Shown here piece by piece: positions 1-64,000 of a DNA stretch of 64,000 bases. Source of the DNA: Priestia megaterium NBRC 15308 = ATCC 14581 (GTDB lineage: Bacteria > Bacillota > Bacilli > Bacillales > Bacillaceae_H); the NCBI RefSeq assembly GCF_000832985.1, contig NZ_CP009920.1, positions 2,970,501 through 3,034,500 on the forward strand. The letters run 5' to 3'. The number at the start of each line of letters is the position of its first letter. The stretch's first letter is position 1. Below the pieces are notes generated by a model, which made no database searches, was not told the DNA's origin, and worked only from the letters and a program-made list of their open reading frames with translations. A program made the translations under genes and the position numbers.

Positions 1-2
1 AT

Positions 3-263
3 GCGTACTTTGGACATGTCAGGACAAAGCCAAAAGCGGATAAATCTCTTCCTTCAGGTATTGATGGTATCACATTACAAAAGTCAAAAGATATTTTAAA
101 AAGCATCAAAGGAATTACGATCGAAGAGATGGGGCAGCACATGGGAGTATCTAGAACGACAGCTAGACGATATTTAGAGTATCTAGTATCAACTGGTGAA
201 TGTCACGTTGAATATGATTATGGGATTATTGGACGGCCAGAGCGCAAGTACTATTTAGCGTAG
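3..263 (+). CDS. C-terminal part of a CitB/DctR-family response regulator (partial)
   Basis: The frame is open from the window edge to a TAG stop at 261-263, giving about 86 residues. It contains a helix-turn-helix with the segment EEMGQHMGVSRTTARRYLEY, followed by GRPERKYYL near the end. This is the output-domain pattern of CitB/DctR/CitT-type response regulators, which with a sensor kinase control uptake of citrate and other di- or tricarboxylates. The receiver domain lies outside the window. Only 24 bp separate it from the following TctC-type lipoprotein, so the two are probably co-transcribed. The substrate sensed cannot be told. Confidence 0.8.
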   Translation, partial: AYFGHVRTKPKADKSLPSGIDGITLQKSKDILKSIKGITIEEMGQHMGVSRTTARRYLEYLVSTGECHVEYDYGIIGRPERKYYLA

Positions 264-287
264 CATTAGCCTTGAAGGATGGTATAT

Positions 288-1256
288 ATGATCAAAAAGC
301 TCATGATAGTGTTTATAAGTGTATTGCTTGTTAGCTGTTCTTCTCCCTCTAAAAAAGACCGTATTGATATGGGGGAAATTGAAATTGTGGCAGCCGGTGC
401 AAAAGGCGGAGGAGCAGACGCAACAGTAAGAGCCATTCAACAAGTGCTAACGGAAAAGAAGATTGTGAAGGTACCCGTTTCTGTTAGTAATAAAATAGGT
501 GGGCAAGGTGAAGAAGGATGGAAATATATTAAACAGAGAAAAGAAGGGAATATTGTTTCCGGAAATTCCAGCTTGCTGATTACAAATAATTTGCTAGGGC
601 AAAGTCAATTAACATATAAAGACTTTACTCCGCTCGCTATTTTAACATCTGAATGGGAGGTCATCGTAGTTCCTGCTAACTCTCCTATATATAATTTAAA
701 ACAGCTCATACGCACGTTAAATCAAAGTGAATCCAGCATGAAAGTGGGAATATCACCTCGCTTAGGAAACGACGATCATTTATCGTTCATGCAGCTAAAT
801 AAAAAAGCAGGCGTAGACTCTTCCAAGCTTGAGTTCTTCGTTTACAACAGCAGTCATAAAGTGATCGATGCACTCGTTCATCATCAGCTAGATGTAGCAC
901 CTATGTCATTATCAGAAGTGAAAAAGCAGTATGAACAAGGGCAGGTAAGAATACTCGCCGTTTCTTCTCCCAGCAGGCTAGAAGAGTTAAAAGAGATCCC
1001 AACGTGGAAAGAAGCGGGAATTGACGTAACGTTTAGCCATTGGAGAGGTCTAATGGGACCGCCTAATATGACCAAAGAGCAGGTAGCATATTGGAATAAG
1101 ACAGTGTATGAAATGGTTCATACAAAAGAATGGGAACAGCTGCTTAAAGATAACGATTTAACCTCTTTTTATAAAAATAGCAGCGGTGCTAAAGTCTTTC
1201 TTGAACAGCAAAGCAAGCTGTATTCTGACTTAATGGGCGGAACAAATGATGAATAA
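288..1256 (+). CDS. TctC/Bug-family tricarboxylate-binding lipoprotein
   Basis: A 322-residue extracytoplasmic solute-binding protein of the tripartite tricarboxylate transporter (TctC/Bug) family. It has a lipoprotein signal ending LLVSCSS, then the family opening EIVAAGAKGGGADATVRAIQ, and later WRGLMGPPNMTKEQ. The ATG at 288 is preferred over the in-frame ATG at 279 because GAAGG at 274-278 is correctly spaced for it. The membrane partners TctA and TctB are not found downstream. The gene directly follows a CitB-type response regulator. It may therefore act as a ligand-binding co-sensor for that two-component system, as described for BctC in Bordetella, and not as a transporter component. 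The sensory role is inference. Confidence 0.82.
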   Translation: MIKKLMIVFISVLLVSCSSPSKKDRIDMGEIEIVAAGAKGGGADATVRAIQQVLTEKKIVKVPVSVSNKIGGQGEEGWKYIKQRKEGNIVSGNSSLLITNNLLGQSQLTYKDFTPLAILTSEWEVIVVPANSPIYNLKQLIRTLNQSESSMKVGISPRLGNDDHLSFMQLNKKAGVDSSKLEFFVYNSSHKVIDALVHHQLDVAPMSLSEVKKQYEQGQVRILAVSSPSRLEELKEIPTWKEAGIDVTFSHWRGLMGPPNMTKEQVAYWNKTVYEMVHTKEWEQLLKDNDLTSFYKNSSGAKVFLEQQSKLYSDLMGGTNDE

Positions 1257-1300
1257 ATATAATAGAAAGAGGTTGGGATAAAAGGATTTTAGACGGAGTG

Positions 1301-1347
1301 AAAAACGAACCATTGATCAAGATTTTTGATTCGTGTTTCGTTTTTTT
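1301..1347 (+). terminator. Terminator hairpin inside repeat copy A
   Basis: An imperfect stem runs from AAAAACGAAC to GTTTCGTTTTTTT, with a T-run at 1341-1347. It lies about 45 bases after the tctC-like stop codon, so the repeat appears to supply the terminator for that gene. Confidence 0.65.
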
Positions 1348-1387
1348 GTTTTGGTGAGCATAGTTTCATCTGTTCTGTTCCTTCTAG

Positions 1388-1517
1388 CAGTTGATTGGAG
1401 GGCAAGACGAAGACTCCTGCGGGAAAAGCGGAAGGGGTGAGACCCCACAGGAGAGTAAGCGACGAGGAGGCTCACCGGCCGCCCGCGGAAAGCGAAGTCT
1501 TGCACGGAAATCAACTG
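1388..1517. repeat. 130-bp GC-rich core of repeat copy A
   Basis: The core begins CAGTTGATT and ends AATCAACTG, a perfect 9-bp inverted repeat. Inside it, GCAAGAC near the start can pair with GTCTTGC near the end, and CTCCTGCGGG can pair with CCCACAGGAG. Copy C at 50533-50662 has exactly the same length, with paired substitutions in the first two stems. This suggests a folded RNA or hairpin DNA. The short open frames across it are not convincing genes. Confidence 0.8.
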
Positions 1518-1601
1518 CGGAGTCAAAAGCAGTTCAGCTCATATATCTCATTTGTTCGTCTTTAGATTGAATTCATTTCGGTATGTCTTAACCTCTTTCT
1601 A

Positions 1602-2474
1602 TCAGTGTACATCTTTTAAATCCAAGTTTTGAATGAACTCAATAAAAGCTTTTACGATGTTAATCTTTAATGAATCCTCATGATAAAACATCCATGTACT
1701 GCGCGTTAAAGGCTGCTGGTCTTTTGTTTTTAACGTGTATCTGTAAATCTCGGCTGCGTCATCAAGCAGCATACTCGGCAAAATCGCGTAACCGAGTCCG
1801 TTTACAACCATCTTTTTGCATGTTTCTGCTTTATCCACTTCAATACTGACAAGGGGAGGCTGAGAGTAATTTTCAGCCCACCAGTTATCAACAGATGTTT
1901 TTAAAAAACGATCTTGGTGATAGTCAATCCGAGGTAGATTGGGAAGGTTGTTTATGTCGACAGGCTGTGCAGACGCAATGCAAATTGTTTCTTTAAAAAG
2001 CAGCTCTTTCTGATCTTGCCAGTTATAATCACCTTTTACAAACGCAATATGAACATCGTGCTTATAAAGAAGATGAGCCATGTCGCTGCTCCATCCGGTC
2101 GTGACTTTGAATTCCACGTCGGGAAATCGCTCTTTAAATAAGCGTAATAGCCCAGGTAGCTTGTAGTCAGTGAAAAAGTTAGACACTCCTAGACGTAAAG
2201 TACCGGTTAATTGATCATCCATGTTTAACACATTTTCTTTTATTTTTTGAAGCGTGAGCAGCATTTCTTCTGCGCACTTCACTAAATATTCTCCCTGCGG
2301 TGTAAACTGAACTCCGCGGCGTCCTCTGTTCACGATCTGAACATGAAATTCCTTTTCCATCTGCTGCAGTCTATGCGTAAGCGCAGGCTGAGAGATAAAC
2401 AGCTCCTTGGCTGCTTTTGTAATGTTTTTTTCTCGATACAACACTTGTAGAATAAGCCAATCTCGATCGTCCAT
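1602..2474 (-). CDS. LysR-family transcriptional regulator
   Basis: A 290-residue LysR-type regulator. The N-terminal winged helix-turn-helix is typical (residues about 3-60, with NITKAAKELFISQPALTHRL), followed by a co-effector-binding domain (about 90-290). Start ATG at 2474 is preceded by GGAGGG. It is divergent from the AbrB-family membrane protein at 2615, with 140 bp between them, so that gene is its probable target. The intergenic region contains a TAAAATTTCGATATTTTAA inverted repeat, a plausible LysR-box-like site. The inducer is unknown. The last codon abuts repeat copy A. Confidence 0.88.
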   Translation of the reverse strand: MDDRDWLILQVLYREKNITKAAKELFISQPALTHRLQQMEKEFHVQIVNRGRRGVQFTPQGEYLVKCAEEMLLTLQKIKENVLNMDDQLTGTLRLGVSNFFTDYKLPGLLRLFKERFPDVEFKVTTGWSSDMAHLLYKHDVHIAFVKGDYNWQDQKELLFKETICIASAQPVDINNLPNLPRIDYHQDRFLKTSVDNWWAENYSQPPLVSIEVDKAETCKKMVVNGLGYAILPSMLLDDAAEIYRYTLKTKDQQPLTRSTWMFYHEDSLKINIVKAFIEFIQNLDLKDVH

Positions 2475-2614
2475 ACTATCCCTCCAGAAATAAAAAAAAT
2501 GAATGGTTTATAATAAAATTTCGATATTTTAATTATCTCTAAAATTATACTATAGTTAAGAAGAAGAATGTTCGGCGTAAGAAAGAAAAGCCTTGTAGAA
2601 GGAAGGAAGTAGAT
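2475..2614. promoter_or_regulatory. Divergent lysR / AbrB-family promoter region
   Basis: This AT-rich 140-bp gap holds an inverted repeat around 2514-2533 (AAAATTTCGATATTTT core) and, nearer the plus-strand gene, TATACTATAGTT, which could serve as a -10 region. The start at 2615 is preceded by AAGGAAGG. Assignment as the LysR binding site is inference from position and symmetry. Confidence 0.45.
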
Positions 2615-3733
2615 ATGAACGCAAGAATTATTTTTTTACAATCTATATTTTTTATTTTATTAACATGCGTGGGAGGATTTCTTCTATCGTTAACAGGCTT
2701 ATCCATTGGCTGGATGCTTGGGACCCTCATTTTAGCTGCTATTCTAACTTTTCGGAAGCCGCGTTTTTTATCTCAAACAAGCAAAAAAGGTATTCCAAAA
2801 TATTGGCTGTACGCAGGACAGTGTATTTTAGGGATTGAATTAGGTCAAAAGATTAACTTGTCTGTATTAACTACGTTTCAATCTCACTGGTCCACCATTA
2901 CGATCATGCTTTTGCTGTCCGTTGTTTTTTCTCTTTTATCCGGTTATTTGCTATGGAAGTTCAGTTCCACAGATTTATTAACAAGCTTTTTCGGCACGAC
3001 TCCTGGAGGAATGAGCGCAATGCCAGGCATGGCTGAAGAGGTAGGGGCCAATACGGCAATTGTAAGCATTATTCAAACAATGCGCGTGTTTTTAGTTGTG
3101 CTTGCTGTTCCTTTATTTGTGGTTTATTGGGGAAGTAATACAGGACGGCATGCAGTGTCAGTTACCCCAAGCGTTTTTCAATGGGGATCACTGTTATGGA
3201 CAGGCGTTTTAATCGTTACAGCAGTAGTAGGCTATTATATAGGAAAAAAACTAAAATTTCCTGCGCCTTGGTTAGTAGGAGGGATGCTTACTGTTGCGAT
3301 TGTTCAAACAGCTGCTTCATCGTACGTAGGGTATAATCTTCAAGCATACTGGCCTCATTCTGTGATGATTTTATCGCAAATTTTTATTGCTTCAAGCATT
3401 GGTTCTCGCTTTCATAAAGAAATGTTTATTGGCGTAAAAAAAATTATGGTTGTTGCGCTTATTAATACAATCGGTTTGATCGCCGCTATGTTCGTATGTG
3501 CACTAGTAGTCTCCAAAATAACTGGAATTGAGCTTATCACGTCTATTTTAGCGTTTGCTCCTGGGGGCATTGCAGAAATGGCGACTACATCCATTGTATT
3601 GCAGGCTGATTCGACGTTAGTAGTAGCGGTCCAAGTGCTTCGGATTTTAACCATTTGGCTGCTTCTTCCTCCGCTGTTTCGATTGTTTCATCAGTGGGGA
3701 GAAAGAAAAAGAATACATTCACACGTGTCATAA
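2615..3733 (+). CDS. AbrB-family (PF05145-type) integral membrane protein
   Basis: A 372-residue polytopic membrane protein of the 'AbrB/ammonia monooxygenase-like' family, unrelated to the AbrB transition-state regulator. It is built of two similar halves. Each carries a glycine-rich loop: TPGGMSAMPGMAEEVGA in the first and APGGIAEMATTSIVLQ in the second. Each is flanked by four to five hydrophobic segments. Family members are proposed transporters or membrane regulators, and no substrate is established. It is divergent from the LysR gene, which probably controls it. AAGGAAGG precedes the ATG. No other transport component is adjacent. Confidence 0.8.
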   Translation: MNARIIFLQSIFFILLTCVGGFLLSLTGLSIGWMLGTLILAAILTFRKPRFLSQTSKKGIPKYWLYAGQCILGIELGQKINLSVLTTFQSHWSTITIMLLLSVVFSLLSGYLLWKFSSTDLLTSFFGTTPGGMSAMPGMAEEVGANTAIVSIIQTMRVFLVVLAVPLFVVYWGSNTGRHAVSVTPSVFQWGSLLWTGVLIVTAVVGYYIGKKLKFPAPWLVGGMLTVAIVQTAASSYVGYNLQAYWPHSVMILSQIFIASSIGSRFHKEMFIGVKKIMVVALINTIGLIAAMFVCALVVSKITGIELITSILAFAPGGIAEMATTSIVLQADSTLVVAVQVLRILTIWLLLPPLFRLFHQWGERKRIHSHVS

Positions 3734-3798
3734 TAAATATGTGAATGCACTAGGCAAAGTAAGAGAGAGTTTTAAAGAGAGAAATGGGGGGAGAAAAG

Positions 3799-4572
3799 AT
3801 GAGTAATAAAGAAATGGTGGTCAGTCAGTTCGGGGGGAATGCCGGAAAGTATGTCAAAAGTAAAGGTCATGCAAAAGGCAAAGATTTAGCGGTTTTAGCG
3901 GAAATTGCTGAAGAAAATAGAGGAGGAAAGCTGCTTGATGTAGCGACAGGAGGAGGACACGTGGCAAATAAGCTAGCACCTGTCTTTCAAGAAGTAACGG
4001 CTTTTGACTTAACTCCTCAAATGTTGCAAAGTGCTGAAGGCTTCATTAAAGAAAATGGTTATGAAAATGTATCGTTTGTTCAAGGAGATGCTGAAGATAT
4101 GCCATTTCAAGATGACGAGTTTGATACAGTAACGTGCAGAATTGCACCGCACCATTTTCCTAATATTAAACAGTTCATCAAAGAGGTGTACCGAGTGTTA
4201 AAGCCAGGCGGACAGTTCTTGCTCATTGATAATGTAGCACCGGAAGTGAATGCTTATGACGAGTTTTATAATCGAGTTGAAAAGACAAGAGATCCAAGCC
4301 ATTATCGTGCTTATAAAAAGACAGAGTGGCTTTCTATGCTTGAAATGCAAGGATTCCGTACAGAAGTGCTGACAACTTTCTCAAAGCGCTTTTTATTTGA
4401 TGACTGGTGCGGGATGATGAATGTTTCGGAAGAGACAAAGCGTGAGCTTACTCAATATATGCTGAATATACCAAGCGGGTTTAAGCAGTTTTTTGATATC
4501 AAAACAAATCAACAGGGAATTGAATCGTTTCAAGGAGAAGCAATCTTTGTAGCGTGTTGCAAAAATAAATAA
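3799..4572 (+). CDS. SAM-dependent class I methyltransferase (UbiE/YcgJ-like)
   Basis: About 257 residues. Motif I is LLDVATGGGHVANKLA and the acidic post-I residue follows in TAFDLTPQML. QGDAEDMPFQDDEFD matches the SAM-binding loop, and YRVLKPGGQFLLID is the family post-motif. The ATG at 3799 is preferred over an ATG at 3784 because GGGGGAG lies directly in front of it. It resembles the UbiE/Coq5-like methyltransferases common in Bacillus whose substrates are not known. It stands alone, with a bidirectional terminator after it. Confidence 0.85.
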   Translation: MSNKEMVVSQFGGNAGKYVKSKGHAKGKDLAVLAEIAEENRGGKLLDVATGGGHVANKLAPVFQEVTAFDLTPQMLQSAEGFIKENGYENVSFVQGDAEDMPFQDDEFDTVTCRIAPHHFPNIKQFIKEVYRVLKPGGQFLLIDNVAPEVNAYDEFYNRVEKTRDPSHYRAYKKTEWLSMLEMQGFRTEVLTTFSKRFLFDDWCGMMNVSEETKRELTQYMLNIPSGFKQFFDIKTNQQGIESFQGEAIFVACCKNK

Positions 4573-4608
4573 CAAGAAGCCAACTCACCGGAGTTGGCTT
4601 CTTGTTTT
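4571..4608. terminator. Bidirectional terminator
   Basis: The stem ACAAGAAGCCAACTC / GAGTTGGCTTCTTGT is followed by T-runs on both strands. It serves the methyltransferase (plus) and the betaine transporter operon (minus). Confidence 0.9.
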
Positions 4609-4610
4609 AC

Positions 4611-5456
4611 TTATGCTCGTTGGTTTGAACGATTTCCAAAATATTGCGTAATACGGTCTAAAATAATCGCTAAAATAACGATTGAAATTCCGGCTTCAAA
4701 GCCCGTGCCGACTTCAAGTCGAGAAACTGCACGATATACTTCCGCACCAAGCCCCGGAGCACCTACAAGAGAGGCAATAACAACCATTGAAAGAGATAGC
4801 ATGATGCTTTGGTTAATTCCGGCCATGATGGTTTTTGTAGCTAATGGAAGCTGTACTTTAAATAATTTTTGTTTTGTTGTTGAACCGTAGGCATTTGCTG
4901 CTTCTACTAAGTCAGCGGGTACTTCACGAATACCTAGATTCGTTAAGCGAATCGTCGGAGGCATTGCAAAGATAACAGATGAGATAACGCCTGGTACCAC
5001 ACCAATTCCAAAGAAGAAAAGTGCTGGAATCAAATAAACAAATGCGGGCATTGTCTGCATAAAGTCTAAGATTGGCGTAATAATTCGAGCCGTCTTTTCG
5101 CTTTGAGATGCCCAAATGCCAAGCGGAATTCCTACTATAATCGAAATCAGTACGCTTGTTAAAACGAGGGCTAGTGTGTCCATGGTTTCTTGCCAGTAGC
5201 CAAGATTAAGAATAAATAATAGGCCAATCATCGATAAAATAGTAAATGACCATTTTTTACTTGAAAACCAAGCAATGATTCCGACAATTAAGATTAAAAT
5301 CAATGCGGGTGGAAAGGTTAGCACTAGTACAATAAAACTTACAATACCATCGACAATAGCTGAAATAACATCAAAAAACCCTTTGATATTATCGTTTAAA
5401 AACGTCACAAAATGGTCAATCCAATTGCCAACGGGAATTTTAGGAATACTATTCAT
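4611..5456 (-). CDS. opuAB: Glycine betaine/proline ABC transporter permease (OpuAB/ProW type)
   Basis: A 281-residue permease, the length of B. subtilis OpuAB (282). It has a hydrophilic N-terminus (PVGNWIDHFVTFLND), then several membrane helices. The cytoplasmic EAA-like loop, VEAANAYGSTTKQKLFKVQLPLA, couples to the ATPase. The start overlaps the ATPase stop by 8 bases, indicating translational coupling. It is the last gene of a minus-strand operon: binding protein, ATPase, permease. Role: compatible-solute import under osmotic stress. Confidence 0.85.
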   Translation of the reverse strand: MNSIPKIPVGNWIDHFVTFLNDNIKGFFDVISAIVDGIVSFIVLVLTFPPALILILIVGIIAWFSSKKWSFTILSMIGLLFILNLGYWQETMDTLALVLTSVLISIIVGIPLGIWASQSEKTARIITPILDFMQTMPAFVYLIPALFFFGIGVVPGVISSVIFAMPPTIRLTNLGIREVPADLVEAANAYGSTTKQKLFKVQLPLATKTIMAGINQSIMLSLSMVVIASLVGAPGLGAEVYRAVSRLEVGTGFEAGISIVILAIILDRITQYFGNRSNQRA

Positions 5457-6654
5457 TTACGTTCACCTCATTACTATCAGTACCAGCGAGTGCTTCAATT
5501 ACTCGTTCTTTTTTTATGATGCCGCGCAGACGATGGTTTTCATCTACAACCGGTAGTGGAAAGCGGCTGATAACCATTTTGTCGTACAAGTTTTCTAGTA
5601 GCGTATCTGTTGTAACAGTTGGAATATCCGTATCTAATACGTCTGCTGTCAGTTTATCTTGTTTAATGGCGCGGATAATATCATCTGCCGTTACAACTCC
5701 TAGAAGCGTTTTTTTCTTGTCTACGACGTAGATGCTTGAATAACCAGCTTCTTGCATAATTTTAAGCGCCACGCGCGGACCTCGGTCTACGGTAATAGAT
5801 TCAGCACGGTTCATCACGCTTTCAGCTGTGTATACTTTAGCTACATTAACGTCTTCTACAAAGCGCTCAACATAATCATTGGCAGGGTTTGTCATAATTT
5901 CTTCAGGTGTTCCTACCTGAACAACACTGCCGTCTTTCATTAAAACGATGCGATCTCCGATTCGAAGAGCTTCATCAAGATCATGGGTAATAAAAATGAT
6001 TGTACGTTCCATTTTTTCTTGAAGCTCCAGTAAGAAATCTTGCATGTCTTTACGAATAAGCGGATCTAGTGCACTGAATGCTTCATCCATTAATAAAATG
6101 TCAGGGTCATTGGCAAGTGCTCGGGCCAGTCCGACGCGCTGCTGCATACCGCCGCTCAGTTCACCAGGGTATTGATTTTCGTACCCTTTCAAACCTACTA
6201 ATTCAAGCGCTTCTTTTGCTTTTTTTTCACGTTCGGCTTTTGGTGTACCTTGAACTTCTAATCCGTATTCTGTGTTATCAAGAACCGTACGGTGAGGGAA
6301 TAGGGCAAAGTTTTGAAAAACCATGCTCATTTTTTTTCGGCGCATGTCGCGAAGTTCCTCTTTGTTCATTTTTACTACATCGTCACCGTCTAAAATAAGA
6401 GATCCAGATGTTGGTTCAACAAGGCGATTAAACATACGAACTAAAGTGGATTTACCGCTTCCAGACAGGCCCATAATAACGAAGATCTCACCGGATTTAA
6501 TTTCGAAGTTTGCTTGATTAACCCCGATTGTCATTCCTGTTTCTTCTAGAATTTCTTTTTTTGTTTTTCCTTTTTGAAGTAAATCAATCGCCTTTGACGG
6601 ATTCTTACCAAACACTTTGGTTATATTTTGTACTTTTAATTTTACGTGTTCCAT
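5449..6654 (-). CDS. opuAA: Glycine betaine ABC transporter ATPase with CBS domains (OpuAA/ProV type)
   Basis: A 401-residue ATPase. Walker A is GLSGSGKST, the signature is LSGGMQQR and Walker B is ILLMDEAFSALD. After residue about 280 come two CBS domains (ESVMNRAESITVDRGPR... and VLDTDIPTVTTDTLLEN...). In the OpuA/ProV family this tandem senses ionic strength and gates transport. The N-terminal region (KNPSKAIDLLQKGKTKKEIL) is the family extension. It lies 35 bp after the binding-protein gene and overlaps the permease start. Confidence 0.88.
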   Translation of the reverse strand: MEHVKLKVQNITKVFGKNPSKAIDLLQKGKTKKEILEETGMTIGVNQANFEIKSGEIFVIMGLSGSGKSTLVRMFNRLVEPTSGSLILDGDDVVKMNKEELRDMRRKKMSMVFQNFALFPHRTVLDNTEYGLEVQGTPKAEREKKAKEALELVGLKGYENQYPGELSGGMQQRVGLARALANDPDILLMDEAFSALDPLIRKDMQDFLLELQEKMERTIIFITHDLDEALRIGDRIVLMKDGSVVQVGTPEEIMTNPANDYVERFVEDVNVAKVYTAESVMNRAESITVDRGPRVALKIMQEAGYSSIYVVDKKKTLLGVVTADDIIRAIKQDKLTADVLDTDIPTVTTDTLLENLYDKMVISRFPLPVVDENHRLRGIIKKERVIEALAGTDSNEVNVNE

Positions 6655-6689
6655 ATGTCCACCTCAATTGTTGTTTTCATTTACGTTCA

Positions 6690-7553
6690 TTACTCTTTTG
6701 TCCAACTGTCGATTAATTTTTTATGTTTTTTTACCCATTTCTGTGCTGCTTCTTCAGGGTTTGAAGATTTTTCGACTTGTGACAGAAGAGGACTGATTAA
6801 TTTATCATTCATCTGTGCATTATTCATCCATTTTATAACTTGAGGATTTGTCTTTTTAAATTCCTTGCTTGTCATTGTGTAAATGTTGTCAGGATCTCCA
6901 AACGAATTTTTAGGATCTTTTAAGTATTTGATATCAAAGTCTGCAAAAGCCCAGTGCGGATTCCACATAGTCACAACAATTGGTTTTTTTGCATCATAGG
7001 CTTTGCGCAGTTCGCTGAGCATAGCTGCCTCAGATGATTTTACAAGCGTATAGTTTTTAAGGTTATAGTCCTTTAACGCTTGTTCAGCTAATCCGTTAAT
7101 ACTGGAGCCCGGGTCAATTCCAATGACTTTGTTATCGACATCGGAAGCAACTTTAGCAAGATCTTCTGTTGTATTCACGTCTTTCATATAGGTTGGAACT
7201 GCAAATCCTAAGCGTGCATTTTTAAGCCAAGGATCTTCAATGTTCACTTGATCTTTATACTTTTTGTAAAAAGGCGCATCTGTTGTAGGGAGCCATGGTG
7301 CAAATGAAATATCAATGTCGTCATTAGCTGTTCCTACCCAAACACCAGCTTTCTCTAAGAAAACGGTTCTAACCTTGTAGCCTCGATCTTCTAAAATGTG
7401 TTTCCACACGTACGTGTAGGCAATGTTTTCAGTATAGTTATTCATGCCGATGGTAATGGTTTTTTTATCTTTAAATGCGCCATTACCGTTGCCGCAAGCT
7501 GAAGTAATAACTAGAAGAAAACAAATCATGCTGATTAACAATAGTTTCTTCAT
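6690..7553 (-). CDS. Glycine betaine-type ABC transporter substrate-binding lipoprotein
   Basis: A 287-residue lipoprotein (signal ending VITSACGN) of the ProX/OpuAC family. Tryptophans in KAGVWVGT, APWLPTT and MWNPHW are candidates for the aromatic cage around a quaternary ammonium. The half containing TIGMNNYTENIAY comes first and VIGIDPGSS second. From memory, B. subtilis OpuAC has these halves swapped ('domain dislocation'), so this is not a simple OpuAC copy. It is the first gene of its operon, whereas opuAC is last in B. subtilis. AAGGAGTT precedes the start, and a SigB-like promoter lies about 75 bp upstream. Confidence 0.85.
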   Translation of the reverse strand: MKKLLLISMICFLLVITSACGNGNGAFKDKKTITIGMNNYTENIAYTYVWKHILEDRGYKVRTVFLEKAGVWVGTANDDIDISFAPWLPTTDAPFYKKYKDQVNIEDPWLKNARLGFAVPTYMKDVNTTEDLAKVASDVDNKVIGIDPGSSINGLAEQALKDYNLKNYTLVKSSEAAMLSELRKAYDAKKPIVVTMWNPHWAFADFDIKYLKDPKNSFGDPDNIYTMTSKEFKKTNPQVIKWMNNAQMNDKLISPLLSQVEKSSNPEEAAQKWVKKHKKLIDSWTKE

Positions 7554-7628
7554 GCAGTGTAACTCCTTTATAAAGTTTTAAATCAATCTGACTGATATGT
7601 AGAACGGATGCTAAACACAACGAAGTGT

Positions 7629-7654
7629 ATACCCGGTTTTTTTAGATGGTAAAC
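7629..7654 (-). promoter_or_regulatory. SigB-type promoter of the betaine transporter operon
   Basis: On the minus strand GTTTAC (7654-7649) is followed by 14 bases and GGGTAT (7634-7629). This is close to the general-stress sigma-B consensus GTTTAA-N12-15-GGGTAT. The -10 lies about 75 bases before the start codon at 7553. Confidence 0.72.
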
Positions 7655-8105
7655 ATAGAAAATATAAAATGTGAAATAGAATGGGTGATTTTTCGGCGTT
7701 ATAAAGTTATTTTTAGCTAAAAATGTACATCGTAGTTGCGAGAAATTATGGGAAATAAATGGATAAAATAAGTGACTGTAGAATCAGTTTTACATGTTAT
7801 CACTCTTTTTTTTACTCCGTCAACTTCAAGTGAAGAGTAATTAGCCGATAAAGCTTTATAAATAAACGCAGAAAAGTATCTTTCTATTAAAGATACTTTT
7901 CCAGAAAAATAGTTGCTTAAAGAGCGTTGTATCAGCTTTTACTTTGGATGGTGAAAGGAGGAGAAATAACAGTGAGACATATAAAAAGAGCGAGGATAAA
8001 ATGATAAAATAAAAAAATATTTTTGAAGCCGGCATGCGACCGATTTTTAATTAAATTTAAAGATTCAGAAAATTTTATCTTGCATAATTTGCGTTGCTTA
8101 TAGTA
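7655..8105. other. AT-rich intergenic region with an orphan 13-bp inverted repeat
   Basis: This is a gap of about 450 bp between divergent genes. Its only strong structure is a perfect hairpin at 7871-7901, GAAAAGTATCTTT / AAAGATACTTTTC with a 5-base loop. It has no clear T-run on either side and no recognised gene ends at it. A strong AAAGGAGG at 7954-7961 precedes a 10-codon GTG frame that I do not accept as a gene. Confidence 0.5.
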
Positions 8106-8128
8106 AAATGAATGAAAGTCATTCATTT
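8106..8128. promoter_or_regulatory. Operator O1 for the TetR-family regulator (autoregulation)
   Basis: A perfect palindrome with arms AAATGAATGA and TCATTCATTT and spacer AAG. It lies 20 bases before the TetR-family start codon at 8148. The same 17-bp core recurs at 13041-13057, with near matches at 8768 and 8832. Confidence 0.8.
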
Positions 8129-8147
8129 CATAGGTGGAGGGAAAGAG

Positions 8148-8735
8148 TTGGTTACAAGCACAAGTGAAAAATACGATAAAATCTTACAGGCGGCGATTGA
8201 AGTTATATCTGAAAAGGGGCTTGATAAAACGTCAATTTCAGACATTGTGAAGCGTGCAGGTGTAGCTCAAGGAACTTTTTATCTTTATTTTAGATCTAAA
8301 AATGCCCTTGTTCCTGCTATTGCAGAGAACTTACTTTCTTTGTCACTTGAAAAAATTAAAGAAAGAGCTAAAACAGCAACAGATTTTTTAAGTACATTAG
8401 AGGTAATGATTGATGAAACGTATAAAACAACAGATGAATATAGAGATGTTCTTGTTTTATGCTATTCGGGGCTCGCCTTTGACTATTCATTAGAAACATG
8501 GGAAGCTATTTATTTACCTTATTACAACTGGTTTGAACAGGTATTAAATGAGGCAGTGAAAAAAGATGAAGTCATCAAACAGCTTAACGTTAAATGGACA
8601 GCTAAAACGATGATCAATTTGATTGAAAATGCTGCTGAACTTTTTTATATTGGGCGAGAGCAAGATGTCACACTTGAACAATCGAAGGAAGAACTTTTTC
8701 AATTCTTAAAGCGTTCTCTTGTGCCATCTATGTAA
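8148..8735 (+). CDS. TetR-family regulator of the polyamine catabolic locus
   Basis: A 195-residue TetR-family protein. The N-terminal HTH region reads AAIEVISEKGLDKTSISDIVKRAGVAQGTFYLYFRSKN, cited here as the segment around residues 12-48, with the family signature GTFYLYF. An all-alpha C-terminal ligand domain follows. The start is the TTG at 8148, with GGTGGAGGG just upstream. An ATG at 8112 would place the operator inside the coding region and lacks a ribosome binding site. Operators in front of itself, the aldehyde dehydrogenase operon and the permease suggest it represses agmatine/putrescine use. The inducer is unknown. Confidence 0.85.
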   Translation: MVTSTSEKYDKILQAAIEVISEKGLDKTSISDIVKRAGVAQGTFYLYFRSKNALVPAIAENLLSLSLEKIKERAKTATDFLSTLEVMIDETYKTTDEYRDVLVLCYSGLAFDYSLETWEAIYLPYYNWFEQVLNEAVKKDEVIKQLNVKWTAKTMINLIENAAELFYIGREQDVTLEQSKEELFQFLKRSLVPSM

Positions 8736-8767
8736 TATTAGCACTGCTGATATTACACCTATCAAAA

Positions 8768-8784
8768 TGACTGACATTCATTCA
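8768..8784. promoter_or_regulatory. Operator O2 upstream of the aldehyde dehydrogenase operon
   Basis: TGACTGA-CAT-TCATTCA matches O1 (TGAATGA-AAG-TCATTCA) at 13 of 14 arm positions. Its centre is 64 bp upstream of that of O3. The AT-rich stretch between them probably holds the promoter. Confidence 0.7.
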
Positions 8785-8831
8785 AAATATACAATTAATT
8801 ATCAGAATTATAAGTTTTTAAAAGTTTAAAA

Positions 8832-8848
8832 TGACTGACAATCAGTCG
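8832..8848. promoter_or_regulatory. Operator O3 upstream of the aldehyde dehydrogenase operon
   Basis: TGACTGA-CAA-TCAGTCG keeps a GACTGA/TCAGTC palindrome with a 3-base spacer, as in O1 and O2. It ends 22 bases before the start codon, where a bound repressor would block initiation. Confidence 0.65.
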
Positions 8849-8870
8849 TTATTTAATAAGGAGGTATCTT

Positions 8871-10358
8871 ATGGATCGTACAGTCGTTAAAACGTTAACT
8901 TTAAATATGTACATAAACGGAGAGTGGAAAAAAGCAGAGAAGCAGCGTCCTACTGTTAATCCAGCTACAGGTGAAGTGATTGGATATGCTGCAGAAGGCA
9001 GCATAGAAGATATGAAAACAGCGATTACAGCAGCACGAGAAGCCTTTGACAGCGGAATTTGGTCTGAGACTTCTGCATCTGAAAGAGCAGCTATCTTATT
9101 TAAAATTGCCGATAAGCTTGAAGAAGCGAAAGAAGAATTAGCAGCGCTAGAAACAATGGATAACGGAAAGCCATATCGTGAAGCGGAGGCTGATGTGGAA
9201 GATGCGGCTGCTTGTTTTAGATATTACGCTGGATTAATTACAAAGCCAGACGGTCAAACGTACAGTGTTCCTGCACCTATACAAGCAATGGTTATAAAAG
9301 AACCAATTGGGGTGTGCGGGCTGATTGTACCTTGGAATTATCCGCTGTTGATGAGCGTGTGGAAAATTGCACCTGCTTTAGCTGCAGGAAACACGATTGT
9401 ATTTAAACCTTCTGAAGTGACACCGGTTACTCCTACAAAACTTTTTGAGATTTTAGAAAGCGTAGGATTGCCAAAAGGAGTAGCAAACCTTGTTATGGGA
9501 GCCGGAGATACTGTAGGAAATACGCTTATTCAAGATAAGCGTGTTGATAAGATTTCCTTTACGGGTGGAACGGTAACTGGAAAACACATCATGCGTCAAG
9601 CAGCAGAGAATGTAACGAAAGTCTCTTTAGAACTTGGAGGAAAGTCACCGAACATTATATTTGCTGACGCTGATTTTGAAACAGCTGTAGATTATGCCTT
9701 ATTTGGAATTTTTGCAGGAAGCGGCCAAATTTGCGCTGCAGGTTCTCGTATTTTAGTAGAAGAAAGCATCGCTGAGAAATTTATTGAACGTTTTGCAGAG
9801 CGTGCTCAAAAAATTAAGGTAGGAAATGGAATGGATCAAGAGATTGAAATGGGCCCTCTTGTAAGTGAAGACCATATGAAAAAAGTATTAAAGTACATCG
9901 GAATTGGAAAGCAAGAAGGCGCCCGCCTTGTATGCGGAGGCAATCGAATCACCAGCAGTGGATTGGGAAAAGGATTCTTTGTAGAACCTACGGTTTTTAG
10001 TAACGTTACGTCAAATATGAAAATTGTGCAAGATGAAATCTTTGGACCCGTTGTTGTTATTCAAACGTTTAAAGACGAAAAAGAAGCTATTAAGCTTGCA
10101 AATGATACGGAATACGGTTTGGCAGGCAGTGTGTTTACAAACGACGGCGCAAAAGCTCTTCGGGTGATTAAAAAGCTGCGTGCGGGCATCACTTGGGTAA
10201 ACACATATCATTTTACATTTAACGAAGCGCCTTGGGGCGGATATAAGCAGAGCGGAATTGGTCGAGGGCTGGGCACGTTTGGATTGGAAGAATTTCAAGA
10301 AGTAAAACAAATTAATATTAATTTACAAGTAGAGCCAATCGGCTGGTTTAAAAATTAA
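8871..10358 (+). CDS. Aldehyde dehydrogenase (probable 4-aminobutyraldehyde dehydrogenase)
   Basis: A 495-residue NAD(P)-dependent aldehyde dehydrogenase. The catalytic glutamate is in LELGGKSPN and the catalytic cysteine in GQICAAGSR. The cofactor-binding segment is PWNYPLLMSVWKIAPALAAG and the C-terminal motif is FGPVVVIQTF. AAGGAGG precedes the ATG. It lies 25 bp before the putrescine aminotransferase gene and upstream of agmatinase. The likely substrate is therefore 4-aminobutyraldehyde (giving GABA), or its cyclic form pyrroline. This substrate is inferred from context; the family also oxidises betaine and phenylacetaldehydes. Confidence 0.85.
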   Translation: MDRTVVKTLTLNMYINGEWKKAEKQRPTVNPATGEVIGYAAEGSIEDMKTAITAAREAFDSGIWSETSASERAAILFKIADKLEEAKEELAALETMDNGKPYREAEADVEDAAACFRYYAGLITKPDGQTYSVPAPIQAMVIKEPIGVCGLIVPWNYPLLMSVWKIAPALAAGNTIVFKPSEVTPVTPTKLFEILESVGLPKGVANLVMGAGDTVGNTLIQDKRVDKISFTGGTVTGKHIMRQAAENVTKVSLELGGKSPNIIFADADFETAVDYALFGIFAGSGQICAAGSRILVEESIAEKFIERFAERAQKIKVGNGMDQEIEMGPLVSEDHMKKVLKYIGIGKQEGARLVCGGNRITSSGLGKGFFVEPTVFSNVTSNMKIVQDEIFGPVVVIQTFKDEKEAIKLANDTEYGLAGSVFTNDGAKALRVIKKLRAGITWVNTYHFTFNEAPWGGYKQSGIGRGLGTFGLEEFQEVKQININLQVEPIGWFKN

Positions 10359-10365
10359 AAAGTAG

Positions 10366-11760
<1,395 letters not shown>

Positions 11761-11781
11761 ATGTAACAAGGAGCAATGAAT

Positions 11782-11853
11782 ATGAGTCGGCAAACGTTTC
11801 TTATTCCCGTATTGCTTTCAATGATTTTAGTAGTAGAAATGCCTAGTGACTAA
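11782..11853 (+). CDS. 23-residue hydrophobic peptide between patA and speB
   Basis: An ATG at 11782 preceded by AAGGAG (11769-11774) opens a 23-codon frame that begins MSRQTFLIPVLLSMILVV and ends at TAA 11851. The peptide is essentially one short transmembrane helix with a basic N-terminus. It fits exactly into the patA-speB gap and is followed by a second good ribosome binding site for speB. It could be a small membrane protein or a leader that paces speB translation. No homologue is recognised. Confidence 0.45.
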   Translation: MSRQTFLIPVLLSMILVVEMPSD

Positions 11854-11882
11854 TTGAAATCATTGAAACGGAGGAGTAAATT

Positions 11883-12839
11883 ATGAAATATCCATTGTCC
11901 CCAGATGTCAAACCAGAATTTTGTACAACGGGCTCATTTATGAGGCTGCCAGCGGAAAGAGAAAATGCAAAAGTAGGACTAGTAGGGATGCCGTTTGATA
12001 CGGCAGCATCTTTTAGAGTAGGTGCGCGCTTTGCACCTCAGGCAATTCGGCAAGCTTCCATGACGCTGTTTCCTTATCACCCGGTACACGACGTATATCC
12101 ATTCGATGATACAAATGCTATCGATATTGGTGATGTGTCCGTTATTCCGCATAATATTCACAGAAGCTATGAATTAATGGAAGAAGCGGTAGGCACTCTT
12201 ATGGATAGAGGAATTGTTCCAATTGGAATTGGAGGAGATCATTCGATTACCTTAGCAAGCCTTCGTGCTGCTGCTAAAAGATATGGTCCAGTGGCTATGA
12301 TTCATTTTGATTCTCATACAGACACGTGGGATACGTATTACGATGAAAAGTATTGGCACGGATCTCCTTTTATACGCGCATATGAAGAAGGGCTAGTAGA
12401 TCCAAAGAAGGTCTTTCAAATCGGTATCAGAGGAACATTAAATCATCCGGGAGATGTTCAAGAAAGCAAAGACCTCGGTTATCATGTAGTAACGGCAGGA
12501 GAGCTTGAACATCAAGGATTTTCAGTGGTTTTAGAGCAAATGAAGACAGCGATTGGAGATACGCCGTGCTTTTTAACGTTTGATATTGATTTTGTTGATC
12601 CTTCTTGTGCACCAGGAACAGGAACGCTTGAAGTAGGCGGATTCAGCAGCAGAGAAACGCTGAAAATGATCCGTTCTCTGGCGGAATTTAACTATGTTGG
12701 ATTTGACCTGGTGGAAGTGCTGCCTTCTTATGATCCAACTCAGATAACCTCGTTGCTTGCAGCTACAATCATTCATGATTTTGCTAGTTTAGTTGCAGTG
12801 AAAACGAAAAGAGAGTCATTGGATGCGATGATTGAATAA
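11883..12839 (+). CDS. speB: Agmatinase
   Basis: A 318-residue ureohydrolase. The metal-binding motifs GIGGDHSITL, HFDSHTDTWD and TFDIDFVDPSCAPGTG contain the His/Asp ligands of the dinuclear manganese site. The opening FMRLPAERENAKVGLVGMPFD matches bacterial agmatinases rather than arginases. It hydrolyses agmatine to putrescine and urea, feeding PatA. The ATG follows GGAGG. As the third main gene of the TetR-controlled operon, it makes the pathway agmatine to putrescine to 4-aminobutyraldehyde to GABA. Confidence 0.9.
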   Translation: MKYPLSPDVKPEFCTTGSFMRLPAERENAKVGLVGMPFDTAASFRVGARFAPQAIRQASMTLFPYHPVHDVYPFDDTNAIDIGDVSVIPHNIHRSYELMEEAVGTLMDRGIVPIGIGGDHSITLASLRAAAKRYGPVAMIHFDSHTDTWDTYYDEKYWHGSPFIRAYEEGLVDPKKVFQIGIRGTLNHPGDVQESKDLGYHVVTAGELEHQGFSVVLEQMKTAIGDTPCFLTFDIDFVDPSCAPGTGTLEVGGFSSRETLKMIRSLAEFNYVGFDLVEVLPSYDPTQITSLLAATIIHDFASLVAVKTKRESLDAMIE

Positions 12840-12849
12840 CGGCTTGTAA

Positions 12850-12882
12850 GCAGAAATCCCTCTTATTCAGAGGGTATTTCTG
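12850..12882 (+). terminator. Hairpin after speB
   Basis: GCAGAAATCCCTCT and AGAGGGTATTTCTGC form a long stem with one bulge. The following T-run is weak, so it may also act as a 3' stabilising hairpin. Confidence 0.6.
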
Positions 12883-12923
12883 CGTTGATATAGCAGGAGA
12901 TTAGGAACATATAGCTATTTAAA

Positions 12924-12937
12924 ATAAAGCGCTTTCA
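12924..12937. promoter_or_regulatory. cre-like site upstream of the permease
   Basis: ATAAAGCGCTTTCA matches the CcpA consensus TGWAANCGNTNWCA at 12 of 14 positions. It lies about 200 bp before the permease start, compatible with catabolite control of nitrogen/carbon-source uptake. Confidence 0.4.
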
Positions 12938-13027
12938 TAATATGATAAAAGAAAAAGATAGTTTGTTAGCAACCCTTACCAACTTAAAGAAATAAATCAT
13001 ATATTTGTTATAGTAAATGTAACTACT

Positions 13028-13070
13028 CTTTATATAAAAATGAATGAAAGTCATTCATTTTTATATAAAG
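13028..13070. promoter_or_regulatory. Operator O4: 43-bp palindrome upstream of the APC permease
   Basis: Two perfectly complementary 20-base arms (13028-13047 and 13051-13070) flank AAG. The centre, TGAATGA-AAG-TCATTCA at 13041-13057, is identical to O1. A -35-like TTGTTA lies about 18 bases upstream, so the left arm overlaps a probable -10 (TTTATA/TATATA). The extra symmetry beyond the operator core is unusual. Confidence 0.8.
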
Positions 13071-13138
13071 AAATTAAATACAGGCATTTATGGATTTAAT
13101 TGTCAGAATGTTCTTAATAAATAGAAGGGGGAAGATAA

Positions 13139-14518
13139 ATGGAACATGAAACAGTAACATTAAAAAGGTCGTTGAAATTATGGCAGATTGTATTAATGGG
13201 GATCGGATATATGACTCCGATGGTAGTGTTTGATACGTTTGGGATTGCATCTGATATGACGAATGGACACGTTCCCACGTCTTATATCATAGCCCTTGTC
13301 GGGATGCTTCTCACAGCAGTAAGCTACAAAAAGATGATTCAAGTGTTTCCAAATGCAGGGTCAGCTTATACATATACGCAAAAGACAATCAATCCACATT
13401 TAGGATTCTTAGTTGGCTGGTCTGCACTAATGGATTATCTCTTTTTACCGATGGTTAACGCACTTATTTTTCAAATTTATTTATCATCTATTTTTCCTTC
13501 GGTACCATCGTGGATTTGGGTTGTCAGCTTCGTCATTATCGTTACGCTGCTAAATTTACGAAGCGTTAATTTCACCGCCAATTTCAATACGTTTCTTGTT
13601 GTATTTCAAATGACGATTTTAGTATTGTTTGTTGCTGTTTCAATCAAAGCCCTGCTAGGAGGAATGGGGGAAGGTACTCTTTTTTCTATGAAGCCTTTCT
13701 TTAATCAGAACATGACGTCATCAGGGCTAATAGCGGGAGCCACACTTATGTGTTTTTCCTATTTAGGATTTGATGCAGTGGCTATGTTATCAGAAGAAAC
13801 GCCTAATCCTAAAAAAACGATTCCGCAAGCTATTTTTTTAGTTGCGTTAATCGGAGGAGTCATGTTTACCGTGACATCTTATTTTATTCAAGCGGTTTTT
13901 CCAACGTTAGAAGGATTCAAGCATCCAGACGCTGCGGCTCCTGAAATTGCTATGTATGTGAGCGGTACGCTGTTTCAAATTGTCTTTTTAGCTGGAGGAA
14001 TTGCAGGAACATTATCGTCAGGCATGTCATCGCATGCAAGCGTTTCGCGTTTATTATACGTAATGGGACGCGATCGAATTTTACCTCAGTCATTTTTTGG
14101 TTATGTTCATCCTAAGCTGCGCACTCCCTCTCGAAATATTGTATTAGTCGGAGTTGTATCAGCAACTGCCATTTTCTTCAGTCTGGCAACGGCTACGTCA
14201 TTTATTAATTTTGGAGCACTCATTGCGTTTTCTTTTGTTAATATTTCGGTTATTGCGCACTATGCTGTTCATCAAAAGCAGCACCGGTCGGCTAAGGGTT
14301 TTTGGTCATACATTATTATGCCACTATTAGGAGCGGCAGCGATTGGCGTTTTATGGCTTAACTTGGAGCGCAATTCATTTTTACTTGGTATTGGCTGGGC
14401 GATTGCTGGTTTAGTTTATTTAGTGTATGCAACGAAAGGTTTTAGAAGGCAGCTGTCTTCCATTGAGTTTAAGGAAACAGAAGAAATGTCACCTTTGATG
14501 AAAGTCGGAGAAAAGTAA
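13139..14518 (+). CDS. APC-superfamily amino acid/polyamine permease
   Basis: A 459-residue permease with about 12 membrane segments. The APC N-terminal pattern is LKLWQIVLMGIGYMTPMVVFD, a region at residues 11-31. CFSYLGFDAVAMLSEETPNPKKTIP is the conserved mid-protein loop, around residues 195-220. Operator O4, shared with the polyamine operon, indicates that it imports putrescine, agmatine or a related compound. Substrate assignment is inference. It is monocistronic, and GAAGGGGGAAG precedes the ATG. Confidence 0.85.
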   Translation: MEHETVTLKRSLKLWQIVLMGIGYMTPMVVFDTFGIASDMTNGHVPTSYIIALVGMLLTAVSYKKMIQVFPNAGSAYTYTQKTINPHLGFLVGWSALMDYLFLPMVNALIFQIYLSSIFPSVPSWIWVVSFVIIVTLLNLRSVNFTANFNTFLVVFQMTILVLFVAVSIKALLGGMGEGTLFSMKPFFNQNMTSSGLIAGATLMCFSYLGFDAVAMLSEETPNPKKTIPQAIFLVALIGGVMFTVTSYFIQAVFPTLEGFKHPDAAAPEIAMYVSGTLFQIVFLAGGIAGTLSSGMSSHASVSRLLYVMGRDRILPQSFFGYVHPKLRTPSRNIVLVGVVSATAIFFSLATATSFINFGALIAFSFVNISVIAHYAVHQKQHRSAKGFWSYIIMPLLGAAAIGVLWLNLERNSFLLGIGWAIAGLVYLVYATKGFRRQLSSIEFKETEEMSPLMKVGEK

Positions 14519-14631
14519 GGATAGAAACTACCTGTTTAAGCCTATCTTATTAAGGAAGCCACATTTATGGATTACGTATTTTGAACGTGTTACTATGTAA
14601 GAACGATAAGATAGAAAAAGGTAGGTAAATT

Positions 14632-15291
14632 ATGATTAAAGCAGTTGTGTTTGATTTTGATGGATTAATTATTGATACAGAATCTGTATGGTACGAGGTG
14701 TACCGCGAAATGTTAGAAGACAGGGGAGTAGATCTACCGATTGCAACGTTTGCTTCTTATGTAGGAACGGATGCTACGGCACTTTACGATTATTTGCTTC
14801 AGCAGTTTAACAATGAGTTCACAAAAGAGGAACTAGCTCAAGAATCGTTAAGACGTCATCAAGAAAAAATGAAATCATTAGTAGCCCGAGAAGGTGTAGC
14901 GGAGTACTTGGCAGAAGCAAAAGAACTTGGATTGAAAATTGGTTTAGCAAGCAGCTCATATCGTGACTGGGTAACAGCTTTTTTAAAAGAGCTAGATTTG
15001 CTGCACTATTTTGAAGTCATTCAAACGCGCGATGATGTAGAAAAAGTGAAGCCAGATCCCGCTCTTTACCGAAATGCAATTGAAAAGCTAGGAGTAGATC
15101 CCTCTGAAGCTTTGGCATTTGAAGATTCTTCTAATGGAGCAAAGGCTGCTATGGCAGCAGGCTTGCGCTGTGTGATTGTACCAAATCCGTTAACTAAACA
15201 TCTGTCGTTCGAAAGATATCACTTACACATCGAATCGATGAAAGAGAAAAGTTTAAAAGAAGTGATTCAGTATCTTTGTATTGAAGACTAA
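14632..15291 (+). CDS. yhcW: HAD-superfamily phosphatase (YhcW-like)
   Basis: A 219-residue HAD-IA hydrolase. The nucleophile motif is VFDFDGLIIDTE, motif II is GLASSS and motif III reads VEKVKPDPALY. Motif IV is AFEDSSNGAKAA. The cap domain is inserted after motif I, as in beta-phosphoglucomutase-like phosphatases. Length and pattern match B. subtilis YhcW. The physiological substrate is unknown. A strong terminator follows directly. Confidence 0.8.
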   Translation: MIKAVVFDFDGLIIDTESVWYEVYREMLEDRGVDLPIATFASYVGTDATALYDYLLQQFNNEFTKEELAQESLRRHQEKMKSLVAREGVAEYLAEAKELGLKIGLASSSYRDWVTAFLKELDLLHYFEVIQTRDDVEKVKPDPALYRNAIEKLGVDPSEALAFEDSSNGAKAAMAAGLRCVIVPNPLTKHLSFERYHLHIESMKEKSLKEVIQYLCIED

Positions 15292-15295
15292 CGCT

Positions 15296-15337
15296 AAAAG
15301 CGCCACATTTTTCAAAAGAAAATGTGGCGCTTTTTTT
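15296..15337. terminator. Bidirectional terminator after the HAD gene
   Basis: AAAAGCGCCACATTTT pairs with AAAATGTGGCGCTTTT and is followed by a T-run. The A-run on the other side makes it usable by the truncated minus-strand gene at 15336. Confidence 0.9.
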
Positions 15338-15455
15338 ATTGTTTTACTGCTTCTTCAGTCAAATCAAAAGGATTATCTACAGGGTTATAGACGCCGTCGT
15401 AGTGTTTTTTTAACTGTTGCAATAATAAGTCAATAACCTTTAAAGAAATCCTAAT
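15336..15455 (-). pseudogene. C-terminal remnant of a deleted gene
   Basis: On the minus strand, 39 codons ending KKHYDGVYNPVDNPFDLTEEAVKQ-stop (quoted residues about 16-39) read as normal protein. They stop exactly at the bidirectional terminator, which is where a real gene would end. There is no start or ribosome binding site, and a TGA stop bounds the frame upstream. I do not recognise the family. It looks like the 3' end of a gene whose body was removed at the edge of the sulfur-oxidation cluster. Confidence 0.5.
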
Positions 15456-15507
15456 TCAGCATTAGTAATAGCTTCATTTATGTTTCATTATAAAGAGAGA
15501 AGTTTCG

Positions 15508-15537
15508 TTGACACCCTGGAAGAATATGTTTTAAGAT
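15508..15537 (+). promoter_or_regulatory. Probable SigA promoter of the monooxygenase cluster
   Basis: TTGACA (15508-15513), an 18-base spacer and TAAGAT (15532-15537). It lies about 60 bp before the first gene. No riboswitch or obvious operator is seen in the leader. Confidence 0.5.
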
Positions 15538-15598
15538 TACTTCCAAACAGATTTAATTCTTAGTTAATTTATGTATTTAATTAGTTTTGGAGGTTTCT

Positions 15599-16984
15599 AT
15601 GGGGAAACATATTTATTTAAATGCGTTTGATATGAATTGTGTTGTACATCAGACACCTGGTTTGTGGACGTACCCAAGTGATCAGGCGGCTGAATATAAA
15701 ACGTTAGATTACTGGGTGAAGTTAGCTAAGCTATTGGAAAAAGGAAAGTTTGACGGTTTGTTTTTAGCCGATGTATTAGGTATTTATGACGTTTATAGGA
15801 AAAGTAATGAAGGAGCTCTTAAACAAGCTGCTCAGCTTCCGGTGAATGAACCAACTGCGCTTATTTCCGCTATGGCATATGCAACAAAGCATTTAGGGTT
15901 TGGGGTAACGGTGTCTACTACTTATGAGAAACCTTATGCGTTTGCGCGAAAATTTTCGACGTTGGATCATTTAACAAATGGACGCATTGCATGGAATGTT
16001 GTGACTTCATATCTTGAAAGCGGGTCAATTAATCTAGGATTAGAAGAACATTTTACGCATGAAACCCGCTATGACATTGCCGATGAATTTTTAGAAGTTT
16101 GCTATAAATTATGGGAAGGAAGTTGGGAGGAAGGAGCTGTTGTAAAAGATAAAGAAAAAGGGATCTTTACACTTCCAGACCGGGTTCATCCGATTAATCA
16201 TAAAGGGAAGTGGTTTAGTGTTCCAGGTGTACATTTATCAGAACCTTCTCCGCAGCGAACTCCAGTTTTATTTCAAGCAGGAGCTTCTGCCCCAGGAAGA
16301 GTATTTGCCGCCAAACATGCTGAGTGTATCTTTACAAGTTTTCCTACTAAAAAAGTAGCCGCAGATTATGTAAAGAAAATGCGCGCTCAAATCGCTGCAG
16401 AAGGCAGAGACCCACAGAGCGTATTAATTTTTAATTTATTTACACCAATTGTTGGACGAACAGAAAAAGAGGCTGAAGAGAAGCTTGCTCGTTTTGAAAG
16501 CTATGTCAATTTCGAAGGAGCAGCCACGCTGTTTAGCGGCTGGACAGGAATTGATGTTTCTGTCTATGAATCAGAACAGCCTATTGAATTTATTGCGACG
16601 AATTCAGTTCGTTCCGCTTTAGAGAAATTTACAATAAGTGATCCCGATAGAAAGTGGACGGTAGAAGAGGTAGTGAAATTTGTCAGTATCGGAGGAATGG
16701 GACCGGTTACTGTGGGTAGTCCGGAACAAGTAGCTGATTTTATGGAAGAGTGGATAGACGATACGGGCATGGATGGATTTAATATGGCTTATGTGACCAC
16801 GCCGGGAACGTTTGCTGATTTTATTGATTTAGTGATTCCTGTTTTGCAGGAAAGAGATTTATTCAAAACAGATTACAGTGAAGGAACTTATAGAGAAAAG
16901 TTATTTAAAAAATCCCATTTCTTGCCTGATGAACATTATGGCGCTCAGTATCGAAAGACGAGCCAAAAGGAGAGTTTAACATGA
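15599..16984 (+). CDS. NtaA/SnaA/DszA-family FMN-dependent monooxygenase
   Basis: A 461-residue bacterial-luciferase-like monooxygenase. It opens YLNAFDMNCVVHQTPGLW, and NGRIAWNVVTSYLESGS is a hallmark of the NtaA/DszA clade (nitrilotriacetate, pristinamycin or dibenzothiophene-sulfone monooxygenases). SEPSPQRTPVLFQAGASAPG follows. The ATG at 15599 follows TTGGAGG; the upstream TTG is part of that site. It needs reduced FMN from a separate reductase, and none is adjacent. The next gene starts within its stop codon (ATGA). Together with DszC- and SsuD-like neighbours, a sulfone substrate is likely, but this is inference. Confidence 0.85.
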   Translation: MGKHIYLNAFDMNCVVHQTPGLWTYPSDQAAEYKTLDYWVKLAKLLEKGKFDGLFLADVLGIYDVYRKSNEGALKQAAQLPVNEPTALISAMAYATKHLGFGVTVSTTYEKPYAFARKFSTLDHLTNGRIAWNVVTSYLESGSINLGLEEHFTHETRYDIADEFLEVCYKLWEGSWEEGAVVKDKEKGIFTLPDRVHPINHKGKWFSVPGVHLSEPSPQRTPVLFQAGASAPGRVFAAKHAECIFTSFPTKKVAADYVKKMRAQIAAEGRDPQSVLIFNLFTPIVGRTEKEAEEKLARFESYVNFEGAATLFSGWTGIDVSVYESEQPIEFIATNSVRSALEKFTISDPDRKWTVEEVVKFVSIGGMGPVTVGSPEQVADFMEEWIDDTGMDGFNMAYVTTPGTFADFIDLVIPVLQERDLFKTDYSEGTYREKLFKKSHFLPDEHYGAQYRKTSQKESLT

Positions 16985-18162
16985 CTGCGACTACTGTAAA
17001 GGAAGAAATTTATCTTGATCAAGCAAAAAAGCTGTCCGTTTCTTTTGCAAAGGATGCAGCACAAAGAGATAAAGAAGGCGGAACACCTAAACAGCAAAAA
17101 GATGCTATTCGCCAAAGCGGGCTGTTAAATTTATTAATTCCTCAAAAATATGGCGGAGAAGGCGGGGAATGGTCAACGGCTTTAGCTATTGTTCGAGAGT
17201 TGGCGAAAGGCGATGCAGCATTGGGTCACTTATATGGCTATCACTCCTTGTTTGTCTCAGATGTTCGAATCAAAGGCACAGAAGAACAGCAGGCCTATTT
17301 TTATCCTTTATCTGTTCAGCAGCAAGCTTTTTGGGGAAATGCCTCTAATCCTTTAGTAGAAAGCCTAAAAGGTGACAAGCAATCACAAGGTTATCTATTA
17401 AATGGAACGAAAGCGTTCGGTTCTGGTTCACCGGATTCTCAGTACTTATGGTTATCATTTAATGACAGAGAAACGGGGCAATATTTAAACGGAGTCGTGC
17501 CTACTGACAGAACAGGTATTACCGTCAAAGATGATTGGAATGCGATGGGACAAAGACAGACGGGAAGTGGAAATGTAGATTTTAAAAATGTACGAATAGA
17601 AGAACATGAAGTGATTCAATATTTTGTTGAAAACCCTACTCCTTTTTCAACTATTGGAGCCTCGCTGTCGCAAATTATTTTAACGAATGTCTTTATAGGA
17701 AGCGCTTTTGGAGCAATTGAAGAAGCACAAAACTATACGGCTTCTAAAACAAGGCCTTGGTTAACATCAGGAGTAGAAAAAGCTTCGGATGATCCAGGTA
17801 TACTGCGAAAATACGGTGAACTCTGGATTCAAGCGAAAGCAGCCAGTGCACTTGCAGATGAAGCAGCTCTCGTATTGGATGAAGCGTGGGAAAAAGGCAG
17901 AAAATTAACGGAAGAAGAACGTGGAAACCTAGCAGTTCACGTAGCGGCTGCCAATGTTTTTGCTGGTAATGCTGCACTGGATATAACAAGTAAGATATTT
18001 GAAGTTATGGGAGCGCGTTCGGTTCATGCTGAATACGGATACGATCGATTCTGGCGTAATGTAAGAACTCATACTCTTCATAATCCAGCTGAATACAAGC
18101 TTCGAACGGTTGGGAACTGGGTGTTAAATCAGCAGTACCCTACACCTAATCCGTATGCTTGA
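16981..18162 (+). CDS. DszC/SfnB-family flavin-dependent monooxygenase (acyl-CoA dehydrogenase fold)
   Basis: A 393-residue protein of the acyl-CoA dehydrogenase fold lacking the acyl-CoA dehydrogenase glutamate context. It resembles DszC and SfnB sulfur-acquisition oxidoreductases: AIRQSGLLNLLIPQKYGGEG, NGTKAFGSGSPDSQ, GQRQTGSGNVDF and the C-terminal RFWRNVRTHTLHNPAEYKLR. The late histidine in that last motif corresponds to the catalytic region of DszC. Such enzymes use reduced FMN and oxygen to oxidise sulfides or amines. It overlaps the preceding gene by 4 bases. A paralogue lies at 19419. Confidence 0.82.
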   Translation: MTATTVKEEIYLDQAKKLSVSFAKDAAQRDKEGGTPKQQKDAIRQSGLLNLLIPQKYGGEGGEWSTALAIVRELAKGDAALGHLYGYHSLFVSDVRIKGTEEQQAYFYPLSVQQQAFWGNASNPLVESLKGDKQSQGYLLNGTKAFGSGSPDSQYLWLSFNDRETGQYLNGVVPTDRTGITVKDDWNAMGQRQTGSGNVDFKNVRIEEHEVIQYFVENPTPFSTIGASLSQIILTNVFIGSAFGAIEEAQNYTASKTRPWLTSGVEKASDDPGILRKYGELWIQAKAASALADEAALVLDEAWEKGRKLTEEERGNLAVHVAAANVFAGNAALDITSKIFEVMGARSVHAEYGYDRFWRNVRTHTLHNPAEYKLRTVGNWVLNQQYPTPNPYA

Positions 18163-18202
18163 TTTAAAAATAGTAAAAAATGAAGCTATCAGACAACTGA
18201 GG

Positions 18203-18241
18203 CTCCTTATTGCAGTTTATTTGTAATAACGGAGTTTTTTT
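18203..18241 (+). terminator. Internal terminator between the two halves of the monooxygenase cluster
   Basis: CTCCTTATTGCA can pair with TTGTAATAACGGAG (one bulge), followed by seven Ts. It lies 40 bp after the DszC-like stop and just before the SsuD-like gene. It may attenuate or separate the downstream genes. Confidence 0.65.
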
Positions 18242-18269
18242 ATGTAGCTTTAAAAAGGGGCGAGTACAA

Positions 18270-19403
18270 GTGGAGTTATTTTGGTTTATTCCAACGTATG
18301 GAGATGGACGTTATTTAGGAAGCCATGAAGGAGCCAGGGCTGCAAGCTATTCTTATTGCAAACAAGTTGCACAAGCTGCGGATGAGCTAGGCTATAGCGG
18401 GGTCTTGCTTCCGACGGGAAAATCATGTGAAGACGCGTGGATTGCTGCATCTACTTTAGTGCCAGTCACTGAAAATCTGAAGTTTTTAGTAGCAGTACGC
18501 CCGGGTTTAATGTCGCCTACACAAGCCGCAAGAATGGCTGCAACATTTGACCGCTTTTCGAAAGGAAGGCTTCTCATTAATGTCGTAGCAGGAGGAGATC
18601 CCGTTGAGCTAGAAGGAGACGGAGTGTTTTTAAACCATCACGATCGCTATGAGCTGACAGATGAATTTTTAACGGTATGGAGAAGGGTATTAAATGAATC
18701 CGATGTTCACTTCGACGGAGACTACTTGAGTGTGAAAGGTGGCGACATACTTTATCCGCCAGTCCAAAAACCGTATCCTCCCCTTTATTTTGGAGGTTCT
18801 TCTCCTGTAGCGATGGACGTTGCCTCAAGGCATATAGACGTCTATTTAACTTGGGGAGAGCCTCCTGCACAAGTCAAAGAGAAAATTGAACGCATGAAAG
18901 AAAAAGCAAAGCAGACAGGAAGAGAAATTCGATTTGGCATCAGGCTTCATGTCATTGTTCGTGAAACTGAAGAAGAAGCCTGGAAAGCTGCAGATGAACT
19001 GATTAAACATGTAGATGAAGAAGCTGTTAAATCAGCCCAAAAAGTATTTTCTCGAATGGATTCAGAAGGTCAAAAACGTATGAGCGCCTTGCATCAAGGT
19101 GACCGTTCAAACTTAGAGGTAAGCCCTAATCTATGGGCTGGTGTAGGGTTAGTTCGAGGAGGAGCAGGGACTGCTTTAGTAGGAGATCCTGATACGGTGG
19201 CACAACGAATCAAAGAATATGCAGAGTTAGGTATCGAAACATTTATTTTATCTGGATACCCCCATTTAGAAGAAGCATATCGAACAGCAGAGCTTTTGTT
19301 TCCAAGGCTTCCAGTTAAGCGTAAGCACGATGAGAACGAGCGCACATTTATCAGTCCATTTGGTGAAGTGAAAGCGAATGATAAAACACCCGCTAAAAGG
19401 TGA
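18270..19403 (+). CDS. ssuD: FMN-dependent alkanesulfonate monooxygenase
   Basis: 377 residues, matching the usual SsuD length. It opens [16 protein letters not shown], and [36 protein letters not shown] and [13 protein letters not shown] follow. It cleaves alkanesulfonates to the aldehyde and sulfite, using FMNH2 from a partner reductase. The GTG at 18270 with AAAGGGGCG upstream is the start; a TTG-type start further upstream would run through the terminator hairpin. The usual SsuABC transporter and SsuE reductase are absent from the window. Confidence 0.88.
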
Positions 19404-19418
19404 GAAAGGAGGGTAATC

Positions 19419-20609
19419 ATGAACAACACCCAAACGATTGCAGCGTCTCAAGAGAAGATCCTTGAATTGGCTAACCAGTTGGCTAAAGAGTTTTCCAAAA
19501 CCGCTGCAAAAAGAGATAGAGAAGGTGGAACGCCTCTACATGAGCGTAATTTGCTTAGAAAAAGCGGTCTTTTAGCTCTCCCGATTCCTAAAGAATACGG
19601 GGGTTATGGAGCCGGCTGGCCGATTGTTTTTAAAGTCGTGAATATCATTGCGAAAGCAGATAGTTCACTTGCGCACTTGTTGGGGTATCATTATTTGACG
19701 GTTTGTTCGACGTTTCTGTTTGGAAGTACTGAGCAGTACAAAACTTTTTACAAAGAAACAGCAGCTCAGCAGCTATTTTGGGGCAATGCCTTTAACCCTA
19801 GAGATTCAGGACTAAAAGCAGTTCGAGAAAATGGAAGATTAATGCTCAGTGGAAGCAAGAGTTTTTGTTCCGGGGCAACCGATTCAGACCGTTTGTTAGT
19901 ATCGGCTCAAGAAGAAGGAAGCGGTGAGGTATTGCTATGTGTACTTCCTACTTATAGAGCCGGAATCGTTACTGAAGATAATTGGGATGGATTTGGCCAG
20001 CGCCAAACGGATAGCGGAAGTGTAAAGTTTGAAGACGTTATCGTTTATGAAGAAGAAATATTGCGTAAAGCAGCTGAAGAGCAAAAGGTTTTTCCTACGG
20101 TACGAACGCATTTGGCTCAGCTTATGCTCACTCACTTATTGTACGGTATTGCTCAAGGCGCTTTGGAAGAATCAAAAGTTTACGTGAAGGCTCATACAAA
20201 GCCGTGGATAAGTTCAGACGTTGAAGCAGCAGAGCAAGATCCGTACATTATTCAGCAATACGGTGAAATGAGTTTAAACCTTCATGCTTGTTCAGCACTT
20301 ATAGAAAAAGCTGTTGCAGAATTTGATCATGCATGGAAAAAAGAAGATGCGCTAACGAAACAGCAGCGGGGCGAGTCCGGAGTTGCGATTGCGTTGGCCA
20401 AAACATTTACTGTCAAAATGGTCTTACATATTACCTCTACTATATTTGATGGGATGGGAGCGAGAGCCACGTCTGATCAGTATAAATTTGATCGATACTG
20501 GCGCAACGCCCGGACGATTAGCTTACACGATCCTATTGCTTATAAGTTGCGTGACATAGGGAAATGGTGTCTTAGCAGTGAACTGCCGCCTATTACACCA
20601 TATTCATAG
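19419..20609 (+). CDS. Second DszC/SfnB-family flavin-dependent monooxygenase
   Basis: A 396-residue paralogue of the gene at 16981 with the same landmarks: NLLRKSGLLALPIPKEYGG, SGSKSFCSGATDSDRLLV, GFGQRQTDSGSVKFED and the C-terminal RYWRNARTISLHDPIAYKLR. It starts 15 bp after ssuD, with AAAGGAGG upstream, so both are probably co-translated. Two members of this family bracketing SsuD suggest different sulfide or sulfoxide substrates, or successive steps. A repeat element follows and provides its terminator. Confidence 0.82.
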   Translation: MNNTQTIAASQEKILELANQLAKEFSKTAAKRDREGGTPLHERNLLRKSGLLALPIPKEYGGYGAGWPIVFKVVNIIAKADSSLAHLLGYHYLTVCSTFLFGSTEQYKTFYKETAAQQLFWGNAFNPRDSGLKAVRENGRLMLSGSKSFCSGATDSDRLLVSAQEEGSGEVLLCVLPTYRAGIVTEDNWDGFGQRQTDSGSVKFEDVIVYEEEILRKAAEEQKVFPTVRTHLAQLMLTHLLYGIAQGALEESKVYVKAHTKPWISSDVEAAEQDPYIIQQYGEMSLNLHACSALIEKAVAEFDHAWKKEDALTKQQRGESGVAIALAKTFTVKMVLHITSTIFDGMGARATSDQYKFDRYWRNARTISLHDPIAYKLRDIGKWCLSSELPPITPYS

Positions 20610-20620
20610 AAAGTCTGCTA

Positions 20621-20816
20621 AAAAGAGGCTGGGAGAAAAATAGTTTAGTTGAAGGAAGATCCGAACGATGAATCGTTCGGATTTTTTTATGGTGATGGTG
20701 AACGTAGGTTTCATATATTGAGTTGCTTCTAGCGGTGTCTCAAGCAGTTCAGCTCATATATCCCATTTGTTCGTCTTTAGATTGGAATGATGTAGCTATA
20801 TCTCAATCTCTTTTTT
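20621..20816 (+). repeat. Dispersed repeat copy B lacking the 130-bp core
   Basis: This 196-bp element starts AAAAGAGGCTGGGAGAAAA and ends in the inverted form of AAAAAGAGATTGAGATATAGCTACATC. Its two flanks match copies A and C. At the place where those have the GC-rich core it reads CTTCTAGCGGTGTC, joined directly. It therefore has the form of an empty site or a precise deletion. Confidence 0.8.
20659..20689 (+). terminator. Terminator hairpin inside repeat copy B
   Basis: ATCCGAACGAT pairs perfectly with ATCGTTCGGAT and is followed by a T-run. It lies 50 bp after the second DszC-like gene. Confidence 0.88.
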
Positions 20817-20860
20817 GTAGAATAGATATAATTTTTTTAATTAAAAAATAACGAATCAGC

Positions 20861-20902
20861 TTGTTTAAATAGATAAAACTGATATAATGATAACGATTAT
20901 CA
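20861..20902 (+). promoter_or_regulatory. Fur-controlled promoter of the ferric citrate-type uptake operon
   Basis: TTGTTT (20861-20866), a 16-base spacer and TATAAT (20883-20888) form a SigA promoter. A Fur box TGATAACGATTATCA at 20888-20902 overlaps the end of the -10. It differs from the 7-1-7 consensus TGATAATNATTATCA at one base. Confidence 0.85.
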
Positions 20903-20952
20903 GTTTCAAGAGTCGATTATCTACATAAAGATACGAGCAGGAGGAATGACAT

Positions 20953-21897
20953 TTGAATAAGAAAAAAATAGGACTGCTGGCTTTTATTACAATGCTGGCA
21001 ATCGGAATGCTTATCGGCTGCAGCAGCACGAATAAGGGAAATTCAGCTGATGAAAAAAGTGAAAAAACAAGAGTGGTCAAGCATGAGCTTGGAGAGACAA
21101 AGGTAAAAGAGAATCCAAAGCGAGTAGTCGTATTAGAGTTAGGCTTTATTGATGCATTGTTAGATGCTGGTATCAAACCTGTAGGAGTAGCTGATGATGA
21201 TAAAGCAGAACAGCTTATTGATAAAGATGTACTAAAAGAAATCAAAGGATACAAATCAGTTGGCACGCGAGCGCAGCCAAGCTTGGAATCGATTAAACTG
21301 CTGAAGCCCGATTTGATTATCGCCGATTCAGAACGTCATAAAAATGTATACAAAGAATTATCGAAAATTGCGCCAACGATTGAGTTAAAAAACTTAAATG
21401 CTAATTACGATGATTTACTAAATACAGAGTTAAAAGTAGGAGAAGCGGTTGGCAAGAAAGCAAAAGTTGAAAAAGTGGTAGAAGAGCATAAGCAAAAAAT
21501 GAAGGATTTAAAAGCAAAAGCACCAAAAAATCCGGGCAATGTACTTGTTATCGCTGATGCAAATGGTAATATTAATGCTAGAACTTCAAATTTCTTTACA
21601 ACGGGTGTTCTTGAACAATTAGGCTTCAAAAATGCATTAACAGATCCTACAAAAGAGTACAGTGTAAAAATGACAATGGAACAGCTTGTAAAAGCAGATC
21701 CGGACAAACTCATTGTTATGCGAAATGAAAAAGGTCATACGCCTTTAGCAAAACAGCCATTATGGAAAGAGCTAAAAGCGGTTAAAAATAATCAAGTGTA
21801 TGAAGTTGATGTATTTAAATGGTCTCTTCGCCGAAGTGTACAAGGTGCAAATGGTATTGCAGATGAAGCAGAAAAGTTATTATTTGAAGGCAAATAA
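20953..21897 (+). CDS. yfmC: Ferric citrate-type ABC transporter binding lipoprotein (YfmC/FecB-like)
   Basis: A 314-residue lipoprotein (signal ending GMLIGCSS). It shares with E. coli FecB the run RVVVLELGFIDALL, GVADDD, KSVGTRAQPSLESIKLLKPD and IIADSERHKNVYKEL. It would capture ferric citrate or a similar iron complex outside the cell. The start is TTG at 20953, preceded by AGGAGG. Fur box and promoter lie directly upstream. A terminator-like hairpin separates it from the permease genes, which would make the binding protein more abundant than the permease. Confidence 0.85.
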   Translation: MNKKKIGLLAFITMLAIGMLIGCSSTNKGNSADEKSEKTRVVKHELGETKVKENPKRVVVLELGFIDALLDAGIKPVGVADDDKAEQLIDKDVLKEIKGYKSVGTRAQPSLESIKLLKPDLIIADSERHKNVYKELSKIAPTIELKNLNANYDDLLNTELKVGEAVGKKAKVEKVVEEHKQKMKDLKAKAPKNPGNVLVIADANGNINARTSNFFTTGVLEQLGFKNALTDPTKEYSVKMTMEQLVKADPDKLIVMRNEKGHTPLAKQPLWKELKAVKNNQVYEVDVFKWSLRRSVQGANGIADEAEKLLFEGK

Positions 21898-21904
21898 TAA
21901 CGAA

Positions 21905-21941
21905 GAAAAGAACAATCCAGCGGGATTGTTCTTTTCTTTTT
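21905..21941 (+). terminator. Intra-operon attenuating terminator after the binding-protein gene
   Basis: GAAAAGAACAATCC / GGATTGTTCTTTTC with a 4-base loop and a T-run. The permease gene begins 36 bp later with no separate promoter that I can identify. Confidence 0.85.
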
Positions 21942-21976
21942 AATGAACTTTCAAATGGAAGGAGGCGCATTCTACT

Positions 21977-23011
21977 ATGAAAGCTGTTCACGGCTTATCC
22001 AAAAGAAACAAATCTCCGCTTCGTATAATAGCTACTTTTCTTGCGGTTATTATTCTTTTACTGATTTCAATGTTTTTATCTATTTCCATCGGTTCTATAC
22101 ATATTTCTTTTGGAACGATTAAGCAAGCTATACTAAATTTTGACGGATCAAAAGAACAGTCTATTATTCAAACTGTCCGTCTGCCTCGCTTATTGGTAAC
22201 GGCATTTGTTGGCGCTAATTTGGCTGTCGCTGGAGCTTTGATGCAAGCATTAACTAGAAATCCGTTAGCTTCTCCTGGAATTTTTGGTATTAATGCCGGC
22301 GCATCAGCGGCAATGGTATTTTTAACGGTTTTAGTGCCTAGTGTAAGCATGATTGGCGGGGTATTTGGTGCATTTTTAGGAGGCGCATTTGCTGCTGTTA
22401 TTGTTTATGTCATGAGTTCGTTGATTAAAGGAGGCGACAGTGATGTAAAGCTTGCTTTAACAGGTGTTGCTATACAAGGTATGCTTATGTCTCTCACGCA
22501 AACGCTGCTGATTTTTAATGAAAGCAAAACAGAAGGCGTTATGTTCTGGCTCACCGGTTCAGTTATTGGGCGAGATTGGGGACATGTTCATGTATTGGTT
22601 CCTTTTAGCATCGCGGGCCTGCTTATTGCGTTTGGTCTGGGAAGAGCGTCTTCTTTATTGTCTTTAGGAGATGACGTAGCTAGAGGACTCGGGCAGCGAG
22701 TCTTTGCCATTAGAGCGTTCACTGCAGTTGTTGTGATTGTATTAGCAGGTGTTTCGGTGGCAATTGCGGGTCCCATTGGCTTTGTAGGGCTTGTTGTTCC
22801 TCATATGGTACGCTATTTAATAGGTGTAGATTACCGGTTCGTTTTGCCAATGAGCGCGCTGCTTGGTGCATCTTTATTGCTGCTAGCAGACGTATTATCA
22901 CGATTTATTACATACCCGTATGAGACTCCTGTAGGTGCAGTAACAGCATTGCTCGGAACGCCGTACTTTATTTACTTAGCGAGACGCAAAAAAACAGAAA
23001 GGAAGGCATGA
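21977..23011 (+). CDS. yfmD: FecCD-family iron ABC transporter permease (YfmD-like)
   Basis: A 344-residue permease of the BtuC/FecCD family with about nine to ten membrane helices. Family motifs are RLPRLLVTAFVGANLAVAGALMQ (around residues 64-86), TRNPLASPGIFGINAGAS, DDVARGLGQRV and GPIGFVGLVVPHMVR. It forms the membrane channel with the next gene, overlapping its start by 4 bases (ATGA). Confidence 0.88.
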   Translation: MKAVHGLSKRNKSPLRIIATFLAVIILLLISMFLSISIGSIHISFGTIKQAILNFDGSKEQSIIQTVRLPRLLVTAFVGANLAVAGALMQALTRNPLASPGIFGINAGASAAMVFLTVLVPSVSMIGGVFGAFLGGAFAAVIVYVMSSLIKGGDSDVKLALTGVAIQGMLMSLTQTLLIFNESKTEGVMFWLTGSVIGRDWGHVHVLVPFSIAGLLIAFGLGRASSLLSLGDDVARGLGQRVFAIRAFTAVVVIVLAGVSVAIAGPIGFVGLVVPHMVRYLIGVDYRFVLPMSALLGASLLLLADVLSRFITYPYETPVGAVTALLGTPYFIYLARRKKTERKA

Positions 23012-24033
23012 GTTATATGCAGACTGTCAATAAAACAAAAAAGCAGCCATCTCGATTCAAGTCTGTCGGCCTGTTTATCATTCTTTCTGTCTTAATTATA
23101 GCGCTGAGTGTGATAAGCCTTAGCTTAGGAGACATTAACATACCTCCTCTAGACATTATTACGTCTTTTATTGGTATTGGCGATCCTGACTTGACGTCCA
23201 TTTTAGTAGAATTTCGTCTGCCTCGTATTTTGCTGGCTATTTTAACAGGAGTCGGCCTAGCTGTGTCCGGAGTCGTCGTACAGTCCATTATGAGAAATCC
23301 GCTCGCTAGTCCAGATACATTAGGTCTATCAAGCGGATCAGGATTAGCAGCTGTTGCAGTCACTATTTTACTGCCTTTAGCAACCCCATCCGTTTTATCC
23401 GTCGCTGCGTTTGCAGGAGGCTCGCTTGTCTTTGTAATCGTCTATTTGCTTGCTTATAAAAAAGGAGTAGAACCTATTCGATTTGCATTAATAGGTGTAG
23501 CAGTCAGCGCTTTTTGTTCATCCGGTATTCATTTGTTAATTTCAAAAGCAAATCCAAACGTAAATGCGGCACTGATTTGGCTGAGCGGCAGCTTATGGGG
23601 AAGAACATGGGATCAATTAATTGGTTTACTTCCCTGGGTCGTTATATTAGTACCGCTGATTTGGCTGTTAGCTGCCCGGTTAGATTTAATTCATCTAGGT
23701 GATGAAGTGGCTCGAGGACTAGGGGCTAGAGTAGAGTTAATTCGTCTAGTATTGCTGGCAAGCGCAGTGGCAATGACGGCTGCGGTTGTATCGGTGGTTG
23801 GCACAATTGGCTTTGTAGGGCTTATTATTCCTCATGTGGCCAAGCGGTTAGTGGGACCGAGACACAAAAAATTGATTCCTACAGCCGCTTTGCTTGGCGC
23901 TTTGTTTGTACTAGCAGCAGATTTAATTGGGAGAGGAATTGCTCCTCCGATTGAAATTCCGGCTGGGCTAATCATCGGCATTATCGGCGCTCCGTATTTT
24001 CTTTATTTATTGTGGAGAGAATCTAAAAAATAA
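23008..24033 (+). CDS. yfmE: FecCD-family iron ABC transporter permease (YfmE-like)
   Basis: A 341-residue partner permease with the same landmarks: RLPRILLAILTGVGLAVSG, RNPLASPDTLGLSSGSG, DEVARGLGARV and GTIGFVGLIIPHVAKR. ATG at 23008 overlaps the yfmD-like stop and follows AAGGAAGGC; ATG at 23017 is an alternative. In B. subtilis a yfmF ATPase gene follows. Here a strong terminator follows, so the ATPase must come from elsewhere in the genome. Confidence 0.87.
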   Translation: MSYMQTVNKTKKQPSRFKSVGLFIILSVLIIALSVISLSLGDINIPPLDIITSFIGIGDPDLTSILVEFRLPRILLAILTGVGLAVSGVVVQSIMRNPLASPDTLGLSSGSGLAAVAVTILLPLATPSVLSVAAFAGGSLVFVIVYLLAYKKGVEPIRFALIGVAVSAFCSSGIHLLISKANPNVNAALIWLSGSLWGRTWDQLIGLLPWVVILVPLIWLLAARLDLIHLGDEVARGLGARVELIRLVLLASAVAMTAAVVSVVGTIGFVGLIIPHVAKRLVGPRHKKLIPTAALLGALFVLAADLIGRGIAPPIEIPAGLIIGIIGAPYFLYLLWRESKK

Positions 24034-24877
24034 GCTCGCGCTAAAGCGCGAGCTTATTTTTATTCCAAATGAATTTTTTGGGAATGGAATATGCGGAGGC
24101 TCTTCTAGCCATCCTTGTTCAATACTTATTCTTGATACTTCTTTGGCGTATTCCAAAATTTCATTCGTGAAGTTTGTATAGTTTAAAGCGAGATCTAAAC
24201 GCGGGCTCGTTGACATCGCCAGCCCGTATCCACGTACATTTTCAGTAATCATCGCGGCCAGGTGAAACATCATGAGTTTTTCTGAAAATGGAGGAATGGA
24301 AGACTTTTCTACTCCGTAATCCCACTTCATTGTGACCGGTATGTTTTCTACCATTAGCGGTTGTGACAGGGATTCAATGTGCTGCTGTACCTGCTCTCTA
24401 CCTTTTAACAAAAAAGCTTGAATTTCCTGAGAAGGAGCTGTTTGAGCAAACCCTAAAATTAAATCCTTTGCAATTAAGTTCGTCTGTATGCTTGACACGA
24501 TATGAGAAATTTCAATGACCGTTAACGGCCGCTTTTCATCAAAATAGCTTCCTAAGAAGAGTTCTTTATCGTTTGAAATATGCTTCAAATAAAGCAAATA
24601 AAAAGAATCCGAAAATAATTTTGGAGCTTCAACATTAAGGTCTTCTTCGCCGAAACCTAGCGGGATTGGCATATTTTCTTTTAAAAAGATAGCAGTGAGC
24701 GCATCACTGTTTTTTGTTGTGATGCAGTGTACCTTGAATCGCTTTTTGAATATCTAAATCGTCTACATGACACAGAAAATGGTTAATCATACAAGAAATT
24801 GCTTTATCGTTCATATATTGCTTCCAAATAACAGCCATCTCGGCGGCTGATAGTGGAGAAAATGATTGATTGTTCAT
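24007..24877 (-). pseudogene. DUF3231-family gene with a single frameshift
   Basis: Translation from ATG 24877 (with GAGGAG upstream) gives MNNQSFSPLSAAEMAVIWKQ and onward to LHHNKKQ-stop. The next frame then continues SDALTAIFLKENMPIPLGFG and the rest of a DUF3231 protein. Removing one base from the A6 run (minus strand; 24710-24715) joins them as HHNKNSDALTAIF. DUF3231 proteins in Bacillus are about 330 residues; the rejoined frame gives about 290. Function unknown. The last residues (ISSRFSASLFFRFSPQ) read through the yfmE end and terminator, so the natural C-terminus may also be lost. A sequencing error cannot be excluded. Confidence 0.75.
24027..24063. terminator. Bidirectional terminator after the iron permease
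   Basis: AAATAAGCTCGCGC / GCGCGAGCTTATTT with a TAAA loop and T/A-runs on both sides. The stop codon of the permease lies inside the left arm, and the C-terminal codons of the minus-strand DUF3231 frame run through it. Confidence 0.9.
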
Positions 24878-25125
24878 AATAAACTCCTCATATATAGATA
24901 ATTAACAAGTTTCTAAAAGATTATCAACTAGTATAAGTCAAAGGAAGTAAGATAAACACTATAGAAAGTAAAAAAAGTATCAACATTTTACTATAAGAGT
25001 AACCGTCATACATAATTTAAAGGTTCTTTTAGGAAAAGAAGAGTTCAACCGCTTCTTTCTTGCAAAGCAGAAATAAAACCGAAATAATAAATGAAGAAAG
25101 TTAGGCAAGAAAGGAGTTTCATTAT

Positions 25126-25944
25126 ATGCCAGAAGGTCCAGAAATTAGACGAGCAGCCGATGAAGTGGAAAAAGCGATTATTAGTCTTCCCGTTAGCGAG
25201 ATATGGTTTGCTTTTCCATCTTTACAGCATTACGAAGAAGTATTAACGGGTGCTCGTATTAAAAGGGTAGATACAAAAGGGAAGGCTATGCTTATTCGTT
25301 TTGACAATGGCTATACCATTTATTCACATAATCAGCTTTATGGAAAATGGTATGTACGTTCATCTTACAATTATCCATCTACAACCAGACAGTTGCGTCT
25401 TGCTATTCATAATGAAAAGAAATCAGCGTTGCTCTATAGCGCTTCTGATATTGAAGTATTGCGTGATGAAGAAGTTTCTGCTCATCCTTTTGTATCAAGA
25501 GTAGGTCCGGATATTTTAAGTGAAGAAGTAACGGCAAATGAGCTTTTAGATCGCTTTTACTCTAAGCGATTTTACCGCAGAAAATGGGCGTCGCTGCTGC
25601 TAGACCAAAGCTTTATAGCGGGGATTGGAAATTATTTGCGCAGTGAAATCCTATTTGTAGCGGGAATTAATCCTGCATCTCGTCCGGTAGACTGCACGGA
25701 AGAACAGCTTAAAAAGGCAGCTGAAGCAACCATTTCTCTTGTCAAACAGTCCTATGAAACGGGTGGCATTACAAATGATGTAAAGCTTGCTGAAACGTTA
25801 AAAAAGAAAGGCCAAAAGCGCTCTGAATACCGCCACTGGGTTTTTAACCGTGAAGGAGAAGCTTGCCGAATTGACGGCACGCATATCTTAAAAGTGCAAG
25901 CTGCTTCTAGAAGGCTTTATTACTGTCCTACTTGTCAAAAATAG
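25126..25944 (+). CDS. nei: Endonuclease VIII-type DNA glycosylase (Nei)
   Basis: A 272-residue Fpg/Nei-family bifunctional glycosylase/AP lyase. It starts MPEGPEIRRAADEVEKAI, with the catalytic Pro2-Glu3 and the Nei-type RRAAD. The H2TH region follows LLDQSFIAGIGNYLRSEILF (residues about 160-180). The C-terminal zinc-finger region reads REGEACRIDG...YYCPTCQK. In this finger the second cysteine of the first pair is replaced by aspartate (CRID instead of CxxC). It removes oxidised pyrimidines. It is monocistronic, with AAAGGAG upstream. Confidence 0.85.
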   Translation: MPEGPEIRRAADEVEKAIISLPVSEIWFAFPSLQHYEEVLTGARIKRVDTKGKAMLIRFDNGYTIYSHNQLYGKWYVRSSYNYPSTTRQLRLAIHNEKKSALLYSASDIEVLRDEEVSAHPFVSRVGPDILSEEVTANELLDRFYSKRFYRRKWASLLLDQSFIAGIGNYLRSEILFVAGINPASRPVDCTEEQLKKAAEATISLVKQSYETGGITNDVKLAETLKKKGQKRSEYRHWVFNREGEACRIDGTHILKVQAASRRLYYCPTCQK

Positions 25945-25972
25945 CAGGATATATTTATTCTGCTATTTTTTT
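25940..25972 (+). terminator. Terminator after nei
   Basis: AATAGCAG / CTGCTATT with a T-run, starting at the nei stop codon. Confidence 0.8.
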
Positions 25973-25982
25973 GATGCGGGAA

Positions 25983-26000
25983 TGAATGACTGTTCATTTT
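25983..26000. promoter_or_regulatory. FadR-like operator upstream of the MaoC gene
   Basis: TGAATGA-CTGT-TCATTTT matches the B. subtilis FadR box form TGAATGA-N4-TCATTCA except for the last two bases. The spacer is 4 bases, unlike the 3-base spacer of the polyamine operators. A possible -10 (TATAGT) follows. Confidence 0.55.
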
Positions 26001-26049
26001 TTGTGATATAGTTAAAAAGTAAAGTCTTAATCTTAAGGGGAGGGATAAG

Positions 26050-26427
26050 ATGGAATGTAAAACAGGAGATACATTTACGTGGCAAAGAACGTTTCAAGAG
26101 GAAGAAATCATGCAGTTTGCAGAGATGACTGGAGACCGGGGCAAACATCATATAGAACGTGACGAAAAAGGGCGGCTAATGGTGCATGGACTTATGACTG
26201 CTAGCATTGGAACAAAAATAGGAGGAGACTTAAACTATATTGCAAGAGAAATGGTGAGTGAATTTCTTCGTCCAGTTTTTGCAGGAGATACAGTTACCTG
26301 TGAATGCATATTAACTGAAGTAGAAAAAGCAGATGGTTTTCAAAAAGTGAAAATTAAATCAGTATATCGAAATCAACAAGGTAAAGAAGTACTGATAGGG
26401 ACAAGTAATGGAATTATTAGAGATTAA
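26050..26427 (+). CDS. MaoC-like hot-dog enoyl-CoA hydratase
   Basis: A 125-residue single hot-dog domain of the MaoC/(R)-specific enoyl-CoA hydratase type. FAEMTGDRGKHHIE and VHGLMTASIGTKIGG contain the expected Asp/His catalytic segment in variant form (GDRGKHHIE for GDxNPxH). FLRPVFAGDTVTCECILTEV is the second half of the domain. It probably hydrates enoyl-CoA in fatty-acid breakdown, consistent with the FadR-like box upstream. GGGGAGGG precedes the ATG. Confidence 0.75.
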   Translation: MECKTGDTFTWQRTFQEEEIMQFAEMTGDRGKHHIERDEKGRLMVHGLMTASIGTKIGGDLNYIAREMVSEFLRPVFAGDTVTCECILTEVEKADGFQKVKIKSVYRNQQGKEVLIGTSNGIIRD

Positions 26428-26429
26428 AA

Positions 26430-26443
26430 TGAAAACGTTAACA
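26430..26443. promoter_or_regulatory. Perfect cre site directly after the MaoC gene
   Basis: TGAAAACGTTAACA satisfies every position of the CcpA cre consensus TGWAANCGNTNWCA. It sits 3 bases after the stop codon and before the terminator. Confidence 0.6.
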
Positions 26444-26467
26444 AAAATAAGTTATGAAGGTTGTTAG

Positions 26468-26494
26468 AAAAGTCACGGATTCGTGACTTTTTTA
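26468..26494 (+). terminator. Terminator after the MaoC gene
   Basis: AAAAGTCACG / CGTGACTTTT with a 4-base loop and T-run. Confidence 0.88.
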
Positions 26495-26640
26495 TTGTGC
26501 AAGTTCCTTCTTTTATTGTTTACCATTTAAATGTAAATATGGTAATTTAATAAAGTTGGGTTTTATAAATGGTAAAAATGTGTATTTACTAAGTACATAG
26601 ATTCTTATTTTTGGAAAAATATTTAAAAAGGAGTTCTTAC

Positions 26641-28020
26641 ATGAAAAAAATAATGAATACCAGCTTAGCACTATCATTCGCTCTATTGCTTTCGGCATGT
26701 GGGATGCCGTCTTCAGAGGAATTAACGGGTGACGTGAAAGAAGCACAAGAAAAGGTGAAAAATGTTCAAGTGAAGGTCACTGGAAAAGAAGAAGGATCCT
26801 CTGATTACCAAGTAAACGGAGTACAAGAGTTTGATTTTAAAAGTAAAGCAGGTTACATTAACACAAAAATGAACGGCGAAGAATTGAAGATGTATCATGA
26901 CGGTGATGAAACGTTAGCTGTGGCTGGAGAAGAAAGCACAAAAGTACAGGGGGAAGAAAAAAAGTACGTTACGGCTTTAATCAATAACGCTAGGGAGCTT
27001 CAACAAAATCCAATACGCTACTATCAAAAATATGATAAAAATCTTCCAGATGAATTTGACGTCACTGAAAAAGACAAAGAGTATGTATTAACATTTAACG
27101 GAGAGAAAGACAAAAAGCAAAAAATTGTAGCAGGTGATGCTAAAGCTTATTATAAAATAACAAATCAAGGCAGCGATACCGCTGTAGACCTTGACCAAGT
27201 TAAAGGAAAAGATTTTTCGCTTGTTGTGACAATTGATAAAGAAACGAAGCAAATAAAGAAAGTAGTAAAAAATCAGTCGTATTCAGTTAACGTAGACGGA
27301 AAAACAGAAAACTCAAAGTCTAAGCAAACGTATACGTATACATACAATCAATTAGACAATGTAACAAAACCAAAAGTGGAAGCAAAAGCCGCTGCTGCTT
27401 CTACAGATAGCAGCACCGAAACACCAAATAAAGAAAAGCAAGCTGCTTATGCCAAGGAAGCAGGACAATACGTAGATGCTTTAATTCAAGCAACTGTTTA
27501 TCAAAATACAGATCAATTTGTTGCTAAACATCCGAATCAGCAAGATAAGAAACAGGTGAAAGAAAAAGGGGAGTTCCAAAAGAGTTCGTTTGTAGAGTTT
27601 TTTGAAACGAATTTTAAAGGTGCCTTATCATCATTGAGCTCAAATATAACCGACGAGCAGTTAAACGAAGTAAGCAGCGCGTTTCTAAAAGCTCTTTCAT
27701 CTACAAAATATACCATTAAAGATGCAGCGTATAGTGATGAAGATGATGCGTACGTCGTACAAGTCGAAATTCAAGGATTTAACGATGCAAGTGTATTAGC
27801 AGAAGTCATGACACCACTTGCAGAAAAATATCAGGCGGGTGAGCTGAGTAACGAGCAGTTAGTAAACGAACTTATTGACGGAGTAGCAAAACGTTATCGT
27901 GAGCCAGTTGAATTACTTCCGGCAAAAACAGTCCCTGTACACGTCGTAAGAAATGGTGAACAAGATTACGAAGTTTTAATGCAAGATGAGTATCTGTTAA
28001 CATTTGCTCAACAATCATAA
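26641..28020 (+). CDS. Lipoprotein with DUF6612-like and DUF5105-like regions
   Basis: A 459-residue lipoprotein; the signal ends LLLSACGMPSS. The first part (about residues 25-240) resembles the LolA/LppX-like DUF6612 fold, with SDYQVNGVQEFDFKSK and alternating-strand sequence. A low-complexity linker of Ala/Ser/Thr and Lys follows. The C-terminal part (about 265-459, KEKQAAYAKEAGQYVDALIQ, ADSD-type loops, VDGVAKRYREPVELLPAK-like end) resembles DUF5105. Function is unknown; the fold suggests a surface lipid- or envelope-associated role. ATG 26641 follows AAAGGAG; an ORF from 26611 has no ribosome binding site. Domain names are from memory of pattern. Confidence 0.65.
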   Translation: MKKIMNTSLALSFALLLSACGMPSSEELTGDVKEAQEKVKNVQVKVTGKEEGSSDYQVNGVQEFDFKSKAGYINTKMNGEELKMYHDGDETLAVAGEESTKVQGEEKKYVTALINNARELQQNPIRYYQKYDKNLPDEFDVTEKDKEYVLTFNGEKDKKQKIVAGDAKAYYKITNQGSDTAVDLDQVKGKDFSLVVTIDKETKQIKKVVKNQSYSVNVDGKTENSKSKQTYTYTYNQLDNVTKPKVEAKAAAASTDSSTETPNKEKQAAYAKEAGQYVDALIQATVYQNTDQFVAKHPNQQDKKQVKEKGEFQKSSFVEFFETNFKGALSSLSSNITDEQLNEVSSAFLKALSSTKYTIKDAAYSDEDDAYVVQVEIQGFNDASVLAEVMTPLAEKYQAGELSNEQLVNELIDGVAKRYREPVELLPAKTVPVHVVRNGEQDYEVLMQDEYLLTFAQQS

Positions 28021-28024
28021 ATAG

Positions 28025-28069
28025 ACATAAAAAAGATTTCGGCTATATGCCTGAAGTCTTTTTTTATGT
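28025..28069 (+). terminator. Terminator after the lipoprotein gene
   Basis: ACATAAAAAAGA...GGC / GCC...GTCTTTTTTTATGT forms a long stem ending in T-runs. Confidence 0.8.
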
Positions 28070-28071
28070 TA

Positions 28072-28134
28072 ATTTAAAATATAATTTTAAAAAATAAAAT
28101 AATTATTGAAATTATATTTTAAACAAATTATAAT
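28072..28134 (+). promoter_or_regulatory. MurNAc operon promoter with flanking inverted repeat
   Basis: TTGAAA (28106-28111), exactly 17 bases and TATAAT (28129-28134) form a near-consensus SigA promoter. TTAAAATATAATTT (from 28072) and AAATTATATTTTAA (to 28122) are perfect 14-base inverted repeats, the right one lying between -35 and -10. This is a good candidate operator for the MurR/RpiR regulator of the operon. Confidence 0.65.
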
Positions 28135-28174
28135 AACCATAACTTCACTACATGATGAAAAAGAAGCCGAAAAG

Positions 28175-29113
28175 ATGAATGAACAGCTTACGTTATTAAC
28201 AACAGAGTCCCAAAACGAACAGACAATGAAGATCGATACAGCTAGTACAAAAGAAATTTTAAACATAATGAATACAGAAGATCAAAAAGTGGCGCTGGCT
28301 GTACAAAAAGTACTTCCAGACGTAGAGGTGGCAGTTGAATTTGTAAGTGAATCGTTTCAAAAGAAAGGCCGGCTTATTTATGTAGGCGCAGGAACAAGCG
28401 GACGACTGGGAGTATTGGATGCTGTTGAATGCCCGCCTACTTTCATTACCAATCCTGATCAGGTACAGGGATTGATGGCTGGAGGAGAAAAAGCATTTGT
28501 TAAAGCAGTTGAAGGTGCTGAAGATAAAGAAGAATTGGGAGCAGCAGATTTACAAAAAATTCATTTGAATGAACGAGACACAGTCATTGGAATTGCTGCA
28601 AGCGGACGCACTCCTTATGTGATTGGTGCATTAAGATATGCAAAATCTGTAAAAGCTAAAACGGTGGCGCTGTCTTGCAATGGTAATTCTCTTATTGGAA
28701 AAGAAGCGGACCATAGTATTGAGGTGGTAGTAGGGCCGGAAGTGCTAACAGGTTCCACAAGGTTAAAAGCAGCAAGCGCTCATAAAATGATTCTCAACAT
28801 GATTTCTACAGCGGCTATGATCAAAGTAGGAAAAGCGTATGAAAACTTAATGATAGATGTTCATGTGAGTAATGAAAAGCTTAAAGAACGAGCAATAGGT
28901 ATTATTTGTAAAATTACAGGTGTTTCTTATGAGCAAGCAAGTCAAACGCTTGAAGAAGCAAATAATGAGGTAAAAACAGCAGTGGTTATGATCAAAACAA
29001 ATGAAAATTATGACACCGCGAAGATGTTACTGAATAATGCGGACGGTTATGTGAGAAAAGCGATTGAACATTACGTATATAAAGGAGAGAAACGATGTCA
29101 ACAGGCGGATTAA
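28175..29113 (+). CDS. murQ: N-acetylmuramic acid 6-phosphate etherase
   Basis: About 312 residues. The SIS-domain signature [21 protein letters not shown] and the later [13 protein letters not shown] segment are typical. [20 protein letters not shown] is the conserved catalytic region. It removes the lactyl ether from MurNAc-6-phosphate to give GlcNAc-6-phosphate. The start is taken as ATG 28175 because the upstream TTG frame runs through the promoter at 28106-28134. It overlaps murR by 19 bases. Operon order: murQ-murR-murP-mupG. Confidence 0.92.
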
Positions 29114-29949
29114 CAATGATTAAAAACACGGTGGCTAAGCTTCCTGATTCGGAGAGGAAAATTGCTGAATATATTTTAAACAACCCGCATACTGTGGTAA
29201 ACAGTACGGCTGGAGAATTAGGTAGACTAGCGAATGCGAGCAGTGCTGCTGTTATTCGTTTGTGCAAATCTATCGGGGTTAGCGGGTTTCAAGAATTAAA
29301 GGTAAGAGTAGCCGGTGATTTAGCCAGAGATACGGAGCAAGGATACCGCGATATTGAAACAAATGAAACGATTCAATCTATTGTCAAAAAAACGGCAAGC
29401 AACAGCATTCAAAGTCTAAGTGATACGGCCGAGCTTGTGAATTATAAAGAAGCAGAGCGGGCTGTTTTGGCGCTGATTGAAGCCAAAAACATTCATTTTT
29501 TTGGAATCGGTGCTTCACATATTATTGCTATAGATGCGCAGCAAAAATTTCTTCGAATTAATAAAAATGCCACGGCTTTTGCAGATAGCCATTTAGCAGC
29601 TACACTCATCGCAAATGCAAGTAAAGACGATGTAGTTGTGGGTATTTCTTTTTCAGGGGAGACTCCTGAAGTAAGCAACGTCTTATCTTTAGCTAAAAAC
29701 CGTGGAGTAAAGACGATTAGCTTAACCAAGTACGGACAGTCCACCGTTTCGTCTTTAGCTGATATTTGTTTGTATACGTCTTATTCTCAAGAAGCGCCGT
29801 TTCGAAGCGCAGCTACATCGTCTCGTTTAGCCCAGCTTTACGTGATTGATGTGTTATTTTTAAGTATTGCAGCGCAGCAGTATGACCAGACGATTGAGTA
29901 TATTGACAAAACAAGAGATGCCATTCAGTTTTTGAAAGGTAAGAAATAA
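29095..29949 (+). CDS. murR: RpiR/MurR-family regulator of MurNAc use
   Basis: A 284-residue regulator. The N-terminal RpiR-type HTH (about residues 1-75, [20 protein letters not shown]) is followed by a SIS sugar-phosphate-binding domain ([30 protein letters not shown]). MurNAc-6-phosphate is the expected effector. AAAGGAG lies upstream inside murQ. A nearly perfect cre site directly follows the gene. Confidence 0.88.
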
Positions 29950-29952
29950 AAA

Positions 29953-29966
29953 AGAAAGCGATTACA
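29953..29966. promoter_or_regulatory. cre site between murR and murP
   Basis: AGAAAGCGATTACA matches TGWAANCGNTNWCA at 13 of 14 positions (first base differs). It lies about 70 bp before murP, so CcpA may control the PTS gene separately or by roadblock. Confidence 0.6.
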
Positions 29967-30037
29967 AAAAGGGGATTTTGTGGTCTGTTTCCTCAGTACC
30001 GTATCCATCTAAGAGGAAAATACAAAGGGGGATTAAC

Positions 30038-31399
30038 ATGTCTTTAGATAATCATCAATTAGCAAAGGCTGTTTTGGAGATGCTTGGGGGAGCATCCAAT
30101 ATTGAAGCGTATACGCATTGTATGACGCGGCTGCGTGTGACGGTAAAAGATGATTCAATTGTAAAAAAGACGGATATACGAAAACTTGAAGGCGTGCTCG
30201 GATTAGTGGAAGAAGAAACGCTTCAAATTATTATTGGTCCTGGAAAAGTAAACAAAGTAACAGAGGAATTCGGAAAGTTAATTGATGAATCCGGCGGTAT
30301 TAATTTAGAAAATCGTGCGGCTCAGCGGAAATCGGAGCTGAAAGAAAAAAATGCAACTCCGTTTAAGCTTTTGCTTCGCCGAATTGCAAGTATTTTTATT
30401 CCGTTAATACCTGCTCTTGTAGCATCTGGACTTATCACCGGAGTGACAAAAGCAGCAGTTCAAGCGAAGTGGCTTCCTGCAGATTCACAGATTGCTATTC
30501 TATTAACGGTTATCGGAAGCGGCTTATTTGCTTATCTTGGTATTTTAGTAGGTATTAATGCCGCAAAAGAATTTGGTGGTTCACCGGCTCTAGGGGGCTT
30601 AGCGGGTATTTTAGTCATTAATCCTGCCGTAGCTGATATTAAACTTTTCGGTGAAGCACTTTTGCCGGGACGGGGTGGCTTAATAGGAGTCTTGCTTGCA
30701 GCAATCTTTATGGCCATGTTAGAAAAACGAGTACGCAAATTTGTCCCTCAGTCACTGGATATTATTATTACACCAACCGTTACGGTATTAATTACAGGCA
30801 TTATTACGTATGTAGTATTCATGCCAATCGGCGGCTTGATTTCAGACGGAATCACAAAAGGTCTTTTAGGAGTTTTAGAGATTGGAGGAGTTGTAGCAGG
30901 CTTTGTGTTAGGAGCAACATTCTTGCCGCTCGTCATTACAGGACTGCATCAAGGTCTTACTCCTGTTCATTTAGAGCTTATCAATTCAATTGGAGATGAT
31001 CCGCTTCTTCCTATCCTAGCAATGGGCGGAGCCGGTCAGGTCGGTGCAGCTTTTGCTATTTATATCAAAACAAAGAAAAAACGTTTAAAGCGAGCAATTG
31101 GAGGCGCACTTCCTTCAGGACTGCTCGGAATCGGAGAGCCGCTTATTTTTGGAGTCACACTTCCTTTAGGGCGGCCATTCTTAACCGCTTGTCTTGGAGC
31201 TGGAATCGGCGGAGCGTTTCAGGCGCACTTCCATATTGCAACTGTAGCAGTGGGAGTATCAGGTTTACCGCTTACGTTTTTAGTTCATGCGCATCAAATT
31301 CTTCTTTATTTACTTGGATTAGTTATTGCTTACGCGGCAGGCTTTATTTGTACCTATTTCTTTGGATTTAACGATGAAATGGCGAGGGAGTTTGAATGA
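30038..31399 (+). CDS. murP: PTS MurNAc-specific EIIBC component
   Basis: 453 residues. The IIB domain (about 1-90) has the phosphorylated cysteine in AYTHCMTRLRVTVKD. A IIC domain of about ten helices follows (RIASIFIPLIPALVASGLI, GLHQGLTPVHLELI, GIGEPLIFGVTLPLGRPF). There is no IIA domain, so it relies on a shared EIIA-Glc type protein, as in B. subtilis MurP. It imports and phosphorylates MurNAc or MurNAc-containing disaccharide. The ATG at 30038 follows AAAGGGGG. Confidence 0.9.
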   Translation: MSLDNHQLAKAVLEMLGGASNIEAYTHCMTRLRVTVKDDSIVKKTDIRKLEGVLGLVEEETLQIIIGPGKVNKVTEEFGKLIDESGGINLENRAAQRKSELKEKNATPFKLLLRRIASIFIPLIPALVASGLITGVTKAAVQAKWLPADSQIAILLTVIGSGLFAYLGILVGINAAKEFGGSPALGGLAGILVINPAVADIKLFGEALLPGRGGLIGVLLAAIFMAMLEKRVRKFVPQSLDIIITPTVTVLITGIITYVVFMPIGGLISDGITKGLLGVLEIGGVVAGFVLGATFLPLVITGLHQGLTPVHLELINSIGDDPLLPILAMGGAGQVGAAFAIYIKTKKKRLKRAIGGALPSGLLGIGEPLIFGVTLPLGRPFLTACLGAGIGGAFQAHFHIATVAVGVSGLPLTFLVHAHQILLYLLGLVIAYAAGFICTYFFGFNDEMAREFE

Positions 31400-32406
31400 T
31401 TGGCATTTCGTTTTATTTAAATGATAGTGATGCCCCCAAAAAATTAATAGAAGCGAGTGAGTGCGGCGTCACACGTGCATTCACTTCGCTTCACATTCCA
31501 GAAGAAAAAGGAGATTTGGCTGAACGGGCAAAAGAATTGCTTCATGTGGCTAGAGATTGTGGAATAAGCGTGTATGCAGACGTATCTAAGCATACGCCAG
31601 TTCATTTAGGTATTGAAAGCCTTATGTCGCTATCTTCACTTGGCGTATCTGGTATTAGACTAGACGATGGCTTTAGCGCAGAAGAAACTCTTTCGCTTGC
31701 GAATGAATTTTATATTGCTGTTAATGCAAGTACGTTATCCAAACAAGAAATTGAAGCACTCTTATCTGCAGGTCTTCATCATCATCAGCTGCTTGCATGG
31801 CATAATTTTTATCCGCGGCCTGAAACAGGGCTTGAAGAAACGTTTTTTCAACAGCAGACAGATTTATTTAATGAACTTCGTATTCCAGTCTGCGCTTATA
31901 TTCCTGGAGAAGACGAAAAAAGAGGCCCTGTTTATCAAGGTCTTCCTACTAGAGAAAAAGACCGTAATAGATGTCCTTTTACTTCTGCAGTAGATTTATA
32001 CGGATGCGGAGTAGCAGAGGTTTATATTGGAGATCCATGCGCCGGTTCAAGTTTATTAAAGCGTTTGGTTCAATATCAAGAAAGCCGCATTATTCCGCTG
32101 CGCATTCGTTCACCTCATATAGAGGGAACGTACAGCGTGCGTCCGGATGTATCAAGAGACGTTCTGCGTTTAGTTGATACTCGATCTGTAAAACCAGTGC
32201 CGCCATTTCATACAGTAGAACGCAGAATGGGAGCAATTACAATGGACAATGATGGCTACGGACGTTACAGAGGAGAGGTTCAAATAGCTAAAACGAATTT
32301 GCCTGCAAATGCTAATGTGAATGTGATTGGGTATGTGATAGAAGAAGATCATGAGCTGCTTTCGTTAGTGAGACCGGGGCAAAAACTTGCGCTTCTTCCT
32401 GTCTGA
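31396..32406 (+). CDS. mupG: 6-phospho-N-acetylmuramidase (MupG, DUF871 TIM barrel)
   Basis: A 336-residue DUF871/MupG protein with an N-terminal TIM-barrel (MIGISFYLNDSDAPKKLIEA, LHHHQLLAWHNFYPRPETGL) and a smaller C-terminal beta domain. In Staphylococcus aureus, MupG cleaves MurNAc-6-phosphate-GlcNAc after PTS uptake. The product then enters MurQ. ATGA overlap with murP supports coupling. This position completes a MurNAc-GlcNAc salvage operon. Confidence 0.88.
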   Translation: MIGISFYLNDSDAPKKLIEASECGVTRAFTSLHIPEEKGDLAERAKELLHVARDCGISVYADVSKHTPVHLGIESLMSLSSLGVSGIRLDDGFSAEETLSLANEFYIAVNASTLSKQEIEALLSAGLHHHQLLAWHNFYPRPETGLEETFFQQQTDLFNELRIPVCAYIPGEDEKRGPVYQGLPTREKDRNRCPFTSAVDLYGCGVAEVYIGDPCAGSSLLKRLVQYQESRIIPLRIRSPHIEGTYSVRPDVSRDVLRLVDTRSVKPVPPFHTVERRMGAITMDNDGYGRYRGEVQIAKTNLPANANVNVIGYVIEEDHELLSLVRPGQKLALLPV

Positions 32407-32466
32407 ATGGAAAAACGATGTATTTTTAAAGAAGCCGATAGTTAACTAGTAAGCTTATAAAAGTAA

Positions 32467-32501
32467 AGAGCACACACTGCTTGAAAAGGTGTGTGCTTTT
32501 T
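32467..32501 (+). terminator. Terminator after the MurNAc operon
   Basis: AGAGCACACAC / GTGTGTGCTTTTT with an 11-base loop and T-run. Confidence 0.85.
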
Positions 32502-32623
32502 GTTTTCCTAAAAAGGAAACTATTTTCATTGCTGAATAATGAACCTTTCTATTGAATAAAACGCTTTACTATGATAAAACTATTACAGGTAAACATATGA
32601 TAATCGTTTAATTTTATAGAGAT

Positions 32624-32716
32624 ACAACGCCACTAGGGGTGCTTTCTAAGCTGAGAGAGACGAGAAGTCTTAACCCTTATAACCTGAACTAGGTAATACT
32701 AGCGTAGGAAAGAGGT
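32624..32716 (+). ncRNA. TPP riboswitch (THI element)
   Basis: It contains the conserved blocks ACTAGGGGTGC, CTGAGAGAG, ACCCTTATAACCTGAACTAGG and ending GCGTAGGAAAG. It controls the salvage operon below. CGTAGGAAAGAGGT (32703-32716) is nearly fully complementary to the first arm of the terminator at 32789-32802. This gives a visible antiterminator when TPP is absent. Confidence 0.96.
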
Positions 32717-32782
32717 ATTGTAATGGATGTTTTGTATGGTATTTCCTTACGAACTCGTTATAATAATTTTTTGTATATAAAC

Positions 32783-32818
32783 AAAAACACTTCTTTCCTG
32801 CGAAAGAAGTGTTTTTTT
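32783..32818 (+). terminator. Riboswitch-controlled terminator
   Basis: AAAAACACTTCTTTC / GAAAGAAGTGTTTTT with a CTGC loop and T-run. It ends 23 bases before the first gene of the thiamine salvage operon. Confidence 0.93.
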
Positions 32819-32841
32819 ATGCGTAAAGGAAGGTGTCATAC

Positions 32842-34119
32842 ATGGAAGAAACAATTGATTTGCTTGTCAAACAGGTAGAGGAGCGCAAAGGGGAGCTAGT
32901 CCAGTTATTAAAAACGCTTGTTTCATATAAAACGCCGGCGCCTCCTGCACGGAATTCTCATGAAGCGCAGCGCTACGTAGCGGATTTCCTTAAAAACTGC
33001 GGTTTTTCCATCGATATGTGGGATTTATATTGCAACGATCCTATTGTAGTGGGCACGTTAAAAGGGAAAAAATCAGCTGACTATCAAAGCTTAATTATTA
33101 ACGGGCATATGGATGTAGCTGAGGTACAAGAAAATGAAAAGTGGGAGACAAATCCGTTTGAAGCTGTGGTAAAAGACAACATGATAATCGGACGCGGAGT
33201 TGCTGATATGAAAGGCGGCTTGGCAGGAGCATTATTTGCAGTTCAGCTTCTAACAGAAGCAGGAATCGAACTGCCGGGAGACTTGATTTTTGAATCCGTT
33301 GTAGGAGAAGAAGTGGGAGAGGCAGGTACGCTGCAATGCTGTCAGAAAGGATATACAGCTGACTTTGCGCTTGTTGCCGATACGAGTGATTTACATATTC
33401 AAGGTCAAGGCGGAGTGATCACGGGATGGATTACGATAAAAAGCAGTAAAACCTATCATGACGGTACACGCCGAAGTATGATTCATGCTGGAGGAGGGCT
33501 GTTAGCTGCGAGTGCTATTGAAAAGATGGCAAAAGTGATCGGAGGGCTGCAAGAATTGGAGCGCCACTGGGCTGTTACAAAAAGCTATCCAGGATTTTTG
33601 CCGGGAACAAATACGATTAATCCAGCAGTAATCGAAGGGGGAAGGCATGCTGCGTTTATTGCAGATGAATGCAGGCTGTGGATCACCGTTCACTATTATC
33701 CCAATGAATCATACGACCAAGTATCAAAAGAAGTGGAAGAATACATTTTAGCTATTGCAAAAGCAGATCCATGGTTAAAAGATAACCTGCCAACCTTTGA
33801 ATGGGGAGGCACATCAATGATTGAAGACAGAGGAGAAATCTTCCCGTCATTAGAAATTGATGAAAATCATGCTGGAGTACAGCTGCTTGCAAATACTCAT
33901 GAACAAATTGAAGGGAAAAAGCCTCCAATCGATGTGTCAACTAGCGTAACAGATGGCGGTTGGCTAGCTGATGCGGGGATTCCGGCGGCTATTTACGGTC
34001 CGGGGAATTTAGCAAATGCACATGCTGTGAATGAACAATTAGATATGAATCAGCTTATTCAATATACAAAAGTGATGGTGCAGTTCATTTATACGTGGCT
34101 GCATACGCATAAGGAGTGA
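32842..34119 (+). CDS. ylmB: M20-family formylaminopyrimidine deformylase/amidohydrolase (YlmB)
   Basis: A 425-residue M20 metallopeptidase-family amidohydrolase. Metal-site motifs are INGHMDVAEVQ, GRGVADMKGG and VVGEEVGEAGT. A dimerisation domain lies in the middle (THDGTRR-type region near YHDGTRRSMIHAGGG). In the Bacillus thiamine-salvage pathway, YlmB deformylates N-formyl-4-amino-5-aminomethyl-2-methylpyrimidine. It comes before tenA and the ThiXYZ transporter under the TPP riboswitch. ATG 32842 is preferred over GTG 32833 by spacing to AAGGAAGG. Confidence 0.88.
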   Translation: MEETIDLLVKQVEERKGELVQLLKTLVSYKTPAPPARNSHEAQRYVADFLKNCGFSIDMWDLYCNDPIVVGTLKGKKSADYQSLIINGHMDVAEVQENEKWETNPFEAVVKDNMIIGRGVADMKGGLAGALFAVQLLTEAGIELPGDLIFESVVGEEVGEAGTLQCCQKGYTADFALVADTSDLHIQGQGGVITGWITIKSSKTYHDGTRRSMIHAGGGLLAASAIEKMAKVIGGLQELERHWAVTKSYPGFLPGTNTINPAVIEGGRHAAFIADECRLWITVHYYPNESYDQVSKEVEEYILAIAKADPWLKDNLPTFEWGGTSMIEDRGEIFPSLEIDENHAGVQLLANTHEQIEGKKPPIDVSTSVTDGGWLADAGIPAAIYGPGNLANAHAVNEQLDMNQLIQYTKVMVQFIYTWLHTHKE

Positions 34120-34124
34120 TCATC

Positions 34125-34796
34125 ATGAAATTTAGTGAGCGATTATACGAAAAGCTGCAGCCTATTTGGCGTCAAAATCATAATCATCCCTTTGTACAGG
34201 GAATGGGAGACGGAACGCTTGAAAAGGAGAAGTTTCGCTTTTACATGATTCAAGATTACCTTTACCTAATTGATTATGCCAAATTATTTGCGATTGGAGC
34301 CATGAAAGCTACCGATCTTCAAACGATGGGGGAATTTGCTGCACTTTTGGATTCTACATTAAACGAAGAAATGAGCCTGCACCGTGAGTATGCCAAGAAA
34401 ATTGAAATCAGCGAAAAAGAATTAGAAAAAGCGCAGCCATCTCCTACAACGCTTGCATACACACACTATATGCTGCACGTTGGTCAAAGCGGAACATTAG
34501 CTGAATTAGTGGCGGCTCTTTTGCCTTGTATGTGGAGCTACTGGGAAATAGGAAAAGAACTCAGTGAAAAGCCTGGAGCTAACAATGAGTTTTATCGTGA
34601 GTGGATTGAAATGTACAGCTCAGAAGAATTTGGAGAACTAGCGACATGGTGTATTAATTTATTCGACTCACTTACTGAAGACAAATCAGAAGCGGAATTA
34701 GAAAAGCTCGAAGAAATTTTCTTAAATACAACGCGTTTTGAATATATGTTCTGGGATATGGCTTATAACGAAGCGATGTGGCCAATTCATGAATAA
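34125..34796 (+). CDS. tenA: Aminopyrimidine aminohydrolase / thiaminase II
   Basis: A 223-residue TenA. The catalytic cysteine is in ALLPCMWSYWEIG, the YREWIEMYSS motif is intact, and the glutamate is in AYNEAMWP near the C-terminus. It converts aminopyrimidine to HMP for thiamine synthesis. ATG 34125 follows AAGGAGTG, and its stop overlaps the ATPase gene start by 8 bases. Confidence 0.92.
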   Translation: MKFSERLYEKLQPIWRQNHNHPFVQGMGDGTLEKEKFRFYMIQDYLYLIDYAKLFAIGAMKATDLQTMGEFAALLDSTLNEEMSLHREYAKKIEISEKELEKAQPSPTTLAYTHYMLHVGQSGTLAELVAALLPCMWSYWEIGKELSEKPGANNEFYREWIEMYSSEEFGELATWCINLFDSLTEDKSEAELEKLEEIFLNTTRFEYMFWDMAYNEAMWPIHE

Positions 34797-35553
34797 GTCT
34801 GTGTTATCTTTTCAAAACGTCAGTTTTACGTACAAAAACGGTGATCAACCGATTTTAACATCATTAAACTTAGATGTGAAAGAAGGCGAGTTTGTCAGTA
34901 TCGTTGGAGCGAGCGGTTCTGGGAAAAGTACGTTGTTTCGTCTCATTACAGGTCTTGAACAGCAGAGTGAAGGCGATATCGTGATTAACGGACAGTCTTA
35001 TGAAAAACGGCTTGGAAAAGTAGGCTACATGCCGCAGCAAGATTTGCTTCTTCCGTGGCGCACGATTTTAGACAATGCAGCGCTGCCGCTTGAGCTTCAC
35101 AATGTGTCAAAAGCAAGTGCTCATAGACAAGTATCTCAGCTGCTCGAAGAGTTTGGTTTAAAAGGGTATGAAAACCGTTTTCCAAGTGATTTATCTGGAG
35201 GGATGAAGCAGCGTGTTTCTTTTCTGCGAACGGTATTAAGCGGTTCTAACGTGCTGCTTTTAGATGAGCCTTTTAGTGCGCTTGATGCCATTACGCGTTT
35301 GTCGATGCAAGAATGGCTGCTTGAACAATGGCAAAAGCGTAAGCACACCATCTTATTTATCACTCATGACGTAAACGAAGCGCTTTTTTTATCAGATCGT
35401 ATTTTTATCTTTTCAGACAAGCCGGTAAGTCATCTTGAAGAGATTCAAGTGCCGCTTAGCAGACCTCGAACGCAAAAAGATTTGAATCAACAGCGTGTGC
35501 TTGACGTGAAAGATTATTTAATTGAACAGCTTAGATCGAAGGTGAACACATGA
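34789..35553 (+). CDS. thiZ: Thiamine-precursor ABC transporter ATPase
   Basis: A 254-residue ATPase with Walker A GASGSGKST, Q-loop MPQQDLLLPW, signature LSGGMKQR and Walker B VLLLDEPFSALD. It belongs to the nitrate/taurine/FAMP transporter ATPases. ATG 34789 lies in the tenA end (CATGAATAA), and its own end overlaps thiX by 4 bases. Role: powers uptake of the degraded thiamine pyrimidine. Confidence 0.88.
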   Translation: MNKSVLSFQNVSFTYKNGDQPILTSLNLDVKEGEFVSIVGASGSGKSTLFRLITGLEQQSEGDIVINGQSYEKRLGKVGYMPQQDLLLPWRTILDNAALPLELHNVSKASAHRQVSQLLEEFGLKGYENRFPSDLSGGMKQRVSFLRTVLSGSNVLLLDEPFSALDAITRLSMQEWLLEQWQKRKHTILFITHDVNEALFLSDRIFIFSDKPVSHLEEIQVPLSRPRTQKDLNQQRVLDVKDYLIEQLRSKVNT

Positions 35554-36293
35554 AAAAGTACGGAGCTTCAGTGATATTAGTAGTCATTTTACTGGCTGCT
35601 TGGGAAATTGGAGCACGCATTGTAAACTATCCGTTTATTTTACCAACGCCCACCGGTATTTTAACGAAGCTTTGGGATTTGCGAATGGATTTATTGTTTA
35701 AGCATTTACCAGCTACGTTATCTATTGTCGTAATTGGACTGGTTATATCCGTTGTGCTAGGGGTTCTGCTGGCCGTGTGGATGAATTGGAGCCCGCTTAT
35801 TGAGCGTGCTTTCTATCCGCTTATTATTGCGTCACAAATGATCCCGACCATTGCCATTGCTCCTGTATTTGTTCTCTGGTTTGGCTACTCCATTTGGAGC
35901 AAAGTGATTGTGACCGTATTAATTACATTTTTCCCCATTACCGTTAGCACGTTTGACGGGCTTCGTTCCACAAACAAAGAGTTAAAAGAACTCATGTTAA
36001 CGATGGGAGCAACAAAAAAAGATATTTTCTTTAAGTTGAACATTCCTTCTGCACTGCCTCATTTTTATTCAGGGCTCAAAGTAGCGGTTACCTTTAGTAT
36101 AATAGGTGCTGCCATTGGCGAATGGTTAGGTGCACAAGCAGGCTTAGGATATTTCAGTCGTCGCATGATGACACAGTTTGATGCAGCTGGTGTATTTGCA
36201 CCAATTGTAATTTTATCCGCGCTTGGTATTTTATTCTTTATTATTGTAGCAGGTTTTGAAAAACGTTCATTAAAGTGGAGGAAAACAGAATGA
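35550..36293 (+). CDS. thiX: Thiamine-precursor ABC transporter permease
   Basis: A 247-residue permease with about six helices. The start AAWEIGARIVNYPFILPTPT is typical of the SsuC/ThiX family. The EAA loop is LKELMLTMGATKKDIFFKLNIPSALPHFYSG (around residues 140-170). ATGA overlaps on both sides show tight coupling with thiZ and thiY. Confidence 0.88.
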   Translation: MKKYGASVILVVILLAAWEIGARIVNYPFILPTPTGILTKLWDLRMDLLFKHLPATLSIVVIGLVISVVLGVLLAVWMNWSPLIERAFYPLIIASQMIPTIAIAPVFVLWFGYSIWSKVIVTVLITFFPITVSTFDGLRSTNKELKELMLTMGATKKDIFFKLNIPSALPHFYSGLKVAVTFSIIGAAIGEWLGAQAGLGYFSRRMMTQFDAAGVFAPIVILSALGILFFIIVAGFEKRSLKWRKTE

Positions 36294-37300
36294 AAAAATG
36301 GTTTGTAATTGGCTTAAGCCTGATGCTTGTTTTGATGCTCGCTGCTTGTGGTCAGAACAAGGAAAATAAAGCTGGTGACAGTAAAAAATTAAAAGACGTT
36401 ACAATTATGCTTGATTGGTATCCAAATGCAGTGCACAGCTTCATTTACGCTGCACAAGAAAAAGGATATTTCAAAAAAGAAGGGCTGAATGTAAAAGTAC
36501 AGTTTCCTGCTAATCCAACAGACTCGCTTAATTTAGCAGCTGCGGGGAAAGTTACGCTCGGCCTTTATTATCAGCCTGATGTAGCAATGGCACGAGCAAA
36601 CGAAGATGTGCCGGTAAAGTCGGTAGGAGCGATTGTAAGATCTCCGCTAAACCGAGTTGTGGCGCTGAAAGATAGCGGTATTAAGCGTCCTAAAGATTTA
36701 GAAGGAAAAGTAGTAGGCTACAGCGGAACGCCATTAAGTGAATCTGTTCTAAAGAAAATGGTGAAAAGTGATGGAGGAGATCCGAATAAAGTAAAACTAG
36801 TAGACGTAGGATTTGAGTTAAATTCATCGCTGATTAGTAAAAAAGTAGATGCTGTAATAGGGGCATATATTAATCACGAAGTACCATTGCTTCACAAAAA
36901 AGGATACAAAACGGTTGACATTGATCCTTCGGATTACGGCGTACCATCTTACTATGAGCTAGTGGCAGTTACTGGGGATCAAACGTGGGCAAAAGATTCT
37001 GATACGATTAAAGCGTTTTGGCGTGCTGCGACAAAAGGATATGAGTACACAGAGAAGCATCCAAAAGAATCACTTCAAATTCTATTAGATAACCAAGATA
37101 AATCAAACTTCCCTCTTGAAAAAGACGTGGAAACAAAAAGTTTAAATATTTTACTTCCGAAAATGAAGTCTGAACACGGATTTGGCAGTCAAACGAAAGA
37201 ATCATGGCAGTCAAATGTGGACTGGTTAAAAGAGTCAGGATTAATTAAGAAAAAGCCAAATGTAGATGAAATGTTTGAGAATATCGGAGAATCCAAGTAA
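36290..37300 (+). CDS. thiY: Formylaminopyrimidine-binding lipoprotein (NMT1/THI5-like)
   Basis: A 336-residue lipoprotein; the signal ends VLMLAACGQN. The mature start DVTIMLDWYPNAVHSFIYAA is characteristic of THI5/NMT1-like proteins that bind the pyrimidine moiety of thiamine. LGLYYQPDVAMARA and YSGTPLSESVLKKM follow. It delivers substrate to ThiXZ. GGAGG inside the thiX end precedes the ATG. It is the last gene of the riboswitch operon. Confidence 0.9.
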   Translation: MKKWFVIGLSLMLVLMLAACGQNKENKAGDSKKLKDVTIMLDWYPNAVHSFIYAAQEKGYFKKEGLNVKVQFPANPTDSLNLAAAGKVTLGLYYQPDVAMARANEDVPVKSVGAIVRSPLNRVVALKDSGIKRPKDLEGKVVGYSGTPLSESVLKKMVKSDGGDPNKVKLVDVGFELNSSLISKKVDAVIGAYINHEVPLLHKKGYKTVDIDPSDYGVPSYYELVAVTGDQTWAKDSDTIKAFWRAATKGYEYTEKHPKESLQILLDNQDKSNFPLEKDVETKSLNILLPKMKSEHGFGSQTKESWQSNVDWLKESGLIKKKPNVDEMFENIGESK

Positions 37301-37318
37301 ATAATTTAAGACGAATTT

Positions 37319-37632
<314 letters not shown>

Positions 37633-37712
37633 GGTTTTTGAAGAAAGTTAACGATAGAGTACATTTAGTTATGCGATAAATAAATATTTGGTGAAATAGA
37701 AAGTTTCAAAAC

Positions 37713-37746
37713 AAAAAAGGTCTTGCCTAGAGCAAGACCTTTTTTT
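37713..37746. terminator. Bidirectional terminator
   Basis: AAAAAAGGTCTTGC / GCAAGACCTTTTTTT with a CTAGA loop; shared by fer (plus) and hxlB (minus). Confidence 0.9.
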
Positions 37747-38302
37747 ATTCTAAATTTGCATGCTTTCCGTACATTGTATGGGTATCAAGTTCTTTCTTCT
37801 CCATGAAGCGAAGAATCAGCGCATCGTAGAAGAGAAGAAGCGTTTGTTCAAACAGTGACGCCATAGGCTGTACTGTTTGATAACTGTTTTGTTCTTGATC
37901 CTTAGGAGCACCGGGCAGCTTCACGATAAAATCAGCCAGCTTGCCAAGCGTGGAATCGGGAGAAATTGTGACTACTCCAACTTTTCCTCCAAGTTCTTTT
38001 GCTTTTTGAGCGATAGGAATCAAGCTCTTCGTCTCCCCAGAACCTGATCCGATGATTAATAAATCATCCTGCGTGAAAGTGGACGTCACGGTTTCTCCAA
38101 TAACATACGCATCAATGCCCATATGCATCATACGCATAGCAAATGACTTGCCCATAAGACCTGAACGGCCTGCTCCAGTGACAAACACTTTTTTAGATGA
38201 GATGATGCCATTTACAAGCTGTTCAGCTTCATCGTCAGCGATTAGAGCCGTTGTTTGTAAAAGCTCATTCATAACCGTTTTTAAATGTTCGCTCGTCTGC
38301 AT
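37745..38302 (-). CDS. hxlB: 6-phospho-3-hexuloisomerase
   Basis: A 185-residue SIS-domain protein, with VFVTGAGRSGLMGKSFAMRM and IIGSGSGETKSLIPIA. It isomerises 3-hexulose-6-phosphate to fructose-6-phosphate, the second step of ribulose monophosphate formaldehyde fixation. The length equals that of B. subtilis HxlB, and it follows hxlA by 10 bp. Confidence 0.93.
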   Translation of the reverse strand: MQTSEHLKTVMNELLQTTALIADDEAEQLVNGIISSKKVFVTGAGRSGLMGKSFAMRMMHMGIDAYVIGETVTSTFTQDDLLIIGSGSGETKSLIPIAQKAKELGGKVGVVTISPDSTLGKLADFIVKLPGAPKDQEQNSYQTVQPMASLFEQTLLLFYDALILRFMEKKELDTHTMYGKHANLE

Positions 38303-38312
38303 AGAAAGCTCC

Positions 38313-38942
38313 TTAATTTGTAATAAGCTCTTTCATTTGAGAAGCAACTGATTTTTTATCGTCTTGGCTCGTGATGCCTCCGCCAACGATAACAAGATCA
38401 GGCTGTGCTTTTACTACTTCAGGTAAAGACTCTAATTTAATGCCGCCAGCAACAGCTGTTTTTGCATTTTTTACAACGCTTTTGATTGTTACTAAATCTT
38501 CAAAAGAGTTTTGGCCAACTGCTTGAAGGTCGTATCCTGTGTGTACACAGATATAGTCAACGCCAAATTCGTCTAGCTCTTTTGCGCGTCCTTTAATATC
38601 TTTTACCCCAATCATATCGACTAGAATTTTTTTACCTTGTTTTTTCGCTTCTTCAACTGCACCTTTAATTGACATATCTTCAGCCACACCTAAGATGGTA
38701 ATGATGTCTGCTCCGGCTTGAGAAGCTTGCTGTACTTCATAGCCAGCTGCATCCATAATTTTTAGGTCAGCTAATACTTTTAAATTAGGAAATGCTTCTT
38801 TAATTTCTTTAACGGCGCGAAGCCCTTCATTGATTACAACAGGTGTACCGATTTCCACGATATCAATATGTTCTTCAACTTCTTTTACTACCTCTTTTGC
38901 TTGAGAAATATTAACAAGATCTAATGCTAATTGTAATTCCAT
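38313..38942 (-). CDS. hxlA: 3-hexulose-6-phosphate synthase
   Basis: A 209-residue OMP-decarboxylase-superfamily TIM barrel (MELQLALDLVNISQAKEV, ADLKIMDAAGYEV, VAGGIKLESLPEVV). It condenses formaldehyde with ribulose-5-phosphate. The ATG at 38942, with AAGGAGTGG upstream, gives the B. subtilis HxlA length. Longer upstream frames lack a ribosome binding site. It is regulated by HxlR, encoded upstream on the same strand. Confidence 0.93.
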   Translation of the reverse strand: MELQLALDLVNISQAKEVVKEVEEHIDIVEIGTPVVINEGLRAVKEIKEAFPNLKVLADLKIMDAAGYEVQQASQAGADIITILGVAEDMSIKGAVEEAKKQGKKILVDMIGVKDIKGRAKELDEFGVDYICVHTGYDLQAVGQNSFEDLVTIKSVVKNAKTAVAGGIKLESLPEVVKAQPDLVIVGGGITSQDDKKSVASQMKELITN

Positions 38943-39078
38943 TCTACTCCACTCCTTATAGAAATCTATAGATACCTTTTGTGCTTTTTTACATAAAAAG
39001 CAGCTGGTGTAGTTATTGTACCCGCAGTTTGAGGTTCTTAAAAGTACGCACTTTTCCCACAAATAGTGTGGGGAATGA

Positions 39079-39098
39079 TAGTATACAGAAGTATACTA
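39079..39098. promoter_or_regulatory. Inverted repeat between hxlR and hxlA
   Basis: TAGTATAC-AGAA-GTATACTA, perfect 8-base arms, about 140 bp upstream of hxlA. DUF24/HxlR-family sites often have TAC/GTA symmetry, so this is a candidate HxlR activator site. Confidence 0.55.
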
Positions 39099-39139
39099 AT
39101 GGACATATCAGTCTTGTAACCGCTTAATTTTCATTGAAA

Positions 39140-39171
39140 ATGCGGATGATATTGATTAATATCATCCGCAT
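39140..39171 (-). terminator. Hairpin after hxlR
   Basis: ATGCGGATGATATT / AATATCATCCGCAT with a GATT loop; on the minus strand it is followed by a short T-run. It lies 40 bp after the hxlR stop. Confidence 0.65.
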
Positions 39172-39210
39172 AAAAAAATAAAAACTATGGAATAGAAGGA
39201 TTAGTTTCCA

Positions 39211-39576
39211 TTATTTAATTAACGTTTCTGCCTTTTGTTCTTGATTGATCAGCACTGTATCACGGTAATTTTTACCCCAATCGTACATGGCTGTCAAAAT
39301 AGGCATTAAACTTTCTCCTTCTTTTGTAAGTGAGTATTCGACTTTAGGTGGTACGACAGGATAAACTTTACGGTTAACAATTAGATCTTCTTCCAGTTCC
39401 CGCAGCTGGTTAACCAGCATGCGTGGCGTAATATCAGGAATAAGCGATTTTAGTTCCCCGAACCGTTTTGTTCCTTCACGTCCTAAGTGCCATAGTATCA
39501 GCATCTTCCATTTTCCGCCGATAATAGCAAGCGTTAATTCTTTTTCACAGTTAAATTCCTTATTAAGCTGGCTCAA
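39211..39576 (-). CDS. hxlR: HxlR formaldehyde-responsive activator
   Basis: A 121-residue MarR/DUF24-family regulator nearly matching B. subtilis Hxl[41 protein letters not shown] and [20 protein letters not shown]. The N-terminal cysteine in FNCEKEL is the conserved formaldehyde-reactive residue. TTG 39576 with AGGGGTG upstream gives the family length. In B. subtilis hxlR is divergent from hxlAB; here it is on the same strand, 268 bp upstream. Confidence 0.9.
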
Positions 39577-39768
39577 TTGCTTCACCCCTATGACCAATAG
39601 TATAAGATTTCTTTTAAAGTACTTCTTATTATACCGGTGCTGACAATCCTTTTACAAAAATCCGGCTTGCGCTTTTCTGTTAAAAAAGGGGAGCTTTTTT
39701 ATTACATAGTTATTCTTGACTAGTGGGAGCTAAAAGGTGGCCTTTAGTCATGTTTTTTGTGTTCAATT

Positions 39769-39794
39769 GTTTAAAGATAAAGAAAGGTGGGAAA
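39769..39794 (+). promoter_or_regulatory. SigB-type promoter
   Basis: GTTTAA (39769-39774), a 14-base spacer and GGGAAA (39789-39794) fit the general-stress sigma-B consensus. It lies 35 bp before the start of the YtxH-like gene. Confidence 0.7.
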
Positions 39795-39828
39795 TCACTC
39801 AATAACAATGCTAAAGGAGGCAGTAAAA

Positions 39829-40410
39829 ATGGAAAGAAACCGATCTGAATTACAAAACCCTGCTTTAAGCAACAGCGCAGGCATTAATAACGATGTAGGA
39901 ATCAATAACAATCCACAGACAGCTAATAGCCCTACTGCTGTTAGCGCTGGAAAAAGCTGTAGCAGCAAGCTAGTAAAAGGTGTTGTTGTCGGGGCAGTTG
40001 TGGGTGGATGTATAACATTACTTGATAATAAAACTCGCTCATCTGTTAAAAGAAGAGCCGTTACATTAAAGGACTCTTCTGCAAACATGATTAATCAAGT
40101 AAAAGAGAACCCTCAAGAAACAAAAGAAAAAATGGTGCAGCAAATGAAAAACGCATCAAATTTGCTAAAAGACGCAATTAATGATGCTAAACATTTGTAC
40201 GAGCGTGTAAACGAAGATTTCTTTAAGCAAGCAGAAGATGTGAAAAGCGTTACGCATGATGCAAAATCGACGGTAGAAGATGCTAAAAGTGATTTACAGC
40301 AAATTGGTGAAAAAGTGAAAGATGCAACTTCTGAAATAAGTAAGGAAAAGATGACGCCAGACGAAAAACCAGAAGCTGAGCGTGAAAGAACATACCAGTC
40401 TATTCACTAA
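39829..40410 (+). CDS. YtxH-like general-stress type protein
   Basis: 193 residues. A polar, Asn-rich N-terminus (about 1-40) is followed by one hydrophobic segment (KGVVVGAVVGGCITLLD, about 48-64). The rest is a long charged amphipathic region with LEA-like repeats such as AKSTVEDAKSDLQQIGEKVKD. This arrangement resembles YtxH/YhaH stress proteins anchored in the membrane. ATG 39829 follows AAAGGAGG. The SigB-like promoter fits a stress role. The exact function is unknown. Confidence 0.6.
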   Translation: MERNRSELQNPALSNSAGINNDVGINNNPQTANSPTAVSAGKSCSSKLVKGVVVGAVVGGCITLLDNKTRSSVKRRAVTLKDSSANMINQVKENPQETKEKMVQQMKNASNLLKDAINDAKHLYERVNEDFFKQAEDVKSVTHDAKSTVEDAKSDLQQIGEKVKDATSEISKEKMTPDEKPEAERERTYQSIH

Positions 40411-40426
40411 AAGGGAGATGTTAACT

Positions 40427-40750
40427 GTGAGTCAAATGAATGAAGGAACTACAAAAGACATGAATAAAATTGAAGATACGGTAGATAATTTAGGGACGGA
40501 GAAAAAAGAAGCAATTTTGCAGAATTTTGATACGTTTACTGATTATTTAACTCAAAAAGTCCATGTCGGTAAAAAACTCGGGTTAAATGAGGAACAATTA
40601 GCAGCTGCTACAAAAAAAGTGGCTAGCTATTTAGCCAAAAATGAGGAGCCTCGAAACCGAGAAGAAAAAGTCCTTCATGAATTATGGAAAGTCAGCAGTG
40701 AAGAGGAAAAGGAAGTCCTTTCTCATCTCATTTTAAAACTAGTTGCGTAA
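40427..40750 (+). CDS. DUF3243 family protein (YmfJ-like)
   Basis: A 107-residue protein. Its core, FDTFTDYLTQKVHVGKKLGL, NEEQLAAATKKVASYLA and EEPRNREEKVLHELWKV, matches the DUF3243/YmfJ family, with a longer N-terminus than the roughly 85-residue B. subtilis member. The start is GTG 40427 with AAGGGAG upstream. It lies 16 bp after the YtxH-like gene, so it probably shares the SigB-type promoter. Function unknown. Confidence 0.75.
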   Translation: MSQMNEGTTKDMNKIEDTVDNLGTEKKEAILQNFDTFTDYLTQKVHVGKKLGLNEEQLAAATKKVASYLAKNEEPRNREEKVLHELWKVSSEEEKEVLSHLILKLVA

Positions 40751-40792
40751 CATTAAAAAAGCATCCCATCTATTAGGATGCTTTTTTAATGT
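40750..40792. terminator. Bidirectional terminator
   Basis: ACATTAAAAAAGCATCC / GGATGCTTTTTTAATGT; shared by the DUF3243 gene (plus) and the feo operon (minus). Confidence 0.92.
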
Positions 40793-40793
40793 A

Positions 40794-40979
40794 TTAAGAT
40801 GATTGATTTTGAGCCTCTTGAATCGTTTTATCCCAGTCAATACCGCAATCATCCGTTGCACAAGAAGATTGCTGTGCGCAGCTTGCACATTTTCCCTGAG
40901 TACTCTTGCGGAAGAATTTTGTCATATGATAAAGGGCATATCCAAATATTAAAACCCCAATTAAAATGTTAATAATCAA
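40794..40979 (-). CDS. FeoB-associated Cys-rich membrane protein
   Basis: A 61-residue protein with an N-terminal membrane helix (INILIGVLIFGYALYHMTKF). A cysteine cluster, GKCASCAQQSSCATDDCG, follows. This is the pattern of the small FeoB-associated proteins that take the FeoC position in Firmicutes. It lies 15 bp after feoB and is the last gene of the feo operon. It probably supports FeoB by metal handling or complex stability. Confidence 0.85.
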   Translation of the reverse strand: MIINILIGVLIFGYALYHMTKFFRKSTQGKCASCAQQSSCATDDCGIDWDKTIQEAQNQSS

Positions 40980-40994
40980 TGTTATTCACTCCTT

Positions 40995-42965
40995 TTAAGA
41001 AAAACCAAGTACTTTTCCAATAGTGTGTACAAGCAAAGCTACGAGATAAGCGACAACCAAAGGGTAGGCCACAGCAAATGCTGTCCATTTCAATGAGCCG
41101 GTTTCTCGTCGAATAACAGCGACGGTTGCTAGACACGGAACATAAAGAAGAACAAACACCATAAACGTATAGGCTGTTAGCGGTGTAAAGAATGTCTTCA
41201 TTGTGTCGCCAAGCTGTCCTTCTTGTACTTTATAAATGATGCTCATAGTCGAAACAACCACTTCTTTTGCTAGGAAGCCTGTAATCAGTGATGCTACAGC
41301 TTGCCATGTCGCAAAACCTAAAGGGATAAATAGCGGAGCGATAGCACCTCCAATAATAGCCATAAAGCTATTTTCCATATCTACTCCAAAACCGCCAGGG
41401 CCAGCGTAAGATGATAGCCAGATAAATACAGAGCCAGCTAAAATAACCGTACCTGCTTTTCGGACGAAATTTCGGCCTTTTTCCCACGTGCTTCTCCAAA
41501 GAGTCTTAGCTTGAGGTACGCGGTAAGGAGGAAGTTCAACAATAAAAGTTGATTGTTCGTCTTTAAGAAGCGTTACTGATAAAATTTTCGTTACAACAAG
41601 TGCTAAAATAATGCCAAGCAAGTACATAGAAAACACCACAGCTGCTCCGTTTTGCACAAAAAACGCACCTACAAACAAAGCGTATACAGGAAGGCGTGCT
41701 GAGCAGCTCATAAATGGATTTACTAAAATGGTCATAAGACGCTCTTTTCGCTGTTCAATTGTACGTGCGGCCATGATCCCCGGTACGTTACATCCAAAGC
41801 TAATAATCATCGGAATAAATGCTTTTCCGTTCAAACCGAAAAATTCCATGATACGATCCATTACTACAGCAATTCGAGCCATGTATCCTGAATCTTCAAG
41901 CAGTGAAATGAAAAAGAACAGGACAAAAATTTGTGGTACAAATACTAATACGCCGCCTACGCCTGCGATGATGCCGTCCACAATTAAATCATGAATAAAT
42001 GGAGCAGCACCAGCTGCATTTAGAAGAGAATCAGCGCCTTTACTAAGCGTTCCGCCAAAAAAACCGTCCAGTTTATCAGAAAGAGGAACGCCAATCCAAG
42101 TAAACGTAATATTAAAAATCAAATACATTAAGCCAAGAAAAATAGGGAGACCAAGCCACTTATGCGTCACAATTCGATCGATTCGATCTGTGAAGGTTAG
42201 AGGTGTTTCGCTGCCCTTTATGATACACTCGCTGGAAATGCGCTCGATAAATGCTGTACGCACGTCGAAGAAATGCTCGCTAAGCGGCTTGGTTAATTTT
42301 TGTACAGCCGCTTTTCGAAGCTCAAGCAGCTCTGAGTAACTCGTTTTTTCTTTTAACGTTGATTCGATTACGCTATTTTCCGCTAAAAATTGAATGGCAA
42401 TCCATCTGCTGACATCCGCTTTTGTTTGAATCATATGAATTGCTTGTTCAGCGGTTTCCCCGTAATTTAATTGAAATAACGGGGCTTTTAAATCTTGCTT
42501 CAAAGTGGAGAGAAGCTCATTAATTCCTTTTCCATTGCGGGCAATAATTGCAGAAACTGGAATATGTAATGATTTGCTAAGCTTTTCCAAATGGAAAGTC
42601 AATCCGCGTTTTTCCGCTACATCAATCATATTTAAGCCGATTACTAATGGCTTTCCATATTCCAAGGCTTGAATAGTGAGATGCATGCTTCTTTCAAACT
42701 GAGAAGCGTCTACAATATTCAGCATACTGTTAAATTCTCCGGTTAACAAAAAGTTAGTTACCACTGCTTCATCTGAAGAAAGAGGAGTAAAATCATACAC
42801 ACCCGGCAAATCAACCAGCTGGCTGTTTTGCTTTTTAATAGACCCAACTTTCTTTTCCACGGTTACACCGCTCCAGTTTCCTACGTATTCATAGGAATCT
42901 GTTAATATATTGAATAAAGAAGTTTTTCCTGTGTTTGGATTTCCTAAAAGTGCAATTGTACTCAT
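40995..42965 (-). CDS. feoB: Ferrous iron transporter FeoB
   Basis: 656 residues. An N-terminal G-protein domain carries G1 GNPNTGKTSLFN, G3 DLPGVYDF and G4 NMIDVAEK. A helical spacer and a polytopic membrane domain with two Gate motifs follow (FGCNVPGIMAARTIE, and PFMSCSARLPVYALFVGAFF). It imports Fe2+ in a GTP-dependent way. ATG 42965 overlaps the feoA stop by 4 bases. Fur box upstream of feoA. Confidence 0.95.
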   Translation of the reverse strand: MSTIALLGNPNTGKTSLFNILTDSYEYVGNWSGVTVEKKVGSIKKQNSQLVDLPGVYDFTPLSSDEAVVTNFLLTGEFNSMLNIVDASQFERSMHLTIQALEYGKPLVIGLNMIDVAEKRGLTFHLEKLSKSLHIPVSAIIARNGKGINELLSTLKQDLKAPLFQLNYGETAEQAIHMIQTKADVSRWIAIQFLAENSVIESTLKEKTSYSELLELRKAAVQKLTKPLSEHFFDVRTAFIERISSECIIKGSETPLTFTDRIDRIVTHKWLGLPIFLGLMYLIFNITFTWIGVPLSDKLDGFFGGTLSKGADSLLNAAGAAPFIHDLIVDGIIAGVGGVLVFVPQIFVLFFFISLLEDSGYMARIAVVMDRIMEFFGLNGKAFIPMIISFGCNVPGIMAARTIEQRKERLMTILVNPFMSCSARLPVYALFVGAFFVQNGAAVVFSMYLLGIILALVVTKILSVTLLKDEQSTFIVELPPYRVPQAKTLWRSTWEKGRNFVRKAGTVILAGSVFIWLSSYAGPGGFGVDMENSFMAIIGGAIAPLFIPLGFATWQAVASLITGFLAKEVVVSTMSIIYKVQEGQLGDTMKTFFTPLTAYTFMVFVLLYVPCLATVAVIRRETGSLKWTAFAVAYPLVVAYLVALLVHTIGKVLGFS

Positions 42966-43192
42966 GCTGTCTCAACCTCAATTTTAGCCGCATCGCGTTT
43001 TCGGATGCTAATCATTTGACCTTGACATTCAATAATACAAGGTCCCCCTAAGATGGTTTTTTGCTTCATGCATAGTTCGCAGCCTTTTTTTACTCCAAAA
43101 GAAAGAAGGCGGCGTTCTAATGATCTATCTAAAAATTCAATGTTTTTAACTTTTACTTTGTCGCCAATACTCACGGTAGTTAAATTCATCAT
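42962..43192 (-). CDS. feoA: FeoA ferrous iron transport accessory protein
   Basis: A 76-residue SH3-like domain protein (VSIGDKVKVKNIEFLDRSLE, RRLLSFGVKKGCEL). FeoA is needed with FeoB for Fe2+ uptake. It is the first gene of the operon, and a Fur box lies 17 bp upstream of the start. Confidence 0.92.
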   Translation of the reverse strand: MMNLTTVSIGDKVKVKNIEFLDRSLERRLLSFGVKKGCELCMKQKTILGGPCIIECQGQMISIRKRDAAKIEVETA

Positions 43193-43208
43193 TCAGCACT
43201 CCTGTTAA

Positions 43209-43223
43209 TGATAATCATTTTCA
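43209..43223. promoter_or_regulatory. Fur box of the feo operon
   Basis: TGATAATCATTTTCA matches the 7-1-7 Fur consensus at 14 of 15 positions. Confidence 0.82.
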
Positions 43224-43367
43224 ATTTGTATCTATCTCGATTATACATAAGGTTCTAAAATCAATCAATGCTTCTAGAGCGTTACAATTAAAAATATATA
43301 TTTATAACTATATTTTTCAGGTGAAATTATGTACGATTTTAGCAGCAAATTGTCAGGAGGGATGTGA

Positions 43368-43853
43368 GTGGAGGTAATCATTCGCAAAATGAGAAAAGAA
43401 GATATTACGTCTGTTCAATACGTCGCAAAGATGAGCTGGTATGATACATATGAAGGAATTATTCCTAGAAGCGTTCAGAATCGGTTTCTTTCAGAAGCAT
43501 ACTCCAATAAAAGGCTGCTGTGGCGCTTGCGCAATTCGTTCATTTATGTAGCAACTATTGATGAGAAAATCGTAGGGTACGCTAACTTTTTCCGACTACA
43601 AAACAGAGGGGAAATAGAACTAGGATCTATCTATATACTTCCTGCTTATCAAGGGAAAGGAATCGGTTCGCAATTGTTAGAAAAAGGAATGAAGCGCTCG
43701 AAGGAATTAAAAATCGTTTACATTAACGTAGAAAGGGAAAACGGAATAGGCCGTGCATTCTATCAATCAAAAGGTTTCCAGCTTGTGGATGAATTTGATG
43801 ATGAATTTGACGGGCATTTATTAAGAACGATGCGAATGAAGCTCATGATTTAA
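43368..43853 (+). CDS. GNAT-family N-acetyltransferase
   Basis: A 161-residue GNAT protein. The acetyl-CoA-binding loop is LPAYQGKGIGSQLLEKGMKR (about residues 90-109), preceded by the beta-bulge strand RGEIELGSIYI and followed by VERENGIGRAFYQSKGF. The start is GTG 43368, about 9 bases after GGAGGG. The substrate (protein, small amine or antibiotic) cannot be told. It is monocistronic. Confidence 0.85.
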   Translation: MEVIIRKMRKEDITSVQYVAKMSWYDTYEGIIPRSVQNRFLSEAYSNKRLLWRLRNSFIYVATIDEKIVGYANFFRLQNRGEIELGSIYILPAYQGKGIGSQLLEKGMKRSKELKIVYINVERENGIGRAFYQSKGFQLVDEFDDEFDGHLLRTMRMKLMI

Positions 43854-43880
43854 GCTTGATATTTAGTGTGAACGTTATCT

Positions 43881-43922
43881 TAAAAAGCTGATTTTAAACT
43901 TTCTGCTAAAATCAGCTTTTAA
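43881..43922 (+). terminator. Terminator after the GNAT gene
   Basis: AAAAGCTGATTTTA / TAAAATCAGCTTTT with a 10-base loop. Confidence 0.8.
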
Positions 43923-43980
43923 TTACAGAATAACGATTGACCTTATTCTTGTGAATATGGTAACATTAATCAGAACTTAA

Positions 43981-44024
43981 TGACCGAAAATGTTTTTCGG
44001 TCAAACGGTCAAACGGTCAGACGG
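43981..44024. promoter_or_regulatory. Operator-like palindrome plus CGGTCAAA direct repeats
   Basis: TGACCGAAAA-TGT-TTTTCGGTCA (43981-44003) is a perfect 10-base inverted repeat. From 43998 on, CGGTCAAA is repeated at 8-base spacing (three CGGTC units, then ACGG). It lies 29 bp upstream of the YhgE-like gene. It looks like a TetR-type operator with additional half sites. Confidence 0.65.
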
Positions 44025-44052
44025 AAGTAAGGATTATTGGAGGCTAAAAAAC

Positions 44053-46386
44053 ATGAATATGATTAAAGGAGAATGGAAAAAAATCTTTTCCAAACCAATG
44101 ACTATTGTTGTGATTTGCGGATTGTTATTTGTTCCATTACTTTATAATGTCATCTTTTTATCTGCTTACTGGGATCCATATGGAAAAACAGATCAAATTC
44201 CAGTTGCAGTGGTAAATGAAGATAAAGGTGCTACATTAGATGGAAAGAAATTGAATGTCGGTCGTGATTTTGTTGATGATTTAAAGAAAAACGATAAATT
44301 TGACTGGAAATTTACGAACAAAGAAAAAGCGTTAGAAGGCTTAAAAAATGAGGACTACTATTTAGTTTTAGAAATTCCAAAAAATTTCTCCAAAAATGCA
44401 ACAACATTAATGGATAAAGATCCTAAAAAAATGAAATTTATCTACCATACAAATGCCGGAAAGAACTATTCAGGCGCTCAAATTAGCTCAAATGCAGTGG
44501 CTAAAATCAATGATCAAATTAAAGAAGCAGTCACAAAGCAGTATGCTGAAACGGTATTTGACAGCTTTAAACAAGTAGCGGACGGTCTTCAAAAAGCAAG
44601 TGACGGTGCAGGAGAGCTAGAAAATGGCTCGAAAACGCTGCGAGATAACATGAAAAAATTAGCAGACAGCACGGTTACATTCGAAGACGGTACAGCTAAA
44701 TTAGCAAATGGGTTAACGGATGCACGAAAAGGAGCAACAGATTTAAATGCTGGTGCAGCTAAGCTACTAAACGGTGCGGACACAATTAATGAAAACTTAG
44801 GCAGCCTAAACAGCGGTTTAGGGAAGTTAGAGAGTGGAAGCAGTCAATTATATAGTGCTTCTAGTCAATTAGAAACTGGAGCTGTTGGTGTTCGAGATGG
44901 ATTGTCAAAGTTACAAAATGCAACCAAACAACTTAATGATGGAACGCAGACACTTCAAGGAAAGCTTCCGCAGTTCACAAGCGGTTTAAATCAAGTGGAC
45001 GCTGAAGTGAGCAGCGTTACGCAGCAAATTAATCAAGCGGAGCAGGAAATTACGCAGATTAAACAGCAGGTTGATTCAAAAAAAGCAGAGTTTGAACAGC
45101 AGCAGCAAGCTCTCATTGACAGCATTAACAGCAACGAGTCCATTCCTGATGAGCAAAAACAAACGCTGATTGCAGGAATTAAAAAGCTGACGTCTCAGCA
45201 GTTTATGGATGAACAGCAGCAAAAAGCAGAGCAGTTAAAAGCAAAAGTAGATAAAGTGCAAGAGTTATCTGCGGCGCTGCAAAAGCTTTCTAAAGGCGGA
45301 GAAGATATTCAAAGCGCAATTAATAAAATTGCTGACGGACAAAGTCAGCTGTACGATGGACAAACGAAAGTATATAACGGTGCTGTTAAATTAGCGGACG
45401 GAGAAAAGCAGTTCAACAATAAATTTGCAGAGCTGAACAGCGGTATAGCTGACGCTCATGCAGGAGCTGGAAAGCTTGCTGACGGGCAGCAGCAAATTGT
45501 GGATGGACTTAAGAAGTCTGAACAAGGAAGCGCAGCGCTAGCAAATGGTTTAACACAGCTAGAAAACGGGGCAACCAAATTAGCAAATGGTTCTAAAGAG
45601 TTAACAAATGGTTCGTCTAAACTATATGATGGTTCATCTAAATTATCAGATGGAACAAGCGAGCTTCATTCATCTTTAGCAGATGGTGCAAAAGATGCAA
45701 AAGATGTTAAAGCGGATGATAAAACATATAGCATGTTTTCAAATCCGACGGATTTAAAATCAGATAAACAAAACAACGTAGATAAGTACGGTGTCGGATT
45801 AGCTCCATACATCTTATGTATTGGCTTGTTTGCGGGAACGTTAATGTTTTCAGCGGTATATCCAATGAAAGAGCCATCAATTCGACCGACATCAGGCATT
45901 TCGTGGTTCCTAAGTAAGTTTAGTGTCATCACTATTGTAGGTATGCTGCAGGCAGCGATTGCTGTTACAGCTCTTCTATGGGGCTTGCATTTAAACGTAA
46001 CAAGCATTTGGCACTTCTATATCTTTACCATGATTACAGGTGTGACGTTCTTTACACTTATCTTGTTCTTAACAACAGGGTTAGGAAAAGTAGGGCAGTA
46101 TTTAGCCTTCATTATTCTGTTGCTTCAAATTGGCGGCAGTGCTGGTACATTCCCTAAAGCACTTGTGCCGGAATTCTTCCAGGCAATTAATCCGTACTTG
46201 CCTATGACCTATGCAATTCGCGGTTTCCGTGAAATCATTTCAATTGGTGATGATTTCGGCTATGTATGGCATCAGGCTGGCGTACTTGGAATCTTTGCAG
46301 CAATCTTCATCACTCTTTCATTGATAATGTTTTATATCAATGCCAGAAAAGAGAAGCATCACACAGAGGAAGAGGCAGCAGCATAA
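44053..46386 (+). CDS. yhgE: YhgE/Pip-family membrane protein
   Basis: 777 residues. One N-terminal membrane helix (IVVICGLLFVPLLYNVIFLS) precedes an extracytoplasmic region of about 600 residues. That region is rich in a heptad-like repeat (LxNGxxxL; for example ANGSKELTNGSSKLYDGSSK) with a central coiled coil. Five to six C-terminal helices follow. This is the plan of YhgE and phage infection protein Pip, with an ABC-2-type C-terminal membrane domain. ATG 44053 follows TTGGAGG. Function is uncertain; relatives are phage receptors or export-associated. The operator upstream implies control by a TetR-type protein not encoded here. Confidence 0.85.
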   Translation: MNMIKGEWKKIFSKPMTIVVICGLLFVPLLYNVIFLSAYWDPYGKTDQIPVAVVNEDKGATLDGKKLNVGRDFVDDLKKNDKFDWKFTNKEKALEGLKNEDYYLVLEIPKNFSKNATTLMDKDPKKMKFIYHTNAGKNYSGAQISSNAVAKINDQIKEAVTKQYAETVFDSFKQVADGLQKASDGAGELENGSKTLRDNMKKLADSTVTFEDGTAKLANGLTDARKGATDLNAGAAKLLNGADTINENLGSLNSGLGKLESGSSQLYSASSQLETGAVGVRDGLSKLQNATKQLNDGTQTLQGKLPQFTSGLNQVDAEVSSVTQQINQAEQEITQIKQQVDSKKAEFEQQQQALIDSINSNESIPDEQKQTLIAGIKKLTSQQFMDEQQQKAEQLKAKVDKVQELSAALQKLSKGGEDIQSAINKIADGQSQLYDGQTKVYNGAVKLADGEKQFNNKFAELNSGIADAHAGAGKLADGQQQIVDGLKKSEQGSAALANGLTQLENGATKLANGSKELTNGSSKLYDGSSKLSDGTSELHSSLADGAKDAKDVKADDKTYSMFSNPTDLKSDKQNNVDKYGVGLAPYILCIGLFAGTLMFSAVYPMKEPSIRPTSGISWFLSKFSVITIVGMLQAAIAVTALLWGLHLNVTSIWHFYIFTMITGVTFFTLILFLTTGLGKVGQYLAFIILLLQIGGSAGTFPKALVPEFFQAINPYLPMTYAIRGFREIISIGDDFGYVWHQAGVLGIFAAIFITLSLIMFYINARKEKHHTEEEAAA

Positions 46387-46398
46387 TTTAACTAATAT

Positions 46399-46437
46399 AA
46401 AAAGAGAGTTCCAGTTTAAAAAGGAACTCTCTTTTTC
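46399..46437 (+). terminator. Terminator after yhgE
   Basis: AAAAAGAGAGTTCC / GGAACTCTCTTTTT with T-run. Confidence 0.88.
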
Positions 46438-46483
46438 TTTATGATAGTATAGGTTTACGTATAAAAGAGGGGAACGTGAAGGC

Positions 46484-47335
46484 ATGCAGCTTACAAAATT
46501 TTCGGTATATGAAAGTGATCGTGTAAAAAAGTGGCAAGAAGGACTGAAAGAATGGGACGGTTCAATATCGGAACGGATGATAAACGACCGAGCTGAAGAT
46601 GAATTTTGGCAGCAGTATTTAGAGAAAATGTCTTTTAATTCAGTAAATGACCCTGTAGTAAAACAGCTTCAACAAGAACTCCTTGCTTTTTTGAATCCAA
46701 ATGACTCTGTTATGGAAATTGGCCCTGGCTGGGGAAATTATACGTTTTCGATTGCTGATTATGTAAAAGAACTTACGTGTATGGATTGTTCGCCAAGCAT
46801 TATTCGCTACTTACAAAGGCAATCAGATGCCCGCTCTAATCTAAAGTTCATAGAAGGTAAATGGGAGTATGAGCGTCTAACAGATAACTACGATGCCGTA
46901 GTAGGAATAAACTGTTTTTACCGTATGCATAATATTGTCGATGGTCTCTTAAATATGAATGATTCGGCTAATCGTTTGGCGGTTATAGGCATGTCAACGG
47001 GTCCAGAAAAGCCTCACTACGTAGAGTTACATAGAAAGCTTGGGTACGAGATTAAATGGCGCCGTAAGGAATATATTGACTTACTAAATATTTTATATGA
47101 ACTGGGTATTTACGCAGATTGTAAGCTGGTTCCTATAACCAAAACGGTAACCTATGAGACGTACGAAGATCTCATCAAGAAGAACTCGACAAAGGTGCTT
47201 TCTAAAGATATTGACAAGTTAGAAACTGAGAAGATTATTTTACACTATGCAAAGAAAATAAATGGCACATATGAATATACGTATCAATATCATATGGCTT
47301 TTATTTATTGGAAACCGATAAAAAGAACCCGTTGA
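46484..47335 (+). CDS. SAM-dependent class I methyltransferase
   Basis: A 283-residue protein with motif I VMEIGPGWGNYTFSIADYV, post-I acidic residue in CMDCSPSII, and a later NYDAVVGINCFYRM. The N-terminal roughly 60 residues and the C-terminal roughly 80 are family-specific and not recognised. It could modify a small molecule or protein. AGAGGGGAACG precedes the ATG. The stop codon lies in the left arm of the terminator. Confidence 0.75.
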   Translation: MQLTKFSVYESDRVKKWQEGLKEWDGSISERMINDRAEDEFWQQYLEKMSFNSVNDPVVKQLQQELLAFLNPNDSVMEIGPGWGNYTFSIADYVKELTCMDCSPSIIRYLQRQSDARSNLKFIEGKWEYERLTDNYDAVVGINCFYRMHNIVDGLLNMNDSANRLAVIGMSTGPEKPHYVELHRKLGYEIKWRRKEYIDLLNILYELGIYADCKLVPITKTVTYETYEDLIKKNSTKVLSKDIDKLETEKIILHYAKKINGTYEYTYQYHMAFIYWKPIKRTR

Positions 47336-47357
47336 GTAAAATCAACGGGTTCTTTTT
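47320..47357. terminator. Bidirectional terminator
   Basis: AAAAAGAACCCGTTGA / TCAACGGGTTCTTTTT with a 6-base loop; shared with the convergent sigma-54 gene. Confidence 0.9.
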
Positions 47358-47392
47358 AGTAGGGATAAAGCTGTAATTTAGAATAAGCAATA

Positions 47393-48730
47393 TTAAAATC
47401 GTCGCCGCTTAGAAGAACTTTCAATTCCTGCTTCTTCACGGTATTTAGCTACTGTTCTTCTTGAAATTTGAATTCCTTCGCTGGAAAGAAGAGACATGAG
47501 TTTTTGATCTGAAAGAGGTTTTAATTTATTTTCTTCGGCAATTAATGTTTTGATTTTTTCTTTTATAAAGGCAGTAGAATTGCTTTGTTCGCCATCAGTT
47601 CGCTCTAAAGAATTGGTGAAAAAGTATTTTAACTCAAACAGCCCGCGTGGCGTTTGAATATACTTTCCGTTAGTCGCACGACTTACCGTTGATTCGTGAC
47701 AGTCTATTTTTTGAGCAATATCTTTTAAGGTAAGCGGCTTTAGCCCCGAAATACCCATTTCAAAAAAATCTTGCTGATGTTCCACAATGGCTTTGGACAC
47801 GTTGTAAATCGTCGCATTACGCTGCTCAATACTATTGATTAGCCAAGTAGCTTCATGAATTTTTTCCTGTACGTATCGATCGGTTGTTACGCATGCAGGG
47901 CGATGAACCAGCTTTTGGTAGGTGCCGTTAATTTCGATGGGCGGAAGCAGCTCGCTATGAAGAATAAGATGATAGCGACCGTCAACTTTTTGTACCGTTA
48001 CATCAGGCGAGATGTACTTTGTAAGCGGGACATGGAAATCTCCTGCTGGACGAGGATTTAATGTCCGCAAGCAGTCAACAATTTCTTGTACTTCACGCAT
48101 CGAAATAGAGTATTTTTTTGAAATGTTCCGATATTTTTTGTTGGCAATATCTTCAATATCGTGTTTTACCACGTCGTATAAAAGAGGAGGCTTTGACTTT
48201 TTGGCCTTAATTTGAATAAGCAGTGAATCGACAAAATTTTGAGCGCCCACGCCAATCGGATCAAAGCTTTGTAAAACGTGAATCATATCGTTGACTTCGT
48301 TAATTGAAACATTCAGCAGTTCGGCTGCCAATTTTGGCTCAATTGCTAAAAAGCCGTTTTTATTTAAGTTTCCAATTAGAAATTGAACGATGTGTTTTTG
48401 GTGTGTGTGTAAATGATTTAGCATAGACAGTTGCTCTAATAAATGACTCTCTAATGTCACAGTTTGATCAGATATATAATTAAACGGATTATACTCGTCA
48501 TCGGTATAACCTTTTGAATATGAACGCTGTTCTCGAGTATCAAATGAATCTTTTTGCTGAGAGTCGCCAGCAGACAGTTTAATTACAGGATTTTCATTGA
48601 CTTGTTGATGAAGATAATGAACTAAATCGGCCGTAGAATAATTTAAAATGTTGATAGACTGACGTAATTCAGGTGTCATGGCCAATTTTAATAGTTGTTT
48701 TTGGGATAAATCTAAACCTAATTGCATCAT
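47393..48730 (-). CDS. rpoN: RNA polymerase sigma-54 factor
   Basis: About 445 residues (sigL in B. subtilis naming). Region I is Q-rich (LDLSQKQLLKLAMTPELRQS). A core-binding region and a DNA-binding HTH (LTLKDIAQKIDCHESTVSRA) follow. The RpoN box, RRTVAKYREEAGI, is near the C-terminus. It directs transcription that needs enhancer-binding activators; none is encoded in the window. ATG 48730 is preferred to 48745 because AGGTGAT lies before it. Confidence 0.93.
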   Translation of the reverse strand: MMQLGLDLSQKQLLKLAMTPELRQSINILNYSTADLVHYLHQQVNENPVIKLSAGDSQQKDSFDTREQRSYSKGYTDDEYNPFNYISDQTVTLESHLLEQLSMLNHLHTHQKHIVQFLIGNLNKNGFLAIEPKLAAELLNVSINEVNDMIHVLQSFDPIGVGAQNFVDSLLIQIKAKKSKPPLLYDVVKHDIEDIANKKYRNISKKYSISMREVQEIVDCLRTLNPRPAGDFHVPLTKYISPDVTVQKVDGRYHLILHSELLPPIEINGTYQKLVHRPACVTTDRYVQEKIHEATWLINSIEQRNATIYNVSKAIVEHQQDFFEMGISGLKPLTLKDIAQKIDCHESTVSRATNGKYIQTPRGLFELKYFFTNSLERTDGEQSNSTAFIKEKIKTLIAEENKLKPLSDQKLMSLLSSEGIQISRRTVAKYREEAGIESSSKRRRF

Positions 48731-48879
48731 TGGATCACCTATCATTCTTGAGTTTTATTTCGACAATTCTGGCTGCATCGTTCGACATCATCATAGCTGA
48801 AAATGAGAAAGAATTCTATAGTGTTGTCAGATGTTCTTACACAGGGGCGAATCGCAAGAAAGAGTAGGAGAATAGATAA

Positions 48880-48923
48880 AACAAAAACGAATAGCTTCTG
48901 GCAATAGCTATTCGTTTGTTTTA
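48880..48923 (-). terminator. Terminator of the HxlR-type gene
   Basis: AACGAATAGCT / AGCTATTCGTT with flanking A and T runs, 20 bp after the minus-strand stop at 48943. Confidence 0.82.
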
Positions 48924-48942
48924 ACAGAGCCGCTAGGAGAAC

Positions 48943-49272
48943 TTAGCTGCAATTTGGGGTGTTTCCCATTCTTCTATCTCCCCATGCGCACATCATATTT
49001 AAAATTTCTCGTAAGGTTTCGCCTTCTTCACTGAGTGAGTACTCTACTTTAGGAGGAACTTCATTGTATACTTTTCTATTGACCACACCGTCTTTTTCTA
49101 ATTCTTTTAGCTGTTGAGACAGCATTTTTTTGGTAATAGCAGGCATAGCTCGCTGAAGTTCACTAAAACGTTTTTCACCTTCTTTTAATAGGCATAAAAT
49201 AACGACTTTCCATTTCCCGGCGATTACTTCAAGCGTTGCTTCAACAGGTACATTATAGTGGGGTGCTTTCAC
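48943..49272 (-). CDS. HxlR/DUF24-family transcriptional regulator
   Basis: A 109-residue winged-helix regulator: VPVEATLEVIAGKWKVVIL, KRFSELQRAMPAITKKMLSQ and [23 protein letters not shown] 49272 with TGGAGGA at proper spacing is preferred to ATG 49290. The position normally held by the redox- or aldehyde-sensing cysteine (CPVEATL) is valine here. It is divergent from the oxidoreductase at 49454, with palindromic sites between, so it probably controls that gene. Confidence 0.85.
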   Translation of the reverse strand: MKAPHYNVPVEATLEVIAGKWKVVILCLLKEGEKRFSELQRAMPAITKKMLSQQLKELEKDGVVNRKVYNEVPPKVEYSLSEEGETLREILNMMCAWGDRRMGNTPNCS

Positions 49273-49334
49273 CGTTAATCCTCCATTCATAAACAGATAT
49301 GAAATATGGATATAATAATTTAATATCCATAGAC

Positions 49335-49357
49335 CTAGGTTACCGGTAAGGTACCTG
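49335..49357. promoter_or_regulatory. Overlapping palindromes between the HxlR-type and oxidoreductase genes
   Basis: CCTAGG, TTACCGGTAA (49341-49350) and AGGTACCT (49350-49357) are consecutive perfect palindromes; GGTTAC recurs at 49358-49363. This is the only strongly symmetrical DNA in the divergent promoter region. Confidence 0.55.
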
Positions 49358-49453
49358 GTTACATGAAAGTGCCGTCTTTTGTAAACAACATGTATTTATT
49401 ATACTGAAAAAGAACTTTTAATTGAAGGAAGAAATGTAAAAGGGGAGATCTTG

Positions 49454-50437
49454 ATGAAAGCTTTACTGCTAGAAGGCAAAGGGAAAGTAAGTGAGATGAA
49501 AGTCGGAAATATCCAAAAGCCGCATCCAGCTAAAGGTGAAATTTTAGTTAAAATTAAAGCTACTGCTTTGAACCCTGTAGATTATAAAACTGGAAACGGC
49601 GGTAATCCTAGTTGGACATATCCTCACGTATTAGGACTTGATTCAGCGGGCGTTGTCGAGGAAGTGGGAGAAGAAGTCACAACTGTCAAAGTCGGAGACC
49701 GCGTTGTATATCATAGCGATTTATCAAAAAAAGGCGGGTTTGCACAATACGGAGTGACAACAGCCCACACAGTTTCTCTTATTCCGCAAGGGGTTTCATT
49801 CGAAGACGCTGCGGCTATTCCATGTGCGGGATATACAGCATATCAGGCATTGTTTCATAAAATGAACGCTTCAAAAGGGCAAACGATTTTAATTCACGCA
49901 GGTGCTGGAGGGGTTGGAGGGTTTGCCATTCAGCTTGCCAAAAATGCAGGCCTTACAGTGCTCACAACCGCATCTTCTGCCAATCATGAGTTTGTAAAAA
50001 GTTTAGGTGCTGATTATGTAATCGACTACCGTAAAGAAGACTTTGTGAAAAAAGTGCTGGAGCTTACCGATGGAATCGGTGTAAATTTAGTCTTGGATAC
50101 CGTTGGACGAGACAATGCAGACGAGTCGGTAAAGGCTCTTGCTTTTAATGGTCAAATTGCATTCATCGCAGGACCGCCTAATGTAAACGAGGCGATTTCG
50201 TTTGCGCACCCACTATCGTTTCATCAAGTTGCATTAGGAAGTGTACATCAGTCTAATAACGTAAAAGAACAGCAAAAACTTGCTGAGATGGGAAATAGAA
50301 TGCTTTTGCTTTTACAAGAAAATACGCTAAATGCACTCGTGGAAAAAGTCATTTCACTAGAAGAAGTGCCAGCAGCATTAGATGAACTGGCGACTCGTCG
50401 AGTAAAAGGGAAAATTGTAGCTGTAATAGATAAATGA
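49454..50437 (+). CDS. Zinc-type alcohol dehydrogenase-family oxidoreductase (quinone reductase-like)
   Basis: A 327-residue medium-chain reductase. The GroES-like N-domain has LNPVDYKTGNGG and GLDSAGVVEEVGEEV. The Rossmann motif is LIHAGAGGVGGFAIQLAKNAG, with motif residues at about 145-165. It lacks the zinc-ligand cysteines of true alcohol dehydrogenases, pointing to a quinone oxidoreductase or enone reductase. The divergent HxlR-type regulator suggests induction by electrophiles. ATG 49454 follows GGGGAG. Confidence 0.83.
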   Translation: MKALLLEGKGKVSEMKVGNIQKPHPAKGEILVKIKATALNPVDYKTGNGGNPSWTYPHVLGLDSAGVVEEVGEEVTTVKVGDRVVYHSDLSKKGGFAQYGVTTAHTVSLIPQGVSFEDAAAIPCAGYTAYQALFHKMNASKGQTILIHAGAGGVGGFAIQLAKNAGLTVLTTASSANHEFVKSLGADYVIDYRKEDFVKKVLELTDGIGVNLVLDTVGRDNADESVKALAFNGQIAFIAGPPNVNEAISFAHPLSFHQVALGSVHQSNNVKEQQKLAEMGNRMLLLLQENTLNALVEKVISLEEVPAALDELATRRVKGKIVAVIDK

Positions 50438-50532
50438 TAGAACGAAAAAGAGATTGAGACATAACTACATCAATTCAATCTAAAGACAAACAAATGAAAT
50501 AAAGGAGCTCGTATCGACCATTTATTACACCG

Positions 50533-50662
50533 CTGTTGATTTCCATGCAAGGCTTCGCTTTCCGCGGGCGGCCGCTGAGCCTCCTCGTTGCTTGCGCTCC
50601 TGCGGGGTCTCATCCCTTCCGCTGTTCCCGCAGGAGTCTTCGCCTTGCCCTCCAATCAACAG
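50533..50662. repeat. 130-bp GC-rich core of repeat copy C
   Basis: Bounded by CTGTTGATT and AATCAACAG, with exactly the same length as the copy A core. On the minus strand GCAAGGC pairs with GCCTTGC, and CTCCTGCGGG pairs with CCCGCAGGAG. The first two stems differ from copy A by matched substitutions. Confidence 0.85.
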
Positions 50663-50709
50663 CTAGAAGCAACTAACTGGATGAACCCTACGTTTACCAA
50701 CACAATGAA

Positions 50710-50739
50710 AAGGTCCGAACGAGTACTCGTTCGGACCTT
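50710..50739 (-). terminator. Terminator hairpin inside repeat copy C
   Basis: A 30-base perfect palindrome, AAGGTCCGAACGAGT / ACTCGTTCGGACCTT. It is followed by a T-run on the minus strand and lies 35 bp after the yfiC-like stop. Confidence 0.88.
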
Positions 50740-50773
50740 CCTTAAACTAACATACTTTTTATTTTAGCCGCTT

Positions 50774-52582
50774 TTAAATCGTAAACTGCTGCGTATAGAG
50801 CTTGTGATAAAACCCTTGTTTCTCTAGCAGCTCGCGATGATTTCCTTCTTCAATAATTTGTCCGTCTTTTAAGACAAGGATTTGATCTGCATTTTCAATC
50901 GTTTTAAGGCGGTGGGCAATGACAAAGCTTGTTTTTCCTTTTAATAGATTACTCATTCCTCGTTGAATATCAATTTCTGTTTTTGTATCAATGTTGGAAG
51001 TAGCTTCGTCTAAAATTAAAATATCACAGTCAGAAAGCATGGCTCGAGCAATCGATAAAAGCTGCTTTTGACCTTCACTTAAATTTCCTCCGCCAGCTGA
51101 AATCACGGTATTGTATTGCTGGGGCAAATGTTTGATAAACGAATGAGCATTGGCCATCTTTGCGGCGCTTTTCACTTCTTCGTCGCTGGCATCTAACCGG
51201 CCAAATCGAATGTTATCCGCAATCGTACCGGAAAATAAATAGGTATCTTGAAGAACAATGCCGATTCGGTTTCGTAAATCATGAATGTTATAGTCACTGA
51301 TGGAACGTCCGTCAATTTTAATGTCTCCGTTTGAGATGTCATAAAATCGTGTGAGCAAGTTAATGATGGTTGTTTTACCAGAACCTGTCGGACCGACCAA
51401 AGCAACCATTTCACCTTTTTTTGCTGTCAGTGTAACATTTTTTAAAATCATTTTTTCATCGTTATAGCCAAATGATACATTCTCAAAAGCAACGTCTCCT
51501 GCAAATTTTGTAACAGAAAGAGCGTTTGGCTTGTTTGTGACGTCCGGCTGCTCATCCATAATCGCAAACACGCGCTCTGCGCCGGCAATAGCCGAAAGAA
51601 TGGTGTTTACTAAGTTTGCCATTTGACTGATTGGGCGAGAGAACTGACGTGAGTAGTTAACAAATGAAGCAATCATCCCAACTGTAACGCTACCTTGAAC
51701 AGCCATAAATGCTCCCGCTCCGATCACTAGTGCTAAGCCTAAGTTGTTAATAAAGTTTGTGACAGGACCTAAAAAGCCTGAAAATGTTTCCGCTTTTGTT
51801 GCTGAACTTCTCAGCTGTTCATTTCGTTCATTAAAAACAGTTAAAAAGTCTTTTTCCTTACTAAAAAGCGTAACAACTTCTCCTCCAGAGATTGCTTCTT
51901 CTACAAAGCCGTTTAGCTCGCCTAAGTCTTTTTGGCGTTTGACAAAATTTTCACTGCTTCGTTTTAATATTTGTCGAACGATTATAACCATCAAGGGAAT
52001 AACAATCAGCGTGATAATGGCAAGAATCCAGTTGAGCGAGAACATCGCAATGGTAATGCCGACTAAAGACAAAATAGAGGACAGAGCCTGAATAACGCTT
52101 TGACTTAGAGCGCTGTTTAGATTATCAATATCATTTGTGACTCTGCTCATTAACTCTCCGTGAGCTCGTTTGTCAAAAAAGCGAAGGGAGAGAGTCTGAA
52201 GCTTTGCAAATAAATCTTGTCGAAGCATTCCAATAGTCGTAAACGAAACGTTCACCATTAAATAGGTTTGCAGCCATGTTAACAAAGATGTCGTAATATA
52301 AATTCCTGCAAGAATAAGGGACATTCGTATCGTTCCGCTGATATCTTTGGGAATAATATGCTCATCAATAATAACCCCAATTAAATAAGGGCCTAATAAA
52401 TTAAGTAGGGAAGTCACAATAACTAAGATTATCGCAGCCGCAAGCGGAGGTTTTCGTTTCCCCATATATGACCAGATTCTGTACAGTGTTTTTTTCGCAT
52501 TTTTTGGCTTAACTACAGGGCCTTTCATCATTCCTCTAGGGCCACGAATAGAGCTCATTTGATTTTTACCTTGGTTATTCAC
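50774..52582 (-). CDS. yfiC: ABC exporter subunit, catalytically complete half (YfiC-like)
   Basis: About 602 residues: a six-helix exporter membrane domain (about 40-330) and a nucleotide-binding domain. Walker A is GPTGSGKTT and Walker B is ILILDEATSNID with the catalytic glutamate. The H-loop is VIAHR and the variant signature is LSEGQKQ. GTG 52582 overlaps the previous stop by 8 bases; ATG 52558 is an alternative. A much longer upstream frame lies inside the partner gene. It forms a heterodimer with the 52575 gene, probably exporting drugs or lipids. Confidence 0.85.
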   Translation of the reverse strand: MNNQGKNQMSSIRGPRGMMKGPVVKPKNAKKTLYRIWSYMGKRKPPLAAAIILVIVTSLLNLLGPYLIGVIIDEHIIPKDISGTIRMSLILAGIYITTSLLTWLQTYLMVNVSFTTIGMLRQDLFAKLQTLSLRFFDKRAHGELMSRVTNDIDNLNSALSQSVIQALSSILSLVGITIAMFSLNWILAIITLIVIPLMVIIVRQILKRSSENFVKRQKDLGELNGFVEEAISGGEVVTLFSKEKDFLTVFNERNEQLRSSATKAETFSGFLGPVTNFINNLGLALVIGAGAFMAVQGSVTVGMIASFVNYSRQFSRPISQMANLVNTILSAIAGAERVFAIMDEQPDVTNKPNALSVTKFAGDVAFENVSFGYNDEKMILKNVTLTAKKGEMVALVGPTGSGKTTIINLLTRFYDISNGDIKIDGRSISDYNIHDLRNRIGIVLQDTYLFSGTIADNIRFGRLDASDEEVKSAAKMANAHSFIKHLPQQYNTVISAGGGNLSEGQKQLLSIARAMLSDCDILILDEATSNIDTKTEIDIQRGMSNLLKGKTSFVIAHRLKTIENADQILVLKDGQIIEEGNHRELLEKQGFYHKLYTQQFTI

Positions 52583-54317
52583 TAGGCAACGCCTCTTTTC
52601 CGCCTTGTGCAAGGTAAATGTCGTAATAAAGAGAGCGATAACGAAGCAATTCTTCATGAGTCCCTTGTTCAGCAATTTTGCCTTCATCCATGACGATAAT
52701 ATGATCAGCGTGGAGAAGAGACGAAATTTTAGAAGCAATAATGATAACGGTCGCATCTGCAAACTCTTCTTTTAAATGTTTTAGTACCTGCGCTTCTGAG
52801 ACAGCGTCTAATGCCGAAGTTGCATCATCGATGACCAGGATAGCGGGCTTTCTAACAAATGCACGCGCGATTGAAAGACGTTGCTTTTGCCCTCCTGATA
52901 AATTGGTTGCTCCTCGCGTTAAAGGATACTCATATCTTTCTGGAAGTTTTTCAATAAACTCCGTTGCGCATGCAAAATCCGCAGCATCTTCAATTTCTGA
53001 GGAAGAAGCCTGATCTTTTCCCATTCGAATATTCATATCAATCGTGCCGGTAAACAGCGTAGCTTTTTGAGGAATAAACCCAATGGATGAGCGAAGCACT
53101 TTTACGTCATAGTCCGTAAGGTTTTTTCCATCTACGAAGATTTCGCCGTCATCAGGATCATATAACCGGGAAATAAGTTTTGCAAGCGTCGACTTCCCGC
53201 TTCCAGTAGAGCCGATAATGCCAATGGTTTCTCCGTGTCTAGCAGTGAACGAAATATCTTTTAATACGTTTTCGCCATTTTTACTATAGCTGTATGTAAC
53301 GTTTTGAAACGATAGATCACCTTTAAGTCTGTTGATTTGAGCAGCAGAGTTTGCTGGAGGGATGTCTATTTTTGTTTTTAAAACAGAATCGATTCGTTCA
53401 GCTGAAGGGAATGCGCGTGTAATTTGCATCAGCATCATGCTGCTTGACATAAGTCCGTTTAAAATAATCGTTAAGTAATTAATAAAAGCTAAAATCACAC
53501 CTGCTTCAATTTTTCCTGCTTCGACTTGAAGTCCTCCCAGCCATAGAGTAGCTACCATTCCGATATTTACTACAAATAAAATAACGGGCATTAAAAGCGA
53601 AATAAGCTGAACAGCACTCATATTAGCTCGCGTCAAGGAACTGTTTGCTTCTTTAAACTGATTGATTTCATACGATTCTCTTACATACGCTTTTACTACA
53701 CGCATCCCTGATAAATTTTCTTGGACTTTTGTATTTACACGATCAACGCTTTGCTGAACTTTTTTAAAAAGTTTTCCAGCTTTCGTGATCACAAACCAAA
53801 TGCATAAAAATAAAATAGGGACGACCACGACGATAATAGGAAACAAAGAACGAGCGGTTAATAACACGATCACAATACTTCCTGCAAAAAGTAAAGGACC
53901 TCTAACTAATACTTTTAGCGTCATATTCAATGCGTTTTGAATACTCGTTACATCATTTGTCATGACGGTAATTAAGTGACCAGTCCCTAGTTTGTCTCTG
54001 TTGCTGTTTGAGAGGTTTTCAATTTTTTCAAAAAGCGATTTCCGAATATCGGTAGAAAAATTTACTGCCGCTTTTGTGCTAAGGATGGCGCAGACGATAC
54101 CGGCAGCTAAGCCAATGACTGCTAACACAAGCATAAGGATGCTTCGAGTGATAACATATGTTTGATCGTTGTTTGCAATGCCATAATCAATGATATGCTG
54201 CATAATAGTAGGCTGAAGAAGGTCAGCTAACACTTCAATTACCATCAATAGCGGGGCAAACAGCGCGAGCCATTTGTAAGGTTTTAAGTAAGGGTACAAA
54301 GATTTAATTGTATTCAC
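52575..54317 (-). CDS. yfiB: ABC exporter subunit, degenerate half (YfiB-like)
   Basis: About 580 residues with a six-helix membrane domain and a nucleotide-binding domain. Walker A GSTGSGKST and signature LSGGQKQR are intact. Walker B is ILVIDDATSALD (Asp for the catalytic Glu), and the H-loop is IIIASKIS (Ser for His). It is therefore the degenerate partner of an asymmetric exporter. GTG 54317 follows AAAGGAG; an ORF extending to 54356 is less likely. It is the first gene of the operon. Confidence 0.85.
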   Translation of the reverse strand: MNTIKSLYPYLKPYKWLALFAPLLMVIEVLADLLQPTIMQHIIDYGIANNDQTYVITRSILMLVLAVIGLAAGIVCAILSTKAAVNFSTDIRKSLFEKIENLSNSNRDKLGTGHLITVMTNDVTSIQNALNMTLKVLVRGPLLFAGSIVIVLLTARSLFPIIVVVVPILFLCIWFVITKAGKLFKKVQQSVDRVNTKVQENLSGMRVVKAYVRESYEINQFKEANSSLTRANMSAVQLISLLMPVILFVVNIGMVATLWLGGLQVEAGKIEAGVILAFINYLTIILNGLMSSSMMLMQITRAFPSAERIDSVLKTKIDIPPANSAAQINRLKGDLSFQNVTYSYSKNGENVLKDISFTARHGETIGIIGSTGSGKSTLAKLISRLYDPDDGEIFVDGKNLTDYDVKVLRSSIGFIPQKATLFTGTIDMNIRMGKDQASSSEIEDAADFACATEFIEKLPERYEYPLTRGATNLSGGQKQRLSIARAFVRKPAILVIDDATSALDAVSEAQVLKHLKEEFADATVIIIASKISSLLHADHIIVMDEGKIAEQGTHEELLRYRSLYYDIYLAQGGKEALPSE

Positions 54318-54443
54318 ACATTGTGGCACTCCTTTCTGTAAAAAATATGGTAACATAGAATAAGTTTAGAAGTTTGTTTCAAGCACCATTTATTATACGC
54401 CAATGCAAGCAGAAATCCACTTTTTGAGAGGGTCAGGTATGCA

Positions 54444-54929
54444 ATGAATCAAACATTACGAGTACATCATCCGCTTTTTGGATCTTTGTTATATGACTCG
54501 GCCTGGGTTGGAGAAAAACAGGTCACTTTCTTTGGACAAAAACAACAGGTGTTGCTGACAATTGATGGAGATAAAGAGAAGCCATTTCAAAAACGGCAAG
54601 AAGAGGCTTTTCAAGCTTTTTGGCTTCAAGGTGAATTATTGTTAAAGAGGACGGAAAAAGCTCTTTTTGATTATTATCAACAGGTGCGAGATGAATACAG
54701 AACTCAAGTTGAAAAAGACGTGGTAGACTTATTAGTTCCGAATGTAAAAAAGCGAAAAGACATCGGGTTTTTAGTTGAGTGTATTCAAATCTTTGTTCCT
54801 GAAGCACCTCATGATACAAGAGAACTTGGTTTGTTTTTTGAATGTACGTGGGAAGAAGAGCATATGTTAGCTGTAAAGTTTAGAAATGAACAAATTTCCG
54901 CTATTGGTTTACAAGAAGATTTATTCTAG
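54444..54929 (+). CDS. Uncharacterised protein, possibly DUF6985/DUF2262-like
   Basis: A 161-residue soluble protein. It starts TLRVHHPLFGSLLYDSAWVG, has a charged helical middle, and ends with ELGLFFECTWEEEHMLAVKF...ISAIGLQEDLF. The C-terminal pattern (CTWEEEHxLAV) resembles DUF6985-type proteins that often sit near immunity loci, but I cannot assign it firmly. There is no toxin or secretion gene beside it. The ATG follows GAGAGGG at a long spacing. It ends at a strong terminator. Confidence 0.6.
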   Translation: MNQTLRVHHPLFGSLLYDSAWVGEKQVTFFGQKQQVLLTIDGDKEKPFQKRQEEAFQAFWLQGELLLKRTEKALFDYYQQVRDEYRTQVEKDVVDLLVPNVKKRKDIGFLVECIQIFVPEAPHDTRELGLFFECTWEEEHMLAVKFRNEQISAIGLQEDLF

Positions 54930-54930
54930 T

Positions 54931-54966
54931 AAAAAGCCTTGAAGCAAAGTGCTTCAAGGCTTTTTG
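54931..54966. terminator. Bidirectional terminator
   Basis: AAAAAGCCTTGAAGC / GCTTCAAGGCTTTTT with a 5-base loop; shared with the convergent symporter gene. Confidence 0.92.
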
Positions 54967-54969
54967 GCA

Positions 54970-56520
54970 TTAATGTTTGACGGGCTCTTCGATTCCCATA
55001 CCTGTATTTGCTTTTACTAAAATCTCATCAAATTTCTTTTCGTCTGCTTTTTTAGACGAAAGAAGTGTTCCTATAAAAGCAGCTAAGAAGCCTAGAGGAA
55101 TAGAGATAATACCAGGGTTTGTTAGCGTAATGAGCGGTTCACCTACAAAGATAGCAGCTCCCGGCTCAGGTGCCCACACGTTTGGACTAATGGCAACTAA
55201 AAACAGGGAGCTGAATAGTCCAACCAGCATGCCAGTGACTGCTCCTGCTGTATTAAAACGTTTCCAAAAAATAGTGAGAAGAATAATTGGCAAGTTAGCG
55301 CTCGCTGCTACCGCAAACGCAAGTGCCACTAAAAATGCCACGTTCATGTTTTGAGCAAATAATGCAAGAATAATAGATAAAATGGATACCCCAATAGAAG
55401 CCCATCGTGCAGCCACTACCTGTTCTTTTTCAGTAGCAGCTCCTTTACGCAGAATATGACTATAGAAGTCGTGCGCGAATGCTGAAGCTGCTGAGAGCAC
55501 CAGTCCAGCTACAACAGCTAAAATTGTAGCAAATGCTACAGCTGAAACGAACGCAAAAAGAAAGTCTCCGCCAAGAACTTGAGCGAGCAGAGGAGCCGCC
55601 ATATTTCCTGCTGCATTTGCTTTGATAATATCATCATATCCTACAAAAGCAGCAGCACCGAATCCTAAAAAGATTGTCATAATGTAAAAAACGCCAATGA
55701 TCCACGTTGCATAAATAACAGACTTTCTTGCGGTGATGGCATCTTTTACTGTGAAGAAACGAATAAGGATATGAGGCAGGCCTGCTGTACCAAGAACAAG
55801 AGCTAAATTCAACGAAATCATGTCCAGCGGATTTTTGAATTTATTTCCTGGATTTAAAAAGCCGTCACCAAGAGGAGTTGCAGTTTTCATCTCGGAAAAC
55901 ATTTTAGCTAAGCTAAAATCAAATTTTGAAAATACGATAATGGAAATAATGAACGTACCAATCATCAGAAGCAAGGCTTTGACAATCTGCACCCAGCTAG
56001 TCGCTGTCATTCCTCCAAATACAACGTAAACCGTCATCAAGACGCCGACAATCAAGACAGAGTACACGTAATCTAGACCGAGTAATAAATGAATTAATGC
56101 TCCTGCTCCAACAAGCTGCGCAATCATATAAAAAATGGAAATGGTGATCGTGTTTAACGCAGCAACTCCTCGCACTTTCTTTTCGTTAAAACGAGCTGCT
56201 ATCATATCTGCCATTGTGTACTTTCCTAAGTTGCGAAGTGGTTCAGCTACAATGTATAACACAACCAGGTAGGCAACTAAAAAGCCGATGCTGTAAAAAA
56301 AACCGTCAAATCCAGAAAGCGCTACCATTCCAGCTATGCCTAAAAATGATGCAGCAGACATATAATCTCCGGCAATCGCCATACCGTTTTGCCAGCCGGT
56401 TAAACTTCCATCTGCTGTATAAAAGTCACTGGTCGTTTTTGTCCGCTTGGATGCCGCATACGTAATGATTAGCGTAAGACCTACAATGGCTAAAAAAAGT
56501 GAAAAAGCTAGTACGTTCAT
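54970..56520 (-). CDS. ywcA: Sodium:solute symporter, acetate-type (ActP/YwcA-like)
   Basis: A 516-residue member of the sodium/solute symporter family with about 13 helices. KRTKTTSDFYTADGSLTGWQNG and AIAGDYMSAASFLGIAGM are ActP-like. GTAGLPHILIRFFTV is the family signature region. It likely imports acetate or short carboxylates with sodium. It follows the DUF485 gene by 16 bp, the same pairing as E. coli yjcH-actP. Confidence 0.85.
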   Translation of the reverse strand: MNVLAFSLFLAIVGLTLIITYAASKRTKTTSDFYTADGSLTGWQNGMAIAGDYMSAASFLGIAGMVALSGFDGFFYSIGFLVAYLVVLYIVAEPLRNLGKYTMADMIAARFNEKKVRGVAALNTITISIFYMIAQLVGAGALIHLLLGLDYVYSVLIVGVLMTVYVVFGGMTATSWVQIVKALLLMIGTFIISIIVFSKFDFSLAKMFSEMKTATPLGDGFLNPGNKFKNPLDMISLNLALVLGTAGLPHILIRFFTVKDAITARKSVIYATWIIGVFYIMTIFLGFGAAAFVGYDDIIKANAAGNMAAPLLAQVLGGDFLFAFVSAVAFATILAVVAGLVLSAASAFAHDFYSHILRKGAATEKEQVVAARWASIGVSILSIILALFAQNMNVAFLVALAFAVAASANLPIILLTIFWKRFNTAGAVTGMLVGLFSSLFLVAISPNVWAPEPGAAIFVGEPLITLTNPGIISIPLGFLAAFIGTLLSSKKADEKKFDEILVKANTGMGIEEPVKH

Positions 56521-56536
56521 TCATTTAACCCCCTAT

Positions 56537-56878
56537 TTAATTTGCAGCTTCTTTTTTAATCGTGTCAACAAGTTCATCAAATTTCGAGGCTCTTTTTGTG
56601 TATAAAATGCATAGGGTCCAGGTCATCACAAACTGTGCAAAAGCAAATACCCACGCCCAGGTCATAGAAGCAAAAGCTGGTTTGTTTAAGACGGTTGTGT
56701 AAGCCGTTAAAATAGGCAAGGTAAAATAAAAAGCAAGAAAAAACAGAGAGAGCGGTAAAATAAAATTGCGTTTTTGTTTCAAAAGCTTTTGAAATGAAGC
56801 AGACTGTGCAATTTCTGTGTAATCAGGAGAGGAAGAAGCATTGTTTACCTTCTTTAAAGAATTTTCATTCATCGCCAA
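56537..56878 (-). CDS. ywcB: DUF485 family membrane protein (YwcB/YjcH-like)
   Basis: A 113-residue protein with two membrane helices: FILPLSLFFLAFYFTLPILT and MTWAWVFAFAQFVMTWTLCI. Family proteins accompany ActP-type symporters and probably assist them. The TTG at 56878, correctly spaced after AAGGGGGAA, fits best; ATG 56872 is the alternative. A small inverted repeat, ATGAAGC-GAAAA-GCTTCAT, lies at 56907-56925 in its leader. Confidence 0.8.
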   Translation of the reverse strand: MAMNENSLKKVNNASSSPDYTEIAQSASFQKLLKQKRNFILPLSLFFLAFYFTLPILTAYTTVLNKPAFASMTWAWVFAFAQFVMTWTLCILYTKRASKFDELVDTIKKEAAN

Positions 56879-57371
56879 GCGGAATTCCCCCTTTGATAAT
56901 AAATAGATGAAGCGAAAAGCTTCATATCACTTGAATTATATTATTTTCGGAATAAAAAGTAAATTCTGTCTTTTTTGTGAGAATGGTAACTGTATAAGTT
57001 TTTTAATATACTGAAGGTTCACACTAAATGCATACTGCCATAATAAAAAAAGAACAACATTCAATACAAAGGAAGAATCATTCGAAAAAGAAATATTGAA
57101 ATTAATCCTTAGTTTCTTTTACATATAAGGCTTTTCTTTATTATTTAGACATTATTTTTTTGTTTGATCTTTTGAAAAAGAAAAGAAGATAATGATAAAA
57201 TCATATGCCCACAATAATGCTTAGATAGGAAACAGGTTGAGAAAGTACGCTATTATTTAGAGATGGTTATAAATAGACAAGATATTATGAAAGATTTCTA
57301 TATGAATGATATTTTTTCTTTATAGCAAACAAATCATGTGACTACTTATATAAAAGAGAAAAGGTGAAATA
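56879..57371. other. AT-rich 493-bp intergenic region
   Basis: It must contain the promoters of the divergent ywcB-like and yneQ-like genes. Apart from the ATGAAGC/GCTTCAT repeat at 56907-56925 I see no conserved site, RNA or open frame. Confidence 0.4.
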
Positions 57372-57680
57372 ATGGCATTTGGAATTAAACGCCCGGAACT
57401 AAACGCATGGAAAGCAGCTGTTAAGCGAGGAGAGATCGCATTTTTAACTCATTATTGGCTTGATGAGCGTTTTCCACATGCAACTACTGTAACAAAAGTA
57501 GGTTGCAGTGACTTAAATAAGCTGATTAAGTGGGGAAAAAAGTATGGTATTCCCGCTAAGTATATTGATAATCGATCCGGCTATCCTCATTTCGATTTAC
57601 TAGGTGAGCGTCAGAAAGAAATTATGAAAAAGGAAAATCAGCTGGAGCAGCTGAAGCGATTTGAAGAAGTTAACGAGTGA
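57372..57680 (+). CDS. yneQ: YneQ-like conserved protein
   Basis: A 102-residue soluble protein: MAFGIKRPELNAWKAAVKRG, EIAFLTHYWLDERFPHATTV, GCSDLNKLIKWGKKYGI and YPHFDLLGERQKEIM. Pattern and length match B. subtilis YneQ, of unknown function. It has a charged coiled C-terminal tail. AAAGGTG precedes the ATG. It is monocistronic. Confidence 0.72.
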   Translation: MAFGIKRPELNAWKAAVKRGEIAFLTHYWLDERFPHATTVTKVGCSDLNKLIKWGKKYGIPAKYIDNRSGYPHFDLLGERQKEIMKKENQLEQLKRFEEVNE

Positions 57681-57830
57681 AAAGCAAAACTAATTTAAAA
57701 AACTGTAAAAAAATTCTATTGTTAAGGCTTTTTTTATGTTTAAATAGAAAAAACAGTGGAATAGATTAAGAAGAACAATTACGTCATATATTCTCTCTTA
57801 TAGGGAAAAACCTTAGTTAAGTTTCCTTAT

Positions 57831-57860
57831 TTGATACGATAAAGAGCTTTGCTTTATAAT
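57831..57860 (+). promoter_or_regulatory. SigA-type promoter of the IclR-family gene
   Basis: TTGATA (57831-57836), an 18-base spacer and TATAAT (57855-57860), 35 bp before the start codon. Confidence 0.65.
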
Positions 57861-57895
57861 AAAATTGTGGTTCGGATAAAAGGAGGAAGAAGGGC

Positions 57896-58651
57896 ATGTC
57901 CGAGGTTGGAACTTTAAAAAAAGGATTAGATATCTTCTCTTTGCTTTTAAACCGTCCGAATATGACTATTCCAGAAATGATGGAAGCGCTCGGTTTTAAT
58001 AAGAGTACGATGTATCGTCTTGTGAGCACGCTTGAACAAAACGGATTTATTGTAAGAAACCCGTCTAACCGCTATACGGTTTCACCACAACTGGTGCTGG
58101 CACTCGTGCAAAATACGATGCATACGAACTATGAAATGAATTGGCTCTCTGTTCCTGCTATGCAGAAGCTGAGTGAAGAGACCAAAGAGACCATTTACGC
58201 GGGAATTCTCCATCATAAACAAATGGTTACAACTCAGGTGGTCAACGGGCAATATAGCACTCGTACGCATTCCGAAGTAGGAAATAAAAAGCCGCTTCAT
58301 GCAAATGCTATTGGAAAGTGTATTCTTGCTTATCAAGAGGACAGCGTACAAAAATCTATCCTTCATGAACTTTCGCTTGAAGCTTATACAGATCGAACGA
58401 TCACCGAGCTGGACGAGCTTGAAGCTGATTTGGCTTTAAGTAAGGAAAGAGGATATGCTGTCGATGATGAAGAACGGGAGCCGGGCGTTCGCTGTATTGC
58501 AGCTCCTATTTTCAGAAAAGGAAAAATAATGGCGGCTATTGCTTTATCAGGTCCATCCTTTCGTATTTCACAAGAGAAAGACGAAGAACATGCTGCACTT
58601 GTTAAACAGTGCGCAGAACAAATTTCACAAGCAATTACTCTTTACGAATAA
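57896..58651 (+). CDS. IclR-family transcriptional regulator
   Basis: A 251-residue IclR regulator. The N-terminal winged HTH (about 5-65) has IPEMMEALGFNKSTMYRLVS. The C-terminal effector domain (about 80-250) carries PLHANAIGKCILAY and DDEEREPGVRCIAAPIF. No catabolic operon is adjacent; the aldo-keto reductase 31 bp downstream may be co-transcribed. The ligand is unknown. Confidence 0.88.
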   Translation: MSEVGTLKKGLDIFSLLLNRPNMTIPEMMEALGFNKSTMYRLVSTLEQNGFIVRNPSNRYTVSPQLVLALVQNTMHTNYEMNWLSVPAMQKLSEETKETIYAGILHHKQMVTTQVVNGQYSTRTHSEVGNKKPLHANAIGKCILAYQEDSVQKSILHELSLEAYTDRTITELDELEADLALSKERGYAVDDEEREPGVRCIAAPIFRKGKIMAAIALSGPSFRISQEKDEEHAALVKQCAEQISQAITLYE

Positions 58652-58682
58652 TTCAATAGTAAAAAAGGGGATGAACAGCAAC

Positions 58683-59510
58683 ATGGAAAACTTACAGTCA
58701 ACTACGACCTTAGCAAACGGCGTTAAAATGCCCTGGTTAGGTTTAGGTGTTTATAAAGTAGAAGATGGTCAAGAAGTTGTAGATTCAGTTAAATATGCAA
58801 TCAAAGCTGGATATAAAAGCATTGATACGGCTAAAATTTATGAAAATGAAGAAGGCGTGGGACAAGCGATCAAAGAATCAGGTGTTTCTCGCGAAGAACT
58901 GTTTGTTACATCAAAAGTGTGGAATGCAGATCAAGGATATGACACAACTATTCAAGCGTTTGAAACAAGCTTAAACAAGCTAGGTCTTGAATATTTAGAT
59001 TTATACTTAATTCACTGGCCAGTTGAAGGTAAGTATAATGATACGTGGAAAGCACTTGAAAAGCTTTATAAAGACGGGAAAATTCGTGCAATCGGCGTAT
59101 CGAATTTCCAAGTACATCATTTAGAAGACTTGATTGCAGATGCAGAAGTCAAGCCGATGGTAAACCAAATCGAATTTCATCCACTTTTAACACAAACAGA
59201 AGTGCGTGAATACTGCAAAAAACAAGGAATCCAAGTGGAAGCATGGTCACCGCTTGCACAAGGTGAGCTGCTTGATAACGAAGTGTTAACTCAAATTGCT
59301 GAAAAGCACGGAAAATCAACTGCTCAAGTTATCTTACGTTGGGACTTGCAAAACGAAGTAGTAACTATTCCTAAGTCAACAAAAGAACATCGTATTATCC
59401 AAAATGCAGACGTATTTGATTTTGAATTAAATGCAGAAGAAGTTGAAAAAATTAACGCATTAAATCAAAATCATCGCGTAGGTCCAGATCCAGATAACTT
59501 TGACTTTTAA
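58683..59510 (+). CDS. yvgN: Aldo-keto reductase (glyoxal/methylglyoxal reductase, YvgN-like)
   Basis: A 275-residue AKR closely matching B. subtilis YvgN: GVKMPWLGLGVYKVEDGQE, YKSIDTAKIYENEEGVG (catalytic Asp and Tyr), VTSKVWNADQGYDTT (Lys) and YLIHWPVEGKY (His). GVSNFQVHHLEDL and the NADPH motif IPKSTKEHRI follow. It detoxifies methylglyoxal and other aldehydes. The start at ATG 58683 gives the normal length; a longer frame overlaps the IclR gene. Confidence 0.9.
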   Translation: MENLQSTTTLANGVKMPWLGLGVYKVEDGQEVVDSVKYAIKAGYKSIDTAKIYENEEGVGQAIKESGVSREELFVTSKVWNADQGYDTTIQAFETSLNKLGLEYLDLYLIHWPVEGKYNDTWKALEKLYKDGKIRAIGVSNFQVHHLEDLIADAEVKPMVNQIEFHPLLTQTEVREYCKKQGIQVEAWSPLAQGELLDNEVLTQIAEKHGKSTAQVILRWDLQNEVVTIPKSTKEHRIIQNADVFDFELNAEEVEKINALNQNHRVGPDPDNFDF

Positions 59511-59546
59511 TTTTAAAGCAAGACTAAAACGTCTTGTAAGATAAAT

Positions 59547-59593
59547 AATAAACAAAGCGCTATTGTCATTCATGCAGTAGCGCTTTGTTTATT
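59547..59593 (+). terminator. Terminator after the aldo-keto reductase
   Basis: AATAAACAAAGCGCTA / TAGCGCTTTGTTTATT with a 15-base loop. Confidence 0.8.
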
Positions 59594-59631
59594 AACAAAT
59601 AAATGTGATAGTCGAACGAGGAGGAAAAGTA

Positions 59632-60393
59632 ATGAAGATGTCAGGAAACACTATTTTAATTACGGGCGGAGCGTCCGGAATTGGGTTGGCGCTTGCAGAA
59701 CGGTTTTTAAATGAAGGAAATGAAGTCATTATTTGTGGAAGAAGGGAGTCAAAGCTGCAAGAAGCAAAAGAAAGATTCCCTTCATTACATACAAAAGTGT
59801 GCGACGTATCAATGGAAGAAAGCAGAGTAGAGCTAGTAAAATGGGCGACTGAAAGGTTCCCGAAATTAAATGTTATTGTGAATAATGCAGGCATTCAGCA
59901 GCGCGTAAATCTTTTACACATGCACGAAGAGTGGCAGTATTACGAAAAAGAACTAATGAGTAATGTAAGTGCTCCTATTCATTTAACGTCGTTATTGGTT
60001 CCTCATTTTGTTCAGCAAGAACGTGCTGCGGTTATTAATGTAACGTCCGGGCTGTCTTTAACACCTGGAGCATGGGTACCAATCTACAGCGCAACAAAAG
60101 CGGCGTTGAGGTCGTTTACGATTAGTCTAAGACATCAATTAGAAGAAACAAATACCGAAGTGATAGAAATTCTTCCTCCAGCCGTGAACACGGATTTAGG
60201 AGGACCGGGACTTCATACATTTGGAGCACCGCTTGATGACTTTGCTGATTCGATATTTGAAGAATTGAAAAAAGATAAAATCGAAATTGGCTATGGAGAC
60301 AGCGCTAAGAGGCTTCATGCTTCCAAAGAAGAAATTGAGAAAGCTACAGCACAGGCTTGGAATGGATTTTTGAAAAAAAATCCTGAATTTTAA
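59632..60393 (+). CDS. Short-chain dehydrogenase/reductase (DltE-like)
   Basis: A 253-residue classical SDR. The cofactor loop is ITGGASGIGLALAERF, followed by NNAG in VIVNNAGIQQRV. The catalytic serine is in NVTSGLSL and YSATKAAL carries YxxxK. The clade resembles DltE oxidoreductases. The substrate is unknown. It is monocistronic. ATG 59632 follows GGAGG. Confidence 0.85.
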   Translation: MKMSGNTILITGGASGIGLALAERFLNEGNEVIICGRRESKLQEAKERFPSLHTKVCDVSMEESRVELVKWATERFPKLNVIVNNAGIQQRVNLLHMHEEWQYYEKELMSNVSAPIHLTSLLVPHFVQQERAAVINVTSGLSLTPGAWVPIYSATKAALRSFTISLRHQLEETNTEVIEILPPAVNTDLGGPGLHTFGAPLDDFADSIFEELKKDKIEIGYGDSAKRLHASKEEIEKATAQAWNGFLKKNPEF

Positions 60394-60441
60394 AGACAGC
60401 AAACAAAAAGCTTCCTAAACTCGTCAATAGTAGCGGGTTAT

Positions 60442-60481
60442 AAAAAGCGTGTGTCCATAAATAAATGAACACACGCTTTTT
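60442..60481. terminator. Bidirectional terminator
   Basis: AAAAAGCGTGTGT / ACACACGCTTTTT; shared by the SDR (plus) and the MarR-type gene (minus). Confidence 0.88.
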
Positions 60482-60485
60482 AGCA

Positions 60486-60941
60486 TTAACGATCTACAGT
60501 TTGTCTAATTCGTTTTTCCATTTTTTCAAGCATGCGGAGGTACTCATCCTGTTCTTCAGGAGTTAGAGCAAAAAGCATGTCTTGCCAAAATAAATTTCGC
60601 TGCTCAATTACATAGTTCACTAATGTTTCGCCAGCCTCTGTTAAGGATATCCATACAATTCGGCGGTCTTTTTGGTCACGTACGCGCTTAATGAGTGCAT
60701 CATCTTCTAATTGATTTAATAAAATGGTAGTAGCTCCGGAGGTTAGCTTTAGATTTGAAGAAATTTCAGCTACCATACGTTTAGAGCTGACTCCAATGAA
60801 TTTTAGAATTAAAAATTTCGTAATGGTCAAATTATAGGGCTGCTCACTGATTTTATCTTCCAAGAGCTTTCGCTTGAGTTCAAATAATGAGGTTTTAACT
60901 TGGTCAAGTTTTTCTAGTTTATCTATTAACTGCTGATCCAT
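60486..60941 (-). CDS. MarR-family regulator of the efflux block
   Basis: A 151-residue winged-helix MarR protein: FLILKFIGVSSKRMVAEISS, LTSGATTILLNQLEDDALIK, and the wing RVRDQKDRRIVWISLTEAGE. ATG 60941 follows AAAGGTGAT. It is divergent from the HlyD/EmrB/flavodoxin genes, which it probably represses. In B. subtilis the comparable MarR gene yhbI is, as I recall, the first gene of the yhbIJ-yhcABC operon, not divergent from it. Confidence 0.85.
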   Translation of the reverse strand: MDQQLIDKLEKLDQVKTSLFELKRKLLEDKISEQPYNLTITKFLILKFIGVSSKRMVAEISSNLKLTSGATTILLNQLEDDALIKRVRDQKDRRIVWISLTEAGETLVNYVIEQRNLFWQDMLFALTPEEQDEYLRMLEKMEKRIRQTVDR

Positions 60942-61294
60942 TATAATCACCTTTTCTTTATCATTATAGGTGTTAAACAATTGCTGCTAGTTACCTATTG
61001 GGGTTTATGTATATAGGGAGTTTGTTCCGAAAAAAAGAAGCTGTTTTTGTGGATAACCCTATGCTTATATATCTAACTTTAAAGTAAAGTAAAGTACTTG
61101 TAAAGAAACCAAAACTTTTAAGTTGTATTTCAGTTAAAGATGTAGTAAAGTATTCAGTCGGGAAAACTTTATGAAACATAAATGTTTAGTTTTAAAAATA
61201 AATTAAAATCAAAGTTATTTACAACTAAATATCTTTGTGATAAAGTTATCTAGCGTAATACTTAACTGAATGAAATATTAAGGAGGTAAAATAA
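60942..61294. promoter_or_regulatory. Divergent promoter region of marR and the efflux genes
   Basis: 353 bp, AT-rich. AAGTAAAGTAAAGTACTTG (near 61081) and AGTAAAGTATTC (near 61145) are short direct repeats. TTATTTACAACTAAATA (near 61215) has partial symmetry and could be a MarR site. No single promoter is convincing. Confidence 0.35.
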
Positions 61295-61933
61295 ATGTCA
61301 AGAGGGCGTTTAATTTTAATGAACTTTATCGGAATTATTGTAGTATTAGCTTTAATTATTGGTGGGGGATACTATTATATTCAAAAATCTAATTATGTAT
61401 CCACAGACAATGCAAAAGTGTCCGGCGACCTTTATACAGTAGTAGCGCCAGCGGCAGGTAAAGTAGCAAGCTGGAACGTTGAAGAAGGTAAAGATGTTTC
61501 AAAAGATGATGAGGTAGCTAAAATCCAATCAGAAGATGGAGAAAAAACAGTTACAGTACCAGAAGACGGTAAAATCATCAAAACACAGGTAAAAGAAAAT
61601 CAAATGGTTCAAGCTGGTCAACAAATTGCTAGCGAAGTAGATATGAATAACTTATTCATCATTGCAAACATTAAAGAAGACAAATTAAAAGATATTGAAG
61701 CTGGCGATGACGTTGATGTAACAGTTGATGGAGATACTAAAACAACAATCGATGGAAAAGTAGAAGAAATCGGTTATGCAACAAACTCAATTTTCTCATT
61801 AATGCCAAGTTCTAATTCAGACGGCAACTATACGAAAGTATCACAAACAGTTCCTGTTAAAATCTCTATTTCTAACTACTCTGAAAACGTACTACCAGGT
61901 ATGAACGCAGAAGTTAAAATCTCTAAAAACTAA
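61295..61933 (+). CDS. yhbJ: HlyD/EmrA-like membrane fusion protein (YhbJ-like)
   Basis: 212 residues: one N-terminal membrane anchor (NFIGIIVVLALIIGGGYYYI), then a biotinyl-lipoyl/HlyD domain (VSTDNAKVSGDLYTVVAPAA). The long helical hairpin of EmrA is missing. It likely works with the MFS exporter that follows at 43 bp. AAGGAGG precedes the ATG. Confidence 0.85.
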   Translation: MSRGRLILMNFIGIIVVLALIIGGGYYYIQKSNYVSTDNAKVSGDLYTVVAPAAGKVASWNVEEGKDVSKDDEVAKIQSEDGEKTVTVPEDGKIIKTQVKENQMVQAGQQIASEVDMNNLFIIANIKEDKLKDIEAGDDVDVTVDGDTKTTIDGKVEEIGYATNSIFSLMPSSNSDGNYTKVSQTVPVKISISNYSENVLPGMNAEVKISKN

Positions 61934-61975
61934 GAACGTACATGATTAAGAAGAGAAGAAAGGAGGAAGGAACTG

Positions 61976-63601
61976 ATGTCAGCAAACACGATACAACCAG
62001 AGGAAAGCTCAGTTAAAAAGCATATCCCGCTGCTAGTCGTACTTATGCTTGGATTGTTCTTAGCAATTTTAAACCAAACGCTGCTAAATGTTGCGATTCC
62101 GCATCTGATTACAGAGTTTGGCGTTACGGCTAATACCGCACAGTGGTTGCTTACAGGATATATGCTTGTCAATGGTGCACTTATTCCATTATCAGCCTAT
62201 TTAATTGAACGTTTTGGAGTTCGTCGCTTATTCTTATTTGCAATGGCCTGCTTTACAATAGGTGCACTTATCTGCGGGATTGCGCCTACTTTCTCGATTA
62301 TGCTAATCGGACGTCTGGTTCAAGCAGTCGGAGGCGGAGTGCTAGCACCTCTAGTTATGACCATTATCGTATTTATTTTCCCTCCTCATATGCGCGGAAA
62401 AGGAATGGGTATCTTTGGTTTAGCCATGATGTTCGCTCCGGCAATTGGACCGACGCTTTCAGGATGGGTTATTCAAAACTATGACTGGCATATTTTATTT
62501 ACGGGAATGGTGCCACTAGGTGCGCTCGTACTTATTATTGCAGCTTTTAAATTAAAAGATATTAAACCACCTCAAAATGTAAAAGTAGATCTAATTTCTG
62601 TGTTTACATCTCTTGCAGGTATGGCTTTACTTCTATACGGCTTCAGTGAAGCTGGAAACGATGGCTGGACGGATTCAGTTGTATTGTCAACGATGATTGG
62701 CGGTATTGTCTTATTAATCATCTTTGTCGTGCAGCAGCTTCGACTTAAGAGTCCATTACTTGATGTGAGAGTATTTAAATACAGTATTTTCTCATTATCT
62801 AATATCATTAGTATTGCCATTACAATTAGTATGTATGCTGGTATGTTCTTATTGCCAATTTACTTGCAAAACATTCGTGGCTATTCAGCATTTGATTCAG
62901 GTTTATTAATCTTGCCTGGTGCACTTGTTATGTTAGTTATGTCACCAATTTCTGGTACGCTGTTTGATAAATTAGGACCGCGTCCACTAGGGATTGTCGG
63001 GATGTTGATTACAGTGGTGACAACATTTGAATTTACAAAATTAACGCTTGAAACACCGTTTAGTCATATTGTTATTATTTATATGATCCGTGCATTCGGT
63101 ATGTCATTATTGATGATGCCAATTATGACGGCTGGTTTAAATCAGCTGCCGGCAAAATTAAGCAGCCATGGTACATCAATGGCGAACACGCTTCGTCAGG
63201 TGAGTGGTTCAATCGGTATCAGTTTAATGACTACAATCTTTACAAATCGCACAACATATCATGTGAATGAAATGAGCAGTTCCATGACTACATCCGATCC
63301 ATTCTTTATGAATAACTTCCAGGCATTTGTGCAAAAGATTGCTCAAACGCTTCACCTTTCTCAAACAGAGGCGCAAAAACAAGCTTTAACAACATTAGCT
63401 GGAAAAGTTCAAGCGCAAGCAACTGTACAAGGAATTAACGACGCGTTTTATTGGACAGTTATTATTGCCATTATTGGATTGATTTTAAGTTTCTTCCTAC
63501 GTGATGTTCGTAAAGATGCAGTAGTAGAAGTAGAAGAGACAGAAAAAGAAACAACAGACGATATTCGTATGTTACCGGCACCAAAAGATATGAACTCATA
63601 A
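61976..63601 (+). CDS. yhcA: DHA2-family (EmrB/QacA-type) MFS drug exporter (YhcA-like)
   Basis: 541 residues with 14 predicted helices. LNQTLLNVAIPHLITEFG and WLLTGYMLVNGALIPLSAYL are DHA2 hallmarks. GIFGLAMMFAPAIGPTLSGW is motif C (proline-glycine antiporter motif). A non-conserved region near the C-terminus is extracytoplasmic (TYHVNEMSSSMTTS...). It exports lipophilic toxicants by proton antiport. GGAGG precedes the ATG. Confidence 0.9.
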   Translation: MSANTIQPEESSVKKHIPLLVVLMLGLFLAILNQTLLNVAIPHLITEFGVTANTAQWLLTGYMLVNGALIPLSAYLIERFGVRRLFLFAMACFTIGALICGIAPTFSIMLIGRLVQAVGGGVLAPLVMTIIVFIFPPHMRGKGMGIFGLAMMFAPAIGPTLSGWVIQNYDWHILFTGMVPLGALVLIIAAFKLKDIKPPQNVKVDLISVFTSLAGMALLLYGFSEAGNDGWTDSVVLSTMIGGIVLLIIFVVQQLRLKSPLLDVRVFKYSIFSLSNIISIAITISMYAGMFLLPIYLQNIRGYSAFDSGLLILPGALVMLVMSPISGTLFDKLGPRPLGIVGMLITVVTTFEFTKLTLETPFSHIVIIYMIRAFGMSLLMMPIMTAGLNQLPAKLSSHGTSMANTLRQVSGSIGISLMTTIFTNRTTYHVNEMSSSMTTSDPFFMNNFQAFVQKIAQTLHLSQTEAQKQALTTLAGKVQAQATVQGINDAFYWTVIIAIIGLILSFFLRDVRKDAVVEVEETEKETTDDIRMLPAPKDMNS

Positions 63602-63619
63602 GCAACGGAGGGATAAAGG

Positions 63620-64000
63620 ATGAAAATTTGTATCGTATATGATAGTGAAGGCGGACATACAGAGGCATTAGCAAAAGCGATTGCTTCTGGCGCCGAGCTG
63701 TCTGGAGAAGCAACTGTATATGTAAAGCATGTAGAAGAAGCAGATGTACGTGAACTGCCTGAAATGGATGCTATTATTTGGGGCTGCCCAGGGCATTTTG
63801 GAACAATCAGTTCAGGGTTAAAAACGTGGATTGATAAATTAGGTTATTTATGGGCAGAAGGTAAATTAATTGATAAAGTAGGTGCGGTGTTCTGTACAAC
63901 AGCTACAACGCACGGTGGCTTAGAAGCAACGCTTTTAAATTTAATTACACCGATGCTTCATCAAGGAATGGTTATCGCTGGCTTACCAGGTAACATTCCA
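63620..64000 (+). CDS. yhcB: Flavodoxin-like/WrbA-type protein (YhcB-like, partial)
   Basis: 127 codons to the window edge. The FMN phosphate loop is [15 protein letters not shown], followed by [20 protein letters not shown] and [13 protein letters not shown], typical of WrbA/YhcB NAD(P)H:quinone reductase-like flavodoxins. It lies 18 bp after the exporter with GGAGGG upstream. The order HlyD-like, MFS, flavodoxin matches B. subtilis yhbJ-yhcA-yhcB. Confidence 0.85.

Follow-up and report, generated by a model that had tools for sequence, protein, structure and literature searches.

A 130-nt palindromic core occurs as copies A and C in a 64,000-nt stretch of the Priestia megaterium genome (the window), and the locus raises the questions of what this core belongs to, whether its pairing is selected and how it came to lie where it does. 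Both coordinate spans are 130 nt long, and the arms are those given in the original prediction: CAGTTGATT/AATCAACTG outside and GCAAGAC/GTCTTGC inside for A, and CTGTTGATT/AATCAACAG and GCAAGGC/GCCTTGC, respectively, for C (Table 1). The two arm changes listed there as compensatory are so, but the list was selective, as only four of the 12 differences between A and C make up two compensated pairs. At core positions 50-88, the G-C pair of A is broken in C (A.G), one further change turns G-C into G.T, and five differences fall on positions that are unpaired in the hairpin model, which omits the hairpin tip.

Table 1. Features of the element copies in the window (positions within the 64,000-nt stretch).
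Feature	Position	Strand	Basis
Element A, 333 nt, between convergent genes; stem-loop AAAAAGCTCTCTTAAGTAGAACAGAGAGCTTTTT at the G003 site	1266–1598	+	outer5, core and outer3 profile hits
Left terminal inverted repeat of A, AAAGAGGTTGGGATAAAA, near the type-A IS1182 ends AGAGGCTGGGACAAAAC	1266–1283	+	
Terminator-like hairpin and T-run inside the left end	1301–1347	+	sequence, predicted fold, 38-copy alignment
Core A, 130 nt, single long imperfect hairpin, module spread across the order	1388–1517	+	
P1 5' arm of core A, CAGTTGATT, partner 1509–1517	1388–1396	+	
P2 5' arm of core A, GCAAGAC, partner 1497–1503	1402–1408	+	
P2 3' arm of core A, GTCTTGC	1497–1503	+	
P1 3' arm of core A, AATCAACTG	1509–1517	+	
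Right terminal inverted repeat of A (reverse complement AAAGAGGTTAAGACATAC), near the IS1182 end AGAGGCTGGGACATAAC	1581–1598	+	
Element B, outer parts kept, core lost	20622–20813	+	
Element C, full length	50447–50774	−	
Core C, 130 nt	50533–50662	−	

The core and the element that contains it

Element A consists of imperfect terminal repeats (AAAGAGGTTGGGATAAAA/GTATGTCTTAACCTCTTT) that enclose a hairpin with a T-run, the core and a right spacer. The hairpin varies in sequence among copies and was not called by the strict terminator scan. The orthologue of the core-less element B is of full length in G007, a genome of the same genus, and retains the first bases of the core (GTTGATTGG) in G009, another such genome; B is therefore regarded as a deletion. 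At the site of C, a terminator-like stem-loop was found in G003 and remnants in G009 and G007. Copies with little or no core have many distinct break points, and what is left is often a shortened hairpin with its arms kept. Judging from these alignments, we take the 130-nt core to be the centre of an element of ~330 nt and not a separate insert, and core-less copies such as B to be deletion derivatives and not empty sites. The earlier description of the core as nested does not hold, as the core-less copies, with their varied break points, derive from one element by deletion.

An open frame of 69 aa crosses core A at 1317–1526 (−) in the window, and two plasmids, NZ_CP069400.1 and NZ_CP069405.1, have frames that lie over the core and bear the annotation "hypothetical protein". 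The length differences between cores, which are not multiples of three, argue that such frames are spurious.

At least 40 core matches were counted in this genome, with 40 of 104 candidates scored. A 34-base core pattern with up to three mismatches occurs at 50 places in the genome, compared with none for the reversed control. A profile search of the 400 kb around the window turned up 29 elements, of which 14 have at least 100 nt of core and 10 have none. At E ≤ 0.001, and with this genome counted, nine of ten genus genomes and 13 of 16 family genomes had the core. For the order, the threshold was E ≤ 1e-8 with two candidates scored per genome, and 180 of the 299 genomes sampled had it. At least 120 stretches with a 35-base pattern came from Peribacillus, Neobacillus, Metabacillus, Cytobacillus, Mesobacillus, Fictibacillus, Alkalihalobacillus, Sporosarcina and others. 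Core matches were also found in 16 plasmid records, six of them from Priestia (best identity 94.6%), while the phage collection gave none and so lends no support to carriage by phages.

Several further arrangements were seen outside the genome under study. A partial core (78% over 81 nt) adjoins zwf-gnd on plasmids of Bacillus subtilis and Paenibacillus urinalis (L341 and L342), and the same partial match recurs on three more plasmid records. We considered whether it could be a transposon end; neither locus gave a sign of this, and the recombinase and Tn3-family transposase of L342 lie 2.3–3 kb off. Locus L157 (G284) holds two tandem cores 199 nt apart with an identical 12 nt on the left, and in L214 and L215 (G183) two core subtypes lie head to head, by eye ~65–90 nt apart.

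No description of the repeat was found in the open-licence literature of PubMed Central, and core 12- and 13-mers matched the text of seven open-licence papers, all with unrelated titles.

Replacement of stem-loops at gene ends

Collinear stretches were compared within the genus, with 400 kb each from this genome (G000), G009 and G007 and 340 kb from G003. The element counts are 29, 29, 26 and 5, respectively, arranged in 34 site rows. A site was said to have a short allele if it measured below 80 nt in at least one genome, and there were 24 such sites. Inspection by eye and folding showed that 23 of the 24 short alleles are stem-loops, the remaining one (156781) being a remnant of the element. 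These 23 stem-loops nearly always carry a T-run; their sequences are unrelated from one site to another and similar among genomes at any given site. At all 23 sites, compared by eye, the element occupies the place of the stem-loop between the same A-tract and T-tract, as in the pair TAAAAAAGACCCCTGTAAGGGGGTCTTTTTTT in G007 and TAAAAAAGAGGTTGGGAC...GTCTCAACCTCTTTTTTT in G000. G003 holds terminator-like stem-loops at the sites of A, B and C, all three. The empty and filled alleles thus display, by eye, what defines insertion of the IS1272 type: the target stem-loop is removed, its sequence is unrelated from site to site, and no target duplication is made.

The folding of the short alleles was compared with that of 400 random intergenic windows. 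For this, 55-nt windows were used, and the 24 short-allele windows, which include the remnant and are not all well centred, had a median minimum free energy of −17.9 (range −34.0 to −1.5) versus −5.5 for the random set. Only 4.75% of the random windows reached the short-allele median. A run of four or more T in the 3' half was present in 21 of the 24 windows versus 39% of the random ones.

The polarity of the exchange was checked at two sites in all ten genomes of the genus, five of which hold the locus. At the first site, four genomes have the stem-loop and only G009 has the element, which indicates that the direction is insertion, at least there. At the second site, three genomes have the stem-loop, G000 has the element and G001 has a remnant with the core deleted. 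At site A of G007, the element is inverted and about equally close to A (89.8% identity), to the G009 orthologue (90.4%) and to another copy (91.2%). This suggests, without proving it, a second insertion into the same stem-loop.

The orientation of the elements was counted against genes called by a simple longest-ORF rule. In co-directional contexts, every element points with transcription (21 of 21 in G000, 20 of 20 in both G009 and G007, and 5 of 5 in G003), although these counts are not independent, since sites are common to the genomes. Elements of either orientation are seen between convergent genes in G000 and G007. In G000, 52 of the 229 intergenic regions are divergent, yet only one of the 29 elements lies in such a region; the counts are two of 29 in G009 and one of the 25 placeable elements in G007.

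Pairing in the core and the probable folded strand

For the covariation analysis, 150 cores below 90% identity were kept out of 288 distinct full ones. Over the 46 pairs of the hairpin model, which was first recognised by eye, 87.8% of the cells are paired compared with 37.8–41.9% when the partners are slid by 1–3 columns, a control that favours the model since the structure was derived from such sequences. Double changes occur in 38 of the 46 pairs and in 348 cells, versus 48–104 cells in the slid controls; as core copies are related, these cells are not independent events. In a set of 34 diverse cores, 89.9% of the cells pair, compared with 80.0% in 500 shuffles, which do not preserve relatedness, and 38.9–45.4% with slid partners. 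The same set has 94 cells with double changes versus 23.0 in the shuffles and 18–33 in the slid controls, and none of the 500 shuffles reached the observed value. Compensatory changes therefore exceed both kinds of control, as is expected of a structured nucleic acid, and matched arms are far commoner than mismatched ones. This supports the earlier claim that pairing, in RNA or single-stranded DNA, is selected.

Individual pairs illustrate the same point in a set of 68 genus cores without gaps. At pair 2-129, 24 cores have TA, 23 have AT, 5 have GC and one has another Watson–Crick pair, with 3 wobble and 12 unpaired cases, and pair 20-111 is AT in 27, GT in 22, GC in 17 and otherwise composed in 2, with no A.C. 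A mutual-information scan that uses no structure placed 8 of its 20 top column pairs in the hairpin model; a ninth (6-137) adds one pair to it and the rest lie outside. RNAalifold gave a weak result on the 34 rows (−5.73 kcal/mol, double changes in 15 of its 23 pairs) and returned no structure on the 150 rows. Near the hairpin tip, a G.A/A.G tandem (pairs 69-80 and 70-79) is exchanged for G-C/C-G, mostly as a unit, and columns 70 and 80 of the core alignment read AA in 59 cores and CC in 41. By eye, GGA/GGA internal loops are retained in the hairpin.

Wobble pairs bear on the question of which strand folds. Over 30 pairs in the 68 genus cores, there are 72 G.U cells versus 22 A.C cells; for the 16 arm pairs the numbers are 52 versus 7, or 30 versus 7 without pair 20-111. 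At five G-C pairs of the arms, G.T was seen in 20 of 340 cells and A.C in 1 of 340. At unpaired positions, the two underlying changes are nearly alike, C>T in 15 of 272 (5.5%) and G>A in 35 of 884 (4.0%). Since G.T exceeds A.C at arm pairs while unpaired C>T and G>A hardly differ, this evidence favours the GTTGATTGG strand as the putative folded strand in the genus. The predicted fold of the genus consensus is −59.3 kcal/mol for the sense strand versus −49.0 kcal/mol for the opposite one. Order-wide wobble pairs were also tried for the choice of strand and gave no decision: there are 144 G.U versus 247 A.C cells, or 113 A.C without pair 62-86, and the asymmetry of the genus is absent over the whole hairpin. 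By helix, the order-wide ratio of G.U to A.C is 56 to 16 in P2, 11 to 22 in P3 and 30 to 39 in P4.

A scan of positions 1200–1700 found neither a sigma-70-type promoter nor a strict terminator at A, and core A had no Rfam match at the gathering score. The only Rfam match of the window at that score is a TPP riboswitch at 32625–32727 (+). We think that pairing of the core is required in cis, either as single-stranded DNA during transposition or as RNA.

IS1182-type transposons and the probable origin of the element

One paper (PMC5678879) describes IS1272, cited there as a member of the IS1182 family, as replacing target inverted repeats without target duplication. Since IS1272 is reported to act in this way, we searched for IS1182-type transposases (PF13751). 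This genome gave no match to PF13751 and none to the protein of locus L447, so that an autonomous partner was not found in the same genome by these searches. Four of the ten genus genomes had a PF13751 match, three of them above the cut-off, and among the genus genomes with matches are G004, G006 and G008; in the order, 90 of 299 genomes had one (E ≤ 1e-20). Of 64 loci, 57 contain, close to the middle, an open stretch of 200 aa or more. Seven of the 57, from seven genomes (L447, L448, L450, L451, L452, L457 and L458), share the terminal repeats of the element over 17–18 bp, as is to be expected for a MITE of the IS1182 family. Their ends read AGAGGCTGGGACAAAAC, with AGAGGCTGGGACATAAC in its place at one end or at both in some; L447 and L457 deviate by single changes. 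A left–right difference of AAAA/ATAA is present in four of these seven type-A-end elements and absent from L447, L451 and L457. The transposase of L447 belongs to IS1182 by NCBIfam NF033551 (426.6 bits versus a cut-off of 270), as do those of L433 and L423 by NCBIfam; the family assignment of the other six type-A-end elements comes from PF13751.

A related core lies upstream of and antisense to the transposase gene in 15 loci (L395, L419, L423, L426, L428, L433, L439–L446 and L453), and eight of the core-upstream IS1182-type loci were hand-picked from G250 and G195. In L427, the core is upstream of the transposase gene as well and is cut by the locus edge. None of the seven type-A-end elements carries a core inside, so that simple deletion within one of them does not account for the MITE; L458 has a core just outside. 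In L395 (G008, same genus), one core lies on each side of an interrupted IS1182-type gene, where the matches to the outer ends of the element are weak (E 0.0056 for outer3, and E 0.035 for outer5 in one search and not listed in another). On the strength of these comparisons, the MITE is best seen as type-A ends combined with the leader module of other IS1182-type elements.

Two observations concern these other elements. Locus L453 (G138) has an IS1182-type gene (open stretch of 451 aa) between two inverted cores. IS1182-type elements whose ends are CAGACTGTAGAC-like (L396, L426, L433, L436, L439, L440, L442, L443, L445, L446 and L453) have on either side an exact copy, 22–34 bp long, of the same palindromic stem-loop. 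In these cases, it seems, the whole stem-loop target is duplicated and not replaced.

Two alternatives concern the nature of the mobile unit. The core could be an independent small mobile element inside the outer palindrome, with B as the empty site, given that copy B joins TTCTAGC to GGTGTC without a core and that related cores have other end types in other genera. Among 202 cores outside the species group examined for flanking arms, 18 have GGCTNTKTT arms and L285, one of the cores classed as "other", has CAGACTGTAGAC-type arms, while an automatic search found no arms scoring 10 or more in 148 of the 202. The widely differing break points of the core-less and core-reduced copies, often with remaining arms, the full or partial core of the B orthologues and the same outer element around most of the 38 aligned core copies (by eye) speak against true nesting and make it very unlikely. 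A REP- or BIME-like repeat moved by a Y1 (RAYT) transposase would likewise be palindromic, intergenic and multicopy, and the inverted cores near each other in G183 would suit it. However, G000 has no Y1_Tnp (PF01797) match in a search that was positive in 5 of 14 control genomes, and this origin is barely conceivable.

The pairing, too, may be accounted for in other ways. Long palindromes are prone to arm-to-arm correction, and arm-sparing internal deletions are frequent in this element, so that template switching or repair within the palindrome might keep the arms complementary without selection on structure. Such copying would erase the persisting G.A/A.G tandem and the GGA/GGA loops, and the arm asymmetry of G.U over A.C (52 to 7) is not expected from it; these persisting non-Watson–Crick motifs and the asymmetry in the genus arms argue against mere palindrome repair, an account that we judge quite unlikely. 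Domestication of the core is also unlikely, if slightly less so; on that view, it would be a small RNA or 3'-UTR element that transposition has spread and that is now kept for a host function. The co-orientation with the upstream gene, the sense-strand asymmetry in the arms and the better fold of the sense strand would agree with such a role. However, the core is lost or broken in many orthologous copies, many of which the host therefore does not need, neither a promoter-like site at A nor an Rfam match was found, and co-orientation may equally stem from the target or from selection for termination.

We consider it highly probable that the core is the centre of a non-autonomous IS1182-type MITE of ~330 nt that moves by replacing terminator stem-loops, and that its core strand must fold. 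Of this, the element as a unit, the exchange of stem-loops, the orientation rule, the covariation, the match of the ends and the presence of the core in the leaders of insertion sequences were observed; an IS1182 transposase as the mover and the task of the core are inferred. The MITE ends in terminal repeats that read AGAGGCTGGGACAAAA...TTATGTCCCAGCCTCT. The mover is most likely an IS1182 transposase, supplied by an element that was lost here or was transiently present, which would recognise these ends together with the stem-loop target, excise the target hairpin and join the element between the A-tract and the T-tract of the host. The host gene would retain an ending of a hairpin plus a T-run after the insertion. 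As a gene that keeps a terminator-like end would be little harmed, this can explain why the elements are confined to gene ends and why they follow the orientation rule. The core would serve as a cis module, one also seen in IS1182-type elements upstream of their transposase gene. A single long hairpin would have to form from its GTTGATTGG strand, which has the sense of the upstream gene and is antisense to the transposase, most likely since transposition or its control uses this strand as single-stranded DNA or RNA.

A broader reading is possible but tentative: the core may be an exchangeable structured module of several transposon types (type A, CAGACTGTAGAC and GGCTNTKTT), with its sense fold active in the swapping of stem-loops. 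It might, for example, be recognised as single-stranded DNA or RNA during the exchange of the terminator hairpin, or act as an antisense RNA against the transposase leader. If so, transposons would have rewritten the terminators of many genes across a bacterial order.

The MITE resembles several known systems in part. The bcr1 repeat, said in a cited title to be specific to the B. cereus group, is likewise a short structured mobile repeat of bacilli. It makes short target duplications on insertion, whereas the element described here replaces a stem-loop, a distinction drawn by description. EFAR elements of Enterococcus faecalis are short, modular palindromic repeats at stem-loop sites and, by this description, resemble the MITE. 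A passage of PMC3733652 mentions them in passing. Bhal-1 of Bacillus halodurans, a 74-bp stem-loop family with 36 copies according to a passage of PMC2267715, is a stem-loop repeat family of a related genus and, by description alone, could be a piece of the core. A close parallel is IS1272/IS1182. According to PMC5678879, a short stem-loop target is removed without target duplication, as here, the targets in model A of that paper measure 21–85 bp, and some targets are not inverted repeats; the Bacillales elements that share the ends of the MITE encode transposases of the IS1182 type. The difference is that the present element is gene-less and ~330 nt long and has a conserved structured core, and that the family transposase was not found in the genome.

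Stem-loop replacement and IS1182 are already known. The MITE family, a core common to different end types, the 23 before/after sites and the orientation rule were not described in the literature that we found. A covarying core is now defined, which is present in 180 of the 299 sampled genomes of the order and has no Rfam match for the copy tested. The 23 sites provide natural before/after pairs for stem-loop replacement, a mode found described for IS1272 (PMC5678879), and show it for an element with dozens of copies per genome. They make it possible to test why terminators offer transposons a safe harbour and how insertion gets oriented with transcription.
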